Part shown: positions 1-64,000 of the stretch, piece by piece
How the letters are laid out: every line of letters starts with the position of its first letter
Numbering within the stretch: the stretch's first letter is position 1
Assembly: GCF_000970285.1 (NCBI RefSeq)
Contig: NZ_CP009516.1
Span: 4,505,036-4,569,035, forward strand
Source of the DNA: Methanosarcina horonobensis HB-1 = JCM 15518
GTDB lineage: Archaea > Halobacteriota > Methanosarcinia > Methanosarcinales > Methanosarcinaceae
Direction: 5' to 3'
Length of the DNA: 64,000 bases
Program-made: the position numbers and the translations under genes
The notes under the pieces: generated by a model
Told to the model about the DNA's origin: nothing
Database searches by the model: none
The model's input: the letters and a program-made list of their open reading frames with translations, nothing else

Positions 1-2
1 AG

Positions 3-149
3 AAAATTCCTGTGCTCTGCCTGCACAGGCCCGATGCGGTAGTTTCTGCAATGGTGCTTGGAAACCCCTATCCTTCAATGAAGGTACAGACTTATTCAAA
101 CGAGGAAACACTTAAAAAAATTATTATTGAATTCATCCGGGCTCTCTGA
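3..149 (+). CDS. C-terminal end of a probable nucleoside 2-deoxyribosyltransferase-like protein (partial)
   Basis: An open frame runs from the window edge to a TGA at 147-149 and gives 48 residues. It contains [10 protein letters not shown], then [19 protein letters not shown] and a helical tail. The order 'P-v-L-c-l-r-p-d, S-A-M-v-x-G-N, Y-x-n-x-e' resembles the end of nucleoside 2-deoxyribosyltransferase-like proteins, but only this tail is visible. The call is a family resemblance by eye and the start lies outside the window. Confidence 0.4.
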
Positions 150-300
150 AGAAAAATATGCCGTAAAATAGTTTTTGTTCCTTAAATAAAAAAGATCGAA
201 TGACATTTTCACAGATGTCTGGCACAATTTTTTAAAAACCCATAACTGATTCATAAAACTCAATGATAAATATAAATAATTTGAACACTATGTATAATCT

Positions 301-558
301 ATGGTAGTTGGTATTACCGAAATCTCAGTATTGATTCTGGCAGCAGTAGTGGCGTACGTGCTGTACAAAGTTCTCAAGACTGCCACCAGCCTTGCAGTAA
401 ATGCAGTACTTGGGATCTTAACCCTGATCGTAGCAAAGTTTTTGCTGGGACTTGAAATCGCAATCACCTGGATAGCAGTCCTGATTTGTGCAATCGGAGG
501 AATTTTCGGAGCCCTTGTAATAATAGTGCTCAATTATCTTAAGATAGCTTTTGTATGA
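301..558 (+). CDS. BofA-like small integral membrane protein
   Basis: An 85-residue protein made almost entirely of hydrophobic helices: residues about 5-25, 33-50 and 55-82 are membrane-spanning. The order of two helices, a short GLEIAITW segment, and a Gly-rich last helix ending GGIFGALVIIVLNYLKI matches the archaeal members of the SigmaK-processing-regulator BofA family. These are common in methanogens and have no known role there, since no SigmaK exists in archaea. A TATA-like AAATATAAATAATTTG lies about 30 bp before the ATG, so the transcript may have a very short leader. It stands alone, with convergent genes to its right. Confidence 0.6.
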   Translation: MVVGITEISVLILAAVVAYVLYKVLKTATSLAVNAVLGILTLIVAKFLLGLEIAITWIAVLICAIGGIFGALVIIVLNYLKIAFV

Positions 559-666
559 AAATAAAAACAAAAAGTAAAAATATGGTTGTTTTTAAAGTTG
601 TGTAGAGGGTCTAAAACTGCAGCAAAGACAGGTGAGTCAGGAGTTAAGAAAAGATCCGAGTTAAAT

Positions 667-1398
667 TCAAAGTTTCCGGAAAACTCCCCTGACCATGTGC
701 CTTAGATAAGATTTCCCTCTAAAAGTTTTCTCTTTTGTTATATTTTCCAGTTCAAGAACTTCAAATTCGTAAAAAAGTGCTTTAACTTCTTCTTCAGTAA
801 AATAATGGTAGATTATGCCATTTTTCCGGGCAAAAGTTCGTTCTTCAAACAGGTTTGAAGGCTCTCCTCCGCAACGCATATCCTCGCAGCCGAAAGCCTC
901 GAAAAAAACGAGACCTCCGCAACTGAGAAGACGGGAAAATTCCCTGACAGCAGCCTTCCGTTCTTCTTTAAAGAGATGCTGGAGTACCCCATAACAGATT
1001 ATTCCATCAAATGACCCGGACTTGAAAGGAAGAGTGTGCACGCTTGCCCCGAGATGTTCTGCAAACCTGCCGCTTCTTGCAAGCTGCATTCGGGAATTGC
1101 CAAGAGCAATTAAAGAAACATCCACACCTACCGCAGTGTAACTCCTCGAAAGCTCTCCAAGATACCTTCCGTCCCCTGAACCGGCATCCAGCACTCTCGC
1201 TCCCGGGGCAAGGTAAGCCTTCAGATCCCGGATAGAAGCAGGACCTCCCCATTTAAGGTGGGCATATTCTTTATTCCAGGCAAGAAAATGTTCCTTTGAA
1301 GAGCTTGCAGATTTTTCCATTGGTTTATCTATAATCTTTGTGTCTGTGTCTTCTATTTTCATATCCATTGTTTCCATATTCACCTGCCCTGTACTCAT
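667..1398 (-). CDS. SAM-dependent class I methyltransferase
   Basis: A 243-residue protein with the class I methyltransferase signature. Motif I is [15 protein letters not shown] (residues about 69-83), the acidic end of beta 2 is VGVDVS, motif IV is [13 protein letters not shown] and a later strand is GGLVFFEAF. This is the UbiE/Methyltransf_11 layout, so it probably methylates a small molecule; the substrate cannot be read from sequence. The first 35 residues are a charged, low-complexity extension. Its ATG overlaps the TGA of lysK (ATGA), so the two are probably translationally coupled, but no functional link is known. Confidence 0.75.
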
Positions 1399-3008
1399 GC
1401 GCGCTTTTCAGGGCTGTATGTTGAAGCTTCCCTGAACCTGGTTATCAGGAAATCTTCCTCAAAGGAGGATAAGAACCAGCCTGCTTTAGGGCCCGAACTC
1501 TGCCCGAGAATTGAGGTGTAAATAGCTTTGAAAAGGTCTTTAGGGTCTACCTGAGGAGCCGGCACATTTAGCTTTTCTGCAATCAGCCGATTCAGTTCGG
1601 AACCTTCGTCTTTTGCAGAGTAGACCAGCATATGATATTCTTCTCCGCTGATTTTGCCTTTTGCTTCAATAAGGTCTGCAAACGCCCCAAGGAAGACTTT
1701 CTGGAGTTCGGAAAGGGTTGCTACCTGCACGGGAACCTTTTCTTTTACGCTAAATTTCACAAACGGAGGAGCGTAGAGTTCAAGCCATTTTGAGACATTA
1801 TCTACAAGTTCCCTAATACACTTTTTATCTTCAATTGAAAAGCCTGAACGCTTTACAATTTGCAGGATCTGCTCGAAATCTCCCCTGGCAACCTGGAAAA
1901 TAGTAACCATCTGCTTGAAAGGAATTTCTGGATGACAGATGCCGGTAGCCCTGGACAGCTCGTAAATCCTCCTCTCAAAATCCCCGAGGGAGGGGTCATT
2001 GTCGCGGAATTTATCTCTGAGTCTCTCGTATTCGTCAACTATAGTTAGAAGAGGCTGCCCCGGATCGAACTGAATATGTTTTTCAGGCTTCGTACGGATA
2101 ATTAGATAGCGCAGGACTTCGGGAGGCACTACCTCAAGCATATCCGAAATCGAGACAACAACTCCCGTGGAAGAAGACATTGCTCCCTGTTTTCCGAGCA
2201 TTATCCATTCGTAGACTATAGGGTAAGGAGGCTCATGCCCGTAGATTTCCCTAACTATCCGCTTTCCGGTATCATAAGAGCCGCCCCTTGAAGCATGGTC
2301 TTTTCCCAAAGGCTCGACGGTCACCCCGAGCACAGCCCAGCGAGCAGGCCAGTCCACTCTCCAGGTAAGCTTGCCCCCTCCTGCCATAGGGACTGTCCCC
2401 GAATGCCCACAGGCGCAGACATAGTCCACAGTTTCGGCTTCCAGGTCAAAACCCGTTACCTTTGTGGTCGTTATTTTTCCGCACTCATTACATCGTGGAT
2501 TGAAGGGACTCCATTCCTCTGCCACCGTTTTGCCGGATACCTCTTCAAGAATCTTTGCAATTTCATCTCTTTTAACAAGGGCGGTCTTTATCGCTTCGGT
2601 ATACATTCCTGCCCTGTACATTTCGTCTGCCCTGTAAACTTCAGGGTTGATACCCAGGCGCCTCAGGGCTTCAAGGAAAGGTTTCAGAAAATGTTCTGCA
2701 TAGTTTGCACATTCGCCGCAGGGGCAGGGAACCTCGGAAATGGGTTTTCCTACATGTTCAGCATAACTTTCAGGCAGGAAAGGGTAAACCTTGCGCAGAG
2801 GATCGTAGTTGTCGGCAATGTAGATAAAACGGGCATCTGCTCCCCTGTCAAGAAGAGCCCGATAAGCAGCATCAGCAGTCACTACCTCTCTCATGTTCCC
2901 TATATGGATATGCCCTGAGGGAGTGATTCCTGTGGCAACCAGGTGTTTTCCGCTCTTATTTAACACGTCTTCTGCTATAACATCTGCCCAGTGAATTGTG
3001 TCAGCCAT
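1395..3008 (-). CDS. lysK: Class I lysyl-tRNA synthetase
   Basis: Attaches lysine to tRNA-Lys in the cytoplasm. The chosen start gives 537 residues and is preceded by GGTGAG; an upstream in-frame start at 3056 would add 16 residues without a good ribosome site. The class I signature is clear: HIHIGN at residues 33-38, and an AMSSSTG loop in the KMSKS position near residue 285. Cysteine pairs (CPCGEC, CNECG, CACG) suggest bound zinc. Methanosarcina is known to carry both class I and class II LysRS, and the two together were reported able to charge tRNA-Pyl in vitro. Its place next to a pyrrolysine-dependent operon is notable, but may be chance. Confidence 0.93.
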
Positions 3009-4027
3009 AGTTCTCACCAGAATTTCGAGTAGCTGTAGAGTCAGGTATGAAAACAAGAGATCAGGATCTGTTCATGCAATATCTACAGGTTGGGTTTCCT
3101 GCATAATTATCGTATCGACTAATAAACTTTGGGCTGGCAATGAAAAATCCCCAGAGCAATTCGATTTTTTCCTTATCACTATACGGGAACCGGAAAAGAG
3201 GAAAGGACAAAAGAGAAAGGGCAAAAAATAGAGAATTAACTCAAGGAGACAAAAAAAGGAAAAAAAGTAATGGAGGTTCAAAGGCAAATCTTCACAGGAG
3301 TCTGCAGAATTACGGAGATTTAAAATGGCGCTTTACAGGCAAATCAAGTAAATTTGATTTACCAATAAATAAAAGCACGTATAAATATATAAATTTATCG
3401 CATTGAGTCGATTACGTCCTTAAGAAAATAGAAATTGAAGAACAACCTTGATGAAAACAATCTGCGGAGAGTCTGAGGTTAAAAAAAAATCAAATATGAA
3501 AGAAAAATTGCAGGTTAGAGAAAATAAAAGGAAAAATAACTACAGAAAAATAAAAAATGTTAAGATATAAATTTGTCCTTGAATTTCGCCTCATTAACCA
3601 TAATATGACAATATCCACAAAATTAAACTAAATATTTACTTAATGTAGTCCCTGATCAAATGATCAATAAAAGTATGTTCAGTTGAAGATTCGGGAAAGA
3701 TATTCGCCATAGATCCAAAAAAGAGATCAGAGAAAGAGATTCAATCAAAAGTGTTTAATAAAAAATTAAAAAAGCAGTAGAGAGCGATTTTTGTTTTCAA
3801 GGAAGAACTTTCGAACTTGTTATGACCTCAAGAGCCGTTTTTAGATCCTGTTACTTTTGACTCAATTTTAACAGAACCTGATATCTCTCCCTGCTGCATT
3901 ATAATAGAAGGAGGCAGGCTTATACCCAGGATCTGGGTTATGCCTGATACTCCTTCAATGGTCTATTTTTTAATCAACCGTTTTTAAATTGACCGTTTTT
4001 ACTGAACGTTTTTAATTGACCTTTTCT
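3009..4027. other. Long AT-rich intergenic region between mtbB and lysK
   Basis: No convincing gene is seen. Short open frames here lack ribosome sites and have biased, repetitive composition. A strong TATA-like stretch lies at 3379-3399, with TTTATATATTTATA on the minus strand; it could start a long-leader lysK transcript. A long stem-loop lies at 3907-3956. Just after mtbB, at about 3975-4025, a short T-rich motif (tttttaattgacc and variants) repeats about four times. Confidence 0.6.
3907..3956. terminator. Long stem-loop downstream of mtbB
   Basis: Nested inverted repeats fold into one hairpin: gaaggag pairs with ctccttc, caggc with gcctg, and acccag with ctgggt, around a three-base loop. 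On the plus strand it is followed by TATTTTTTAA; on the minus strand, the direction of mtbB, no U run follows. It may be a 3'-end stability or processing element of the methylamine mRNA, or a bidirectional end. Confidence 0.5.
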
Positions 4028-5431
4028 TTACGGGGTCTGTTTTCTGAAGAGATTGCAGGAGTTTATCTTGACATCGAGCAGCTTCTCGATGTTCATTTTT
4101 GCGGCAATGCCTTTTGCAGCACCAGGAACTGAGGTGATCACGCCAATATCGAGCTCCTCACGGAGTTCGCGCATAACGTGCTCGTCTGCGAGGTCCCTGA
4201 TTTCTACATTGAGCTTCTTTGCCACGTACTGTTTTGCTTCTTTGATCTTCATGTTCTTTGAGAACTGCATTCTTGCTACAAGGTCGCCTGCTGCTCTCAT
4301 TCCTGTCATACCGGAAGCCATTATGTGAGAAATCGGCATACCCAGCGGGTCGCCGACCCCGATCTATATGCCGTCTACTCCGGCAACCTCGACCATTGCC
4401 TTGCTTGCCCTTGTAACGGCATCAATCGGAGGAGTCTCAAGCATGGGGATTCCGCCTACACCCATACCCATGTCAACGTGACAGGGAATTGGAGAAGCCT
4501 GGACAGCTGCCTTCATAAAGTTTACAGCGCGTGCAAGGTTCCACGGAGAAGTCTTGCTCGTGTTGGTGTTGCAGACTGGTCCGAAGACGTTTGCACCTGC
4601 TTTTGCAATTAAGGGAGCCTGCTGATGAGGCCAGAGCCCGGCAAGGGTCACGCCATCATACTGAAGGTTTCCGTGCATACCAAGTACGCATTCTCCAGCC
4701 ATTCCAGCTTCGATGTACATGTTAGGGAATTCCTTTCTGAGAGCTTCAATTGCATGGAGAGTACCATACATGTCAGCGTCACCTGCAGCTGCGGTCGTGT
4801 CGAAGTTGACACCGTCCGCACCCGAGGCAAAGATCTTCTGCATAACCCATACGGTGTCCCTTGTAAGGTGCTCTGCTGCATGTTCCATGGAGTCCCAGGC
4901 TTCCTGGATTTTGAAAGCCTTCATCAGGTCTCCGGGGTTTTCGAAAGGTCCGTCAGGAGTATAATACAATCCCATATTCGGCATTGCGCCGTAAAAGAGA
5001 GGGATAATCATATTCTGCTGGCAGACTTCCATTGCCTGGCACTCGTTTGCAACAACCGGCTTTACAGGTTTGTAACTGTAGTCGATGTGCCCGAGTTCCA
5101 TTGTGTCTGCACCAAACGCCCTTTCGTGCATCATGCAGCCTACAAGACGGCTTGAAGGAATTCCTACACCACTGTTGCCCTGATCACCGTCAAGCCTGAG
5201 AGTCCCTATGTCGTGAGTAACTGGCACTTCCATGCCGTGTTCCACACTGACCGTCTTTCCGGGCATCATAAGGATTTCTGCAAGCTTGTCGATTTCATCA
5301 GCGCTGAGATCAGGAATTTCTCCAAGGTCTGAGGCATTCGCCATTCCTGCCTCAAGTTCCTCCATGATCTTCTCTTTGGTAAGGAAGATCCTCTTCCCGT
5401 CTCCCATTCTCAAAGCATATTCGGTTGCCAT
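4028..5431 (-). CDS. mtbB: Dimethylamine:corrinoid methyltransferase (pyrrolysine protein)
   Basis: Moves a methyl group from dimethylamine to the corrinoid of MtbC, feeding methanogenesis. The frame is interrupted by one amber codon at 4364-4366 and continues for 111 codons to 4028. Read as pyrrolysine, the product is 467 residues, the known MtbB length, with Pyl at residue 356 directly after VAGVDGI and before IGVGDPLG. The start [10 protein letters not shown] has GGTG eight bases upstream; an in-frame ATG four codons earlier is less likely. It is the last gene of the methylamine operon, 57 bp after the small membrane protein gene. A caller that stops at TAG would split it into two genes. 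Confidence 0.97.
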
Positions 5432-5488
5432 TTTTTTCACCATTAATATTGTTTATAATACTAATCTGGAGCTGTATTCTTCTGGGGT

Positions 5489-5638
5489 TCAGAATTTGGA
5501 CACGAAAGTCCTTGCCTGCCAGAGAGCAACTACTGCCAGAATAAGGATAAGGACCATCCACATGATGTCCCCGGCCGGTATGACAGAATTTGCCCAATAA
5601 ACGTTGTAAGCTTCAAGAGCTGCTGCTGTTTGTGTCAT
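5489..5638 (-). CDS. 49-residue single-span membrane protein of the methylamine operon
   Basis: A short frame begins MTQTAAALEAYNVYW and has one hydrophobic span, about residues 26-42 (MWMVLILILAVVALW), then a basic tail ending in TFVSKF and TGA. It has an excellent ribosome site, AAAGGAGG, seven to nine bases before ATG. It sits between the winged-helix-like gene and mtbB, with 20 and 57 bp gaps, so it must be cotranscribed. I do not recognise the family. Position suggests a partner of the putative amine transporter or an anchor for the methyltransferase complex; that is inference. It is easily missed because of its size. Confidence 0.75.
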   Translation of the reverse strand: MTQTAAALEAYNVYWANSVIPAGDIMWMVLILILAVVALWQARTFVSKF

Positions 5639-5658
5639 TTTTAAGTCCTCCTTTAAGA

Positions 5659-5952
5659 TTACACATACATCAGGCAGGCATCAGAACCCCGGACTTTTCC
5701 GAAATCGGTGATCACATATTTGTGCAGGAGGAAATCTTTTTTGTAGATTCCTGCTTCATCGACTTTCTGTTCGACATCTTTCAGCATCCCTCCGGATGCA
5801 AGTTCGATGATATCGAAGTTGATGCTGTCCCTGCCATAAGCACTGTTCATATTGTACTCTGCCTGGATCTTTGAAACAACCTCATAGTTCCAGTGCTCTT
5901 TTCCATCAAGGAAAAGCTCCAGAATCCTGAACTTAATAGGCCTGTTTCCCAT
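5659..5952 (-). CDS. Small winged-helix-like protein downstream of mttP
   Basis: 97 residues from the ATG at 5952, which has GAGGTG upstream and lies one base past the mttP stop; an ATG at 5961 inside mttP is less likely. The fold looks like one winged helix: FRILELFLDGKEHWNYEVVSKIQAEY, then a recognition-like helix, and a wing with GIYKKDFLLHKYVITDFGK. It is probably a soluble DNA- or protein-binding protein. Tight coupling to mttP suggests a regulatory or accessory role in amine uptake or operon control. No published function is known to me. Confidence 0.75.
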   Translation of the reverse strand: MGNRPIKFRILELFLDGKEHWNYEVVSKIQAEYNMNSAYGRDSINFDIIELASGGMLKDVEQKVDEAGIYKKDFLLHKYVITDFGKVRGSDACLMYV

Positions 5953-5953
5953 C

Positions 5954-7000
5954 TTATTCACCTCTCAAAGTTTCAAGTGCACTTGCGTCTTCTGTGAACA
6001 TAATGAAACTGCCAGCAATACAGAGAGTGCCGCCGACAAGAATTGTCCACTGCGGGACATCCCCGAAGAAGAGGAAGATGAATATGATTGCACAGAACCC
6101 ATAGAGGTTTCCTATGCCCTGACCTCTTCCGACTCCGATAAGAGGGAAAGACTTGTACCAGCAGACATAACAGAAACCGAATGTGATACCTGCAAAGATC
6201 AGTACCAGCAGAGTAAGAGGTTCAAACGCCTGGAGTGCAAAGGAATACATAGGGAAGCCAACGATTGCCAGAATAGGCACAATAATGATCCACCAGATAA
6301 TGTTTTCTCCAAGGAAACGAAGAGTCAGCCCTGCATCAGGCTCGGAAATGTCAAGCCCTTTGCCTGCGATAGCACCTTCAATGCCCCAGCCTGCGGCAGC
6401 CATCAAACCTCCGAGATATCCGATCCACTGGACGTTGCCTGACGAAAGTTCGGTCAGAAGCCCGCCGCCAAAGATTGTGACGCCTCCTACAATAATGACT
6501 GCTATGCCCATTGCTGCCCTTTTTGAGATTTTTTCTCCATACCAGTAATAAGCAAGAATCGAGCCCACCACGGGATAAAGAAGACCGGCAACTGCTGCAA
6601 ATGCTCCGCCTATAAAGCCCATGGCAATAAAAGAACCGAGAATAGCCATAGGACCACCGAAGATCGAGGCAAGGAAGAACCATTTGGAACACGGATGAAA
6701 CTCCTTAAGAGTCCTGCCAAGTTCTCCGTATTTGCCAAGCACTCCGTTCCAGAGCATAAGAGCAAGCATAACTGTGAGAGCATTGAAAGCGGTAATCAGT
6801 ACAGCAGTTATAACCAGGGACATACCGTCCCCACTTGTTTCGGCAATAGCACTGTACATTTCATCGAATGGGTTAAGTACCCATACAACGGTCCCTGGCA
6901 AATACCAGATACCCCAGAATACAGCACAGAAAAGGGCCCACATGTACCCTTTACTGACCTTTCGTTTACTTTCCTGTTTTTTTAAGGTTTTCAAATCCAC
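5954..7000 (-). CDS. mttP: Putative methylamine transporter MttP
   Basis: A polytopic membrane protein of 348 residues with about ten predicted spans, resembling the drug/metabolite transporter fold. It sits in the position of mttP, the presumed trimethylamine permease of Methanosarcina methylamine operons. The best start is the GTG at 7000, with GGAGGG seven bases upstream; an in-frame ATG at 7015 overlaps this ribosome site and would add five residues. Conserved aromatic runs (WALFCAVFWGIWYLPGTVVW, CYVCWYKSF) are typical. Transport has been inferred from gene context rather than from sequence alone. It is followed at once by the winged-helix-like gene. Confidence 0.85.
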   Translation of the reverse strand: MDLKTLKKQESKRKVSKGYMWALFCAVFWGIWYLPGTVVWVLNPFDEMYSAIAETSGDGMSLVITAVLITAFNALTVMLALMLWNGVLGKYGELGRTLKEFHPCSKWFFLASIFGGPMAILGSFIAMGFIGGAFAAVAGLLYPVVGSILAYYWYGEKISKRAAMGIAVIIVGGVTIFGGGLLTELSSGNVQWIGYLGGLMAAAGWGIEGAIAGKGLDISEPDAGLTLRFLGENIIWWIIIVPILAIVGFPMYSFALQAFEPLTLLVLIFAGITFGFCYVCWYKSFPLIGVGRGQGIGNLYGFCAIIFIFLFFGDVPQWTILVGGTLCIAGSFIMFTEDASALETLRGE

Positions 7001-7520
7001 GGAAAATCCCTCCATTTTTCAGAAGCACTGTGAAATTCCCTCAGGGCAGGAATCCGTCCAACCCTATTCCACAGCCTGAAAGCACAGTTTGCGAACCCTC
7101 TATCGGGCATTTATATCTCAGGGAACTATATTCACTTTAATATTAAATTCCGACACTACAGTTTCTAGGGGACTATATTTATATTTAACTACAGTTCTAA
7201 ATTACAGTCTTTGTTCTTTCACTACTATCCCATTTAGCTGCAGTTTCAGGCTTTTTGACAATCATTCAAATTTAGATTTTTAGACTTTAGAGAATTGTCA
7301 GCAGCCTTGAGATTTGCCAGAGTGTAATACTGAACAGACTTACTGCACAGTCTTTTCCATGCTTACTGGATTCCCGTGAGTTATGACAGATCCGTGATTG
7401 TGAACGGATGCGGAATTTTGTCTATGCCGTCAACTATAAGTTTCGCAGCGACTGTACAAAATAAAATTGGGCAGAGAATGCATTTGATAAAATCTTCTGC
7501 ATTTTCTGCTTATCGAGCCT
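7001..7520 (-). promoter_or_regulatory. 520-bp gap between mttC and mttP, with a possible mttP promoter
   Basis: No gene is seen. On the minus strand a TATA-like TTAAATATAAATATA lies at 7174-7188, about 175 bp before the mttP start, so a separate mttP transcript with a leader of about 150 nt is possible beside read-through from mttC. The region is AT-rich and no clear terminator was found after mttC. Confidence 0.35.
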
Positions 7521-8171
7521 TTAGAGTAAGGCTGCTTTTACCTTGCTGACGACATCGGTGGCACTTTCCCCATAGAGGTCTGCGCCGATCTTGTCAGCCC
7601 AGTCCTGGGTAACGGGTGCGCCTCCGACCATGGTCTTGACCTGTCCGCGGATACCTGCTTCTTTAAGCTGTTCCTCGATCTGGATCTGGTTGACCATGGT
7701 TGTGGTCATAAGGGCGGAGGATGCGATTATCTGTGGTTTTACTTCCTTTGCCTTTTCAACGAAGGTTTTTATTGGGACATCTCTTCCGAGGTCCACGACT
7801 TTAAAGCCTGCAATGTTAAGCATGGAAGCAACAATGTCCTTTCCGATAGAGTGGATGTCGCCTTCGATGGTTCCGATGACGATGGTTCCGAGGCTCTTGG
7901 TCTGAGACTTGCGTTTTTCCATTTCCGGCTTGATGACTTCCATACCTGCGTTCATTGCTTCGGCAGCTGCAAGCACGTGGGGAAGGAAAAGGGTACCCTG
8001 TTCGAACTGTTCCCCAACTTCCTGCATACCTGCGGTAAATCCTTTTTCAATGAGCTCTACAGGGTCAATCCCTGCAGCGAGGGCTTCTTCTGCAACTTCT
8101 GCTGCGAGTTCATCATCAAAATCGGTGATTGCATCTTTTGCTTTTGCAATAATTTCTTCTTTGCTTGCCAT
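7521..8171 (-). CDS. mttC: Trimethylamine corrinoid protein
   Basis: The B12-binding methyl carrier that accepts the methyl group of trimethylamine from MttB and passes it to the MtbA-type coenzyme M methyltransferase. 216 residues: an N-terminal helical cap (residues 1-90) and a Rossmann-like cobalamin domain with the DxHxxG motif DIHSIG, where His107 should be the lower cobalt ligand. The later SALMTTTM and [16 protein letters not shown] segments are typical. ATG is preceded by GGAG. It lies 30 bp after mttB. It is about half identical to MtbC at 9.7-10.4 kb, so the pair are paralogues. Confidence 0.96.
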   Translation of the reverse strand: MASKEEIIAKAKDAITDFDDELAAEVAEEALAAGIDPVELIEKGFTAGMQEVGEQFEQGTLFLPHVLAAAEAMNAGMEVIKPEMEKRKSQTKSLGTIVIGTIEGDIHSIGKDIVASMLNIAGFKVVDLGRDVPIKTFVEKAKEVKPQIIASSALMTTTMVNQIQIEEQLKEAGIRGQVKTMVGGAPVTQDWADKIGADLYGESATDVVSKVKAALL

Positions 8172-8201
8172 TTTTAGATCTCCTGAATATCCTTGGTAAA
8201 A

Positions 8202-9689
8202 TTACATGCCTCTGAAAGCTTTGTCAGCTCTGTCCACGACTGCTTTCATGTCCTTGAGGATGTCTGCATCGATTGGCTTTACTACGTGGTTCTTGAGAAC
8301 ATCCACGACTTTGTCGTGTGCAGCGGCTGCAAGATCCTTAGAGCCGGCTGCTGCCCAGTCTCCGAACATGCGCCTGTCTATGAGCATGGGGTCGGAGGGG
8401 TAGTTCACAAGCTGCCTGGTCTGTTTGAGGGCGAGGAAGTTGTTTCCGATACCTACTTTCTGGATGGACTCGACAGCAAGGGTTTCCTCATTAACAGGGA
8501 CTCCCTGCAGGGCTTTTTTGGTCATCTTGATGATGTCGTTGTCAATAACGAGCTGTTCCATAGAGAAGGTCATACCGAGCTCAAGCATCCCGGCGCCGTA
8601 CAGGGTGTTTGCACCTGCAAGGGCTGGCAGGAGACAGGTCATTGTCTTTTCGTGCCCTGCCTGGTTATCCGGGACCTTTGCATCAGACTAGGTGCCTGCC
8701 ACGAATGCGGGTAGGCCATAGAACTGGGCGAGCTTTGCGACGGATGCGCTGATCAGGCCGAGTTCGGGAGATCCAACGGGGGCAGTGCCCTTCTTGAGGT
8801 CAAAAGTTGTAGTAGAGCTTCCGTACCATACCTTGCTTCCAGGAACTGTGAGCTGGGCAAGGGTGATACCTGCGAGAACTTCTGCGTTGTGGGTTACAAG
8901 GGTTCCTGCAAGATAGACAGGAGAAGAACCGCCTGACATTGCCATACTCAGGACGTTTACAGGCATTCCGAAACGTGCACCTTTGATAATGACCTGGCAA
9001 GCATTGACACTGAGTTCAAGAGGGCTGGTCGGGCAGAGGAGCATTGAGAAGATTGGCTTCTTCCTTGCTTCTTCTTCATCGCCGCCGTAGTAGGCATTTA
9101 CGATGTCGCGGTAGTATTCGACGTTCTCGCCCACTGGGTCAATGTGGTGGAAGTGTTTTGCAGTGTTTGTAAGAGGGGTGAAGGTCTCGTGAACGTCCTG
9201 TGCACCCTGGCCTGCAATATCCCTTGCGGAAACAGGGAGAGAGAAGTAGTCGATGTTTTCTGCCCAGTCACAGAGCTTTGCAATGTCTGCAATGTCCTGT
9301 TCTACGGAATCAACGGTTACGTATTTTCCGTCCTGGTACTTGCACATCTTAACGCCAGTACCGAAGCAGGTCCAGTGAACCTTACCGCCGGCTTCCTGGA
9401 CAGTGTTGTGCTTTTTGTCGCGTCCCCAGAGGACAAACCTGGAGGGAGCAAGCTGGAGAGCTCTTCTTACAAGATATTCAGGGATTTTTACAACATGGGT
9501 CTGTTCGTTAACTTCACAGCCATTTTCTTTGAAGATCTGCCTTGCCTCGGGGTCAGAGACCTGGACACCGGGGTCCATCAGAACTTCCATTGTGGCGTAG
9601 TGAATTGCTTTGAGTTCGTCAGTAGTAAAAAGGTTTAATTCTACACCATTAAGTGCGTTAAATCCTGCAACTGCATTACATTTTGCCAT
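8202..9689 (-). CDS. mttB: Trimethylamine:corrinoid methyltransferase (pyrrolysine protein)
   Basis: Transfers a methyl group from trimethylamine to MttC. An amber codon at 8688-8690 interrupts the frame after 333 residues; the frame goes on for 161 more codons. With pyrrolysine at residue 334, in the context AFVAGT[12 protein letters not shown], the total is 495 residues, the known MttB size. ATG follows GGAGG at good spacing. It starts 26 bp after mtbC and is followed by mttC 30 bp later, so all three are one transcript. It is the family from which non-Pyl bacterial MttB homologues differ by lacking this residue. Confidence 0.97.
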
Positions 9690-9715
9690 TTTTGTAACCT
9701 CCGAATAAGAATGAT

Positions 9716-10357
9716 TTAAGCCAGCAGTTCCTTTGCTTTTGCAACGGCTTCACTTGCGTTTTCTGCATAACAGTCTGCGCCAATCTTGTCAGCCCATGCC
9801 TGGGTTGCGGGTGCACCGCCGATCATGACCTTTATTTTTTCCCTCAGCCCTTCTTCTTTGAGAAGCTCGATAACTTCCCTCTGACCTGGGAGAGTTGTGG
9901 TCATAAGAGCGGAAAGCCCGATCATATCAGCATTGACTTCTTTTGCCTTCTGGACAAAGTTTTTGATCGGGACATCACGGCCGATGTCATACACTTCAAA
10001 ACCGGCAGACTGGAGCATTGTGGACACGATCGACTTGCCGATGTCATGGACATCGCCTTCTACCGTACCGTTCACAATAACGCCCATTTTAGTGCTCGCA
10101 GAGCCTTCAGGCATAAGATCCTTAAGGGCATTAACTCCTGCAGTCATTGCATCGGCAGCCATCATTACATGGGGTAAGAAAAGTTTACCTCTTTCAAAGC
10201 GGACCCCCACTTCATTCATGCCTGCTGCGAGTCCTTTTTCAATTATTTCGGAGGGATCCAGTTCTCCTTTTGCCTTTTCAACGGCAGCGAGTACCGCATC
10301 CTTCTTACAGGTAATTACTGCACCTGCAAGTTCCTGAAGCAGTTCTTCTTTGCTAAT
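9716..10357 (-). CDS. mtbC: Dimethylamine corrinoid protein, apparent AUU start
   Basis: Methyl carrier partner of MtbB. The cobalamin motif DVHDIG has the ligand His at residue 104, followed by the same SALMTTTL and [16 protein letters not shown] segments as MttC. Similarity to the family begins well before the first in-frame ATG (10219). In the needed frame there is no ATG, GTG or TTG before the ribosome site; GGAGG at 10365-10369 stands seven bases from an ATT at 10355-10357, giving 213 residues, the usual length. The ATG inside the ribosome site is out of frame and reaches TAG after three codons. An AUU start is therefore the simplest reading. First gene of the operon. Confidence 0.93.
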
Positions 10358-11270
10358 ATTGCATCCTCCGTTTTATTTTTTAAGCTATGGAGACCTCTCG
10401 ACAAACTATCATGATTATTTATGATTGTCTGGACTGCTAGCTCACGCTCTCCGAGTCATGAGGTGCACGAGAAGTAACTCATGATCACCATGGGTGGGAA
10501 ACCACGATTACCACAAGCAAAACTGCAAAATCATGAATTCTTCATGATTGCTTACTGGGGTTCATGAGCATTTAGCAGAGGGAATGTTTTTTGTGCCATT
10601 TTAAATCCCGTCTGTTAACTCATCTTCACAGATGTCTCCAGATTAAACTTCTCTTTACTGGTATAAATATTTTGTTAAAAAAGAGAACTCAAAACTAGGG
10701 GTAATATATATAATTTTTGGTTTAAATTTTTTATAGATAGTGTTCAGAGAGGAATTTAAGGAATGAACAAAAAAATATAAATATTAAACATTAAAGATGG
10801 ACTTTTAAAGGCATGTAGGAAGAGAAAAAATAACCTTATCATTTTAAGAGATTAGAGGAACTAAATTAAATATAATTTTCGCTCAGTAAGGTTCAAGAGA
10901 AAAGACTAAGGCTTCTGGAACTGTTTTTGATAACAATTTCAAACCATGAATTAGAATGGTAATCAATAATCTCCTTTTTTGAACATCATTTTTCCTTATT
11001 CTAGAAGTCTTAACAGAAATCAGACAAAAAAATAAGAAAAAAGAGAAAAGAATATATATTAGATTTTTTACCGGGAAAGATTTTCTTCACAATTTTCGCC
11101 CGAAATAGAAAAACAGCTATCCAAAACACTGGGAAACCAAAAAAGAAAACAATAATAAAATAAGATAAAAGAGGGAAAGAGAAGATGAAGGAAATTATAG
11201 TCAATGTTAAGGTTTACGCAGATTCATTGAATAAGAAGAGAAGTGAAAGGAAGAGATAGGGAGTTTATGT
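10358..11270 (-). promoter_or_regulatory. Leader and promoter region of the methylamine operon, with six TCATGA palindromes
   Basis: Over 900 bp without a supported gene. TCATGA occurs at 10409, 10456, 10479, 10531, 10542 and 10562. The pair at 10529-10549 forms an inverted repeat aatcatgaa-ttc-ttcatgatt. TATA-like sites for the minus strand are AATATTTATACC at about 10661-10672 and AAATTATATATATTA at about 10709-10723. If either is used, the palindromes lie inside a long 5' untranslated leader; long leaders are known for methyltransferase genes in Methanosarcina. They could be operators or RNA hairpins. Confidence 0.55.
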
Positions 11271-12431
11271 TCAGGAGAAATATGGTTTCTTGTAACCCGA
11301 AACACATGAGCTGTAAGCCCTGTTCACAATCTCGATCATTTTCCGATCTTCCCTGTCTGTTTTCACTCCACAAGCAAGGGCAAGATATTCGGTGAGATCA
11401 AAGATCTTTATATTTTCCCTTACATTCTCATTCTCTCCGGCTTCGATAAGGTTCTGCATACAGCCCCCACAGTTTGTTACGATGACATCGCAGCCCATCT
11501 CCCTGGCAGCCCTATAGCGATCTGAAGCTACAGATAGGGATTCAGAAGGATAATTGACCCTTACTCCACCACCAAAGCCGCAGCAAGCCGAACCTTCGGG
11601 AGTTCTGTTTGCAAGCTCGGTGCCCGGAATTTTTTCAAGTATGTTCCTTGCTTCCGTGTAGATGCCCATACCGCGGGTAAGATGGCAGGGATCGTGATAA
11701 AAGACCCTGTGCTTGAGGGCATTTTCCGGAGTAAGTTTGCCTTCTTTTAAAAGCCGATCAAGGTACTGCGAGACCTGAAGAACCTCAAAGTCAAGTTTTC
11801 CAAACATGCGCGGGTAGATATCCTTAAAAGCTCTGAAGCACCCGGGACATGCAGTGATAAGGATTTTTGCTCTTCTTTTTCTGATTTCTTCGATGTTCTG
11901 CTGCCCGTGCATTCGGATGGGACCCGGATCCCCTGCACCTGCAGATACTGCCCCGCAGCAGTACTCTGTCCCGCTCAGCACAGTATAATCAACTCCTGCC
12001 TTTTCCAGAAGGGCAACAGACGCCTGCGCCATAACTTTATTGATGTAAGTGCCGGCGCATCCCGGAAAATACACAACAGACCCTGATCTGTTTGTAAACT
12101 CAAGAGTTTCATCCATTTCAGCAATCTTTTTAAAGAGATTATTTTCAGCCTCTGGGTCTACCATGGTCTGCCTGTCAGTAAGTCCGTTTTCATTAACCCA
12201 TTTCTGCCGGGCAGGAGAGATCAGCGGTTTGATCCCGAGCTTCTCAGGACAGGCAGAAACACAGAGCCCGCAGGTGAGGCAGCGAAGCAGGGAGTCAGGA
12301 TGGATATTAGAAGAACCCTCCAGATATTCGTAAAGTCGATTAAGCAAACTGAGATTATCATATCGAGAGCAGACCAGAAGGCACTGTCCGCATTCCATAC
12401 ACCTTTCCCTGTGTTTTTCCACTATATTCAT
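11271..12431 (-). CDS. HdrD-like iron-sulfur protein with two CCG domains
   Basis: 386 residues. Two N-terminal [4Fe-4S] motifs are seen: Cys 11, 14, 17, 21 (CMECGQCLLVC) and Cys 51, 54, 57, 61 (CLTCGLCVSACP). Two cysteine-rich CCG domains follow, with CCGAVSAGAG plus CPGC, and CCGFGGGV plus CGGC. This is the architecture of the D subunit of membrane heterodisulfide reductase and of related GlpC/LutA-type proteins. It is not linked to an HdrE gene here, so its electron donor and substrate are unknown; next to a methylamine operon a role in methylotrophic redox is plausible. ATG is preceded by GGAG. True HdrD is nearly the same size, so the name is a family call. Confidence 0.85.
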   Translation of the reverse strand: MNIVEKHRERCMECGQCLLVCSRYDNLSLLNRLYEYLEGSSNIHPDSLLRCLTCGLCVSACPEKLGIKPLISPARQKWVNENGLTDRQTMVDPEAENNLFKKIAEMDETLEFTNRSGSVVYFPGCAGTYINKVMAQASVALLEKAGVDYTVLSGTEYCCGAVSAGAGDPGPIRMHGQQNIEEIRKRRAKILITACPGCFRAFKDIYPRMFGKLDFEVLQVSQYLDRLLKEGKLTPENALKHRVFYHDPCHLTRGMGIYTEARNILEKIPGTELANRTPEGSACCGFGGGVRVNYPSESLSVASDRYRAAREMGCDVIVTNCGGCMQNLIEAGENENVRENIKIFDLTEYLALACGVKTDREDRKMIEIVNRAYSSCVSGYKKPYFS

Positions 12432-12666
12432 ATTTTAACTCCATATTATTTTAAACTCATGAGACTTTATTCTTATAGCGATCCTTAAAACCTCTTTCTG
12501 GAAAATTCCATCCCTGCAGACCATTAAATCATGAAAGCCGCCATTAAAAGATATAAAGGGTTCTCCCAACGGAACTTAGAAACTCTAATCCGGAAATCTT
12601 TAGAAAGAAGATAAGACTAATATCCAAAGATACAGTATCAATAGCCAGATAAAGGAAGGGATTGAA

Positions 12667-13284
12667 ATATTCGATGACTTAAAAAACAGCGCAAGAAAAC
12701 TGGTAATTCCATTTGCCCGCTCAATACCTCTCTCCCCAAATACTCTTACTCTGTTGGGTTTCGCTGTAAGCGTGGCTGCCGGAGCTGCGTTTGTTCTGGG
12801 CGAACCTTTTGAAGGAGGGCTCCTGATTCTCTTCAGTGGAGTCTTCGATATCCTTGACGGAGGGGTCGCAAGAGCAAAAGGCAGGATCACCCCTTTCGGA
12901 GGCGTGCTGGACTCGGTATGTGACCGCTACTCAGATGGGCTCATGTTTCTGGGGATAATGGCAGGAGCGATAAACGGAAGGCTTGTGATTCCCCCGATCA
13001 TCGGAATTGACGGATGGCTCTGGTCAGGCTATGCTCTTATAGGTTCTTTTCTCGTAAGCTACACGCGTGCCCGCGCCGAGTCTGCAGGCTGTAGAAAACT
13101 ATCCGTCGGAATTGCCGAACGGACGGAAAGAATGCTTATCCTGGCTTTTGGAGCACTTTCAGGATTCCTCGGATGGGCACTTGTTCTTATAGCGGTATTC
13201 TCACATATCACCATGATCCAGAGAGTAATTCGGGCAAAAAGTATACTGAGCAAGCCGTCGGAGCCCGATATCCAGAAACCGTAA
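12667..13284 (+). CDS. CDP-alcohol phosphatidyltransferase (archaeal lipid head-group synthase), start codon unclear
   Basis: An integral membrane enzyme that joins a CDP-lipid to an alcohol. The full family motif D-x2-D-G-x2-A-R-x8-G-x3-D-x3-D is present as DILDGGVARAKG...FGGVLDSVCDRYSD. About five spans follow from residue 30 on. The family's N-terminal region (SPNTLTLLGF) lies upstream of the first TTG (12754), and no ATG, GTG or TTG occurs between it and the TAG at 12601. A purine-rich GGAAGGG at 12654-12660 precedes ATT (12661) and ATA (12667); one of these may be the start. The substrate (inositol phosphate, serine or glycerol phosphate) cannot be told. Confidence 0.8.
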   Translation: MFDDLKNSARKLVIPFARSIPLSPNTLTLLGFAVSVAAGAAFVLGEPFEGGLLILFSGVFDILDGGVARAKGRITPFGGVLDSVCDRYSDGLMFLGIMAGAINGRLVIPPIIGIDGWLWSGYALIGSFLVSYTRARAESAGCRKLSVGIAERTERMLILAFGALSGFLGWALVLIAVFSHITMIQRVIRAKSILSKPSEPDIQKP

Positions 13285-13375
13285 GCCGAAAAAGATCCAA
13301 AAATTCGGGCAAAAGAATTCGGGAAGGCAATAGAAAAACAGTAAAGATAAGATGCTGGCTATTTTCTACCGATAC

Positions 13376-13386
13376 GCATTTATACT
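13376..13386 (+). promoter_or_regulatory. TATA box for tRNA-Pro
   Basis: CATTTATACTA lies about 80 bp before the mature tRNA, giving a transcript with a 5' leader of about 55-60 nt to be removed by RNase P. It is the only box-A-like site in the preceding 150 bp. Confidence 0.45.
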
Positions 13387-13462
13387 ACATGTTTAATTAC
13401 AATAGTTGGTTGATGGCAAGTAGACGAAATCCTTTGTCATCCGATAAACAGATCTGCTCTGC

Positions 13463-13540
13463 GGGGCCGTAGGGTAGCTTGGTCCATCCTGCAAGACTGG
13501 GGGTCTTGCGACTTGAGTTCGAATCTCAACGGCCCCACCA
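13463..13540 (+). tRNA. tRNA-Pro(GGG), CCA encoded
   Basis: A complete cloverleaf. The acceptor stem GGGGCCG pairs with CGGCCCC, the anticodon stem CAAGA/TCTTG holds the loop CTGGGGG with anticodon GGG, and the T arm is CTTGAG-TTCGAAT-CTCAA-like. The discriminator A at 13537 is followed by an encoded CCA at 13538-13540. No intron. Confidence 0.95.
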
Positions 13541-13635
13541 GAATCAGTTTCGGCTTTTTGATGTTTTTTCATATTTTAGCAATTTTATCTTATCTGTCCG
13601 ATCTTATTATATCAACCGCTAACTTTACAGAATCC

Positions 13636-15507
13636 TCACTTTCTTTTATGTAAAAATACAGCCAGCAAACTGAATACCCCACAAACCATTTCAAAAGCAG
13701 GTGTATTTTCAGTTCCTTTCTCAGAATTACTTACATCGTTAATCACGAAATGATGTGTTCCTGGGCTGACTGTATGAAATACATAATACACGTTATCCGC
13801 GTGAATTACATTATCAGTACTAAGAGCAGAACCATCGTATTGAGCCTGTATACCGTTCTGAATATTTGTAAGTTTTAATGTGAAGTTCTCTATCTGTTTA
13901 GTTGTGGTGATGTCCACTGAAACACCATTAGGTGTGTTATGTGCTTGGATCTTTGCGTTTTTGAGATTGTTATAGTCAGCGATCTGATCCAGGTTAGAGA
14001 AAGCCGTATAACCATGACTTCCATTTACATAATCCAATAACTTCGACATATTTTCATATAGATCTGGTCTTGTCATTATTCCCTGTATATGGCCACCAAT
14101 AATGTAATTTGCCGGAAAATTGATATTATAGAAATAATTCATCCCTTCAACATTCTGTGTGTAGAAGTCTTCCGCATTATTGCAGCTAATATCAAAGGAT
14201 TCCGGAATCTCTATCTCTATGAGGTTTGACTCCTTATCGTACAGAATCTTTTGTTTCGGGAAGAAAGCATTGTTGCTTGATGTGTACCCGATTGGCACAT
14301 TACCTGTATACCATCCATAGTTTGTACTAATGGCAAATCCAGCATCCGATGCTGCCTGGTATGCCGGCATTGTTGCGTTGATTGCAGGGAACCGGATTGA
14401 TGAAAAATCATAGTCTGAAACGCCGTAAGCTTTATTTATTATATTTTCTGCGTTAGTGACGTTTTTTTGGAACTGAGAAATGTTGTAGGCACTGGATGTC
14501 CAATCAGTGATGAAATGCGGATGGATTGTATGTGTGTCACCATACTGGGCATAATAATCAAGCCCTGTCTTTGTTGTTTTAGTGGAATTTGGTATTATGA
14601 AAAATGTGTTTAGATTCTTTACATCGGTCAGGTTTTTGCTTGCTTCCATATCAAAGAACGGTTGTACTTTAGTTATCTCTGAATCAGATGCAAGGATGTC
14701 ATCTATCGTAATCGTAAATTGTTTGTCTCCTTTTGGATATGTGATACTAATACCATATGTATTATTGTCAAATCCAAGCATCCAGGCTTTCACGCCTTGG
14801 AATAATTCCGTTGCAGTCGCTCTATCGAAATAGTTACACGAGCCTCCGCTGATGAACATATTTTCATTACTATAGATAGCTCGAGCTCCGGTTTCAGGGT
14901 TTTCGAATTTTATGAGCATATCACCATCCCGAGAATTGAACATTAAAACCCTGTATCCAAAGTCCGAAATAGTTCCAGAATCAGGATTGAACGCTCTCAT
15001 ATATGTTGATTTTTCAGTAGAACCAAGAGAAGTGTAAGTATCACTCATACCATTTGTAATCGGATCATTTGTATCTACAGAGATCGTGCTATAGTTACCG
15101 ACTATGGCCTCGGATGGTTTTCCTAATATATTGATTCTATTTGCAGATATTGTACCATCCTCTTTCAGCCGTGGATCAGCAAAAAACCAAACTCGGCCAC
15201 CGCTGGAAAGGTATTTGTTGATTGCTGAAGCCGTGGTATTTGACATATGTTTGTCAGGAACAAGCAACAAATCACAGTTATCTTTAGTGAGGTTCTCAGA
15301 TATTGTGGAGTCAGTGAGATATGATAACTTATATTCGAAAAACATTGATGTAAACAAAGGATCGTGAGCTACAGTATCAGTGGATGGGAGATAGACTGCT
15401 ATTTTCAGTGTGTTATCTAGACAGTTTGTGTTTTTAGAATCCGCCACTGCTGGTGCGGTTATAAGTACAAGACATATTATTATGGAAAGTTTGTTTTTGA
15501 TATGCAT
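13636..15507 (-). CDS. Secreted, surface-anchored protein with a polysaccharide-deacetylase-like region
   Basis: 623 residues from the ATG at 15507 (GGGG upstream); the start gives a clean signal peptide (KNKLSIIICLVLITAPAVADS). Residues about 30-260 look like a GATase/ThuA-like fold (LLVPDKHMSNTTASAINKYLSSGGRVWFFADP). Residues about 270-510 carry FTITIDDIL, IHPHF and IRFPAIN in the order expected of a polysaccharide-deacetylase-type barrel (DD, HxH, RxP). A short beta-rich domain precedes the tail PAFEMVCGVFSLLAVFLHKRK, a PGF-like anchor of the Methanosarcina type. It probably acts outside the cell on surface sugar; substrate unknown. Confidence 0.7.
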   Translation of the reverse strand: MHIKNKLSIIICLVLITAPAVADSKNTNCLDNTLKIAVYLPSTDTVAHDPLFTSMFFEYKLSYLTDSTISENLTKDNCDLLLVPDKHMSNTTASAINKYLSSGGRVWFFADPRLKEDGTISANRINILGKPSEAIVGNYSTISVDTNDPITNGMSDTYTSLGSTEKSTYMRAFNPDSGTISDFGYRVLMFNSRDGDMLIKFENPETGARAIYSNENMFISGGSCNYFDRATATELFQGVKAWMLGFDNNTYGISITYPKGDKQFTITIDDILASDSEITKVQPFFDMEASKNLTDVKNLNTFFIIPNSTKTTKTGLDYYAQYGDTHTIHPHFITDWTSSAYNISQFQKNVTNAENIINKAYGVSDYDFSSIRFPAINATMPAYQAASDAGFAISTNYGWYTGNVPIGYTSSNNAFFPKQKILYDKESNLIEIEIPESFDISCNNAEDFYTQNVEGMNYFYNINFPANYIIGGHIQGIMTRPDLYENMSKLLDYVNGSHGYTAFSNLDQIADYNNLKNAKIQAHNTPNGVSVDITTTKQIENFTLKLTNIQNGIQAQYDGSALSTDNVIHADNVYYVFHTVSPGTHHFVINDVSNSEKGTENTPAFEMVCGVFSLLAVFLHKRK

Positions 15508-15733
15508 GTTAACCCCGTTAAGTACCCTAGTTCTCCAATATCCGATTACTTTCAGGTTATTCATCTTTCAGGTTGTGCATATTGCTAGTGTGAAAACTAC
15601 AACAAATCGCAATACTTTTCAGATAGGCTCTTAATCGTTTCTTTTACTCCATACAGAAGTTTTTAAGTAGTAAGGTTGAATTTCCTGATAAATTTAAAGG
15701 ATTAAAAGGGATACAAGACATATATAATTAAGA

Positions 15734-15934
15734 TTAGTGATCCGCATCCTCTCTCTCCCGCATATACTTTTCCTTGATTTTCTCAATCATCTCCTCATTA
15801 GCCTCGATAACAAAAGCTCCGACATACCCGCATTCTTTGCAATGGTAGACCGCGCCTGCATATCCGCCAACCTCATAGTAAATATCCGCACTCCCGCAGA
15901 CAGGACAGACTTCAACTAATTTTTCCCGGCTCAG
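15734..15934 (-). CDS. 66-residue zinc-ribbon protein with apparent CUG (or AUU) start
   Basis: The frame encodes SREKLVEVCPVCGS, a beta-hairpin region, then YHCKECGYVGAFVIEANEEM and a charged helical tail ending in DADH. CPVCG and CKECG, 20 residues apart, form one zinc ribbon. No ATG, GTG or TTG exists between the upstream in-frame TAA and the first cysteine. AAAGGAGG stands eight bases before a CTG at 15932-15934 and about three before an ATT at 15938-15940. A TATA box (CTTATATATAATTTAAC) lies about 50 bp upstream, so this is an expressed unit divergent from mutS. Function unknown. Confidence 0.7.
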   Translation of the reverse strand: MSREKLVEVCPVCGSADIYYEVGGYAGAVYHCKECGYVGAFVIEANEEMIEKIKEKYMREREDADH

Positions 15935-15940
15935 GGCAAT

Positions 15941-16246
15941 TCCCTCCTTTGATAAGGCTTACAATACCGAATTGTTAAATTATATATAAGAAGCATGATT
16001 CAAGATAAAGGCATAGTATTTCTAACTGATACTCAAACAGATATCCAACTAATATCCAAACAATTCAAACTCGTACTCAAACTGATACCATCAAGATCTG
16101 TCCAAATTGACATTGTCAAACTGGTACGCGAAGATACCGGGTTGATCAGTTGATACAATCAGCCGTTTATCCATCTTCTCACGCTCCAGACTCAGAGATC
16201 CGTTCCAGATTTAATACTAATATTCAAGGTTTACAGTGAGTAAAAA
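15941..16246. other. Divergent intergenic region before mutS
   Basis: Holds the zinc-ribbon gene promoter on the minus strand. At about 16030-16110 short imperfect repeats of 'atactcaaac / atatccaaac' occur. No RNA gene or clear mutS TATA box was found. Confidence 0.4.
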
Positions 16247-18949
16247 ATGACTGAAATGATGACCCCTGCAATGCGCCAGTACTACGAAGCCAAACAGGCA
16301 TACCCTGACACCCTGATCTTCTTCCGGATGGGAGACTTCTACGAATCATTCGGGGAAGACGCAAAAACCATTGCAAAAGAGCTTGAGATTACATTAACAG
16401 CCCGCGGCAAGGACAAATCAGGGGAGAGAATGCCGCTTGCAGGAATTCCCTACCATGCAATTGACACATACCTGCCCAGGCTGATAAACAAAGGGTACAA
16501 AGTAGCTATCTGTGAACAGCTTGAAGACCCAAAGCAGGCAAAAGGCGTCGTGAAGAGAGGGGTTATCAGGGTGGTAACCCCGGGAACAGCAATAGATTCT
16601 TCCATGTTCTCGGATGCTTCAAATAACTACCTTATGGCAGTTGCAGGAAGAGAAGTCGGAAAATCCGGAAAAAACGGGGAAAAAGAAATGGAGTTCGGGC
16701 TTTCCTTCCTCGATATCTCTACAGGAGAATTCCTAACAACCCAGTTTACAGATTCGGAAAGTTTCGAAAAATTACTCAGCGAACTTGCCCGCATGCGGCC
16801 TGCGGAATGCATCCTGCCCCCTGCCCTGTATGGGAATTCGGAACTCGTAGATAGGTTAAAGGACCAGACAATCGTGCAGGAATTTGCGCCGGAAATCTTC
16901 GGAATAGAAGAAGCCGGGGAAAAACTGAAAACTCATTTCAGGGTCTCAACCCTGGAGGGCATGGGCTGTGAAAAACTGGAATTTGCAGTCTATTCTGCCT
17001 GGGCTGCCCTTGAGTATGCAAAGACAACCCAGATGAGAGACCTTGAGCATATCAATACCCTCAGGACCTACTCAAACACCGAGTTCATGATTCTCGATTC
17101 CGTTACCCTGCGCAATCTTGAAATAGTGAAAAATGTGCGGGACGAAGGAGACCAGAACTCCCTTTACAGAACCCTTAACTGCACAAGGACACCTATGGGA
17201 AGCCGCATCCTGAAAAAATGGCTCTTAAAGCCGCTCCTTTCCGTAGAAGAAATCAACCTCAGGCTGGATGCAGTAGAAGAGCTGGCAGGAGACCCTCTGC
17301 TCCGCTATGATATCCGGAATTGGCTTTCGGACGTGAGGGACATTGAACGCCTCGTAGGCAGGATAGTTTACGGAAACGCCAATGCAAGGGACCTCGTAGC
17401 CCTGAAAAAATCCCTTGATGTAGTGCCCTCTATCCGGGACTGCCTCCTGGAAAAAGCCTGTGCAGAGGTGTTAAAAGAGGTTGCGGAAGGACTTGCAGCC
17501 TTTTCAGAACTGGAAGAACTGGACGAGATGATCGAGAAAGCAATTGTTGAAGAACCTCCCATAACCGTCCGGGAAGGCGGAATGATAAGACCCGGATTCA
17601 GTGAGGAACTTGACGAACTCAGGGATATTTCGAGCAACAGCAAACAATGGATTGCAGCCTTCCAGCAGAAGGAAAAGGATAGGACAGGGATCAAGTCCCT
17701 GAAAGTCGGATACAATAAAGTCTTCGGATATTATATTGAGGTTACCAATGCAAACAGCAGCCAGGTGCCTGATGACTATATAAGAAAGCAGACCATGGCA
17801 AATGCGGAACGCTTCTTTACACCTGAGCTCAAAGAAAAAGAAAGCCTGATCCTGACAGCAAACGATAAAGCCGTAGCTCTGGAATACGAAATCTTCTCTG
17901 AAATTACAGACACCCTTGCAGCTCATTCAAAGAAACTCCAGGAAACAGCAGAAGGGATAGGTTGCCTTGATGTCCTTGCAGACCTTGCCGAGGTTGCAGA
18001 AAATAACAATTATACACGCCCGCAGCTTACCGAAGACTGTAAGATCCTTATCAGGGATGGACGGCATCCGGTAGTCGAAAGTACGGTATCGGGAGGTTTT
18101 GTCCCGAACGATACCGAAATGGATTGCAAGGAAAACCAATTTTTGCTGGTTACAGGCCCGAACATGGCAGGAAAGTCCACCTATATGCGCCAGACCGCTC
18201 TTATTGCGATTATGGCTCAGGCAGGATCTTTTGTCCCGGCGTCCTATGCCTCAATAGGTGTTATTGACCAGGTATTTACAAGGATAGGGGCTTTTGACGA
18301 CCTTGCAAGCGGACAGAGTACTTTTATGGTCGAGATGGTAGAGCTTGCAAACATCCTGAACAATGCAAGCCCGAAAAGCCTTGTACTGCTCGACGAAATC
18401 GGCAGGGGGACAAGCACCTATGACGGGTACAGCATTGCAAAAGCAGTTGTTGAGTTCCTGCACAACAGGGGAAAGGTAGGCGTAAGGGCTCTATTTGCAA
18501 CCCACTACCATCAGCTCACAGCCCTTGAAGAGAAATTAAAACGGGTGAAAAATTATCACATAGCAGTAAAAGAAGAAGGCCACGAGTTAGTTTTCCTGAG
18601 GAAAATCGTTCCCGGAGCAACGGACAGAAGTTACGGAATTCATGTTGCAAGGCTTGCCGGAGTCCCGGAAAAAGTGATCGAAAGAGCAAACGAAATCCTC
18701 AGGGAGCTCGAAAGGGAAAGCATACTTGAGGAAACTGAGGACAGTGAAAACGGGAAAAAGAGAAAAGGCAAAGCAACCGCCCGCTATACCCAGATGCTGC
18801 TTTTCGATCCCGGAAGCAGCAGCGGAAATTCGGAAAGGGCAAAAGGAATAAGTCCTGTAGAAGCAGCCCTGAAAAAGATGAATGTGGATGAGATGACGCC
18901 AATAGAAGCCATGAACAAACTTCATGAGCTTAAGAAGTTGCTTGGTTAA
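16247..18949 (+). CDS. mutS: DNA mismatch repair protein MutS
   Basis: 900 residues of bacterial MutS1 type. The mismatch-contact motif FRMGDFYESF is near residue 26-35. The ATPase has Walker A GPNMAGKST, Walker B LVLLDEIGRGTST and the following ATHYHQL switch. The C-terminus has a charged linker and a tail ending HELKKLLG, like the dimerisation region. The start ATG has GTGAG upstream. It is followed 52 bp later by mutL in the same direction. MutS/MutL occur in few archaea and are held to have been gained from bacteria, as known for Methanosarcina. Confidence 0.97.
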   Translation: MTEMMTPAMRQYYEAKQAYPDTLIFFRMGDFYESFGEDAKTIAKELEITLTARGKDKSGERMPLAGIPYHAIDTYLPRLINKGYKVAICEQLEDPKQAKGVVKRGVIRVVTPGTAIDSSMFSDASNNYLMAVAGREVGKSGKNGEKEMEFGLSFLDISTGEFLTTQFTDSESFEKLLSELARMRPAECILPPALYGNSELVDRLKDQTIVQEFAPEIFGIEEAGEKLKTHFRVSTLEGMGCEKLEFAVYSAWAALEYAKTTQMRDLEHINTLRTYSNTEFMILDSVTLRNLEIVKNVRDEGDQNSLYRTLNCTRTPMGSRILKKWLLKPLLSVEEINLRLDAVEELAGDPLLRYDIRNWLSDVRDIERLVGRIVYGNANARDLVALKKSLDVVPSIRDCLLEKACAEVLKEVAEGLAAFSELEELDEMIEKAIVEEPPITVREGGMIRPGFSEELDELRDISSNSKQWIAAFQQKEKDRTGIKSLKVGYNKVFGYYIEVTNANSSQVPDDYIRKQTMANAERFFTPELKEKESLILTANDKAVALEYEIFSEITDTLAAHSKKLQETAEGIGCLDVLADLAEVAENNNYTRPQLTEDCKILIRDGRHPVVESTVSGGFVPNDTEMDCKENQFLLVTGPNMAGKSTYMRQTALIAIMAQAGSFVPASYASIGVIDQVFTRIGAFDDLASGQSTFMVEMVELANILNNASPKSLVLLDEIGRGTSTYDGYSIAKAVVEFLHNRGKVGVRALFATHYHQLTALEEKLKRVKNYHIAVKEEGHELVFLRKIVPGATDRSYGIHVARLAGVPEKVIERANEILRELERESILEETEDSENGKKRKGKATARYTQMLLFDPGSSSGNSERAKGISPVEAALKKMNVDEMTPIEAMNKLHELKKLLG

Positions 18950-19001
18950 AAAAATAAAAAGGAAAAAGGGATCGAAACAGGTCGAAGAGCAAATAGAATA
19001 G

Positions 19002-21128
19002 ATGATGGAAGGACAGATGAAAGAGCAGGTTGAAGGAAAGCTTGAAGAGCAAACAGGAAAGCAAGCTGAAAAAAAGCTGGAAAAGAATATGGAAAAACAG
19101 GGAAATAAAATCCGGATTCTTGATAAAGACACAATAAACAAGATCGCAGCCGGAGAAGTAATAGAGCGTCCGGCATCCGTGGTAAAGGAATTGGTAGACA
19201 ATTCGATCGATGCCGGAGCAACAGAAATCCGCATAGAAGTTGAGAAGGGAGGAAAACATTCCATCCTTATCCGGGACAACGGCTGCGGGATGAGCAGAGA
19301 CGATGCTCTCCTTGCGTATAAAAAACACGCAACAAGCAAACTCACGAGGATCGAAGACCTGGATACGATCTCTACAATGGGTTTCAGGGGGGAAGCTCTT
19401 GCCTCCATAACCGCCATTGCAAAGGTGGAAATCCTTACCCGTCCCCCGGAAGAGATTGCAGGCACGAAAGTTGTAATAAATGGAGGAAAAGTAGAGGAGA
19501 CATCGGACGCAGGCACGGCTCCGGGAACATCGGTGCACGTAAAAGACCTTTTCTATAACACGCCTGCAAGGCGCAAATACCTGAAAACCGACCGTACTGA
19601 ACTTGCCCATATCACTGATACCGTTATGAGACTGGCTCTGGCAAATCCGGGAATTTCCTTTACCCTGCTAAGCGAAGGAAAGCCAGTCCTCAGAAACACG
19701 GGGTCAAGTGATCCTTTTAACAGCATGGTAAATCTGCTCGGACCTGAGACTGCTCGGGCAATGCTTCCTCTAGAGTACATGACAGAAGAATTTGAAATTC
19801 GGGGCTATATCTCAAAACCCGAACTGAACAGAGGAGATAGTGACCAGCTCTTTCTTTTCGTAAACACCCGTCCTGTAACTTCGAAAACCATTAACACAGC
19901 CGTCCGTGAAGGATACTACACAAAAATGCCAAAAGGCCGATATCCTGTAGCTGTGCTTGCCCTTACCCTCGATCCTGGAGAAGTGGATGTAAATGTCCAT
20001 CCCCGAAAAGCCGAAGTCCGCTTCAGCCGGGAAAAGGAAGTAGGGGATGCAGTTGTTCATGCAGTTGAAAAGGTCCTTTCTGAACACGGGCTCGCCCCAG
20101 AGATAAGGGAAAAAGAAGGAAAAGGATTACAGAAAACCTTTGAGGTTCCGGAATCATCAGGAAAACTTCAGAGACCAGATATCTCAGGAGCAATTCTTAA
20201 GAAGAGAGTGACGGAAGAAATAGGGAACGAAGGGAATGAAGCCGGAAAAGGAGCTGGAAGCGAATCAGGGACTCCAGGGGTTTCAGGAATTTCAGAGGAG
20301 TCCGGGATTATGGAAACCGGGAACAGGGTCTTGAGAGATAAGTCCGAAGCTTATACCTATCCGGTAAAGGATACGGAGAGAAGGCTGAAAAAATCCGAGC
20401 GCCTTCTTGAGTTTGCAGGAGAGAGTGAACAGAAAAAGGCAGAAGAGAAAGAAGGAGAGCTGGCGAGTAAGAAAACAGAGGAAAAATTGAGTGAAAAAAT
20501 AATCGCAGAGGAAAAGCAAAACGAGAAGCTTAGACAAAAAGCAAACACTGACCTTCTCGAAGACCTTCGGATCATAGGTCAGGTTTCCAGGATGTATATC
20601 CTCGCCGAAAGAGGGGAAGACCTTATAGTTATCGACCAGCACGCAGCCCATGAGCGTATCCTTTACGAACAGGTTTTGAAAAGCAAAAAGTCAAGGGTAC
20701 AGGAACTGATCACCCCTGTAATGATAGAACTTACTCCAAAAGAAAAGGTGCTCATGGAAGAATACATACCCTGCCTTGAGGAGTACGGATTCGGGATTTC
20801 GGAGTTTGGAGATAATACCTATGTGGTCACCTTTGTGCCCGAAGTCTTCGGAAGGCTTGAGGATACTGACGTAATCCATGATGTGATATCTGACCTGCTG
20901 GCTGAAGGAAAGGTCAAAAAGGACACAGGGATTTCGGAAAAAGTGAGCAAGACCCTTGCCTGCAGGGCAGCAATTAAAGGAGGAGCAGCCTGCACCCCAA
21001 AGCAGATGGAAGATTTGATAGAGCAGCTCAAAACAGCTGAAAATCCCTACTCCTGCCCTCATGGAAGGCCGACAGTCATAACCTTTACGAAAAGCGAACT
21101 GGATAGAATGTTTGCAAGAACCTCGTAA
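19002..21128 (+). CDS. mutL: DNA mismatch repair protein MutL with endonuclease motif
   Basis: 708 residues. The GHKL ATPase shows NKIAAGEVIERPASVVKELVDNSIDAGA, DNGCGM and TMGFRGEALASI. The C-terminal metal-dependent nicking motif DQHAAHERILYE and the later ACRAAIKGG and CPHGRPT motifs are present, so this is an endonuclease-type MutL that nicks the strand after MutS recognition. Between them, residues about 370-530 form a long Lys/Glu-rich linker. The first ~29 residues are a Lys/Glu/Gln-rich extension absent from most MutL; the ATG at 19089 may be the true start, though neither has a strong ribosome site. Cotranscribed with mutS. Confidence 0.95.
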   Translation: MMEGQMKEQVEGKLEEQTGKQAEKKLEKNMEKQGNKIRILDKDTINKIAAGEVIERPASVVKELVDNSIDAGATEIRIEVEKGGKHSILIRDNGCGMSRDDALLAYKKHATSKLTRIEDLDTISTMGFRGEALASITAIAKVEILTRPPEEIAGTKVVINGGKVEETSDAGTAPGTSVHVKDLFYNTPARRKYLKTDRTELAHITDTVMRLALANPGISFTLLSEGKPVLRNTGSSDPFNSMVNLLGPETARAMLPLEYMTEEFEIRGYISKPELNRGDSDQLFLFVNTRPVTSKTINTAVREGYYTKMPKGRYPVAVLALTLDPGEVDVNVHPRKAEVRFSREKEVGDAVVHAVEKVLSEHGLAPEIREKEGKGLQKTFEVPESSGKLQRPDISGAILKKRVTEEIGNEGNEAGKGAGSESGTPGVSGISEESGIMETGNRVLRDKSEAYTYPVKDTERRLKKSERLLEFAGESEQKKAEEKEGELASKKTEEKLSEKIIAEEKQNEKLRQKANTDLLEDLRIIGQVSRMYILAERGEDLIVIDQHAAHERILYEQVLKSKKSRVQELITPVMIELTPKEKVLMEEYIPCLEEYGFGISEFGDNTYVVTFVPEVFGRLEDTDVIHDVISDLLAEGKVKKDTGISEKVSKTLACRAAIKGGAACTPKQMEDLIEQLKTAENPYSCPHGRPTVITFTKSELDRMFARTS

Positions 21129-21308
21129 ACGACGTTAACCGAATAAAGAAAGAGTTGAAAAAATCCAGAAACAAAAGATGTTCAGGAGAGAAGATGCCCA
21201 TATAAAAAATACAATCTTTCGATAAAATATATAGAAAGGATACTGATTATTGTTTATTAAGGGACCAAACGGGGTTCCACTTGAAATCTACCTTTATTTT
21301 CCTATAGA

Positions 21309-21316
21309 TTTATATA
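21309..21316 (+). promoter_or_regulatory. TATA box of a putative small RNA
   Basis: TTTATATA in gatttatataatataac. Its centre is about 25 bp before a perfect hairpin (21338-21360), which is where an archaeal transcript would begin. It is 350 bp from cbiD, which has its own closer TATA box. Confidence 0.5.
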
Positions 21317-21337
21317 ATATAACTGATATTTAGAGTA

Positions 21338-21530
21338 GATGTCAGGCTAGTACTGACATCACAGGCATCATTCCACAAGGCTATTTTTCACACACCAACC
21401 CCCCAAACCCCAACAAAGAATGGTCACCCCCCATTCAAACCCCCAAGAGAAATACCCCCCACTTCCAGAAAAACGAAAACTCCATTTTTGGAATGATGCC
21501 ATTCTTTTCTATTATTAGATTTTTACTATT
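21338..21530 (+). ncRNA. Candidate C-rich small RNA between mutL and cbiD
   Basis: The predicted transcript starts with an 8-bp hairpin, GATGTCAG/CTGACATC (21338-21345 with 21353-21360). An 11-bp long-range stem follows, GGCATCATTCC (21364-21374) with GGAATGATGCC (21490-21500). The enclosed 115 nt are poor in G and hold C runs at 21399-21404, 21408-21411, 21427-21432, 21440-21444 and 21455-21460. Inside, GAATGG (21418-21423) pairs with CCATTC (21431-21436) to show a TCACCCC loop. A T-rich stretch follows from 21501. No coding frame is plausible. Exposed C-rich loops are typical of small RNAs that pair with ribosome binding sites; this role is inference. Confidence 0.5.
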
Positions 21531-21635
21531 ATTGTTCCGTTATTTTACATATCGGCATATTTGGACACTAGCTGTGTTTGAGCTATGTTTATTGAGTCTC
21601 TCTTCTAATTCTTTTCCGATTTTCAGGTCAATACA

Positions 21636-21644
21636 TTTATAATA
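21636..21644 (+). promoter_or_regulatory. TATA box of cbiD, probably giving a leaderless mRNA
   Basis: TTTATAATA centred about 27 bp before the cbiD ATG at 21667. No Shine-Dalgarno sequence is seen before the ATG (gtattcttcc), which fits a transcript starting at or next to the start codon. Confidence 0.5.
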
Positions 21645-21666
21645 AAAAACCTCCGAGTATTCTTCC

Positions 21667-22686
21667 ATGATAGATCCTGTTAACAATTTCAAGATCCCTG
21701 AAGAATGGATTGCCCGCACAGGGCTGCCCAGGGAAGAACTTGAAAAAAACGTGGCATCCGGCATGGTCGTGGTCTTGAGTGACGGGTCAGTCCTCAAGCG
21801 AGGATATACGACAGGAACCACAGCCAGTGCTGCTGCAAAAGCTGCTGTCCTTTCCCTTAAGAAAAAGATTGACAGCGTATCCGTTCCTACCCCGGTAGGA
21901 CTGAGAGCTCACCTTGAGGTCAGCGAGTCTTCCCCCGGACGTGCAGTTGTAAAGAAGATTCCTAATGACCATGAATCCGATGTCACACGCGGGCTTGAAT
22001 TTGTTGGTGAAGCCAGAGAAACCCAGGGAATCCGCATCCTCGGAGGAAGAGGCATAGGGGTTGTAAAAAGGGACGGACTCCAGGTCCCGAAAGGCAAGCC
22101 AGCCATAAACCCGAAACCCATGGAACAGATAACAGCAGCCGTGAAAGAAGCTGTAGAGGAGCTGGGGTTGCAGGGAGCCGAAGTCACAATTTCAATTCCT
22201 GAAGGAGAAAGGATCGGGAAAGAGACTCTGAATAGCAGGATAGGAGTCGAAGGTGGGATTTCTGTCCTCGGAAGTACAGGTTTTGTTGAGCCATGGAACG
22301 ACCATCTCGGAGAAATGAGAGGAGATCTTATCCGCTGCACGGACAAGGTGGTTTTGACCACAGGGCGGATAGGGATGCGGTATTCTCACATGCTCTTCCC
22401 TGAATATACCGTTGTTATGGTAGGAAGCAGGATATCAGAAGGGCTTGATTATGCTTCAGGAGACATTATTATCTGCGGGCTTCCCGGCCTTGTCCTGAAA
22501 TGGGGAAACCCTGAGATGCTTGAAGGCAGCGGATATGCAACTGTAGTTGAAATGCTTGAAAAGGCTCCTGAGCACGAGCGCCTGAAAGAAGCTTTCGAGA
22601 TGGCAGTCGAGAAAGGAAAGGGTGCAAGAATCGTTGTAATCGACAGAGACGGGTCTATCCTTATGGATAGCAAAAGTGAGAAGTAA
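21667..22686 (+). CDS. cbiD: Cobalt-precorrin-5B C1-methyltransferase
   Basis: Methylates C1 of the corrin ring in anaerobic cobalamin synthesis, using SAM. 339 residues with the CbiD signature [17 protein letters not shown] near residue 43 and [24 protein letters not shown] in the middle. The first ~40 residues ([22 protein letters not shown]) are the usual archaeal extension. It precedes cbiE by 68 bp. Corrinoid supply matters for the methylamine proteins in this window, though the genes are far apart. Confidence 0.95.
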
Positions 22687-22754
22687 AAGAATCAAAGCAA
22701 AAATTAAAGCAAAAATTAAAGTGAGAATAAATCGGACAGAGGGGAAGAAAAACT

Positions 22755-23342
22755 ATGATAGTGGTAGGAGTCGGGGTCGGGCCCGGCATGCTTACGGAAG
22801 AAGGCATAAGGGCGATAAAGAAGGCTTCGGTCGTTTACGGTGCAAAAAGAGCGATTGAACTTGCACAGGAACATATTACCTGCGAAGCAAAAACAATTAA
22901 AGACTATAAGTCTCTCCACCTCCTGCCCGCAGATGCAGTTGTCCTGTCCACAGGAGACCCCATGTTTTCCGGGCTCGGAAAATTTGCAGGGGAAAAGGAT
23001 ACCGTAATTCCCGGAATTTCTTCAATGCAGGCAGCATGTGCCAGAACGAAAGTGAACCTGACAAACCTCTGTGCGATAACAGCCCACGGCAGGGACTTTG
23101 AGCCTGCAAAAGCCGAACTGATCCGGGAGTTGAAGAACGGAAGAAATATCTTCCTGCTGCCGGAAGAGACATTCGGCTCCCACGAAGTTGCAGAAATTCT
23201 CAAAGAGCTCGGGATAGAAGCTGAGCTCTATACCTGTGAAAACCTCGGCTATCCGGAAGAAAGGATAGCAAAAGGAACTCCTGATAATCCCCCCATTGCA
23301 GAAACTATTCTCTACGGACTGCTTGTCGTGCAGAAAAAATAA
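22755..23342 (+). CDS. cbiE: Cobalt-precorrin-7 C5-methyltransferase
   Basis: 195 residues of the tetrapyrrole methylase fold. The glycine-rich start MIVVGVGVGPGMLTEEG, the LSTGDPMFSGLG loop and the VIPGISSMQAACAR motif mark CbiE, which methylates C5 of precorrin-7. There is no fused CbiT domain, as usual in archaea. The ribosome site GAGGGGAA precedes the ATG. Probably an operon with cbiD. Confidence 0.93.
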   Translation: MIVVGVGVGPGMLTEEGIRAIKKASVVYGAKRAIELAQEHITCEAKTIKDYKSLHLLPADAVVLSTGDPMFSGLGKFAGEKDTVIPGISSMQAACARTKVNLTNLCAITAHGRDFEPAKAELIRELKNGRNIFLLPEETFGSHEVAEILKELGIEAELYTCENLGYPEERIAKGTPDNPPIAETILYGLLVVQKK

Positions 23343-23435
23343 AAAGAGAAAAAGAAAAAAAATTCTACAGACTTTCGGCTTATTTCAAAGTTCAAAGATT
23401 TTCAGTTTACTCTGAATGTTTGATTTATATTCGAT

Positions 23436-24200
23436 TTAGCTCCCAAAAAAGCTAAAGACGGCATAAAAGATCAAGTCCCCGAAAATAACTGCGGTTATGA
23501 AGCCTGCTGTAATTGAGAGCATAAAAGGCAGGCCCGGAGTAACCCATACTTCTTTTTCAATTAACCCTTTTTTTAAGTATTCTTCAAGTTCGGGTTTCCG
23601 GTTTGCGTCAAAGTCAAGCCCTGTCCGTGCAAACTTCCTGATGACAACCCCGTTTTCGTCAAGCTCGAATTTTTCAAGCAGGCCCAGATGTTCCTTATTT
23701 TTCAGGGAGGAAACTTCAGTCCTGTACCCGATGAACATGTAGAAAGGCTTTTTGAGCATTTCAGGTGAGTAATGCAGAAGGTTGTAGCAGAACATCCCGA
23801 GAGGCACGAGTACAGTTACAAGGAGAGCATTTTCCAGCACCGTGAAGGTGAAGAGCCCTATCGAAGGCAGCCCTAACAGGGGATAGACCTTTCCCGAAAG
23901 CTGGAAAACCGGATAGAGAGGGAATAAAATGGAAAGCACTATCAACCCTTTTGCGTCCCCGCCCCCGAAGGCTCCAAGCTGGAAAAGGATGTAAATCGAA
24001 ATAAAGACAATAACTGCCGAAATAATTAGAGATTTAAGATAAGGAATCCCCCCGGTAAAAACTTCATAGATTACAAATACAGAACCCGATGCAAGCATGT
24101 ATTTCCAGACTTTGTTCGAGACTCTGCGTGCCTTCAGGTCGGTGTAGCACCCGTAGAGCAAAAACGGCATGGTGAAAAGGATTTTCAGGATTTCTATCAT
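23436..24200 (-). CDS. Archaeal type IV prepilin/prearchaellin peptidase (A24 family)
   Basis: Cleaves class III signal peptides of pilin-like proteins at the membrane. 254 residues. The two catalytic aspartates of the family are seen: Asp21 in GCYTDLKARRVSN, and Asp82 in the GxGD motif FGGGDAKG. About six hydrophobic spans surround a soluble stretch at residues 150-215, between the membrane segments, that is longer than in bacterial TadV enzymes. It is convergent with cbiE and has no pilin gene next to it. Confidence 0.88.
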   Translation of the reverse strand: MIEILKILFTMPFLLYGCYTDLKARRVSNKVWKYMLASGSVFVIYEVFTGGIPYLKSLIISAVIVFISIYILFQLGAFGGGDAKGLIVLSILFPLYPVFQLSGKVYPLLGLPSIGLFTFTVLENALLVTVLVPLGMFCYNLLHYSPEMLKKPFYMFIGYRTEVSSLKNKEHLGLLEKFELDENGVVIRKFARTGLDFDANRKPELEEYLKKGLIEKEVWVTPGLPFMLSITAGFITAVIFGDLIFYAVFSFFGS

Positions 24201-24393
24201 ACAAACCAGGCAATTAAATTATTCCTATAGTTAAGAACATTATTACTTTTTTACTTTTTTACCTTATCGCCTGAGTAAAGGTTCCCGAAATAAAGCTGGA
24301 AATTTAAGTCGCTAACTGAAAAACTCCTGCTGGAAAAATACGAAATTAATCACATAACAGGTCCGGTCAAGCCCAAAATAAGGACGCAAGCGA

Positions 24394-24405
24394 TAAGCTT
24401 ATACA
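24394..24405 (+). promoter_or_regulatory. TATA box for tRNA-Val
   Basis: AAGCTTATACAC lies about 60 bp before the tRNA and is the only box-A-like site close to it. Confidence 0.35.
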
Positions 24406-24460
24406 CAAGAAGTTCTATTTTATGGTTGCTTAACCCTTTTAATTTTCAATTTCAATCCGT

Positions 24461-24534
24461 GGGCTCGTGGTCTAGACGGTTATGACGTCGCCTTCACACG
24501 GCGGAGGTCCTGAGTTCGAATCTCAGCGGGCCCA
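24461..24534 (+). tRNA. tRNA-Val(CAC), integration target of the island
   Basis: A complete cloverleaf. The acceptor stem GGGCTCG pairs with CGGGCCC (one G-T pair), the anticodon stem TCGCC/GGCGG holds loop TTCACAC with anticodon CAC, and the T arm is CTGAG-TTCGAAT-CTCAG. CCA is not encoded. Its 3' part, from the anticodon to the end, is the sequence repeated through the next 33 kb, so this tRNA is the site where mobile elements integrated and restored the gene each time. Confidence 0.95.
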
Positions 24535-24828
24535 CTTTTCTTTATCATCTTTATTTTTGGATTCTAAGAACGTATTGACCTTCTTTTCGAGTGCTTCTAT
24601 TCTTGCTTCAAGGTCAGATTTTACGTCTGGTTGTATAATATTAAGTTCGCCGTTGAATTTTTCATCAAGGGAAATAACATAGACAGGCTTACCGTTATAT
24701 TCAGTTTTGAATATATGTCCAGTTTCCCCAACGTGATCCAATTCAGATTGAGGTAGCCTTATTAAAATATATGATATATCTGGTTTTGCTTGCAGTTTTG
24801 TGAGCTTTGATTTCCCTAAATGCTTCAT
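24523..24828 (-). CDS. Small coiled-coil protein convergent on tRNA-Val
   Basis: 101 residues from an ATG with GGAGG at good spacing. The N-terminal ~65 residues look like a small beta-rich domain (ISYILIRLPQSELDHVGETGHIFKTEYNGKPVYVI is the middle part). Residues 69-92 form a coiled coil (DLEARIEALEKKVNTFLESK). The last codons (KWAR and TGA) are the reverse complement of the tRNA 3' end, so gene and tRNA overlap tail to tail. Decayed C-terminal pieces of this gene follow several att copies, which shows the att duplications carry it along. Family and function not recognised. Confidence 0.7.
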   Translation of the reverse strand: MKHLGKSKLTKLQAKPDISYILIRLPQSELDHVGETGHIFKTEYNGKPVYVISLDEKFNGELNIIQPDVKSDLEARIEALEKKVNTFLESKNKDDKEKWAR

Positions 24829-25325
24829 TTTTTGCCTCCACGATGTTAATAATTAGTTGTTAACCTTTATACAACTTTTTATTTTTAATAAGGAGATAGA
24901 CGGATAAAAAAGGGAAATGATTTCTCTATAAAAATCTATCAATTTTTGTGAAATTCTATTTCAGGTTTCTCACAGAGGGTCTGCAAAGTTTGATAAAAGG
25001 TACTGAGCTCAAACATTTGCCCAAAAAGTAGTTTAAATGGCTATAGCAACAGGGACCCAATGCCAGAACCTTTTCAAAATAATCCTGCTTCGGTGATTGA
25101 AACTAATTGACAGTTATTTCAGACTTGTAATTTTGGTAACTGACAGCCAGAACCCCCCTCAAAATTCCACAGAACTTTTTTAAAATACCGTATCCCTCGT
25201 AATTTGAGCCAATATTTTAAGTTTCAATAGTTTCAAAAAAAATACACTGATATAAAATTCAATCGTTAAATATTACTCTAAAATTTAAATTTGTGTAATT
25301 TTATTTGCACAATAGTGATGTTATA
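24829..25325. other. Intergenic region with no supported gene
   Basis: AT-rich and full of stops in all frames. A segment at about 25110-25180 (cagttatttcag, then ggtaactgaca and agaaccc) resembles 46306-46395, so it may be a relic of one repeated element. Nothing else recognisable. Confidence 0.4.
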
Positions 25326-25874
25326 TCAATTACCTCTATCCAATTGCTCTTCAAATTGTCTTATAAATCTATCTGCATCCTTTTCTTTTAATCTCTTTCT
25401 TACAGTTTTCTCTCTATAAAAAATTACCACTTCGATAGGTAGTGCTTTATCTAGAAAATCACCTTTATTGAGTTCAGTAAATCTATCAATAGCTGTTCTT
25501 GAAAAGCCCCATGCAGCGTCTAACGATTTCGTTTCACCTGCAAGAAGATCAAATTTTGTAGTATTATGCAACACATCTCCTTTCATAGTTGGATGTAAAG
25601 CGAGTGGATCCAATTTTTTAAAAGTAACAAGACCCTCACAATTTAGAGCGTCTCGATGCCCTTTGTTGCAAACTTCTACACTTATGCTAGAGATAGTACA
25701 CTTCCATTCTTCATCCAGTTCCCCTTCATCATCCAGTCCTCTTTCACCACCCAACCCTAGATTAATCGACTTAATCTTTATTATGGGTTTATTGATACCA
25801 AAAGCATATGCAACCACATTTGTTAATGCAAGAATCAATTTTTTTAAAAAAGGAGAGAAAGTTAAATCAGTCAT
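25326..25874 (-). CDS. Membrane-anchored protein of unknown function, paralogue A
   Basis: 182 residues from the ATG at 25874 (GGTG upstream). One N-terminal hydrophobic segment (about residues 8-28) is followed by a soluble beta-rich domain: NKPIIKIKSI, SISVEVCNKGHRDALNC, TKFDLLAGETKSLDAAWGFS, and a basic end VVIFYREKTVRKRL. The layout 'membrane anchor plus immunoglobulin-like domain' is an impression. A tandem paralogue lies 98 bp upstream. An acidic insert (GGERGLDDEGELDEE) is unique to this copy. No function can be given. Confidence 0.65.
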   Translation of the reverse strand: MTDLTFSPFLKKLILALTNVVAYAFGINKPIIKIKSINLGLGGERGLDDEGELDEEWKCTISSISVEVCNKGHRDALNCEGLVTFKKLDPLALHPTMKGDVLHNTTKFDLLAGETKSLDAAWGFSRTAIDRFTELNKGDFLDKALPIEVVIFYREKTVRKRLKEKDADRFIRQFEEQLDRGN

Positions 25875-25972
25875 CACTCAGCACCTAATTCAATTACGAT
25901 AAATCCTAAGAGAGCGTCTTTAATCAAAATCTTGGCTCTCATCATATATGCTTCTGTAAAAGTCGTACACAG

Positions 25973-26506
25973 TTATGCGCATCGATAATCTTGTTCTTCA
26001 CTATTTCTTATGAGCTTATCTACATCCTTTTCTTCTAATCTCTTTCTTACAGTTTTCTCCCCATAAAAAATTACTACTTCAATAGGTGGAACTTTATCCA
26101 TAAAATCACACTTATAATATCTAATAGGCTCAGTAGGATTTGTTTTTGAAAAACCCCATGAAACTGACAGTGTTTTTGTTTCACCAGCAAGAAGATTAAA
26201 TTTTATAGTTTTATGAGACCCATTCATTTCTTCAACTGAATACAACGTGAGTGAATTCAATTTTTTAAAAGTGATTACAGCATAACAATTTTGAGCATCT
26301 TTTTTTCCTTTATTGTGAACTTCTACTACTATGCCAGGGATATAATGCGTCCATCCGTCATCATGGTTCCCTACACCATTTATTCCAGGATAAATCGATT
26401 TAATCTTTATTATGGGTTTATCGATGTAAAAAGAATATACACCTACTAAACCAAACAAAAGAGAAATTGCTCCCATTAAAAAAGAAGCTATATTTAAATC
26501 AATCAA
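25973..26506 (-). CDS. Membrane-anchored protein of unknown function, paralogue B
   Basis: 177 residues from a TTG with AGGTG seven bases upstream. It shares with its neighbour the N-terminal span, DKPIIKIKSI, VEVHNKGKKDAQNC, KFNLLAGETKTLSVSWGFSKT and VVIFYGEKTVRKRLEEKDVDKLIR. The shared blocks lie at the same spacing over the whole length, so this is a tandem duplication. The two probably work at the same membrane site. Unrelated to the convergent small gene or to hsdM as far as can be seen. Confidence 0.65.
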   Translation of the reverse strand: MIDLNIASFLMGAISLLFGLVGVYSFYIDKPIIKIKSIYPGINGVGNHDDGWTHYIPGIVVEVHNKGKKDAQNCYAVITFKKLNSLTLYSVEEMNGSHKTIKFNLLAGETKTLSVSWGFSKTNPTEPIRYYKCDFMDKVPPIEVVIFYGEKTVRKRLEEKDVDKLIRNSEEQDYRCA

Positions 26507-26812
26507 TGCTTAACACCTAGTGCTTCTATTTCAAAATCAATTCCTTATTTATTGGGAAAATCCGTGATCATCAGATCTGTTTAAAAGCCAAGTTTTATGA
26601 ATCTACTTCGGAATCGCAGTACTAGTTCAATTACTGTAAATTCCAAGAGTGTCTTTAATCAGAATCTTGACTCTCATCATACATTCTTCATTAAAAGCCA
26701 TAGACAGTAATATGTCATAATATATATTAAACGTTTTTATTTTACTGAGTACCTAGGATATTTATTGGTTTAGAGGTTTTTCGTTTTATTGGGGTTATAG
26801 TTTTAATTTTCA

Positions 26813-27051
26813 ACAGATTCCGAGATTGGGAATGCAACTTCAATATCGGCATTTTCCTCTTCAACTGCTTTCTGAGCTTCTTCAACCGTAGTCTCATACC
26901 AGAGCAAAACAGCAGAGGCTGTAATCCGAATATTTTTGCTGAAAACAAACTCACAAATTCTAGAAAATATCACCGCAATTTCCCGGCAGCTCCTTTCTTG
27001 CGCATATCAAGCACAAGTTGGGGGAGGTTCTACAATAGTAACCTTGGACAT
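26813..27051 (-). pseudogene. Decayed GyrI-like (effector-binding domain) gene
   Basis: Begins with ATG after GGAG and reads MSKVTIVEPPP, then has a TGA, and goes on in frame as SCREIAVIFSRICEFVFSKNI and TTVEEAQKAVEEENADIEVAF before ending at TAA. It matches the gene at 54.5-55.0 kb over this length. Frameshifts around the TGA and loss of the C-terminal third show it is dead. Like that copy, it is followed within 100 bp by an att copy, so gene and att were duplicated together. Confidence 0.7.
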
Positions 27052-27134
27052 CAAAAATCTCCTTAATCTGTTGAACGTGTATTGAAAGGCTGTAATATAA
27101 ATTTAAGGATTATTGAGCTTTATTCAATTAACAA

Positions 27135-27169
27135 GGCGGAGGTCCTGAGTTCGAATCTCAGCGGGCCCA
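27135..27169 (+). repeat. att copy of the tRNA-Val 3' end
   Basis: Identical to tRNA positions 24500-24534; identity continues to 27179 (45 bp in all). Not a functional tRNA, since the 5' half is missing. Confidence 0.92.
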
Positions 27170-27293
27170 CTTTTCTTTAGCTTCTCCTGGAACTTACTTT
27201 CTAATTTTAAGAGTTAATCAGGTTTTTATTTCAGGTTTTCAAGTTTTTTAAGAATAGATGTATGTCTGCATAAGCAGACAAATGTTTCAGTTA

Positions 27294-28784
27294 TCACTCA
27301 CCATTTCCATTAATTGTGAGCAGGATCTCCTTAAAACTTGCAAGTGAAGCCTCCATGTTCTCTATTATCTCATTTGCGAGAATATCAGGGTCAGGAAGGT
27401 TATCTAGGTCAGCTAGACTTTTATCTTTGAGCCAGAAAATGTCCAGGTTCGTTTTGTCTCTTGATACAATTTCGTCATAGCCGAATTTCCTGAACCTGCC
27501 TTCGGGAGTTTCTTCACTCCAGGTTTCTTTACGACTGTGACGGTTTTCAGGGTTGTAGCATTTGATAAAGTCTTCAAGGTCCGAATATCTCATAGGGTTC
27601 TTTTTCAATGTGTGGTGCACGTTGGTGCGGTAGTCGTAGATCCATACCTCTTTTGCCCAGGGTTCTTTAGCTGCTGGTTTTGCTTCAAAGAAAAGAACGT
27701 TTGCCTTTACCCCATTTGCATAGAAAATACCTGTCGGCAGGCGCAGGATTGTGTGAAGGTCGGTGGTTTCTAAAAGCTTTTTGCGGATGGTCTCTCCTGC
27801 TCCGCCTTCGAAAAGGACGTTATCAGGCAGTACCACTGCTGCCTGCCCACCGGTTTTGAGGATTGTGTGGATGTGCTGCAAAAAGTTGAGCTGCTTGTTG
27901 TTTGTGGTTGTCCAGAAGTCTTGGCGGTTGTAAGTGAGGTCTTCTTTTTCCTGCTCGCCTTCTTCGTTAGTGAAGGTCATGCTGCTCTTCTTTCCAAAAG
28001 GCGGATTTGTGAGGATGTAATCGTAACGGTAACCCGGATCGGCTATGAGCGCATCGGAATTTGAGATCATGGGCTCTCCGTCTATTTCCCCTATATTGTG
28101 CAGGAACATGTTCATCAGGGCAAGTCGCCTTGTCCCTGCAACGATTTCGTTTCCGCCGAAAGTTTTGTTTTTCAGGAAGCGGCTCTGTTCACGATCTAGC
28201 CGATAGTACGAAGTAAGGAAGTCATAAGTTGCTAAAAAGAACCCGCCTGTACCGCAGCAGGGATCCCCGATTGTTTTCAGGGGTTCGGGCTGGAGGCACT
28301 GGACCATGACCTTGATGAGAGGCCTCGGGGTGAAGTACTGCCCGGCTCCGCTTTTTGTATCTTCGGCATTTTTCTGCAGGAGCCCCTCGTAGATCTCTCC
28401 TTTTGTATCCACACCCATCATTACCCAGCTTTCTTTGTCGATCATGTCAATGATCTTGTACAGCATGGCAGGGTCGCTGACTTTGTTCTGAGCTTTGAGG
28501 AAGATCTGACCGAGCATCCCGGGCTTTTTCCCTAGCGCTTCCAGAAGCTCCCTGTAATGAGTGTCGAGTTCTGCCCCACGCTGCTGTTTCAGATTATCCC
28601 AAGTATATTCCTCCGGGATGCCGATATTTCTGTTGTACGGCGGCTTCCTGTATTCTTCAGCCATTTTCAGGAATATGAGGTAGGTCAACTGTTCCAGATA
28701 ATCTCCGTAGCTCACGCCCCCGTCCCTCAGGACGTTGCAGAAGCTCCAGACTTTGGAAACGATGGATGAGGTATTTTCAGACAT
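27294..28784 (-). CDS. hsdM: Type I restriction-modification DNA methyltransferase subunit
   Basis: Methylates adenine in the target of the type I system. 496 residues: an N-terminal helical HsdM_N domain (GDYLEQLTYLIFLKMAEEYRK), motif I region around DPCCGTGGFFLATYDFL, and the catalytic motif IV TNPPFG near residue 260, with VLPDNVLFEGG after it. Full length for the family. The start codon overlaps by eight bases the end of a gene remnant that lies between it and hsdS. HsdS and HsdR are on the same strand further upstream, so the order read along the strand is R, S, M, the reverse of the usual M, S, R. Confidence 0.95.
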   Translation of the reverse strand: MSENTSSIVSKVWSFCNVLRDGGVSYGDYLEQLTYLIFLKMAEEYRKPPYNRNIGIPEEYTWDNLKQQRGAELDTHYRELLEALGKKPGMLGQIFLKAQNKVSDPAMLYKIIDMIDKESWVMMGVDTKGEIYEGLLQKNAEDTKSGAGQYFTPRPLIKVMVQCLQPEPLKTIGDPCCGTGGFFLATYDFLTSYYRLDREQSRFLKNKTFGGNEIVAGTRRLALMNMFLHNIGEIDGEPMISNSDALIADPGYRYDYILTNPPFGKKSSMTFTNEEGEQEKEDLTYNRQDFWTTTNNKQLNFLQHIHTILKTGGQAAVVLPDNVLFEGGAGETIRKKLLETTDLHTILRLPTGIFYANGVKANVLFFEAKPAAKEPWAKEVWIYDYRTNVHHTLKKNPMRYSDLEDFIKCYNPENRHSRKETWSEETPEGRFRKFGYDEIVSRDKTNLDIFWLKDKSLADLDNLPDPDILANEIIENMEASLASFKEILLTINGNGE

Positions 28785-29176
28785 GGTTTGGATCCTTGAG
28801 TTTGGAATAATATTTTTGATTTGGGCTACTTGGTTTATCAGGGATGGTCATATGGAGAATACCGGCCTCCAAAAGAGGTTTTAATATATGCTTTCGGAAA
28901 TGTTCCCTATGTGTTAATTGTAAGTGTTCCATAATCTCAGTGGCTGTTTTAGGTTCCTTACAAAATTCGATTATTATTTCCTGTTTATCGACATGTGAGG
29001 TAGCTTGCGCGGTAGCTTGCGGGGTAACTTGGGGGGTAATTTACAGGATCATTTACGGTATCACTTACAGTATCATTTAACCAGCCAGTGATATCCTTTG
29101 ATCCTGTGGTTTATGTTTTTACGCCCTCAATTGCTCCTTCAATTGAACTCTCAGTTTTCTCACTATCAATAGGCAT
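28777..29176 (-). pseudogene. Remnant of a protein with a C-terminal winged helix, between hsdS and hsdM
   Basis: A start MPIDSEKTESSIEGAIEGVKT runs into TAA after 21 codons. Further on, another frame reads ITPQVTPQATAQATSHVDKQEII, then a winged helix EIMEHLQLTHREHFRKHILKPLLEAGILHMTIPDKPSSPNQKYY, ending at a TGA inside the hsdM start. 'VTPQVTPQ' linkers followed by this winged helix are typical of the C-terminus of AlbA/Schlafen-type ATPases and Fic-like proteins near type I systems. The front of the gene is missing and the frame is broken. Confidence 0.65.
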
Positions 29177-29183
29177 AATCAGA

Positions 29184-31214
29184 TTACAATTCATTTTCCT
29201 TTTCCATTTTTTTCATTCCCTGTTCTTTCCGCCTTATTCTTTCCAGCAAAACCTCAGCCGGCTCCCAATCCTCTGCCCCTTGAACCTCTGCAAGTTCCCT
29301 TTCATTAAGCAGCTTCCCCTCAAATGCTTTTTTCAAAATACTCTGCCGCAGTGCTTCGGCTTTTTCCAGATTTGTTTCAATATCCTGCTCTATTTTATCG
29401 CAGATTGAAAGGCGGGTTTCTATTTCCTGAACAATGGCTTGTTGTTCGGAAAGAGAACATAGAGGGAATGGATAATTCCCAAGCTTTTCACCGTTTATAT
29501 TTGATTGATTAACACCATCGGTTTTTACGGAATTACCATGAACTTTTGCTATATGACAATTCAAAAAGTAGTTCAAATAGTCTGCAACTACTAATTCTGG
29601 AAGTTGATTTATTCTTATTAGATAACCAGCAAAAATAGCAGGTCTTTCACCTTTATAAACAGCTGTTTTACCAACTAATTCAGGACTATTGGTACGATTA
29701 AAAAGAACATCATCTCTTCTTAATAAATATTTTTCAATTTCGATTTTATCACGTGAATAAACTAGATTACTCCAGTCAAATCTTCCGTTTTGAATATTTC
29801 CCATACGCAGTACAGCAACATCACCCGATTCTTTTGATTTCGCTGATGTTCCATACTCTACGCCAAGTGTAAGATCTCCAATCTTTACCCAATTCCATTC
29901 ACTTGGCAATCTATTCAAATCTTCTAATTCGTTCTCAGTGAAAGGTTTAACCTGTTTCAATTTTTTGCCTGAGACTTTTGCAGCTTTTTCTTTTTCCTTC
30001 CTGATCCTTTGAAGCAACTCCCCAGCATTCGGCAAATCCGTCTGCTGCTCCCGCCATTTTTTCGTTAGCTCCCCCTCAAATGCTTTCTTCAGCACCGCCT
30101 GCCGGTAAACTTTGAGTTGTTCCTGTGCCAGTTTGAGGTTTGAGATTCCATTATCCAATTCACTGAAGAGTTGCTCGATTTTGGAGACTATAGAGCGTTG
30201 TTCAGGAAGTGGTGCAAAAGGGATTTTTTCACTCTTTAAAACTGCACCTGAGATGGCCTTAAATGTAGTACCGGTTCCTTTTTCATCTAACTCATTTTCA
30301 ATTAATCTCAAAAAGTAGAACACATACTTGTTACAATGGGGGTAACGAATAGCTGCTAATCCTCTACCAATACAACACTTTTGGTTAGCTATATTTGTTG
30401 CTCCAACTGGAGCTCTAACTGAAATTAGAATATCGTTTGTTTCAGCGATCTTATTTGGCTCTAAACACCATTTTGAAACAATGGGGTGCAGTTCAGTAAA
30501 CTCTGCTTTTCCTTGAAAGAACGGAAGACCGATGCTGTTTTCGTTGTAAGTTGAAGATGGTGGTGATTGTCCCATTATGATTTCAGCTATTTGATCTAAT
30601 TCAGTTTCTACCCATCCAACTTTTTCTTCTTTAATTATGCTATTTTTCAGCAACTCTTCCGACAGTTCGGTCATCTTCTGAAATTCATTTCCATTGAAAA
30701 ACTTAGTTTGTTTTTGTGTTTTGCTGTTGTTATTATTGTCATTTGAATTAGTGAGATATTCATTATCTGATTCCAATATCACTATATCTTGATTTTTTAC
30801 TCTTGAAATACTATTGATGCTTTTGTTTTCAAAATAATCCAATGGTAAATAACAGTAAGATTGCGGTGGTCTAAAGTTCTTTTTTAATTTATAGGGATTA
30901 ATTGGCTCAGATAATTCATTAAGATTGGTTATTTCAATTGCATAACCAATATCTGAATTTTTGAAATAATCAAAAAAGTCATTTTCAGAGATCCCCCCGT
31001 ATTTCTGGCACTTATCCCAGAGTTTTTGAGGAGAATCGGCAATGATTCTGGCAATCTCGAATGATGCAACTATTTTTTTGACAGGAGAACTCGAGTAAAT
31101 GAATACTTTACTTATATCTTTTTTCTTGAAAATGGATTTTCTAAATTCGAATATCTTTTTACCAGCTAGGATTTCATTGACATAAATTGGTTTAATTGAT
31201 AGTAAAACGTTCAT
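29184..31214 (-). CDS. hsdS: Type I restriction-modification specificity subunit with an N-terminal ASCH-like domain
   Basis: 676 residues. The C-terminal ~480 form an ordinary HsdS: two target-recognition domains (first near WVETELDQIAEIIMGQSPPS, second near WNWVKIGDLTLGVEYGTSAKSK), each followed by a coiled spacer of the form ISxLxxAQxxLKxxRQAVLKKAFEGELT. The first ~145 residues are an ASCH/PUA-like domain: MNVLLSIKPIYVNEILAGKKIFEFRKS, then YSSSPVKKIVASFEIA and GYAIEITNL. An Asn-rich linker joins them. The start overlaps the end of the PIN-GNAT gene by 23 bp. An internal ATG at the end of the linker could also yield plain HsdS. Confidence 0.9.
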   Translation of the reverse strand: MNVLLSIKPIYVNEILAGKKIFEFRKSIFKKKDISKVFIYSSSPVKKIVASFEIARIIADSPQKLWDKCQKYGGISENDFFDYFKNSDIGYAIEITNLNELSEPINPYKLKKNFRPPQSYCYLPLDYFENKSINSISRVKNQDIVILESDNEYLTNSNDNNNNSKTQKQTKFFNGNEFQKMTELSEELLKNSIIKEEKVGWVETELDQIAEIIMGQSPPSSTYNENSIGLPFFQGKAEFTELHPIVSKWCLEPNKIAETNDILISVRAPVGATNIANQKCCIGRGLAAIRYPHCNKYVFYFLRLIENELDEKGTGTTFKAISGAVLKSEKIPFAPLPEQRSIVSKIEQLFSELDNGISNLKLAQEQLKVYRQAVLKKAFEGELTKKWREQQTDLPNAGELLQRIRKEKEKAAKVSGKKLKQVKPFTENELEDLNRLPSEWNWVKIGDLTLGVEYGTSAKSKESGDVAVLRMGNIQNGRFDWSNLVYSRDKIEIEKYLLRRDDVLFNRTNSPELVGKTAVYKGERPAIFAGYLIRINQLPELVVADYLNYFLNCHIAKVHGNSVKTDGVNQSNINGEKLGNYPFPLCSLSEQQAIVQEIETRLSICDKIEQDIETNLEKAEALRQSILKKAFEGKLLNERELAEVQGAEDWEPAEVLLERIRRKEQGMKKMEKENEL

Positions 31215-32682
31215 CGAGTTTGCCACCATTTTTTAGGATTAGATATCGTTCATGGTTTATTTCAGTTATCGATTGTGGAACACCTTTCAAAATACCATTT
31301 TCTATAAGATACTTCAGATTCAGAGGGTTGGGTAAATATAAATGATGCTTGAAACGAATTATAAAAACTGATTTTTCTGCCCATTCTTTAAGTTCTTCTT
31401 TAGAATATACACTTCTTTTACCTACAATTCTTTTAAGTTCATCTAAATTACTCGTTCTTGTCGGCTCCTGATCAATAATTCCTAGAGAAGTTATCGCTCT
31501 TTGATCATGTGAACGATAAAAAAGAATTATGTCCCCGAGTCCCAACCTTGAAGAGAATCTTGATGATAGATATGCTTTTTTTATTGCATTACCAGGAATA
31601 TTGATTTCAAAATAATCTGTTAATTTCATTTGCCTTCTTTTGTATTCAGGAAATAGAATATCGTGATATTCAGGACGAATCGGGATCACAAATTTATTAA
31701 CACTTTCACTATCTTTAAAGCAAGGATAGTATTTTCTAGCAATCTCTAGTGACTGCAATTCGGTAGTTTCCGGGATAAATTTCTTTAGATATACCGGTTC
31801 ATTATTTTTTGCTAGCTCTCCAACTTTTTCAAAACCAAAGTTCTCAATGAGATAAGTTAAGGTATCATCTTCAGTTTCAAAATGAGTTAAATAAATTTCA
31901 AAAATCTGATTATTTATGCAATACTGAAAAGCCATTTTAAGGAAGAGTTCACCAATTTTAGAGCCACGAAAATCAACCTTTAGCGTTGCAATTTTAACTC
32001 TTTTTGTGGCAGGAATGGGATGAGTATGCGTTTTAATGACTTCATTTTCTTCTTTTAACATAAGAAAAGCTTTAACTTCTTGATCCACCTCATAAGTATA
32101 ACATTCACGGCCTTCTTTGATACACTTCTCATACCATTTTTTAAAATCCACATCTCCATAGTCTGATTTCAGTGAGTCAAAAAAAGGTTGGTTAATGTCA
32201 ACTTCATGAGCATAGCATTTTCTCAATAAACTATGACTAGGGAAAAAACGTCGATAAAGGTCAGCAAAATAATTGAGAGCTGAATCTATTGAAAACACTC
32301 TATCATCAAGATTCAGTAAATTAGCTTTTTTTACAATTCCTCTATCTTCTGTTATTAGGAAATCGACAAGATTTTTCTTAAGTGAAAAAAGAATTTCGTT
32401 GTCATTTTTATCATGTGAATTTACCGGAATGCCAACTAAAGATGTAAATTCATCATCTGGAATAGGAGGTGAAGGAAGTAGAGGATAACCACGAAGCTTT
32501 GATAGAGTTATTTTCTTTCTTTCAGCATTATTATCATTATCAATATCTTTCAAAGAAGCAGGATGGATAAACTCTTGATGACCATGTTCTCGGATTATTG
32601 TTAACAATGCTTGTAGATTTGGAGGTAGCTCTTTTGGATCTTGAATATGAATTAAAATATTTGTATCATGTAGAAGTTTCAT
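31192..32682 (-). CDS. PIN - GNAT - ASCH/EVE-like three-domain protein
   Basis: 496 residues from the ATG at 32682. Residues 1-150 are a PIN-like nuclease domain (MKLLHDTNILIHIQDP with the first Asp, ITEDRGI with a later one). Residues about 170-310 resemble a GNAT acetyltransferase (IATLKVDFRGSKIGELFLKMAF). Residues about 330-496 are PUA-like, with GDIILFYRSHDQRAITSLGII as in EVE/ASCH folds, which often bind modified bases or RNA. It overlaps the next gene, whose own N-terminus is an ASCH domain. The pair could be an RNA-targeting defence or toxin module joined to the restriction system; inferred from domains only. Confidence 0.7.
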   Translation of the reverse strand: MKLLHDTNILIHIQDPKELPPNLQALLTIIREHGHQEFIHPASLKDIDNDNNAERKKITLSKLRGYPLLPSPPIPDDEFTSLVGIPVNSHDKNDNEILFSLKKNLVDFLITEDRGIVKKANLLNLDDRVFSIDSALNYFADLYRRFFPSHSLLRKCYAHEVDINQPFFDSLKSDYGDVDFKKWYEKCIKEGRECYTYEVDQEVKAFLMLKEENEVIKTHTHPIPATKRVKIATLKVDFRGSKIGELFLKMAFQYCINNQIFEIYLTHFETEDDTLTYLIENFGFEKVGELAKNNEPVYLKKFIPETTELQSLEIARKYYPCFKDSESVNKFVIPIRPEYHDILFPEYKRRQMKLTDYFEINIPGNAIKKAYLSSRFSSRLGLGDIILFYRSHDQRAITSLGIIDQEPTRTSNLDELKRIVGKRSVYSKEELKEWAEKSVFIIRFKHHLYLPNPLNLKYLIENGILKGVPQSITEINHERYLILKNGGKLDERFTIN

Positions 32683-32700
32683 AATTCCAATCAGCCCCAT

Positions 32701-33092
32701 TCATAAGAAAACAGAATAAATTTATGCTATTTAGGTACGTATAAATGTATTTCGAACCGTAAAACAGTAAATTTTAATTGAATGTTACACTTTTGTGTTC
32801 AAGCTTTCCAATTTCATAAATCATGACACACAACTATATTCCTCCGTTTGATATTCATGCCGCCAGAGCCTCATATAATTCTGTATTCGTACTTTTCTCC
32901 AAACCATTCATTATTAATTTTGGAGTACTTTTAAGATGTCAGTTAATTAAATAATTGTCTACTTGTATCTTTCAGCGATCTAATTAAAAATTTTAATGAG
33001 AAGTCTTATACAATATAGTTGCCATATCGTTTGAAAATGAATATTATTCCACATAGCAACAATTATCGAACTAAAGGTAAGGGGGAAGCAGA
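32701..33092. other. Divergent intergenic region with one arm of a direct repeat
   Basis: Between the PIN gene and the plus-strand antitoxin-like gene. Positions about 32856-32985 match 35522-35630 (gccgccagagcctca, ttctgtattcg, ttttggagtacttttaagatgtcagtt and on). A ribosome-site-like AAGGGGGAAG lies before the TTG at 33093. Confidence 0.6.
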
Positions 33093-33662
33093 TTGAGATT
33101 TTCATTAGATACTATTGCAGAGGACCTTTCTCCTTTAAGCGTTGCTATACTTGAATTACTGAAAGAAAAAGATAAGAAACCAGTAAAAGGAAACGTTGCT
33201 TTTCAAAAAGAGATGTTTCTGATAGCGAATTACATTGATAAGGTGAATGAACGAGCGGAATTCATTCCCCATATTCTCGGTCCATATAGTGAAGCTTCTG
33301 AAGTTAGTATTGATAACTTGGTATCAATGGGTCTTGTTGAAAAAAAGGACAATACTTACAAAATTACTCCATCGGGTATCAAAGTGTTGGGGCTGAAGCA
33401 GGATACCTTTTCTTCAGAAGAAAAAGAATCAATTGCTGACTTCAAAGAATTTATCAGTAATCTCACCAATGACGAAATTCTTCTTTTTATATATGCTTCA
33501 TATCCTGATTACACCATCGAATCAACTGAATATCGCAGAATAATGAAATCAAGGGTTAAAAACTCGATTTCTATTTACAAAAAAGGCATCGTCAGTCTGG
33601 AAAAGGCTGCTTCTCTTGCAGGTGTAAACATAGAGACTTTTCTTGATTTACAGAAGAGGTAG
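33093..33662 (+). CDS. Winged-helix protein with an antitoxin-like tail
   Basis: 189 residues from a TTG with GGGGGAA upstream. Residues about 15-110 look like a winged helix (FQKEMFLIANYIDKV, LVSMGLVEKKDNTYKITPSGIKVLG) of the kind seen in SocA/Panacea-like antitoxins. The last 25 residues (GIVSLEKAASLAGVNIETFLDLQKR) match the helix-turn-helix of UPF0175-type antitoxins. It ends with TAG. It is divergent from the PIN-GNAT gene, so an antitoxin or regulator of that gene is plausible; this is inference from domain look and position. Confidence 0.6.
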   Translation: MRFSLDTIAEDLSPLSVAILELLKEKDKKPVKGNVAFQKEMFLIANYIDKVNERAEFIPHILGPYSEASEVSIDNLVSMGLVEKKDNTYKITPSGIKVLGLKQDTFSSEEKESIADFKEFISNLTNDEILLFIYASYPDYTIESTEYRRIMKSRVKNSISIYKKGIVSLEKAASLAGVNIETFLDLQKR

Positions 33663-33699
33663 AAACCTGAAAATATTTGATAACTCCTGAATTGTATGT

Positions 33700-35635
33700 T
33701 TATTCCGAACTTTTCTCCCAATTTTTCACCCAACCTTTTACTCCGAATTTTTCACCCCACTTTTCACCCACTTTTCACCACAGTTTTCATCACAGTTTTC
33801 TCCGAACTTTTCTCCGAACTCAATCTTAGAAATTAAATTTTATTAAAAGTGTCGGCAAGTTCCGGATCGACTTCCCAATGCCCACCTTTTGCAGGACCTA
33901 TACGCTTCAAAATGCCCTTTTCCTTGAATTTTGTAACGTTGTTCTCAATAGCAGTAGTGCTGATCCCTATTCTCTGACTTAGTTCTACAATTGTGATCAG
34001 AGGGTCTTTTATTATTTCCTTAATTATCTCTAATTGGTTTTCACTCAACTTTTCACCCAACTTTTCACCCAACTTTTCACCCAACCCTACATCAGGAGTT
34101 AAGTTCTCTTTGAGGAAAGTAGCAAGTTCCTGGTCAACTTCCCAATATCCGCCTTTTGCGGAACCGATACGCTTCAAAATGCCTTTCTCTTTGAGTTTTG
34201 TAACGTTGTTTTCAATTGCAGTAGTACTAATTCCAATTCTTTGACTTAGTTCTACAATTGAGATTTGAGGATCATTTATTATTTTCTCGATTATCTCCAG
34301 CTGGTTTTCACCCAACTTTTCACCCAACTTTTCACCCAACTTTTCACCCAACTTTTCACCCAACTTTTCACCCAACTTTTCTTCCAATACCATATCTGGA
34401 GTTAACGCAAGTCTTCGGAAAATGACAGAAAACCCACTATCAAATGAAAATTCCACTGAAGAATTTTCATTCTCAGCCACAGCCTGTTTAATGCGGTTAA
34501 TTCCTGTACCTACCTTTTCTATGTAATTTATGCGGTTTAAGAGAGAGGCGATAAGAGGATTGCGGGCAACGCTTTTGCTTCCGAAGTCAGAAGGCTTCAG
34601 GCCGCTCGGCAATCCACCTGGATTGGAGATCTCAACCCTGTCGTCAAAAACCTCAATGAGCACATTTGCGCTCTTATCAAAATAATCGCGGTGACAAACG
34701 GCATTTATAATAGCTTCTCTGAGTGCTACATCCGGAATATCAGGAATCTCTTCCCGCTGCAATTTCTCAATCTTGTATTGCACGTTTGTGTGCCTTTTGA
34801 CGAAAAGAATGGCATTGTTGATGTTTTCAACAATATTCCCCTTGAAATCCTTCTTGTCAAGGATATTCACTTTTTCCGTTCCCTTATACAAAACACAGAC
34901 AACTATGGCATGGTTTAACAGGAAATCGATATCTCTGGCAAAGAACAAAACTCCGGCATTGGTGAACTTGTTATCATCAGTGATGCAATCTAAATTCCTC
35001 AGCAAAGACATCTTGTCAATAGAATGAGTGATTCCTGCCAGATTCAAGAAATTTTCGAATGCCCTCTCATCAAAATCGTTTTCAAAAATCGCTTTATCAT
35101 TTTTCAGCTCGTCAAAACGAACCCGACCTTCTTTCTGGAAAAACTCGATAATCTCATTGCGGGTAAGTTTCTGGGAGTTTGCTCCGTTTCGAATAAAGAA
35201 TCCTCTGGAACAGGCGTAAGGTTTGTCGTTACCATCCGGCACGTCAACTACGATAAGATTGTCTTTGACTTCTATATCAACATCAAGATAGGGTTGCAAT
35301 TGCCGTAGGGAATCCTGAATTCTTGATCTAAAACTGTTATCAGTATTTATTCCCTTTATGATTCCCTTATCGGAAACTCCGAGGATAATCTTACCTCCGC
35401 TAGAATTGGCAAAAGCACAAACCTCCTCGATAAATGATTTTTCAAAGGATTCTTTAAACTCGATGCGATACCCTTCTCCAGCATCTATCATATCTTGAAT
35501 TGAATTCTCCATCTTCACGCCGCCAGAGCCTCACATAATTCTGTATTCGAATGTTATCAGTTTTGGAGTACTTTTAAGATGTCAGTTGATTAAATAATTG
35601 TCTACTTGTGCCTTTCAGTAATCTAATAAGAAATT
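33700..35635 (-). repeat. Repeat features around the AlbA-like gene
   Basis: Two things frame this gene. Downstream, 33700-33830 holds about ten decayed copies of the 12-bp unit (cacccaactttt and variants) that encodes GEKL inside the gene at 34046-34085 and 34305-34385. Upstream, 35519-35635 is a direct repeat of 32853-32985, whose first part reads TELCEALAA-stop on the minus strand, close to the end of HsdR (SELNEALTA-stop). Confidence 0.6.
33833..35518 (-). CDS. AlbA_2/Schlafen-like ATP-binding protein with GEKL repeats and duplicated winged helix
   Basis: 561 residues from GTG 35518 (or 559 from ATG 35512). Residues about 5-130 are an AlbA_2 domain (GYRIEFKESFEKSFIEEVCAFANSSGGKIILGVSD is its front). 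Residues about 230-370 are the HATPase-like part (REAIINAVCHRDY, GLPSGLKPSDFG). Then (GEKL)n repeats link two nearly identical winged helices, each NQLEII, IVELSQRIGISTTAIENNVTK, KEKGILKRIG, KGG-WEVD. It is probably a DNA-binding regulator or defence accessory tied to the restriction system. The repeat continues in decayed form past the stop (33700-33830). Confidence 0.8.
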   Translation of the reverse strand: MKMENSIQDMIDAGEGYRIEFKESFEKSFIEEVCAFANSSGGKIILGVSDKGIIKGINTDNSFRSRIQDSLRQLQPYLDVDIEVKDNLIVVDVPDGNDKPYACSRGFFIRNGANSQKLTRNEIIEFFQKEGRVRFDELKNDKAIFENDFDERAFENFLNLAGITHSIDKMSLLRNLDCITDDNKFTNAGVLFFARDIDFLLNHAIVVCVLYKGTEKVNILDKKDFKGNIVENINNAILFVKRHTNVQYKIEKLQREEIPDIPDVALREAIINAVCHRDYFDKSANVLIEVFDDRVEISNPGGLPSGLKPSDFGSKSVARNPLIASLLNRINYIEKVGTGINRIKQAVAENENSSVEFSFDSGFSVIFRRLALTPDMVLEEKLGEKLGEKLGEKLGEKLGEKLGENQLEIIEKIINDPQISIVELSQRIGISTTAIENNVTKLKEKGILKRIGSAKGGYWEVDQELATFLKENLTPDVGLGEKLGEKLGEKLSENQLEIIKEIIKDPLITIVELSQRIGISTTAIENNVTKFKEKGILKRIGPAKGGHWEVDPELADTFNKI

Positions 35636-35729
35636 TAAACTGATAAAGGCATATATGCCTGTATTATAGTCACAAACGAAGAAAAAGAGTCTCGAAAATA
35701 TTGTAGCATTGAAAATTAACTGGGGATGA

Positions 35730-37109
35730 TTGGGATTGCGAATTTTAATACTTATTCTGACAATCTTTGTTGTTATTAGTGGATGCGTTGAAGAAAATAA
35801 TGCATCTCAATCAAATGAGTCGGCATATCAAGAGTCAGAAAATGTATCGTCTACAACCCTGTCACCCGAAGAAGAAAATATCCCTGAAATTGAAGTAACA
35901 TCCTTTTCAAGTATTTATATGCGTGATAATACTGAAAGAGTGTATGACTACCTTTTTAGCTGGGATAACGTCCCTGGGAACGAAAATCAGAGCTTCATAA
36001 GTTACCTCAAGAATGATATGGGTATTGATTGGGCAGATAATGCGCAGATTGTCAAAACCAATGATAATGAAACTATTCTTGTATTTACATCCGAAAATTC
36101 GCTGGAATTTACGCTTGAAGATAATAAAAGTAAGATTCTAACGACCATTGGTTCCGATTCTTATTACGATTCTAAAAAAATCAAAAATGAAAACGGTAAG
36201 ATTTGTGTCTGCCGGCTTGAATACGAACCCGGACCCAATATCACTGAAAAATATTATGCGGTATATAATCTGTCAATAAAGAATAATGGTTCAAATAACC
36301 TCGATTTTAACTTAAATGAACTTCATGTACGTGATGGGAATCACATATTTAATACCACAATTGACCCTGAAAGTCAATATTCGTATAGAAATGAGATGTT
36401 TTCAGATCTTAAAAAAGAAACTAAAATTGAAGATACAACTCTATTTCCAGAGCAAACTACAAGCGGGTATGTGATTTTTCAGGTTAGTTCACTGTATAAT
36501 GAATCTTTCCTATTGATGTATAAGGGAACTCCTATTACCTCAACATCTTTCGAAAAGGGCGTAAAAGTTTTGAGAACAGCGGAAAGTTACAATTACTCGG
36601 TAATTTTTGGTATACCACCGTATGATTGTGGTGGCCTTAACTACACTTTTGAACCTGACTTTAAGGAATATCCGTATATATGGCCCAACTGGGTAAACAG
36701 AAGCGTATTTGAAGTTTTAAATAAGGCTGACTCCGAGAATATGGCAAAATTATCTATAGAAAACACACTCTCGAAAGATATGGAGCAAATACCCCCGATA
36801 AACATAGTATACGCATTAAAAGTCATACCTGAAACGAACGTAACAATGGTTCCAAATATTCGTTCCTCACACTTCTCACCATATACCCTTTGTGTTGATG
36901 ATACTGGAGAGGAATTAATTAACTCCGAGTATGGTAAAATAATAGTTCTGAATTCACAGATGGGTTTCTCTAACGCAACAATAGTAAAAATTTCGTATCA
37001 AAACGTTTATGGACGGAAAGATCGTTTATCATTTATCGATCAGGATCTTATACTGGATGACGAACTGAATATAGTTGTAGCAAAGTATTATTGTGGAAAT
37101 TTCGTCTGA
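35730..37109 (+). CDS. Predicted lipoprotein of unknown function
   Basis: 459 residues from a TTG after GGGGA. The signal peptide ends in a lipobox-like VISGC, so Cys19 is probably lipid-linked and the rest faces outward. A low-complexity Ser/Glu linker (residues 20-50) leads to a large beta-rich region rich in Asn, with two weakly similar halves (ISYLKNDMGIDWADNAQIV..., then YAVYNLSIKNNGSNNLDFNL). No family is recognised. It is inserted between the AlbA-like gene and hsdR on the opposite strand, next to the tandem repeat array. Confidence 0.7.
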   Translation: MGLRILILILTIFVVISGCVEENNASQSNESAYQESENVSSTTLSPEEENIPEIEVTSFSSIYMRDNTERVYDYLFSWDNVPGNENQSFISYLKNDMGIDWADNAQIVKTNDNETILVFTSENSLEFTLEDNKSKILTTIGSDSYYDSKKIKNENGKICVCRLEYEPGPNITEKYYAVYNLSIKNNGSNNLDFNLNELHVRDGNHIFNTTIDPESQYSYRNEMFSDLKKETKIEDTTLFPEQTTSGYVIFQVSSLYNESFLLMYKGTPITSTSFEKGVKVLRTAESYNYSVIFGIPPYDCGGLNYTFEPDFKEYPYIWPNWVNRSVFEVLNKADSENMAKLSIENTLSKDMEQIPPINIVYALKVIPETNVTMVPNIRSSHFSPYTLCVDDTGEELINSEYGKIIVLNSQMGFSNATIVKISYQNVYGRKDRLSFIDQDLILDDELNIVVAKYYCGNFV

Positions 37110-37246
37110 CATTATACAGATGCTCAGTAATATCCCATAAATCTAAAACGAAAATCTGAGGAAAGCAGTAAAAGAAGAGAAACGATTTTTATGATTTAAC
37201 TTTGATTAAAAGAGTGATAAAGGGTTCACAAGGTTTGGTCTGCAAC

Positions 37247-37575
37247 AATGAAGGTATTGTGGGACCAAGATTTACTCTGTCCTGAATTTGCTTCATTTTA
37301 AGCTTACACGTCAATGAAGTATATTACGGGATCAGGTTTCAGACTGCCCTGAATTTGCTTCATCTCGCAGTTTACGCCATAAATGAAGGATATTACGAGA
37401 TCGGTTTTCAAGCCGTCCTGAATTTGCTCCCTTATAGCTACGCGTCAATGAAGTCTAATACGGAATCAGGTTTCAGACTGTCCTGAATCTGCTTCATTTT
37501 AAGCTTACACGTCAATGAAGTAGATTTCGAGATCGGTTTTCAAGCCGTCCAAGATTTGCTTCATTTTACAGCTTA
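37247..37575 (+). repeat. Five tandem 65-69 bp units, each able to form a hairpin
   Basis: Units start at 37247, 37313, 37382, 37447 and 37513 with AATGAAG and most end with GCTTCATT, so start and end pair. Inside, units 2 and 4 carry atcaggtttcagactg and units 3 and 5 carry atcggttttcaagccg, an alternating pattern. The array lies in the 585-bp gap between the lipoprotein gene and hsdR; no coding frame crosses it. Confidence 0.8.
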
Positions 37576-37694
37576 GTTCCTTGTGAACAATATATAATAT
37601 ATAAGTCCCAGTATATAACACTGGCGGTATAATTACCGAGAGTAATATACATCGCTGTTTTCTTTGCTAAGTAGATATGTACTCCGAACTGAAT

Positions 37695-40448
37695 TCAAGC
37701 TGTCAGAGCCTCATTCAGTTCACTAATCACAGTATTCATTTCGTCCCCGAAAAGCTGGTACATCCTGCCGCGCCCGCCAAGAGCGTCAAAAGGAGTGTAG
37801 TCGAGGTCGTCGATTTCCAGATGGAAGCTGGTTGCAACGTAATCTTTTATCATTCGAAGCAAGTTCATCTGGTCTTCATTGAATTTCAGGGTTCCCGCCT
37901 GTTTTTTGAATACCCAGTCCTGGAAATTGCGGTTTACGGTCTGGTCATATGATGTCAGCACAGGGTCAATCTCAGTTACCCTGCGGATCAGGGAAACAAG
38001 AGCTATAAGTTCATTTTTCGGGGAATTTCCGTTCACCTTTTCCAGCTGCTCGTAAGCCTGCCATATCCTGGAGGGGGCGAAGTGGGGCTTTTCCAGCCTC
38101 AGTTTTTCCATCACTTCTTTTATCATCGCATAGGTAACTTCCCTGCGCCGGTAGGGCTGGTTGTAGAAAATTCTCAGGGCTGTGATCTCGTCTTTATTAG
38201 CTTCCAGATATGCTTTAAAATCGTTGATCAGCTTCTCGTCCTTCGCCAAAATATCTGTATCCCATCCAGACTTTTTGAGGGCATCAAGATTCACGGTATC
38301 GATTATCTGTTCATGGACTCTGCGGACGTTTTCGATATACTCGTTCAGCTCGCCGGAAAAGGTAGATCTGGCAACATCAATAAGAATTTCCTGTGCCTTT
38401 TTCTTTGCATCTGTGTCCTGAATTTCCGGCTGGCGCAGTTTAATCTCATCAGATTTGAGGTCAATCATATCTGGGTTATATGCGTTGAGCAGGTCCTTTA
38501 CAGTTTGATTGATAGTTTTTCCATTAGCTTTTTCAGCAAAAGTAGCTCTTTCGTCCTCGTTTATCTGCCTGTTCAACCTTGCAAGCCTGTTAGCCAGAGA
38601 AACATAAAGGTCTTCGTCCTGTGCACCAAAGGTTACTGCTGCAAGCAGGTCTTTCAGAGGTGTACTTTTCTTGCGTTCAAGAGGCCGGCTGTCGGTCTTC
38701 ATGGTTTTTGTAACACCTATGGCGTCCACAATTACAAAATGAGTTTTAGCTGAAATGGCGGATGGTGTCACTTTGTGCAGGTCATCGAAGTCCAGAGTTC
38801 GTGTGCCTCGCCCCTTCATCTGCTCAAAATAATTGAGGCTTTTTACATCTCTCATAAAGAGCAGGCATTCCAATGGCTTAACATCAGTACCTGTTGCAAT
38901 CATGTCTACTGTAACCGCTATTCTGGGATAGTAATCATTGCGAAAAGCTGACAATATCGATTTTGGATCTTCTTCAGCTTTGTATGTCACTTTCTTGCAA
39001 AAGGCATTGCCTTCTCCAAACTCTTCCCGCACTATATGGATAATATCATCGGCATGGCTGTCGTTTTTGGCGAAAATTAGGGTTTTAGGAACTTCTTTTC
39101 TGCCAGGAAAGATTTCGGGCAGCTTTTCCTTAAATGTCCTTATTACACGTCGTATCTGGCTAAGATTGACCACTTCCCTGTCCAGCTGCCTGGAAGTATA
39201 GGTGAAATCTTCGTCCAGCTGCTCCCAGCGTTTTTTGCGGGTAAGTTTCTCACGCCTGTCCACAAACTCCTGAGCAGGTATATTAGCCCCGTTTTTACTA
39301 ATGTCAGTCTCGATTGTATACACATCATAGCCAACATTCACGCCGTCTGCAACTGCTTCTTCGTGGCTGTATTCGCTTACAACATTCTCATTAAAAAACC
39401 CGAAAGTACGCTTATCAGGTGTTGCAGTCAGTCCTATCAAAAAAGCATCAAAATAGTCCAGCACCTGCTGCCACAGGTTGTATATGGAACGGTGACACTC
39501 GTCTATGACAATAAAATCGAACTCCTCAATGGGAACCTTTTCATTATATACAACAGGAAGCGGTTCCTTTGGCTGCCAGCTCCTCTCGGCAGGGTTTTCC
39601 TCTTCGGTTTTTTCATCCATTTCTTCACCTTTCAGGATGGAGTAAAGCCGCTGGATTGTGGAAATGCATACCTGGCTGTCGGATGAAATATAGCTGGAAC
39701 GCAGGCGCTGAACATTGTACAGCTCGGTAAATTTGCGGTTATCATCATTGGGCACATAAGCCATAAATTCCTGTTCCGCTTGTTCACCCAGGTTTTTGGT
39801 ATCGACAAGGAAGAGTACTTTCTTAGCATCCGCAAATTTCAGCAATCTGTAAATGAAGGTTATTGCAGTATAGGTCTTTCCGGAACCGGTTGCCATCTGT
39901 ATTAGAGCCCTCGGGCGGTAGTCCTTAAATGACTTTTCAAGGTTTGAAATAGCTGTTATCTGGCAGTCCCGCAGACCTCTGGTGTTCAATTCAGGAATAT
40001 CCAGTAGCCTTTCACGTAGTGGTTTCTTTTTTAAGTGTTCTTCAAATGTCTCGGGACGGAAAAAAGAAAAAATAGGTCTTGACCTGGGTTTAGGGTCGCG
40101 AAAATCTGTAAACCGCGTAAGTTCCCCGGTACTCTCATATACAAAAGGAAGAGGGTCATTGTTGAGGTACTTTAGCTTACTTGAAGCATATTCAGCTGAT
40201 TGTTCTTCAACAACGGTTAATCTGTGGCCTTCCTCATCCCTTTTTGCCTCAATAATTCCTACTGGCCTTTTATCAACAAACAGCACATAGTCAGCAGGTC
40301 CCACATCAGTCAGATATTCCTTAACTGCGATACCCCTTGAAGCACTCCAATCTATCCTGCTCTTTTTCTGCACAATCCAGCCAGCATCATTTAGTTTTTT
40401 ATCAATTTCATTTCTGGCTTTTTGCTCAGGGGTCTGGTTATTGCTCAT
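37695..40448 (-). CDS. hsdR: Type I restriction enzyme, motor/nuclease subunit
   Basis: 917 residues, full length for the family. An N-terminal nuclease domain contains DYVLFVDKRPVGIIEAKRD with the expected D and ExK. The SF2 helicase has Walker A MATGSGKTYTA, motif II DECHRS, motif III LTATP, and motif VI QMKGRGTRT. The C-terminal ~250 residues are the helical HsdM-contact region. ATG follows AGGTAAA. It translocates DNA and cuts far from the site when HsdS finds unmethylated targets. It is separated from hsdS/hsdM by about 6.5 kb of other genes, two of them on the other strand. Confidence 0.95.
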   Translation of the reverse strand: MSNNQTPEQKARNEIDKKLNDAGWIVQKKSRIDWSASRGIAVKEYLTDVGPADYVLFVDKRPVGIIEAKRDEEGHRLTVVEEQSAEYASSKLKYLNNDPLPFVYESTGELTRFTDFRDPKPRSRPIFSFFRPETFEEHLKKKPLRERLLDIPELNTRGLRDCQITAISNLEKSFKDYRPRALIQMATGSGKTYTAITFIYRLLKFADAKKVLFLVDTKNLGEQAEQEFMAYVPNDDNRKFTELYNVQRLRSSYISSDSQVCISTIQRLYSILKGEEMDEKTEEENPAERSWQPKEPLPVVYNEKVPIEEFDFIVIDECHRSIYNLWQQVLDYFDAFLIGLTATPDKRTFGFFNENVVSEYSHEEAVADGVNVGYDVYTIETDISKNGANIPAQEFVDRREKLTRKKRWEQLDEDFTYTSRQLDREVVNLSQIRRVIRTFKEKLPEIFPGRKEVPKTLIFAKNDSHADDIIHIVREEFGEGNAFCKKVTYKAEEDPKSILSAFRNDYYPRIAVTVDMIATGTDVKPLECLLFMRDVKSLNYFEQMKGRGTRTLDFDDLHKVTPSAISAKTHFVIVDAIGVTKTMKTDSRPLERKKSTPLKDLLAAVTFGAQDEDLYVSLANRLARLNRQINEDERATFAEKANGKTINQTVKDLLNAYNPDMIDLKSDEIKLRQPEIQDTDAKKKAQEILIDVARSTFSGELNEYIENVRRVHEQIIDTVNLDALKKSGWDTDILAKDEKLINDFKAYLEANKDEITALRIFYNQPYRRREVTYAMIKEVMEKLRLEKPHFAPSRIWQAYEQLEKVNGNSPKNELIALVSLIRRVTEIDPVLTSYDQTVNRNFQDWVFKKQAGTLKFNEDQMNLLRMIKDYVATSFHLEIDDLDYTPFDALGGRGRMYQLFGDEMNTVISELNEALTA

Positions 40449-40762
40449 TATTTTACCTACAATTCATTTTCATTTTTTTGTCCCTAAATCCGAATATCGA
40501 GGCTAGTACCCTATATCTATGACCAAAATTAGAGATTCACAATTAATAGAAATTTTTTTATATAGTCACAATATTTTGAATTTAGTTGCCATAACCTGCT
40601 AATAATATTCCACATTATCATTTATAATTTTATTTTTACAATCTTCAGTTTTCTAAAATTATTAGAAGTTACTTACATAATCTTAACAGGTTTAAGAAGA
40701 TAGTATACACTCTCGTTAGAATGGTATACTTTATATCAAGAAAAGTTTTCGTTATCCAGAGA
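40449..40762. other. Intergenic region upstream of hsdR
   Basis: AT-rich with a TATA-like TTATATAG for the plus strand. No gene seen. It ends at an att copy. Confidence 0.4.
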
Positions 40763-40805
40763 CTTCACACAGCGGAGGTCCTGAGTTCGAATCTCAGCGG
40801 GCCAA
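40763..40805 (+). repeat. att copy of the tRNA-Val 3' end
   Basis: Reads cttcacac, then agcggaggtcctgagttc and on to gcgggccaac. Two differences from the tRNA (G to A after the anticodon loop; C to A in the acceptor strand). Followed by a decayed piece of the tRNA-convergent small gene. Confidence 0.9.
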
Positions 40806-41030
40806 CTTTTGATTTTTGTTTTCTAATTCTGAGAGCTTATTAGTTTTCAATAATAAAGCATAATCTTAAAGGCGTAACAGGGATTATATAAAATTCACAA
40901 ATAAAAAATGATTTGATAAGAATTTAAAGGCAAATCACTTGGTTGCAATGTACCCAAAAATTCTTGTTACCATGGTGAACCTATTCGAATTATAGTGTTA
41001 ATTCCAACAATTTAGATAGGGATTAATACA

Positions 41031-41936
41031 TCATTCTTTTCTTTGACCTGTCCATCCTCCACTCCATGTTGCACCTTCTGAACCATATCTCCAGTTACCA
41101 GTGAACGAATTACCGTCTGAACTTAACTTTAATTCTACATCTCCTGCATCATTCGGACCTGTATATGATGGACTTTCAGACCACGTTCCAATAAAAATAT
41201 CGCCATTTACGACACCTACCAGTTTTCCTTTGTCATGGGTATATTCGCCGATAATTTGATTTCCAGATCTCTCGAATTTCATATCTCCCCAATTTGATGT
41301 CCATTCGCCAACAAAGCTATAATCCGTTTCTTCTACTTCAAAACCACTTTGAGGAGCTATGAGTTCTTCTTCATTTCCAGACTCAGAATTAATAAGAGCT
41401 ACATCATTAGACAGAATTTCTAATGGTATTGACTCAGTGGGGCCATCAATTATCTCGAATTCAACAGACTCTGAAACTCCTGAACCCGTTATTTTCACTT
41501 CGTATTCACCAATTGGCCATCCGCTATCTGGCTTTTCGAGAATGAATGCTCCTCTTCCGAAATCTTCTCCCGTCTCGGACTCAAATGTGTGTATTAGATA
41601 ATCTTCGTTCAGATAAGTCCATTCGATAGTTAAGACATCATTGTTAAAATTATCATAAACAAACCATACATATAGTTTGTCTGAGTCTTTTGAATATTTT
41701 AGTACTTTATCAACAGGAATAAAGTTGTTTATTGAAGAAGTCATCATAACTTCCAATAATCTTGGTTCGCCGTCCTGTGTCATATCTCCATACTTCTCAG
41801 TTATTGCATTAACCATTTCAGATTCTTCTTCTGTTGCACCAAAATTTCCTGGTTTATAAGAATCTGTAATGTCCACACAACCAGATAGAAAAATGCTTAC
41901 TGTCAATAAAATGTATAACAGCGTTTTGTATTTCAT
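41031..41936 (-). CDS. Predicted lipoprotein with a C-terminal beta-sandwich domain
   Basis: 301 residues. The signal peptide ends in the lipobox FLSGC (Cys20). Residues about 60-190 look like an immunoglobulin-like domain (SDKLYVWFVYDNFNND; WPIGEYEVKITGSGVSESVEFEI). The last 80 residues contain repeated beta hairpins with Trp and Gly (FVGEWTSNWGDMKFERSGNQIIGEY, FIGTWSESPSYTGPNDAGDVEL, TGNWRYGSEGATWSGGWTG) typical of a lipocalin-like or extracellular barrel. It is flanked by two att copies (40.76 and 42.40 kb), so it is cargo of one inserted unit. Function unknown. Confidence 0.7.
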   Translation of the reverse strand: MKYKTLLYILLTVSIFLSGCVDITDSYKPGNFGATEEESEMVNAITEKYGDMTQDGEPRLLEVMMTSSINNFIPVDKVLKYSKDSDKLYVWFVYDNFNNDVLTIEWTYLNEDYLIHTFESETGEDFGRGAFILEKPDSGWPIGEYEVKITGSGVSESVEFEIIDGPTESIPLEILSNDVALINSESGNEEELIAPQSGFEVEETDYSFVGEWTSNWGDMKFERSGNQIIGEYTHDKGKLVGVVNGDIFIGTWSESPSYTGPNDAGDVELKLSSDGNSFTGNWRYGSEGATWSGGWTGQRKE

Positions 41937-42148
41937 TATATCACATTATTAAATAATAAATTATGATATAAAAATTCTTTTGAAATGTTAGTCACATTTA
42001 TTATAGTGAATTTTCGTAGATTCAATGTTCCCTCTTGCTATCGATTTTAAAAAATATGTAGCTAATTACTTGTTTACATTACAAGAGATGACAATATCTG
42101 TGCAAAGACTGCCGATACACATTTATTTTATATTTTTTTAATATGTCA

Positions 42149-42400
42149 TCATATGAATCCAGATACTTTATTTTTAAATTTTATTAGAACATTGAAATAA
42201 TTTCTTTTAGTAGATTCAGAGATTTTCTTATGGAGCAGCAAATCTTTGAATTTGTCCTTATGTTCAACCCAGATATTACTAAGAGCATAATCCTTTTGTT
42301 CATCAGTATTCTGCTGTTCGGGTATTTCATTCAATGAACGAGAAGATCTATTATTTTTTGGCTCGCCAAATACGGTGCTCGCGTCGTTTATTCCCCAGCC
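42149..42400 (-). pseudogene. N-terminal remnant of a tyrosine recombinase, adjoining an att copy
   Basis: From the att copy the frame reads GWGINDASTVFGEPK, then NEIPEQQNTDEQKDYALSNIWVEHKDKFKDLL and SESTKRNYFNVLIKFKNKVSGFI before a TGA. The last part matches the SAM-like core-binding domain at the front of phage-type integrases; the catalytic domain is absent. In the att itself the frame is closed by a TGA. Related pieces are at 43.4, 45.3 and 48.4-48.66 kb. Confidence 0.7.
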
Positions 42401-42442
42401 TTCACACGGCGGAGGGCCTGAGTTCGAATCTCAGCGGGCCCA
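42399..42442 (+). repeat. att copy of the tRNA-Val 3' end
   Basis: Differs from the tRNA at one base (gtcc to ggcc). The minus strand reads into an integrase remnant. Confidence 0.9.
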
Positions 42443-42507
42443 CCATATATTTCACTATCTTTTTCGCCTTTTTTTGAGTAAGGAGTTTTTTCCACAAACC
42501 AGCACTT

Positions 42508-43158
42508 TCAGTACTTCCTCTTCCCGAATATGGCAGAACCCACACGTACCATGGTGGCTCCTTCCTCAATGGCAATCCTGTAGTCACTGGACATGCCCAT
42601 GGATAGTGTCCTGATATCGATATTGTCCCGGTTTTCCTGCTTGATTTCATCAAAAAGGGCCTTCATCTTCCTGAAATAGGAACGGGTTTGTTCAGGGGGT
42701 ACAAAAGGAGGGATGCACATGAGGCCTTCCACACGGACATTCCTTAAAGAGCGGATCTCTTTTATTGCGTTTTTTATCTCATCAAGTCCGAGTCCGTATT
42801 TTTGTGGCTCGTTGCCGATGTTAACCTGAAGATAGACTCTCTGTACTTTGTCAATATCCCTGGCTCTCCTGTCAATAATCCTTATCAACTTCAGGGAGTC
42901 AATTGACTGAATAACATCAAATAGAAGTACGGCTTTTTTGACTTTATTTGTCTGTAAATGGCCTATAAGATGTGTCTCACAGGGCAGTATATCATCACGT
43001 TTATCCTCGTACTCCTGAACCCGGTTCTCTCCAATAATAGTGGCTCCGGCCCGAATGGCTTCGTTTATCCTCTCAGGCTCAATCGTCTTGGTAATGCAAA
43101 CCAGTGTTGTGCTTCCAATCTTTTCAAGGATCAACTTTGTATTTTCATAGACTGGCAT
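42508..43158 (-). CDS. YggS-family pyridoxal-phosphate-binding protein
   Basis: 216 residues of the alanine-racemase N-terminal barrel fold without the second domain. The PLP lysine is in TTLVCITKTIE (near residue 24). The family's GENRVQE, HLIGHLQTNK, IQSIDSL, VNIGNEPQKYGL and LSMGMSSDYRIAIEEGATMVRVGSAIFG motifs are all present. Members keep PLP levels in balance and have no known catalytic activity. This is a housekeeping-type gene within the island; it is complete and looks functional. The start ATG follows GGGA. Confidence 0.93.
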   Translation of the reverse strand: MPVYENTKLILEKIGSTTLVCITKTIEPERINEAIRAGATIIGENRVQEYEDKRDDILPCETHLIGHLQTNKVKKAVLLFDVIQSIDSLKLIRIIDRRARDIDKVQRVYLQVNIGNEPQKYGLGLDEIKNAIKEIRSLRNVRVEGLMCIPPFVPPEQTRSYFRKMKALFDEIKQENRDNIDIRTLSMGMSSDYRIAIEEGATMVRVGSAIFGKRKY

Positions 43159-43384
43159 TGCTGTCCCTAAATCTGTCTTTATTCAAAAGTAGCTGTATTT
43201 AAATGATTCCAATTATGGCTTTATGGAGTGAGAATATAATCCATCCTATAGACATGCTGAGATATTTTTCAGGCTGTTTTTTATTTTTGTCTTAACTTTC
43301 TTTTTCGGGTTGAGAGGCAAAGATTGTATAGACCGATAGGTTTTGGCACTTTTGTATATGTGTCCGTGGGCGCTTGCTATCACT

Positions 43385-43437
43385 GCTATGATGAATTGTT
43401 AAGAGCCTGACCTTTTTGTTCGTCAGTATTCTGTTGA
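43385..43437 (-). pseudogene. Integrase N-terminal fragment, left of the IS element
   Basis: On the minus strand it reads like cagaatactgacgaacaaaa followed by ggtcaggctcttaacaat, the same as the remnant near 42.3 kb (QQNTDEQKDYALSN). It is the continuation of the fragment at 45284-45360, split by the IS. Confidence 0.6.
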
Positions 43438-43498
43438 GTGAACTACCCCTCCCTGCTTTCTTCGAAAGCGAGGACGGAGCTTCCTTCGAGTGATTACG

Positions 43499-44746
43499 TC
43501 ACTTGGATATTTGCAGAATGCATGTATCCATCAGTAAACCTGTTTGTCGAAGATTATCAGAAAACTTCTGATAGCCTGTCCACAGGGCATTCTGTGATAA
43601 GAACCGCTTCATAATATTGATAGCACTATTTCTATCTCTATCAATTACGTTTCCACAATCACATTTCATAGTCCGTTCATAAAGAGGCATCTCGTGTCTT
43701 TTTCCACAAACATAACACTCTTTTGAAGTATAGCTTTCATCAATTTTTATTACCCTTTTACCTATAAATTCTGCTTTATAGGCTAAAAATTCGATGAAGC
43801 GAGATAAATATCCTTGATTTTGGGTTGATCTGTTTTGAGAACGTTTTCTTTTTCCTTTTAACTTCTTAGATTGAGCCATTTCCTTGACACTAAGATCACC
43901 AACAATTATAGTATTGGCTTTAGTGTTCTCAATCATGGTTTTAGAAAGCTTATGCTGAAAATCTTTGATCTGATTAGATTTCTTTGCTTCTATTTTTCTA
44001 TATGTTTTGTGTAGTCTATTCCATCTCTTGCTTCCTTCTTTACAATGATCTCTTCTGGATTTAATTAGATCTATCTTCGAATTCCAATATTTATCTGTTC
44101 TTGGTGTTTTAACTTCAAAGAATTTTCCTTGAGTGTTTAGTGCTGTCACTATTTTTGTAATTCCTAAGTCTATTGCTTGATACAAATCGTTATCAACATA
44201 CTCTGTGATTGGAGTTTCTTCGTATGTTATGGATACAAAGAATTTTCCTCTGCCCTTATATGGATCATCATTGTAAATTTCAATCTGCTTGATTGCCAAC
44301 AAATCAAATGCGTTTCCTACTTCGAAAGATAATGGGATTTCATTTACCTTATGAGAGAAACTGAGTTTTCCATCCTTGATTTTGAATCCGCTTTGATTGT
44401 AAACCAGAGTTATAAAATATTTTCCACTTCTGAATTTTGGTGGTCTTGCAGATTTATCACCATTTTTCCAGAGCGAAAAGAATGATTTATAACTAGCATC
44501 GAGCTTTTTCAGAACTGATTGCAGTACTTTAGAATACACTATATTGTACTCAGGAAATTTTTCTTTTAATGTTGGAAGCTGATTCTGTTGTTCTACATAC
44601 TTTACACTTCTCTGTTCAGTTTTCCATGCTTCTTTTCTTTCAGCTAGAGCGAAATTATAGAGGCATCTACACTGTTCCGAGAGTTGCCAAAGAACATCTA
44701 CCTGTTCTTCAGTTGGATTTATCTTGATCTTCTTCGTCAGATGCAT
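43499..44746 (-). CDS. tnpB: TnpB, RNA-guided nuclease of the IS605 element
   Basis: 415 residues from ATG 44746; an upstream in-frame start exists at 44767. The N-terminal helix-turn-helix region, RuvC-I YQAIDLGITK (Asp), a middle IIVGDLSVKEM, the zinc finger CYVCG...CDCG and RuvC-III IDRDRNSAINI (Asp) are in order. The usual RuvC-II glutamate (EDL) reads GDL here. TnpB cuts DNA guided by an RNA made from the element's right end, which would come from around 43440-43600. It overlaps tnpA by 38 bp. Confidence 0.92.
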   Translation of the reverse strand: MHLTKKIKINPTEEQVDVLWQLSEQCRCLYNFALAERKEAWKTEQRSVKYVEQQNQLPTLKEKFPEYNIVYSKVLQSVLKKLDASYKSFFSLWKNGDKSARPPKFRSGKYFITLVYNQSGFKIKDGKLSFSHKVNEIPLSFEVGNAFDLLAIKQIEIYNDDPYKGRGKFFVSITYEETPITEYVDNDLYQAIDLGITKIVTALNTQGKFFEVKTPRTDKYWNSKIDLIKSRRDHCKEGSKRWNRLHKTYRKIEAKKSNQIKDFQHKLSKTMIENTKANTIIVGDLSVKEMAQSKKLKGKRKRSQNRSTQNQGYLSRFIEFLAYKAEFIGKRVIKIDESYTSKECYVCGKRHEMPLYERTMKCDCGNVIDRDRNSAINIMKRFLSQNALWTGYQKFSDNLRQTGLLMDTCILQISK

Positions 44747-45149
44747 ATTTGCCTTGATTCTCCACATATTTTTTAAGTACGTCTAGGGTTACCTGCCCTG
44801 TCGATGCTATAAAATACGATCTTGACCAGAACATATCTTTCCATAACATAGTTTTTACTTCAGGAAAATTTTTTCGAATCTCCCTTGAAGTTATTGTTTT
44901 GATGGTGTTAATGTACTTTGGAATATCGAGTGAAGGTTTTGCTGAAAATAATAAATGAAAGTGATCTTTGTCACACTCTATATTCAACACTTCAACTTTG
45001 AAGGTTTCACTTATGTTATGGATTTTAGTTTTGAGAAAATCAATAATTAGAGGATTAGTTAGAGCCTTTCTTCTATATTTCACACATTGGACGAAATGAT
45101 AATGGAGTGAATATACAGAATGGCTTCCTCGATCCAGTTTATACTGCAT
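44709..45149 (-). CDS. tnpA: TnpA, Y1 single-strand transposase of the IS605 element
   Basis: 146 residues of the IS200-like HUH transposase family. The metal-binding HxH is in KDHFHLLF, and the catalytic tyrosine is in VLKKYVENQGK near the end. VKYRRKAL and GTP-like helix segments are typical. Full length for the family, so the element may be active. The ATG has no strong ribosome site; TATA-like TATAACTATA lies just upstream. Confidence 0.93.
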   Translation of the reverse strand: MQYKLDRGSHSVYSLHYHFVQCVKYRRKALTNPLIIDFLKTKIHNISETFKVEVLNIECDKDHFHLLFSAKPSLDIPKYINTIKTITSREIRKNFPEVKTMLWKDMFWSRSYFIASTGQVTLDVLKKYVENQGKYASDEEDQDKSN

Positions 45150-45283
45150 AGTTATTACTATATTGATATAACTATAAGTATAATAATTATGCTAATGTTG
45201 TTTTGTAGAAGTTGACGGCTTTCATCCCCCACCTGCCAGCCTGATGGCTGTCGAGGAAGGGGACTTCCCGCCTTAGAGTTAAA

Positions 45284-45360
45284 TTGCTCATTCAATAAAA
45301 AAGGAAGACTGATCGAAGTTGGCTCGTCATTTACTGTGCGTGCATCGCTTATATCCCAGC
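45284..45360 (-). pseudogene. Integrase N-terminal fragment, right of the IS element
   Basis: Reads GWDISDARTVNDEPTSISLPFLLNEQF from the att copy, matching GWGINDASTVFGEPK and CEGWRISDTSTMFDEP in the other remnants. It stops at the IS insertion. Confidence 0.65.
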
Positions 45361-45403
45361 CTTCACACGGTGAAGGTCCTGAGTTCGAATCTCAGCGAGA
45401 CCA
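45360..45403 (+). repeat. att copy of the tRNA-Val 3' end
   Basis: Reads ccttcacacggtgaaggtcc, then the T arm, then gcgagaccac. A few differences from the tRNA. Followed on the right by an antisense decayed copy of the convergent small gene. Confidence 0.9.
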
Positions 45404-45789
45404 CTTTTTTTACCTTCTTTCTTTTCTGATTCTAAGAGCTTATAGAGCTTCTTTTCTAATGCTTCAACTCTTGTTTCGAGGTCAAATTTTGCTTATGGTT
45501 GCACAACTTTAAGTTCGCAGTTAAGCTCTTCTTCAAAAGCGATTACATATACAGGCTCTGCCTCTCCTCGATTCTGGGTCATTGGAGCGATTTTGAATTC
45601 CAAGGAAAGAAAGTTATTGGGCACATAGGAACCAAAAATCCTTACTATGCTCTCTGAGCCTCTCATAGCTCGAAAAAAAATTCTTGAAGGACTACTTTTA
45701 CTCCAAGGAGCGAAAACTCCGTTCTGAGCGTCAATAAAACCGTGGTCAAAGCAAAGCTGGTTATGGAAGAATTGGAGAGGACAAAACAT
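45404..45789 (-). pseudogene. Decayed copy of the tRNA-convergent small gene
   Basis: The part EAEPVYVIAFEEELNCELKVVQP matches GKPVYVISLDEKFNGELNIIQP of the gene at 24.5 kb. A TAA interrupts it; the frame then continues FDLETRVEALEKKLYKLLESEKK, the coiled-coil tail. The upstream ~60 codons are not related to the intact gene. A remnant brought along with the att. Confidence 0.65.
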
Positions 45790-46494
45790 AAGATGGCGGA
45801 AAGATACTCACTTCTTCAGATATTTACCTTTTTCTCAGTTCTGAAACTGTTCATGAAGAACACCGTATATTTGTGAAAAAGTCCAGCAGTAGAGTCATGG
45901 TTCAAACGATAATGGAGAAAATGGTGGAACTATATCCGGAAAAGGTCAGAAAGAGCAAAAAGAGGAAGGGGAAAGGAACTTCTTTTTGGATTATGAAGGA
46001 ACGCGATAACGATTTTTGAGCACACAGTACCTAAAGAGTATGGTTTTCCGTACTTTACCTTATTTAGTATGTACTTCTTTGAGGATCAGTTGAGGGGAAA
46101 AATGACATTTTTAGCAGAATAATAAAAGAAGATTGCCCCATCTGAAGGGTAAAGCTGGAAAAGATATGGAAGATTTTACTCCAATATATTGAAGAGATTG
46201 ATATGGTTAGATGAGATTGTAAAAAGATTTCATGAAATTAATTGGTAGAAAGTACGTTTCCAATACTTTCTTTTAGGTTTGACCGTATGGTGCTCAGTAC
46301 GGTTATTTCAGTCGGGGTTAAAGTTATTCTTCGGATTGACTTGCGGTAACTGACATAGAACCCTCTGTCAGTATCTTACTAAATTTTTTGGAGTATTGTG
46401 GCCCTGGTGATTTCGATGAAAAATTCCATTAATTTCAGTAGCCACTCCCGTTTAAAGCTATATTAAGCCTAAATTTCAACGAAAAAAATGAAAA
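45790..46494. other. Decayed region
   Basis: Short open stretches such as EYGFPYFTLFSMYFFEDQLRGKMTFLAE on the plus strand (about 46020-46120) look like pieces of a lost gene, broken by several stops. A segment at 46306-46395 resembles 25110-25180. No intact gene is supported. Confidence 0.45.
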
Positions 46495-46770
46495 TTATAT
46501 ACAAGATACTAGTTTGATTAGTTTCGAAGACCCTTCGACAAGGAGTTCAATAATCACAGGTTTAACTAAATCATCCCATAATGATTTAGGACCTAATTGA
46601 TAACCGTAATCATATGGATCCAATTGATAACCGTAATCATATGGATCTAATTGATAGCCGTAGTTGTATGGATTTGATTGAGAACCATAACTATATGGAT
46701 AAGCAGAACCCACTCCAGCAGTGCTTACCATCATTAGAAACACTACAGCGATGATCTTTAAAACTGCCAT
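46495..46770 (-). CDS. Small secreted protein with YGYQLDPYD repeats
   Basis: 91 residues from ATG 46770. The signal peptide is MAVLKIIAVVFLMMVSTAGVGSA. It is followed by YPYSYGSQSNPYN and then two to three copies of YGYQLDPYD, a Tyr-rich nine-residue repeat coded by near-identical 27-bp DNA units. A short hydrophobic helix (LVKPVIIELLVEGSSKLIKLV) ends it. Tyr-rich repeats suggest a structural or surface role. An in-frame ATG at 46815 would hide the signal peptide and is less likely. No family recognised. Confidence 0.6.
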   Translation of the reverse strand: MAVLKIIAVVFLMMVSTAGVGSAYPYSYGSQSNPYNYGYQLDPYDYGYQLDPYDYGYQLGPKSLWDDLVKPVIIELLVEGSSKLIKLVSCI

Positions 46771-47144
46771 GATATCACGTTCTGAACTTTGTTTCTTAAA
46801 TGTTCGTTCATTCAAAATACTAATAAGCCTTTTTCATAAATAAGGATAATCAGATTAATTATAATCATTTAGTAGATATTAATTGAAAAATTGGTTTTTA
46901 CAAATTCGAAGGGAAGTTTTATAAAATCATCTATATCAAATATGCTATTGTAGTGGAATTAAACATGATACCAAAATCAAAAAATTTCAACGGCTTGCCC
47001 TGAAATGTATTTATTTTCCACATTTTAAGGCTTGTTTCCTACAGTTTTCGATATGCTAGAAGGATTATAGTGGCACTTTGGTATTTTGTTGCCTACGACT
47101 TTGCACGGAGAAGAGTCTTGTAACCGTAGATGGCACCAAAAAAA
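46771..47144. other. Intergenic region with no supported gene
   Basis: AT-rich, no frame with a ribosome site, no repeat or att sequence found. Confidence 0.4.
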
Positions 47145-47450
47145 TCATTCATCAGGTTTCTCAAACAGAGCAGGGTACTTCTCTCTTAATGCTATTTCAC
47201 GCTCTGGATCTAATTTTGCATTGTAAAGTGTTTTCACTTTAGAAAGCTGGTCAATTGTTAGATTTTTAGCTCCTATAAGGTCTGTTCCTTCTAGATTAGC
47301 ATCTGCTAGATCAGCATTTGCTAGATCAACATTCGATAGATTGGCCCATCTAAAATAAGTTCTTTCAAGGTGAGTTCCATTGAGATAAGCTCCTATAAGG
47401 TCAGGGAAATCAAGAAAAACACCTTCAAGATGAGCTCCTTTTCTATTCAA
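47145..47450 (-). pseudogene. Pentapeptide-repeat protein, front end probably missing
   Basis: About 100 residues of A(D/N)LxX repeats: LIGAYLNGTHLERTYFRWANLSNVDLANADLADANLEGTDLIGA is the run, seen in shorter pieces as ANLSN, VDLAN, ADLAD, ANLEG, TDLIG. The C-terminal tail LTIDQLSKVKTLYNAKLD and KYPALFEKPDE is common in this family. Only a TTG without a ribosome site is available as start, and typical members are longer, so it is probably a 3' fragment of a former gene. Confidence 0.65.
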
Positions 47451-47901
47451 CAGGGTGTGTATTTTTGTGTCTGTAACCTGTATCTTGTATCGGGTACCCC
47501 TGGCCGAAATTCACGGATTAAGTATTCCTATATAGGTATCCAAGAGAATTCAGGCAAACAAGAGTAATGCTTTTTCTCTTAAGTTTAAACTTGAAGGTAT
47601 AGTCTCAGCAAGGGCTGAAGGTAAAAGAAACAACTGATTAAAATTATCATTTAAATCTTTAAAAATAATTTATTGGAAAAATTCTCGGTAGATATTGAAG
47701 CGAAGATCGAAAAATAATATGTGAATGAACTACTATTATCTCTTTTTCCGGCTTTATTATATCCATCTGACTAATATGATATCATCAATATCTCTGGAAT
47801 ACTACCTAAATAACATTAGTTCAATAAGATAACTATTTATAGTAAGTTCTTGTACTTACTATCAAAGTACAATCAAAAAAAACTTTCAGTGGGGAAGAAA
47901 A
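47451..47901. other. Intergenic region with promoter of the small membrane gene
   Basis: Contains AACTATTTATAG at about 47829-47840, a TATA-like site some 70 bp before the next ATG. Otherwise nothing recognisable. Confidence 0.4.
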
Positions 47902-48123
47902 ATGAGTGGGAGATATATGAAAAAGAATGAGATATATTTCGGGCAGTTTGACAGCAAAATAGGCTATGATGGTGCTGTAATTCACGGAGGAAACAGCATT
48001 GAAGGCCGAATAATGAGAGGTATGGGCTTACTTGGATATTTCCTGTACTTGTTTCTAGCATCACTGCCAATAGCTTACGTGCTGATAAAAATATCCTCAA
48101 TGGTCTTTGGGAAAATAATGTAA
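47902..48123 (+). CDS. Small membrane protein of unknown function
   Basis: 73 residues from an ATG with GGGGAAG upstream. Residues about 43-68 are a strong membrane span (GLLGYFLYLFLASLPIAYVLI); the front is polar (YFGQFDSKIGYDGAVIHGGNSIEGR). It lies alone between a decayed pentapeptide gene and an att copy. Not recognised. Confidence 0.55.
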   Translation: MSGRYMKKNEIYFGQFDSKIGYDGAVIHGGNSIEGRIMRGMGLLGYFLYLFLASLPIAYVLIKISSMVFGKIM

Positions 48124-48360
48124 ATATGTGTTTCTACGCAAAAACTCTCGATCGGTGGATTAGAGCGAGATTGTGGAGGAAACAATAAAAATGACTTAAT
48201 TGAAAAATATTTGGGAAGAGCAAAATCAGTAAAAAAAATCTGGACCCGAGTTTCATTGGTGTACTAACATCGTTTTTGGTTGCAGTGGTATCATGCATGG
48301 TTATATCCTGAACAAGGAAATGCCTGACTGATCTACCAGGACTAGATATGACCCTCAAGG

Positions 48361-48657
48361 TTATGCTGGAGATTGGATTGTAAAGCTTATCGATTCCACA
48401 TCACCTTTATCTGATCTCCAACTTAACATTTTTTTATGTCTTTTATGGAGTATCCATTCTTTGAATTTGTCCTTATGTTCAGCCCAGATATTGTTAAGAG
48501 CATTATCGTTTTGTTCATCATTGTTCTGTTGATTTGATTCCTCAGTCAAAGAGAAAGAAATGTCTATCTTATTTGGCTCGTCAAACATGGTGCTTGTGTC
48601 GCTTATTCTCCAGCCTTCACACGCGGAGGCCCTGAGTTCGAATCTCAGCGGGCCCAC
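48361..48657 (-). pseudogene. Integrase N-terminal remnant whose first codons are the att copy
   Basis: The frame opens with GTG inside the att copy, GPLRFELRASACEGW being the reverse complement of the tRNA 3' end, and runs on: SDTSTMFDEPNKIDI, NDEQNDNALNNIWAEHKDKFKEWILHKR. It then leaves the integrase similarity. A one-base loss in this att copy (acggcgg to acgcgg) keeps the frame open. Catalytic domain absent. Confidence 0.65.
48614..48656 (+). repeat. att copy of the tRNA-Val 3' end
   Basis: One base shorter than the tRNA after the anticodon loop, and gtcc reads gccc. Followed at 48657-48790 by the decayed antisense tail of the convergent small gene. Confidence 0.9.
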
Positions 48658-48848
48658 TTTTGTTTTTTGGCTTTATCTTCCTTATTTTTCGATTCAAAGA
48701 ATATATTGAGCTTTTTTCTAATGCTTCTTATTCTTGCTTCGAGGTCGGGTTTATCTCAGGGTTGTTTAACTTTAAGTTCACAGTTAACCTCTTTTTAAAG
48801 AACAATTAAATAAACAGAATTATCGTTTTACTAAGGAGAAAAACAATA

Positions 48849-49433
48849 ATGACTGAAAGAACTGAAAAAGAAAAAGCAACCCAGAGTTTATTATATAATG
48901 CAAGCTATGATAAAGAGCTGATCGATGAACGAGCTTATTGTAAAGCACTTTGCTACGAATATAATCGGCTTCATCCAGCAAAAATTGGGGAAAGGACAAC
49001 TTTAATTCAGAAACTTTTTGGCAAAACCAGCGGTTCTTTTCTTATTGAGCCGCCATTTATATGCGACTATGGCTACAACATAGAAATAGGTAACAATTTC
49101 TATGCAAATCACAACTGTATTATCCTTGACGGAGCAAAGATTGTTTTTGGGGATAATGTAATGATCGCTCCACACTGTGGCTTCTATACAGCTGGACATC
49201 CGCTTGATGCAGAACGTCGTAATGCAGGACTGGAGTATGCTTATCCAATTAAAGTCGGCAACAATGTATGGGTAGGCGGGAATGTTGTTGTACTACCTGG
49301 GGTAACTATAGGAGATAATACTGTCATCGGCGCTGGAAGTGTTGTGACAAAAAATATTCCGTCTGGCGTTGTTGCCTTTGGGAATCCTTGCAGGGTTATT
49401 CGTGAGATTATCGATGAGGATAAGAAGTTTTAA
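48849..49433 (+). CDS. Maltose/galactoside O-acetyltransferase family protein
   Basis: 194 residues. The N-terminal Mac domain (KEKATQSLLYNASYDKEL, YCKALCYEYNRLHP) is followed by left-handed beta-helix hexapeptides: IEIGNNFYANHNCIIL, VMIAPHCGFYTAGHPLD with the catalytic His, and NVWVGGNVVVLPGVTIGDNTVIGAGSVV. Uses acetyl-CoA to acetylate a sugar or similar hydroxyl. Complete, with AAGGAG before ATG. Very close to bacterial maa/lacA proteins, so likely gained by transfer. Confidence 0.92.
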   Translation: MTERTEKEKATQSLLYNASYDKELIDERAYCKALCYEYNRLHPAKIGERTTLIQKLFGKTSGSFLIEPPFICDYGYNIEIGNNFYANHNCIILDGAKIVFGDNVMIAPHCGFYTAGHPLDAERRNAGLEYAYPIKVGNNVWVGGNVVVLPGVTIGDNTVIGAGSVVTKNIPSGVVAFGNPCRVIREIIDEDKKF

Positions 49434-49525
49434 TCCTTGTTTTTGTTGGCCTGACTCTTGAATTTAAATATAGATCGAAAATATGTGCATTAAATAGGAT
49501 ATTTTCCGTCTCTGCTTCTATACAG

Positions 49526-49569
49526 CCTTCACACGGCGGAGATCCTGAATCCGAATCTCAGCGAGCCCA
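49526..49569 (+). repeat. att copy of the tRNA-Val 3' end
   Basis: Four or so differences (gatcc, gaatccg, gcgagcccat). Followed by a decayed tail of the convergent small gene (49570-49660). Confidence 0.88.
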
Positions 49570-49909
49570 TTTTTTGGTATTATTTTCCTTATTTTCTGAT
49601 TTAGAGACTTTGTATACTTCTTTTTCTAATGCTTCAACTCTTGCTTCAAGGTCGGATTACCTAAAGTTTCATACTTTTATGTTTATTAATGCCAAATAGG
49701 GGTTATGAAACCTCTAAATAACTTAATATTTAGGTCAAGGAAAAATTAGTGAGAAGATACCTTCCAAGCTTCCCTCAAAAGCTTTACTGAGTCCTTTCTT
49801 CTAAAGGGATTTGACTTCTTCTAAAGGGATTTGACTGTTAGATATTACTTAAAAATTATATATTAGTTTATATAATATAAAATAACATAATCACGAAAAG
49901 TGAGTATTT
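49570..49909. other. Intergenic region upstream of the amidohydrolase
   Basis: After the decayed tail, an exact 20-bp direct repeat (ttctaaagggatttgact) occurs at about 49798-49836. TATA-like TTTATATAATATA lies at about 49866-49878, some 35 bp before the start codon. Confidence 0.45.
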
Positions 49910-51073
49910 ATGAGAAGAATAATTAAAAACGCAAAAATCTATACGATGTCAGAGTTCGGAATATTGGAAAATTCAGATATACTTATCGAAGATAATAAAA
50001 TAGTGGAGATGGGCAGGATAAATGGGGAAGCAGACGATATAATTGATGCAAATGGTAAACTTGTTTTCCCAGGCTTCATAGATGCACACTCACATGTCGG
50101 AATTTATGAGGATTCTATGGGTTTTGAAGGTGCAGACGCTAATGAAGATACTGATCCTGTTATGCCTCAACTCAGAGCAATTGATGGAATAAATCCCTGT
50201 GATATTTCTTTCAGCGAAGCCTTAAGAGCCGGGATTACTGCAACAGCAACAGGTCCGGGAAGTGCTAATGTTATTGGTGGACAGTTTGCTGCAATAAAAA
50301 CCTATGGTACAAGAATAGACAATATGATAATTAAAGCACCTGTTGCAATGAAAGTTGCTTTTGGGGAGAATCCCAAAAGGGTTTATAAAGAGATAAATAA
50401 AACTCCAACAACTCGAATAGCAACAGCAGCTATGTTAAGAGAGGTCCTTTTTAAGACAGCTGAATATATGTCTAAAAAAGAGAAATCTGCTGCAAAAAAT
50501 GAAGATGGACCTGAATTCAACATTAGATTTGAAAGCCTGATTCCGGTCTTGAAAGGGAAAATTCCGTTAAAAGCTCACGCGCACAGGGCTGACGATATAT
50601 ATACTGCAATTAGAATCGCCAAAGAGTTCAACCTGAATCTTACATTAGAGCATGTAACTGACGGATACTTGATGCTTGATGAGCTTAAAAAAGAAAAATA
50701 TCCATGTATAGTTGGACCTAATCTCGCTGGAAGATCAAAGATAGAGCTTAAGAACTTAAGTTTTAAAAACCCAGGGATGTTATCAAAGAATGGCATAATG
50801 GTTGCAATTATGACAGACCACCCTGTAATTCCAATTCAGTATCTTGTTTTGTGTGCTGCTCTATCTGTTAAAGACGGAATGGATGAATATGAAGCTCTTA
50901 AAGCAATAACCATAAATCCTGCCAAAATACTGGGCATAGATGACAGGGTTGGCAGTATTGAAAAGGGCAAGGACGCTGATATCGTCATTATGGATGGTCA
51001 CCCGTTTGATACATTTTCTACCACTCACATGGTATTAGTAAATGGTGAAATCGCTTATAAGGCAGAGAAATAA
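49910..51073 (+). CDS. Metal-dependent amidohydrolase (imidazolonepropionase-like)
   Basis: 387 residues of the amidohydrolase superfamily. The N-terminal beta-sandwich ends in VFPGFIDAHSHVGIY with the HxH metal ligands near residue 61. Later ligands are His in PLKAHAHRADDI and LEHVTDGY, and Asp in VAIMTDHPV. The C-terminus GSIEKGKDADIVIMDGHPFD is typical. Close to a subgroup annotated only as amidohydrolase; the substrate is unknown. GTGAG precedes the ATG. It is the only gene between two att copies, so it is the cargo of one unit. Confidence 0.9.
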   Translation: MRRIIKNAKIYTMSEFGILENSDILIEDNKIVEMGRINGEADDIIDANGKLVFPGFIDAHSHVGIYEDSMGFEGADANEDTDPVMPQLRAIDGINPCDISFSEALRAGITATATGPGSANVIGGQFAAIKTYGTRIDNMIIKAPVAMKVAFGENPKRVYKEINKTPTTRIATAAMLREVLFKTAEYMSKKEKSAAKNEDGPEFNIRFESLIPVLKGKIPLKAHAHRADDIYTAIRIAKEFNLNLTLEHVTDGYLMLDELKKEKYPCIVGPNLAGRSKIELKNLSFKNPGMLSKNGIMVAIMTDHPVIPIQYLVLCAALSVKDGMDEYEALKAITINPAKILGIDDRVGSIEKGKDADIVIMDGHPFDTFSTTHMVLVNGEIAYKAEK

Positions 51074-51252
51074 AATGGATAGACGGAAAGTTAAGTATCA
51101 AAAATAACTAAGCAGTTGAGTAATCACTTTCCTCTTTCTCCTTTAATTTTTGTGAGGTAAAGTTGCTTTTGTTGACGAGTTAAATATCAAGGGCTTACTA
51201 CTGACGCAAATTGCAATTAAAATTAGCTTGCGATGCAATAGTTAAATTGAGT

Positions 51253-51291
51253 CTTCGACAGAGGTCCTGAGTTCGAATCTCAGCGAGCCCA
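51253..51291 (+). repeat. att copy of the tRNA-Val 3' end
   Basis: Matches from gaggtcctgagttcg through agcgagcccac; the anticodon part is decayed. Confidence 0.87.
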
Positions 51292-51359
51292 CTTTTTTTA
51301 TCTTTATTTTCGTTTTTAAGTGTTTATTAAGTTTCTCTGATGTCTTCCTTTCTCCGGCA

Positions 51360-51832
51360 TGTTCGTGAATCACTTCAGTATTAATAAATATAATTTGTAA
51401 CGATTTATCCTTGAAAAAATATTTATATATTTACACAGCCATGTTATTAGTGGGAGGTCTAAAATGATATTCGAAAAAGGATATACGGTTAGAAAAGTGA
51501 ATACTTCACATGGCCTGGATATGTATATCTCCAGATTTGGAGAGATTGTAAGCATTATGCCATACAACCCAAGAGCTAATATTTCTAACCTGATTAAGAG
51601 AATAGAATCAATCAATTATTAAAAGTCGAGAATGCGAAGTTAGAAAAAACTTCCGCTACCTCTTTTTTTCTTCAGGTGCTTTTACAGTCTTTTGATTCAC
51701 TATATTTGAATTTGCAGGAAATAATTATTATGTGGTTAAGAACCTTTTCATCCGGCTCTGCTATATTCATTTCTTTTTATGCATAAGAAAGCAGTTCATA
51801 TTAAACTTAGATCCAGAAAAATAATACAGAAC
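51360..51832 (+). repeat. 470-bp direct repeat, left copy
   Basis: Closely matches 53746-54216 before, through and after a 52-codon gene, ending in attaaacttagatccag. The two copies flank the YVTN gene. Confidence 0.85.
51464..51622 (+). CDS. 52-residue protein of unknown function, copy 1
   Basis: Begins MIFEKGYTVRKVNTSHGL, continues DMYISRFGEIVSIMPYNP and ends LIKRIESINY. GGGAGGT stands five bases before ATG, and TATTTATATATTT about 40 bp upstream is a good TATA box, so it is an expressed unit. It differs from copy 2 at only four or five residues (IMP/ILP, NPR/NPK, SIN/SMN), all mild, while flanking non-coding DNA differs more. That suggests selection on the protein. No family is recognised; it may be a small soluble beta-alpha domain. 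Confidence 0.7.
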   Translation: MIFEKGYTVRKVNTSHGLDMYISRFGEIVSIMPYNPRANISNLIKRIESINY

Positions 51833-51892
51833 CTCTCTCACATCAGATGGTCTATCAATTACTACATCACGTATTCCCCAACCATTAAATAG

Positions 51893-51925
51893 TAGAAGGC
51901 TCTGAGTCGAATTTCAGCGGGCCTA
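51893..51925 (+). repeat. Decayed att copy
   Basis: aggctctgagtcgaatttca followed by gcgggcctattttt; the T arm and acceptor strand are recognisable with several changes. A decayed tail of the convergent small gene follows (51926-52060). Confidence 0.65.
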
Positions 51926-52060
51926 TTTTTCAATTAATTATTTCTTTAACTTATTTTTCCAGATTCTAAGAATATATATATCTTTTTTCCAGCTTTTCAA
52001 TCTTCTTTCAGCATCAAATTTTTTTTCTGATTGTGTAACTTTAATGTGTACTTTTAAAAT

Positions 52061-52319
52061 CATAAATCACTATAAAGACCGTGGTCCAAGTTGAATAACT
52101 AGTAAAATTAAACTTCATGTTAAGTTTTGAAGAGCATATAAACACACTAATATTTTTAATATCTATCACTCTATAAATATTAATTAAATATTTATCTTTA
52201 GAGGTTATTTTTAACTGAAACAGACTTAAATTAGTGAAGACTTTAGAACAAATATCCTAAGTCCAAATTTATTGATAATGATATTGGTATGAAGAATAAA
52301 CACTGACCAGGGATAAAAG
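52061..52319. other. Intergenic region before the YVTN gene
   Basis: AT-rich; no gene or clear repeat. A minus-strand frame of 64 codons here lacks a ribosome site and overlaps the YVTN start. Confidence 0.4.
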
Positions 52320-53564
52320 ATGAAAAATAAAATTATACCAGCAATACCGATTGCAACTTTTTCGATTCCACTCCCATCTATGACAATGTCCAGTAAAGCA
52401 CACAGAGGATATACCATCATAAAATCTTTTGGAATAACGGCACTTGCGATATTGATACTGGCGGGCGTCGCAGGTGCAGCTCCATTTGCATATGTGACGA
52501 GTGAGGGGAACTACACAAATAATGGCACCGTCTCTGTAATTGACACTGCCACAGATACTGTTACAGCTATAATTCCTATGGCAGGTTGTTCCTGGGGGAT
52601 TGTAGCCACATCAGATGATACAAAAGTCTATGTGGCGGACTCGGGATTACTCAGCAGTAATGTCTCGGTAATTGACACATCGACAAATACGGTTAATGCC
52701 ACAGTAAATGTAGGAGTTTGTCCCTGGGGAATTGCAGTTAACCCGGCAGGAACAAGGGTATATGTGACTATTCATAATAGTACCAATGTCTCAGTAATTG
52801 ACACAGCCACAAATAGTGTAACAGACACGTTAAGTGTTGGAATTGATCCTTGCGGAATTGCAGTCTCGCCAGATGGAAAAAAAATCTATGTTACAAACGG
52901 ACGCAATAACACTACTTCTGTTATTGACACGGCCACAAAGAATATTACAGCCGTTGTAAGAGTAGGAAAAGGTCCCTGGGATGTTGCAGTCAGTCCAGAT
53001 GGAACAAAAGTATATGTAGCAAACGAAAACGACAGTACTGTCTCTGTAATTGACACGGCTACAAATAACGTTATAGCCACTGTAAATGTAGGAAACTATC
53101 CTTATTCAATTTCAGTTAACCCGGCGGGAACAAAGGCATATGTGGTTAACCAGGACGATAATACCGTTTCTGTAATTGACACAGCAACTAACAATGTTAT
53201 AGCTACAGTTCCTGTAGGAGTTAAGCCTATTGGAGTTGCAGTAACCTCGGATGGAAAAAAAGCATATGTGACAAACTATGTCAGCAATAATGTCTCTGTA
53301 ATTGACACTACCACAAATACCGTTACAGCCACAGTAAATGTAGAAAACGGTCCTTGTGGAATTGTCGGGCATTTTATAGATCCAGTAACAAAATCCAATT
53401 CTACTATGGGATCAAACAGTACTCCTTTCTTAAACCCTGTAACTCAAACTGAGAATCAGACAGATAATGCAGGAATGAAAGAAAAAAGCTCTCCTTTCAT
53501 GAGCCCGATTTTAGTACTTGCAGTAGTATTAGGGACATTTAAGTATGTAAGAAAGACAAAATAA
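52320..53564 (+). CDS. Secreted YVTN-type beta-propeller protein with C-terminal membrane anchor
   Basis: 414 residues; the ATG follows AGGGA. A first polar/hydrophobic stretch is followed by the likely signal segment (SFGITALAILILAGVAGAA, residues about 36-54). Seven repeats of ~42 residues follow, each with VSVIDTATNxVxATVxVGxxPxGIAVxPDGxKxYV in variant form: a seven-bladed propeller. After a Ser/Asn/Thr-rich stalk the C-terminus SPFMSPILVLAVVLGTFKYVRKTK is a membrane anchor. Such proteins are abundant at Methanosarcina cell surfaces, with an unproven role in contact or sensing. Confidence 0.9.
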   Translation: MKNKIIPAIPIATFSIPLPSMTMSSKAHRGYTIIKSFGITALAILILAGVAGAAPFAYVTSEGNYTNNGTVSVIDTATDTVTAIIPMAGCSWGIVATSDDTKVYVADSGLLSSNVSVIDTSTNTVNATVNVGVCPWGIAVNPAGTRVYVTIHNSTNVSVIDTATNSVTDTLSVGIDPCGIAVSPDGKKIYVTNGRNNTTSVIDTATKNITAVVRVGKGPWDVAVSPDGTKVYVANENDSTVSVIDTATNNVIATVNVGNYPYSISVNPAGTKAYVVNQDDNTVSVIDTATNNVIATVPVGVKPIGVAVTSDGKKAYVTNYVSNNVSVIDTTTNTVTATVNVENGPCGIVGHFIDPVTKSNSTMGSNSTPFLNPVTQTENQTDNAGMKEKSSPFMSPILVLAVVLGTFKYVRKTK

Positions 53565-53745
53565 TAATTGCACCAATTAGTTTCGATTTATTATGTCTCT
53601 CTTTGATAGAAGAACTTCCTAATTTATTAAAAATTGAAGGATTTCACTAAAATAGCAACATTTTACCCTAAAATGTTGCTATTTTCCCTGTTTCAAGGCT
53701 TATTTCCTTTTTTTCATATTTTACATGAGTTATCTTTTCTATGAC

Positions 53746-54216
53746 ATGTTCATTAATTGCTTCAGTATCAATAACTAGGATATGTAACGATTGATACTTG
53801 AAAAAAATATTTATATATTTCAACCACCATGTTATTAGTGGGAGGTCCAAAATGATATTCGAAAAAGGATATACGGTTAGAAAAGTGAATACTTCACATG
53901 GCCTTGATATGTATATCTCCAGATTTGGAGAAATTGTAAGTATTCTGCCATACAATCCAAAAGCTAATATTTCTAACCTGATTAAGAGAATAGAATCAAT
54001 GAATTATTAAATACCGAGAGTGCGAAGTTAGCAAAACTTCCGCTACCTCTTTTTTCTTCATGTTTTTCTATAACTTTTTTATTGTCAATGTAAACCTGCA
54101 GGAAATAATTATTGTATGGAGTTTGATCCTTTTTGTCCGACTCTGTTTTACCCAGCTCTTTTTATGCATAAGGAAGCAGTCCATATTAAACTTAGATCCA
54201 GGAGAATAACAGGTTA
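53746..54216 (+). repeat. 470-bp direct repeat, right copy
   Basis: Partner of 51360-51832. Similarity ends around aataacaggtta, a short sequence that recurs at 55508 and 59109. Confidence 0.85.
53852..54010 (+). CDS. 52-residue protein of unknown function, copy 2
   Basis: Paralogue of the gene at 51464, with the same GGGAGGT ribosome site and TATA box (AAATATTTATATATTT). An in-frame upstream start at 53798 would fall inside the promoter and is not credible. See copy 1 for the sequence features. Confidence 0.7.
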   Translation: MIFEKGYTVRKVNTSHGLDMYISRFGEIVSILPYNPKANISNLIKRIESMNY

Positions 54217-54537
54217 GACATCAATTCGCCTCCTGACCATACTTGCAGATTTTAGACTTTCCGATCACCGACCAAAGTAACCGAAAAGTCCAATATTAAT
54301 TGGATTCTTTGGCAAAAAACTTATCATCTTATTTTTCAAATTTATTGGAAAGTTTGCAAATTTAAAAATTATCAGGAGCCTGGAAAAATAATGATGTTTT
54401 TTGAGTTTACTCTGGTTTTTATTCAGTATTTTATTCGGCTTTTTTACTCGCCTTGAATCGAAACCAATTTTGGAACTTACCTGTGTAATATTACCTGGCT
54501 CTGTCTTGAAGAGATTTCTGCCCGGATCTTTCCCGCA
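54217..54537. other. Intergenic region
   Basis: No gene recognised. It contains no att sequence and ends at the GyrI-like pseudogene. Confidence 0.4.
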
Positions 54538-55016
54538 TCATTCCAGAGGGGCATAAATTTCGGTCAATATCTCTTCAGGCTGAACTTCTCGAGGATCGTT
54601 AAGATATACTTCACGGACGGGACCGGTAATTATTTTCCCGTTTTCTGTAATCCAGGAAAATAGTTTTTCATAAGTGAGGGTGCAGTCCTCATAAGGGCCC
54701 TTATGAACATCTTTGCCATTTTCCCTCCCGGAAGTTCATATACCTTAATTTCATCATCCCCGGTAATTTCAACAAATTCAGAGATAGGAAATACAACTTC
54801 AATATCGGCATTTCCCTCTTCGTCAGCTTTCTGGGCTTCTTCAACTGTAATCTCATGACAGAGAAAAGCAGGATAGGGGGTAATCGGAATATTTTTGCTG
54901 AAAGCAAACTCACAAATTCTGGAAAACATCACCGGAATTTCCCGGTAAGAGCCTTTCCTGCGCATACCAAGTACAGGTTGGGGACCAAGTTCGACAACAG
55001 TAATCTCGGAAATCAA
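54538..55016 (-). pseudogene. GyrI-like effector-binding-domain gene with a frameshift
   Basis: Reads ISEITVVELGPQPVLGMRRKG, IPVMFSRICEFAFSKNI, ITVEEAQKADEEGNADIEVVFPI and KVYELPGGKMAKMF, the GyrI/effector-binding domain order. Near 54705 one base is missing. In the next frame the domain continues HKGPYEDCTLTYEKLFSWI, GPVREVYLNDPREV, EEILTEIYAPLE and TGA, a perfect family C-terminus. The start is a TTG three bases after GGAGG, or an ATT six bases after; the decayed paralogue at 27.05 kb has ATG where this gene has ATT. Members bind small hydrophobic molecules. Confidence 0.8.
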
Positions 55017-55090
55017 AAGCCTCCTTAATTTTTTGAAGTATATTAAAGAACTTTGATATAAAGTTAAGGATATTGAACTTTTCAATTAAC

Positions 55091-55125
55091 AGCAGAGATT
55101 CTAACTGATAATCTCAGCGGACTTA
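55091..55125 (+). repeat. Decayed att copy
   Basis: agcagagattctaactgata followed by atctcagcggacttac, in the same place after a GyrI-like gene as the exact copy at 27135. Confidence 0.65.
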
Positions 55126-55792
55126 CTTTTATTTTTTGCATTTATCTTCTTCATGTTCTTGTTTTAAGAGTGCATAAATTTTTTTCCCAACGAAAACTCA
55201 TAAACTGAGCCCAAAAATCAAAATGTTTCTATAAAACCCCGTATCAAATAATCAATAGGTTTCTGATCAAGTAAAACAGTTCTGAGAATTTGCCGATTTA
55301 AGAGTAAAATTGATTTAGAATTGGTATATATTTTGAGAGATTAACATATAGTAAATTAAAAAAATATAGAAGGCAAATTTTTAGTTTGAAACCCCTTTAT
55401 TTCCAGTGGAAAAACCCATATTCTTTTTCTCTTCGATATATTTAGGAATATAAAAAAGAAGATATACATAAATAAATTATCAATGTTCAAAATTTGATAT
55501 ATAATAACAGGTTAAACATTAATTGTTTCCAAGAACACGAAAAAATAAAGTCTGAATGGAAATTTTGGTAAGGCTTCCTCAACTGTAGTCTCATTGCATG
55601 GAAGAGATCTTCAATTCGGATTTCAGTAAGCCTATCAGCTTTGTTTTGTGATTTTATTCCACAATACATCTTTAAATACATCTTTATTTAGAATTTTCAT
55701 TATGAGCGTTTGGGAATATAGTTAACAAAAATAGAAGTTTATGAGAGGACATCAAATTAGAATTTTGATTTTAAAAAATCATCCAGCTATCC
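55126..55792. other. Decayed region with further island relics
   Basis: Holds a short match to the GyrI-like gene (ggcttcctcaactgtagtct at 55570-55592), a decayed att (55600-55634), and at 55387-55530 a sequence repeated at 58985-59130 (cccctttatttccagtgga, then aataacaggttaaacattaa). No intact gene. Confidence 0.5.
55600..55634 (+). repeat. Very decayed att copy
   Basis: gaagagatcttcaattcgga followed by tttcagtaagcctatc aligns with ggaggtcctgagttcgaatc and tcagcgggcccac at about two thirds of bases. Supported by the GyrI-like fragment just before it. Confidence 0.45.
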
Positions 55793-57064
55793 TCATATCC
55801 TGATAAATGTCACGTAGACAAATCCGGCGGTCATCAGCAGGAAAAATATCAACCCTGCCAGGCTCAGCAGTTTGAGAAAAGGCCCTGGGCGTTCTTCGGC
55901 TGGCACGTTACTGCCGTTCATCACCCGATAATTGATATATGCCAGAATTGGCGAAGTAATAAAGCTGACAATGGCAGCAAAGCTTAACAGTTGCAGAAGG
56001 TTATCGACAAAGTACAGCACGATTATGCTGGCTGCCACTACCGACAGCAAGATCCAGAGCTGAAAAATTTGCTTGAAATGGCTGGCACAACTTTTGCTGA
56101 GCAACGTACAGCTTGCCGCCAGCGAACGCGGATAACCGTCAATACAGGTCAAGGTGGTGCTGAACATTGTGGAAAAAGCGGCCGTTAGAATAAGGGGCTT
56201 AGACCACTCACCAATACTGGCTGAGTACAAACTGACAAGCTGCTGGCTGAAGCCTGTGCTTCCACTGACAACTTCCTGGCCGGAACCGTACATTATCAGT
56301 TTACCTAGAGCCACAAAGGCCACAGCCATGACCACGGCCATAACATAACCCAGATAAAAGTCAATGGATGTTTCCCGGGTCGTAGCGAAGTGACCGGTTT
56401 CTTCTTCACGGCTGAACATCCATAGACTCGACCAGGCAGACAGGTCCACCGGCGCCGGCATCCATCCAAGCAGCATGACCAGAAACGGAAATGCCTGCCA
56501 TGTCCATGGGCTGGGACTAACAAAGTCTGGAGCTGCAACAGGACCATGGACAAATGCTAGGCCCAGAGCCACTAGTGTACTCAGGCTTAGCAGAGTAACC
56601 ACTAATTTAGCAAGTTTATCCAGCAGTTTATAATGTCCCAGAAGAACAGTCGCAGTGCAAAGCACCAGAATGCCAAAAGTGAAAGCGGGAATTCTGCTTC
56701 CATCAAACCCGTAGCCAGCAAAGAGCGCACCACTGAGCATGGCTACCCCGGCAGTATTGATGATTCCGGTCAGGATATTAATGACCAGAAAAATATATAC
56801 ATAGACAATTCCCTGTCGCTGATACCCCGCCAGAAGACTTTCTTGAGTGGCAGCCGTATAACGCTGACCGTACAGGAAAAATGGAAATTTGAACAAATTA
56901 GCCAGTAAAATTAACCCGATCAGACTCCAGCCGTACTGCGCCCCGGCCTGAGTTGACCAGACAAGATGTGAACCCCCAATAGCGGAACAGGCTACCAGAA
57001 TTCCCGGCCCGATAGCTTTTAACAGATTAGAGCGGTTACCTGGGTGCTCGGCAGCTCCCAGCAT
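55793..57064 (-). CDS. NRAMP-related membrane transporter without the canonical metal site
   Basis: 423 residues, about 11 spans. GPGILVACSAIGGSHLVWSTQAGAQYGW aligns with NRAMP span 1, whose DPGN metal site reads AIGGS here; span 6 MPH reads MPAPVD. So it is of the NRAMP superfamily but unlikely to carry manganese or iron in the usual way. In frame upstream, from ATG 57114, lie 14 codons, an amber TAG (57070-57072) and two codons before ATG 57064. No ribosome site precedes 57064. It is G+C-rich compared with the island, suggesting transfer. Confidence 0.8.
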   Translation of the reverse strand: MLGAAEHPGNRSNLLKAIGPGILVACSAIGGSHLVWSTQAGAQYGWSLIGLILLANLFKFPFFLYGQRYTAATQESLLAGYQRQGIVYVYIFLVINILTGIINTAGVAMLSGALFAGYGFDGSRIPAFTFGILVLCTATVLLGHYKLLDKLAKLVVTLLSLSTLVALGLAFVHGPVAAPDFVSPSPWTWQAFPFLVMLLGWMPAPVDLSAWSSLWMFSREEETGHFATTRETSIDFYLGYVMAVVMAVAFVALGKLIMYGSGQEVVSGSTGFSQQLVSLYSASIGEWSKPLILTAAFSTMFSTTLTCIDGYPRSLAASCTLLSKSCASHFKQIFQLWILLSVVAASIIVLYFVDNLLQLLSFAAIVSFITSPILAYINYRVMNGSNVPAEERPGPFLKLLSLAGLIFFLLMTAGFVYVTFIRI

Positions 57065-57116
57065 GGTAGTCTAATTCGGAGGTTGCACTTCATTCATAAA
57101 TGTTGTTTCGTTCATG

Positions 57117-57559
57117 ATTATTTCTCGAAGTGTGTTTCAGGAATAAGTTCAACAAACTGTACAACGTTTTTAAAAATATAAATAATTTTTTTATTTTTAG
57201 AATGTGTTATTTAGTAGCCCATTTCTCCGGGTGATTTCGTAAATATATCCAGGCTCCCCGATATACCCAAAAAAAGCAATAGACAGGGTATTGTTTTTTA
57301 GAATTTCACTTCAATGAGCTCAAAATTATGCTTGTACTCTGGATGGGATGAGAAGAGTTAATGCAGCATGAAAGCTTTCATACGGCAGATTTTGAGTTTA
57401 AATCTCAGTGGGCTTACTTTTCTATTTAGTGTTTGCTTTCAATTCTTTCGTTTCTTTAATTACAGGTGGGCCCAGAAATAAGTAGAGAAAGAGCTACAGG
57501 ATAATAGAATAATTCACTCTGTTTTTTATTCTGTTTTTTATTCTGTTTTTTATTCTGTA
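57117..57559. other. Intergenic region with the outermost att relic
   Basis: Contains a TATA-like AAAAATATAAATAATT on the plus strand near 57173-57188, the decayed att at 57374-57416, and a triple 'ttctgttttttattctg' repeat at about 57517-57555 just after the next gene. Confidence 0.5.
57374..57416 (+). repeat. Decayed att copy, outermost seen
   Basis: gctttcatacggcagatttt followed by gagtttaaatctcagtg and ggcttac. It keeps the anticodon loop, T loop and acceptor order with about ten changes. It marks the right limit of recognisable tRNA-Val repeats. Confidence 0.65.
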
Positions 57560-58765
57560 CTATTTTCTTCTATACAAGAACATACCAAACAAACCAACGA
57601 TGTCATAAACAATTTCAAAACCCGGAATGCTTTTGCTTGTGCTTTCTCCCTCTTCCGGCTTCGGGTTAACTTCTGATCTTATTTCGAGTTCAATCTCCGA
57701 TCCTGTGTTTTCTCCTGAAACAATACACATATAAATGTCATTGTTTCCATTGCGTTGATCCCGCCAAAGGATCCTGTCTTTCCAGATATCAAGCTCTCCC
57801 CATTGGTTTGATTCATTGGTCGTTATCTGAGTTTCGGTGGAGGTGGAAAGATCGTAAAGGTAAATATCCAGATTTTCCCATCCTTTGCGGTAATCCACCC
57901 ACACTATCCTGTCCCTGTAGATCACAGGCCCGTATTCCACTGATCCGCTTGTAGTTATTTGAGATTCGGTGGAAGTGGAAAGATTGTACATGTAGATATC
58001 CGCTTTTCCATTACGTTCATCAGTCCAGATTATTCTATCCCCGTAGATGGCAGGAGAGTGCTGTGCTGCAGGATCGGTGGTGATTTGAGTTTCCCTGAAA
58101 GTAGAAAGGTCGTACATGTAGATATCCAGATTTCCATTGCGGGAATCCTGCCACACAATCCTGTTCTCATAAAGGGCAGGAGCATCCTGCATTGACTCAT
58201 TGGTAGTGATCTGGTATTCGATGGAGGTGGAAAGGTCATAAAGGTAGATATCCCAGTTTCCAGCCCTATTACCCTCTTTATCCCAACCTCCTCCATTGCG
58301 GGTGTCCTCCCACACTATCCTGTCCCCATAGATATCAGGAGAGTACTGACCTGACATATTTGCTGTAACTTGAGTTTCAGCGGAAGTGGTTAAATTATAC
58401 ATGCGAATATCCGCATTTTGATAACCGTTGCAGATATCTTCCCAGACTATTCTATCCCCGTAAATAGCAGGACATCTGTGATCGAAATTGTTATTTGTGA
58501 TCCGAGTTTCCTCTTGAGTTGAAAGATTGTACATGTAGATGTCCCAGTTCTTTCCGTTGCGCAGATCCTGCCACACTACCCTGTCAGCGTAGATTGAAGG
58601 ACAGGCTTCATCCGAATTGTTTGTAGTGATAGGAGTCTCATTTAGGGTAAGCCGGTTATTGTGTAGAGAAAATGCCAACACTACAGGAGAAGTTGAAATA
58701 AACAAAATAAAAACCAGAGCTATTGAAGCTAAACCTATTAAGTACCGATCTTCTCTATTTTTCAT
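57560..58765 (-). CDS. Secreted TolB-like beta-propeller surface protein with PGF-like anchor
   Basis: 401 residues with an N-terminal signal segment (LIGLASIALVFILFISTSPVVLAFS). Seven to eight repeats of ~45 residues follow, with IYxDRIVWxDxRNGxxDIYMYxLSTxxETQIT. This is a TolB/WD40-like propeller family very common in Methanosarcina. The tail after a Glu/Ser linker is SIPGFEIVYDIVGLFGMFLYRRK, a PGF-type sorting anchor like that of the protein at 13.6 kb. It is thought to sit in or on the S-layer; exact role unknown. Confidence 0.9.
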   Translation of the reverse strand: MKNREDRYLIGLASIALVFILFISTSPVVLAFSLHNNRLTLNETPITTNNSDEACPSIYADRVVWQDLRNGKNWDIYMYNLSTQEETRITNNNFDHRCPAIYGDRIVWEDICNGYQNADIRMYNLTTSAETQVTANMSGQYSPDIYGDRIVWEDTRNGGGWDKEGNRAGNWDIYLYDLSTSIEYQITTNESMQDAPALYENRIVWQDSRNGNLDIYMYDLSTFRETQITTDPAAQHSPAIYGDRIIWTDERNGKADIYMYNLSTSTESQITTSGSVEYGPVIYRDRIVWVDYRKGWENLDIYLYDLSTSTETQITTNESNQWGELDIWKDRILWRDQRNGNNDIYMCIVSGENTGSEIELEIRSEVNPKPEEGESTSKSIPGFEIVYDIVGLFGMFLYRRK

Positions 58766-59460
58766 TTGCGACCCTCAACAATGTAATATTTGAACTTCAG
58801 GTAATTTTAAATGTATTCATTTGACTTCAAATTTTAAGATAGTTCTTCAGTCCAGGACAAAATTGATCAATAACTTACTGACACGACCAAAAATAAAACT
58901 GGTTTTAGAATCAGTTAATATTTTTGAGGTATTTTTGATGCAAAACGATATAGAAAACAAAAAGTATATAGCAAGTAAACTATTAATTCAAAACCCCTTT
59001 ATTTCCAGTGGAAATTTCGTATCCATTTCCGGTTCAATATATTTACTGTTAAAAAAATATTGAGAGTGGGCATAAGTAAGTAGTCCCACCCAAAATATGA
59101 TTCAGGAAAATAACAGGTTAAACATTAAGCTGCTTCGAAGAATACTGAGAAATAAGCCATAATGGAGGTTTTGGTAAATGGTTTCAAAATTCCAAAAACA
59201 GGGAATTACCTTTTCTTTGGTAATTCGAAGCCGTGAAAGAACTAACCTTTAAATTGCCGTCGAATACCTGAGTGTGACTTTGAGCACGGATGCCAAATTG
59301 CCTTTAAGGCATCTGCTGTCTATGGAAATAATTGAGGGAAGTAAGCTAGCAGGAGCAACAAACAAATCTTGAGGTTCAGGTGTCCACAAATTTTTTGCTC
59401 GATATTTTAAGAGTTATACTACACAGAACGCATTCTGCAGAGAATTCAGACATGTTTCTC
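58766..59460. other. Intergenic region with relics
   Basis: 58985-59130 repeats 55387-55530. At about 59320-59420 a stretch (EGSKLAGATNKS in one frame) may be a relic of a lost gene. A plus-strand frame of 80 codons at 58821 has no ribosome site and overlaps the repeat, so it is not called. Confidence 0.45.
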
Positions 59461-59601
59461 TCACCCCAGGATCATTAACGGCTCAAGCCTTAGTGTTTCT
59501 TTTCTTGTCCAGTACCCACACACAGGGCAGTACTGAAAATCTCTAAAGACTTCGTTTTCAATCTCGGAGCCGCACTCTGGACACTTTTTTAATAGTAGCA
59601 T
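59461..59601 (-). CDS. 46-residue zinc-ribbon protein
   Basis: Reads MLLLKKCPECGSEIENEV, then FQYCPVCGYWTRKETLRLEP and MILG. Two CPxCG knuckles 17 residues apart make one zinc ribbon that fills the whole protein. AAGGAG stands before the ATG at good distance. Too short for most gene finders but convincing. Such small ribbons often bind nucleic acid or partner proteins; nothing more can be said. Confidence 0.75.
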   Translation of the reverse strand: MLLLKKCPECGSEIENEVFRDFQYCPVCGYWTRKETLRLEPLMILG

Positions 59602-59980
59602 TTGGTAATCTCCTTTTATTCAAAAAAGACAGAAGATAGTTCGAAATTCGTGCAAAACTTACATTGAAGGAGGTGGTTCAATCTTTCTGTTTCGTCTTGT
59701 TTTTCCGTTATTCCACTTGTCTCCAGGTTACTGACCTGCTGACATTAATGAATAGGTGAACTAAAACATAAATTTACTTATAGGGATAAAGAATTTAAAG
59801 AGATTAAATTTAAAAAATAAACTTTATAAAGCTTTAAATCATGAAAAAATCTTATGAAATAGGATAAAACACTTATCAGAAGCCTTAAAGTCCGTATACT
59901 TGAAAAAAAGGCAATTGTTCATTTATTTTTCGTCATAATACAGGATTAAGCAGGAAAACTCTTTAATAAACAAAGTTGAC
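59602..59980. other. Intergenic region downstream of the sensor kinase
   Basis: AT-rich; ATAAACTTTATAAAG near 59816-59830 is TATA-like for the zinc-ribbon gene or a read-through stop. No gene seen. Confidence 0.4.
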
Positions 59981-62542
59981 TTATGTTTCTGCATTTCCAA
60001 ACCAGATAATGAATTTTGTTCCATGATCCTTTTTGAGTTCGATACAACCATTTATCTGCTCAACAAGAAGATTTACAAGTTGGAGACCAAGGGAATCCGT
60101 ATGTGGAAACTCTATCTCTTCGGGAATGCCCTTTCCATTATCCGCTACTGTGAGCATATAATGTAAGCTATTTTTTTCCGCACAGGAAGGACCCGAACCG
60201 GAACTGTCATAGTTGGCAAGATTTTCTTTTTTGCACAGGCTTATTAGAATCTCACCTGTTTTTCCAGAGCGGAAGGCATGCTTCAGGGAATTTGAGACCA
60301 GCTCATTTACAATAATACCGAGAGGTATTGCAACATCCATGTCAAGATTGATCTTTTCAAGGTCAAGCTTCAGGTCGATACTACTATTTACAAGACTATA
60401 CGAGTCGAAAAGATCTATAGTCAGTTTTTTAAGATAATCTGCAAAATCAAGGGTATCCAGTTCGTTTCCTTTATAGAGTTCTTCGTGAATCAGGGCCATT
60501 GAAGCTACACGATTCTGGCTCTCCCTGAAAGCTTCAAGCATTTTTACATCACTGAATTTATCAGCTTCAAGGCTGAGAAGAGATGAGATTACCTGCAGGT
60601 TATTTTTGATTCTGTGATGGATTTCTTTTATGTGGGTTTCCTGTATTTTTTCCAGAGCTTCTTCAGCTTTCTTGCGGTCGGTAATGTCCTGAATTATTCC
60701 CATGGCTCGAACAGGGATATTATTCTGATCAAAAATAACTTCTCTCTCCGCATGGACTGTACGTTCTTCCCCATTATCCCGGATGATCCGATAATCAATA
60801 CCATGGAGTTTCCCTGTTAAGCTCTCCTTAATTGTATTATTCACATAATCCCGGTCATCCGGGTGCACATAGTTTAAGAGCTCGTCATAACTTGCACCGG
60901 GTTTTTGAGGTTCGCGTCTAAAAATGTTATAAAGTTCATCAGACCAGTGAACTTTACCGGTCACAAGATCCCAATCCCAGCTTCCAATGTGTGCTATTTT
61001 TTGGGCTTCAGATAGGCTTTTCTCGTTTTCTTTCAATGATTTATAAGCGTTTTCAAGCTCTGCTGTGCGTTCTCTAACCAATTTCTCTAAATTGTTGTGT
61101 GCTTTTTTTAGAGCTTTTTCTGCCTTTTTAAGTTCTGTGATATCACGTGCAGCAGCAAAGACTCCTATTACCTTGCCAGATTCGTCCTTATAAACTGAGG
61201 CATTATACAAGACAGGAGTTATATGTCCATCCTTATGCTGAATCTCAAGAGGATAATCCCGTACCAATCCTTCCTGGAATACATGCTGATAACCTTCTTT
61301 GGCTTTTTCAGGCTCGGTAAAATAATCTGAGAAATCAGTGCCTATGAGTTCATCTCGGGAATAGCCGGTAACTGTTTCAGTGGAATTATTGACATCGGTT
61401 ATTTTTCCGTCCGGCCCTATAGTTACAAGAGGATCCAGACTGGCTTCAATCAGACTGCGGTTATAAATGTTTGAGATCCGCAGAGCTTCTTCTGCTTTTT
61501 TGCGCTTGGTGATGTCTTGCGTTATGCCGAAACCGCCAGTCACAGCTCTGTCTTTGTCACATTCAAGATATGCTTTTTCACGTACCCACCTGATCTTATC
61601 GCCTACAATAATGCGGTGCTCGATGTCGTATGGTTTACCCTCCAGCCCTGCCCTCCATTCTTTATCAACATATTCCCTATCATCCGGATGAACCGTTGAA
61701 AGAAAAGTCTCATAGGTCAAAGGGGTGCCTTTTGGGATGCCGAAGATACGGTGATTTTCATCGGACCATGTCAATTCATTTTTACGCACATCCAGACGCC
61801 AGCTTCCTATATTTCCCACGGCCTGGGCGCGGCTGAAATCTTCCCTGTTCTCCTGCAACGCGTCTACAAGGGCGTCTCGTTCCGCTAGCGATTGGGCCAA
61901 CTTGATGTTGCTGTAGCTCAGCTGCGAGGTCATGTTGGCAAACGTCATGAGGAAGGACATGCCTGTGTCCACAGCCTCCCTGCTCAACCGTGGAACTTTT
62001 TCAAGCGCTGCCATATATTCCTTTTCATCGAAGCCGTATTTTCTGGCCTGGGATCGGAAAAGTTCATAGTCCAGAGGCTCGTCCTCAAAAAAGAACTGCC
62101 CTGAGAAGATATAGCCGACGTGCTGGCCGCCCACCATGATGGGAGTCACTATGTCCCACATATTGTTCTTGCATCTGTACAGCTTAAATTTTCCCGGGGC
62201 AACACCCGTTGATAACTCTGTATCGCTTTCCACACAGTGCTTGCAGGTTTCGGGATGAACTCTGTGGAATCTGGTGCAGATATCCTGCCACCCTACACCT
62301 GCCAGAACACTCCCTTTAAGATCATTTAAGCCTATGGGAATGTGAGTAAGTTTATAGAAATTCTCCATTAGAGGCTGGATAGCCTGGATATCAATGACCT
62401 CCGCCAGCTCCAGGCTCTCCACCGTCTGAGCAGGCAAGAGATTATTTTCCAGCTTCAGCCTGAAACATTGTTCACTCTGGTTCAGAACTTTTTTTATTCG
62501 CTTTCTATCCATGCCAGAATTTCTCAGGTTTGCTTTCATCAC
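59981..62542 (-). CDS. PocR-PAS sensor histidine kinase of the HisKA_2 type
   Basis: 853 residues, cytoplasmic (no membrane spans). Residues about 38-215 are a PocR ligand-binding domain with CKHCVESD and YRCKNNMWDIVTPIMVGGQHVGYIFSGQFF. Three PAS domains with C-terminal PAC motifs follow (about 235-350, 360-480, 510-640). The kinase part has HisKA_2 IHHRIKNNLQVISSLLSLEA with the phospho-His, then ATPase boxes NELVSNSLKHAF, DNGKGIPEE and SLGLQLVNLLV. PocR domains are thought to bind small organic ligands and often occur with methyltransferase genes in methanogens. No response regulator is adjacent. Confidence 0.92.
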   Translation of the reverse strand: MMKANLRNSGMDRKRIKKVLNQSEQCFRLKLENNLLPAQTVESLELAEVIDIQAIQPLMENFYKLTHIPIGLNDLKGSVLAGVGWQDICTRFHRVHPETCKHCVESDTELSTGVAPGKFKLYRCKNNMWDIVTPIMVGGQHVGYIFSGQFFFEDEPLDYELFRSQARKYGFDEKEYMAALEKVPRLSREAVDTGMSFLMTFANMTSQLSYSNIKLAQSLAERDALVDALQENREDFSRAQAVGNIGSWRLDVRKNELTWSDENHRIFGIPKGTPLTYETFLSTVHPDDREYVDKEWRAGLEGKPYDIEHRIIVGDKIRWVREKAYLECDKDRAVTGGFGITQDITKRKKAEEALRISNIYNRSLIEASLDPLVTIGPDGKITDVNNSTETVTGYSRDELIGTDFSDYFTEPEKAKEGYQHVFQEGLVRDYPLEIQHKDGHITPVLYNASVYKDESGKVIGVFAAARDITELKKAEKALKKAHNNLEKLVRERTAELENAYKSLKENEKSLSEAQKIAHIGSWDWDLVTGKVHWSDELYNIFRREPQKPGASYDELLNYVHPDDRDYVNNTIKESLTGKLHGIDYRIIRDNGEERTVHAEREVIFDQNNIPVRAMGIIQDITDRKKAEEALEKIQETHIKEIHHRIKNNLQVISSLLSLEADKFSDVKMLEAFRESQNRVASMALIHEELYKGNELDTLDFADYLKKLTIDLFDSYSLVNSSIDLKLDLEKINLDMDVAIPLGIIVNELVSNSLKHAFRSGKTGEILISLCKKENLANYDSSGSGPSCAEKNSLHYMLTVADNGKGIPEEIEFPHTDSLGLQLVNLLVEQINGCIELKKDHGTKFIIWFGNAET

Positions 62543-62876
62543 ATATCTTCTCCAACCAGGAAGAGTTCACTTTGTATGTCGCATCAAGCAGGAAAATCCA
62601 ATTATCTATTCTCCAGAAAGATTGCATCTGCTTGCGGTTGTTACGTATATTATTTATATGTTTTTATATAGGAATAATATATAAGTATATTCAGCAGATG
62701 TTAATCTAAAAATTGCTATAAAAAATAGTATACTTTCGATGAATTATATCGAAAATAGGAAAAGATAGTCAACCACTCTCGACTGAAGTCGAAAGCTTGT
62801 AAGTAACCATTACTAAAATCACGGGTATCCTGCTTATTTGTCATGAAAAACTGCAGTTCCAACGGGCAGGCTTTCA
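62543..62876. other. Intergenic region upstream of the sensor kinase
   Basis: TATA-like sites for the minus strand occur near 62660-62690 (TTATATATTATTCC). No gene or repeat recognised. Confidence 0.4.
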
Positions 62877-63677
62877 TCACTTGAGAACTCGACCTTTATT
62901 GGGCTTTAAAATGACAATCCCTTTCGACATGATGGTTGGAGTCGTCTCGAGCATTGGCAGCTCTGCCAGTGCCTTGATGATATGCCACTGCCCCGGGTTC
63001 TGTTCCCAGCTCAATTGTGTCCACTTGACAGTGCCACTGCCTGTCCAGGCGCTGTGGACCTCGGCATCCTGCGGGTACAGTATAGGCTGGCTCAAATCAG
63101 CTCCTGGGCCGCCGACTCTGGGAATATAGCGCCATCCAAGGGCATTAATCGTGGCTGCGGAGGTCTGCATCTGTGCCAGTGTTTTCCAGTCCACAGGCTT
63201 TGCCCCAAGCATTTCCAGGCGCAGAAATGTATTACCTTCATAACTTGCAGTTGTGTAGTAATTAGGTTGAATGATGTGGAGGTCCTCGATGTCAGCATAG
63301 ATTTTTGGAATACCGGTTTCCTCTCTTCCCCCAAGAATCGGCCAGGTTTTATTTTCCCAGACCACCAGAATAAACTGTCCTTCCAGCTGATCACGTTTGC
63401 CGTTGTAACGAGCTGGTACGCTGACCTGGACAAGATTATATCCCCCTCCGGCCATCCAGTCGATTTCTCGGAACTGACTATAGGAGATGTTCAGTTCAGG
63501 GCGTACCAGCTCAAAACCTTCAGGCACATAGTTTGCTAGCTGGTTTTCATCCGTGGTATACGCAAAAGTTATAGAAACCGCATCCCTGTAATACAGTGCT
63601 GCTTCAGGACCAGGGCAATCAAAACCGCCAAAGTGGGCTGGCATCCTATAACATTTACTTTCATCAAATCGAAACAT
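62877..63677 (-). CDS. Acetoacetate decarboxylase family protein
   Basis: 266 residues from ATG 63677, which has GGAGG seven bases upstream; an in-frame ATG at 63737 is less likely. The fold of acetoacetate decarboxylase is suggested by DAVSITFAYTTDENQLANYVPEGFEL at the front, then SYSQFREIDW, GQFILVVWENKTWPILGGREETGIPKIYADI, where the Lys of GIPKI is in the place of the Schiff-base lysine. Either it decarboxylates a beta-keto acid or is a homologue with another role. G+C-rich. Its neighbour is the PocR kinase, with no proven link. Confidence 0.85.
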   Translation of the reverse strand: MFRFDESKCYRMPAHFGGFDCPGPEAALYYRDAVSITFAYTTDENQLANYVPEGFELVRPELNISYSQFREIDWMAGGGYNLVQVSVPARYNGKRDQLEGQFILVVWENKTWPILGGREETGIPKIYADIEDLHIIQPNYYTTASYEGNTFLRLEMLGAKPVDWKTLAQMQTSAATINALGWRYIPRVGGPGADLSQPILYPQDAEVHSAWTGSGTVKWTQLSWEQNPGQWHIIKALAELPMLETTPTIMSKGIVILKPNKGRVLK

Positions 63678-63987
63678 GATCAAACCTCCGTACTCAGAGC
63701 AGACTATTATGCGACAGAATATATGTAATATATACAATATATATCATACATACAATTTGTTTTATATAATATTTGAATTAAGTTGATAAACGTAATATCA
63801 GGAATAATAGATTCGCAGATATAGCAACAAAAAAGGGGAGCAAAAAGGAGGTTAAAAAAGTACCACAACAGACCTGGAAGACATGGAATCTATTGTTTTA
63901 TTGTAGAATTTTACTGGGAATCTTTGTCTTTTTATAGAGAAGTTTTTGATTTCGCCGTATCCGTTTCGCATAAAATGGGGGGAAAAG
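63678..63987. other. Intergenic region at the right edge
   Basis: TATATACAATATATAT at about 63727-63742 is a likely promoter for the decarboxylase gene on the minus strand. No gene seen until the ATG at 63988. Confidence 0.45.
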
Positions 63988-64000
63988 ATGAGTGCAAGGA
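63988..64000 (+). CDS. Possible start of a gene running off the window
   Basis: ATG at 63988 with a strong GGGGGG five to ten bases upstream, then AGT GCA AGG. Only four codons are visible, so nothing can be said of the product. The G6 run is notable as a perfect mate for C6 runs of the candidate small RNA at 21.4 kb. Confidence 0.4.

Follow-up and report, generated by a model that had tools for sequence, protein, structure and literature searches.

The interval between mutL and cbiD in the 64,000-nucleotide stretch of the Methanosarcina horonobensis HB-1 genome analysed here (the window) raises the question of whether a C-rich sequence enclosed by inverted repeats is an RNA gene in its own right and, if so, how its product would act. 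The original prediction described a regulatory RNA with a TATA box, an 8-bp hairpin, an 11-bp stem, five C-runs, an inner hairpin and a T-rich end, and direct reading together with a repeat search located each of these parts at its claimed position between the two genes, which are unrelated to each other. The features are as follows.

Positions 21308–21322, plus strand: TATA box ATTTATATAATATAA (start at about 21308), the promoter of the RNA; column conservation is 0.93 at 21304–21323.
Positions 21338–21512, plus strand: RNA gene of about 175 nt, its predicted start placed from the TATA spacing and its predicted end from the T-rich tail.
Positions 21338–21345 and 21353–21360, plus strand: 5′ hairpin GATGTCAG/CTGACATC, 8 bp with a loop of 7.
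Positions 21364–21374, plus strand: 5′ arm of the closing stem, GGCATCATTCC; 11 bp, perfect, pairing with 21490–21500.
Positions 21382–21403, plus strand: single-stranded core around CTATTTTTCACACACCAACCCC, near-invariant in most of 33 homologues (L011 and L027 deviate).
Positions 21400–21462, plus strand: C-run region in the big loop, with runs of 6, 4, 6, 5 and 6.
Positions 21418–21436, plus strand: inner hairpin GAATGG-TCACCCC-CCATTC, with double-sided changes at pairs 100–114 and 102–112.
Positions 21490–21500, plus strand: 3′ arm of the closing stem, GGAATGATGCC, pairing with 21364–21374.
Positions 21502–21516, plus strand: T-rich end, a probable archaeal terminator, with a CTTTTCTAT-like tail in most homologues.
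Positions 21636–21644, plus strand: separate TATA box of cbiD, outside the RNA; near-identical ACATTTATAATAAAAAACCTCC in 26 of 28 genomes compared.

The usual archaeal distance from TATA box to transcript start would place the start of the RNA at the 5′ hairpin, and the length of about 175 nt follows from this presumed start and the T-rich tail. In all 33 homologues, 30–35 nt separate the start of the TATA box from the TGNCAG of the 5′ hairpin, and the part from this hairpin through the closing stem measures 138–203 nt. Column conservation, as high over the TATA box as stated above, is 0.70–0.95 through the RNA and about 0.5–0.65 on both flanks, with a drop after 21503, at the T-rich end.

BLASTn with positions 21300–21530 as the query found a single-copy homologue in 30 of 31 Methanosarcina genomes, among them Methanosarcina spelaei MC-15 and Methanosarcina sp. 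DH2, KYL-1 and MSH10X1; the sole genome without a match is an incomplete assembly. A covariance model built from these 30 homologues (R1; the source genome, G000, measures 5.02 Mb) was run on 186 Methanosarcinales genomes, where it recovered the same 30 genomes and three of the four of a sister genus (g5), with no match in the other 153. The conservation of the stems in relatives, for which a covariance search had been suggested at the outset, therefore extends across the genus and into its sister. With filters off, R1 gave nothing convincing in the cbiD regions of other genera (best score, 17 bits), and in one such genome (L117) mutL almost directly abuts cbiD with no RNA between them. Because other genera such as this one have cbiD without the RNA, the gene appears to date from the common ancestor of Methanosarcina and the sister genus.

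The plus strand of 21337–21516 folds at −39.3 kcal/mol (z = −5.4; none of 200 shuffles as low). In the alignment of the 33 homologues, the four helices are paired in 97.1% of cells, and double-sided changes, which affect six pairs, occupy 40 cells compared with 13.6 in shuffles; compensatory changes are present in all three main helices. The 5′ hairpin, paired in 97.8% of cells, carries a compensatory UA/CG exchange in 8 sequences. The closing stem is paired in 99.7% of cells and is invariant within Methanosarcina except for G-U steps, and in two sister-genus genomes it shows a UA to CG double change (GGCACCATTCC/GGAATGGTGCC). In the inner hairpin, 16 sequences have CG and another 16 have UA at pair 100–114, and pair 102–112 also changes on both sides. 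Non-Watson–Crick cells in the three main helices number 41 G-U versus 4 A-C, and therefore the plus strand is the RNA strand; this bias and the weaker folding of the minus strand (z = −2.1) rule out an RNA read from the other strand. A small-protein gene was likewise rejected: no frame is kept, the loop tolerates indels of any length and there is no common start codon. Read instead as a DNA-level element (an inverted repeat or a minus-strand G-quadruplex) or as the mRNA of a small protein, the interval would account for the G-runs on the minus strand and for a 99-aa frame that overlaps the RNA in one genome (G008); however, other genomes do not retain that frame, the G-U bias fixes the plus strand as RNA and both the inner hairpin and the 5′ hairpin covary, which makes this explanation extremely improbable.

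In nearly all genomes cbiD lies downstream on the same strand, and the RNA could thus be imagined as its 5′ leader or a riboswitch-like element. Against this, cbiD has a separate, conserved promoter, with nearly the same CAATACATTTATAATAAAAAACCTCC preceding the gene in 26 of 28 genomes and a variant in two low-GC MAGs; the spacer between RNA and cbiD ranges from 101 to 706 nt, unconserved in sequence and with no stable distance; inserted ORFs part the two in one genome (G002); and other genera possess cbiD without the RNA. The separate promoter, the variable spacer and the inserted ORFs therefore show that the RNA is not the cbiD leader, as the original prediction had argued; the leader reading is largely refuted, and we consider it highly unlikely. 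The G002 insertion (L089 6521–7673, in the RNA orientation) consists of two frames that apparently represent an insertion element, and the RNA beside it is intact. In G021, other reading frames lie between mutL and the RNA.

With its own promoter, its conserved structure, its non-coding character and its separation from both neighbours, the locus is, on comparative sequence grounds, an intergenic archaeal sRNA gene; the same comparisons support its strand and helices. Rfam 15 contains no covariance model that matches 21250–21600 at the gathering score, and the best match at E ≤ 10 is frnS, whose 17 bits fall short of its cut-off of 60. Elsewhere in the window, on the minus strand, Rfam identifies the pyrrolysine insertion sequences PYLIS_2 and PYLIS_3 at 4267–4366 and 8591–8690 (mtbB, mttB). 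The RNA is described nowhere in the literature searched, a search outside which the 2009 M. mazei transcript lists and the sRNA41 paper lay; its transcript may already stand, unnamed, in the published M. mazei sRNA lists.

The 115-nt loop enclosed by the closing stem is rich in C and A and contains 8% G in the window copy. Two to six runs of at least four C occur in the loop of 28 of the 30 genus homologues; the other two, from low-GC MAGs (L029 and L030), have none, yet keep the stems and the core CACACACCAACCC. C-runs like the five of 4–6 C that had been predicted are thus a common rather than a universal trait of the RNA. In three homologues (L026, L027 and L028), a module CCCC(A)TTTCC with an A-rich spacer is present two or three times in the loop.

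The reading that we prefer, and hold with about even confidence, is that of an independent, trans-acting sRNA whose C-rich segments bind G-rich stretches near translation starts and lower translation. The RNA would start just at the 5′ hairpin, after which the 11-bp stem would close a mostly unpaired, A/C-rich loop displaying an invariant U-run and CACACACCAACCC, the C-runs and a small hairpin whose loop is rich in C. The displayed C-rich segments would bind G-rich stretches at or near the translation starts of several mRNAs, and this binding would lower their translation, as reported for three M. mazei sRNAs. Its transcription, its two ends, its action in trans and its base pairing, with the effect of the latter, are inferences. 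That the RNA is a regulator acting in trans is likely, because it has its own promoter, contains no frame, shows no stable link to the transcript of a gene and has the M. mazei sRNAs as a precedent. The varying length and number of the C-runs point to binding of low specificity more than to a fixed antisense interaction.

In M. mazei, sRNA162 uses a single-stranded linker to mask a ribosome site (PMC3510493), and masking of ribosome sites is also reported for sRNA154 and sRNA41 (PMC5867862). Like sRNA162/sRNA171, the window RNA is an intergenic Methanosarcina RNA, and there a length of 191 nt and stem-loops with an unpaired, ribosome-site-masking region are described (PMC3510493); unlike them, with their 39-nt linker between stem-loops, it has a C-rich loop and a long-range closing stem. 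By its description, sRNA41 is also similar, a Methanosarcina intergenic sRNA said to mask ribosome sites (PMC5867862). Among other methanogens, nine conserved sRNAs of Methanolobus psychrophilus are cold-induced (PMC5378194).

In searches for targets, the complement of the core, GGGTTGGTGTGTG, with at most two mismatches has 12 + 12 genomic matches on the two strands, one of which is the RNA gene itself, versus 7 + 10 for a reversed control, and none lies at a start codon among 20 loci inspected. Pairing of the C-runs with G-rich ribosome sites, as originally proposed, may still occur, but the target prediction that had been recommended gives it no clear support: core complements are near the chance level, none of those inspected is at a gene start and two homologues lack the C-runs. 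Antisense action on one conserved target through CACACACCAACCC was rejected on the same near-chance numbers and the lack of a match at a gene start. As for the specific candidate target, the site AATGGGGGG is present as described at 63974–63982, 5 nt upstream of the ATG at 63988, but just 4 of the 31 genus genomes have the gene. In all four carriers, a G-run of 5–7 stands just before the ATG (window 63974–63988, L286–L289).

Many intergenic sRNAs have been mapped in M. mazei, and sRNA41 acts on ribosome sites (PMC5867862), so the window RNA might be sRNA41 itself or another named member of the approximately 199 intergenic sRNAs in the list of 2009. A crude duplex scan of 58 gene starts, including those of two ACDS operons, did not, however, single out the ACDS ribosome sites (the cdhB start ranked 14–15, cdhE 17–18 and other ACDS genes lower), and we judge this identity very unlikely. 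Presence of the RNA as an unnamed candidate in the M. mazei list would leave the preferred reading, a trans-acting sRNA that binds mRNAs, unchanged.

One core-complement match led to a second C-rich closed-stem RNA (RNA2; G000:C1:849,005–849,100, corresponding to L070 1395–1570), which has a stem GTGAGCGGG/CCCGCTCAC and a loop TTTTTTCACATACCATACCCCCCACTCCCCATATGACCCCCCACTCCCC and is found in most genus genomes, 87–99% identical over most of its length. Its diverged relatives form a tandem pair on the minus strand of G000, at 1,488,366 and 1,487,768 (L184/L185, G000:C1 ~1,487,680–1,488,393; L168, L169 and L171 in relatives), one member of which carries repeated CCCCAACTATT units that differ in number between species. 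A model built from RNA2 and these diverged relatives (R2) matches 102 of 111 Methanosarcinaceae genomes in 12 of 14 genera, commonly two to five times per genome. A TATA-like box lies upstream in most of 20 regions fetched from distant R2 members, and some distant members have compensatory changes in the stem (TGCGCGGG/CCCGCGCA; TGATGAGCGG/CCGCTCATCA). About 40 nt before the TATA-like box of three second-class members (L235, L237 and L249) there is a common motif resembling GTGGCTCTTC, which could reflect orthology or a regulator site. Rfam has no match for this class. The complement of its ACCCCCACTCCCCA has 86/74 genomic matches versus 82/82 for the control, and no pattern at gene starts was apparent among those inspected.

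The two kinds of RNA share an architecture: each has its own TATA box, a closing stem (about 10 bp in the second class), a U-run followed by C-runs in the loop, and T-rich sequence after it. Just inside the closing stem, the window RNA and RNA2 have in common a U-run, CACAyACCA and C-runs, in a local similarity of the form TTTTTCACAyACCA..CCCCCC..CCCC, and the core at 21382–21403 is the part of the window RNA most similar to the second class; the CACAyACCA part is shared by RNA2 only, not by RNA3 or RNA4. Local alignment of the two loops scores 38, a value reached by 1 of 2,000 dinucleotide shuffles, a figure that is optimistic because RNA2 was first noticed in a search with part of the window RNA. 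Loop alignment with the window RNA is weak for RNA3 and not significant for RNA4 and RNA5. The second class differs in its GTGAGCGGG/CCCGCTCAC stem, its lack of a 5′ hairpin, its multiple copies and its spread over most genera, and R2 does not recognize the window RNA (best local scores of 7–8 bits; no match in the window). The RNA5 of G019 (L174 ~560–750) has a closing stem GGCATCTGAGAA/TTCTCAGATGCC and a loop CTTTTTTATAACCCCCCACTCCCC; its stem begins with GGCATC, as in the window RNA, its loop resembles that of RNA2, and it is possibly a bridge between the two. The shared motifs suggest that the window RNA may be homologous to the second class.

Bacterial CsrB/RsmZ decoys and multi-copy C-rich sRNAs such as LhrC carry repeated short single-stranded motifs on one RNA. 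The window RNA likewise displays such repeated motifs; in contrast to those of CsrB/RsmZ, they are C-rich instead of GGA, and the loop has no GGA repeats. Unlike both CsrB/RsmZ and LhrC, the RNA is archaeal and differently built. It might serve as a decoy or scaffold, its C-runs and U-run/CACACACCAACCC core titrating an RNA-binding protein in the CsrB/RsmZ manner with a different motif. The module repeated in L026, L027 and L028, the recurrence throughout the family of similar C-rich loops, at two to five unrelated loci in each genome, and the chance-level numbers of genomic complements of the core and second-class motifs speak for such a role, whereas the two homologues without C-runs speak against it, and we regard it as possible but doubtful. 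Binding to mRNA is put somewhat ahead of binding to protein. A broader proposal, which we consider improbable, is that several C-rich closed-stem RNAs in each Methanosarcinaceae cell, all with a U-run and C-run motif of one kind on display, titrate an archaeal C-rich-RNA-binding protein, as a counterpart of the Csr/Rsm system of which the window RNA would be a derived member.

The window thus holds a genus-wide RNA gene, outside Rfam, with a covariation-supported fold; the genus includes organisms that are genetically well tractable (M. acetivorans and M. mazei). Its follow-up revealed a second, family-wide, multi-copy class of C-rich RNAs, also outside Rfam, and the binding partner of the C-rich loops is a directly testable question on post-transcriptional control in methanogens.
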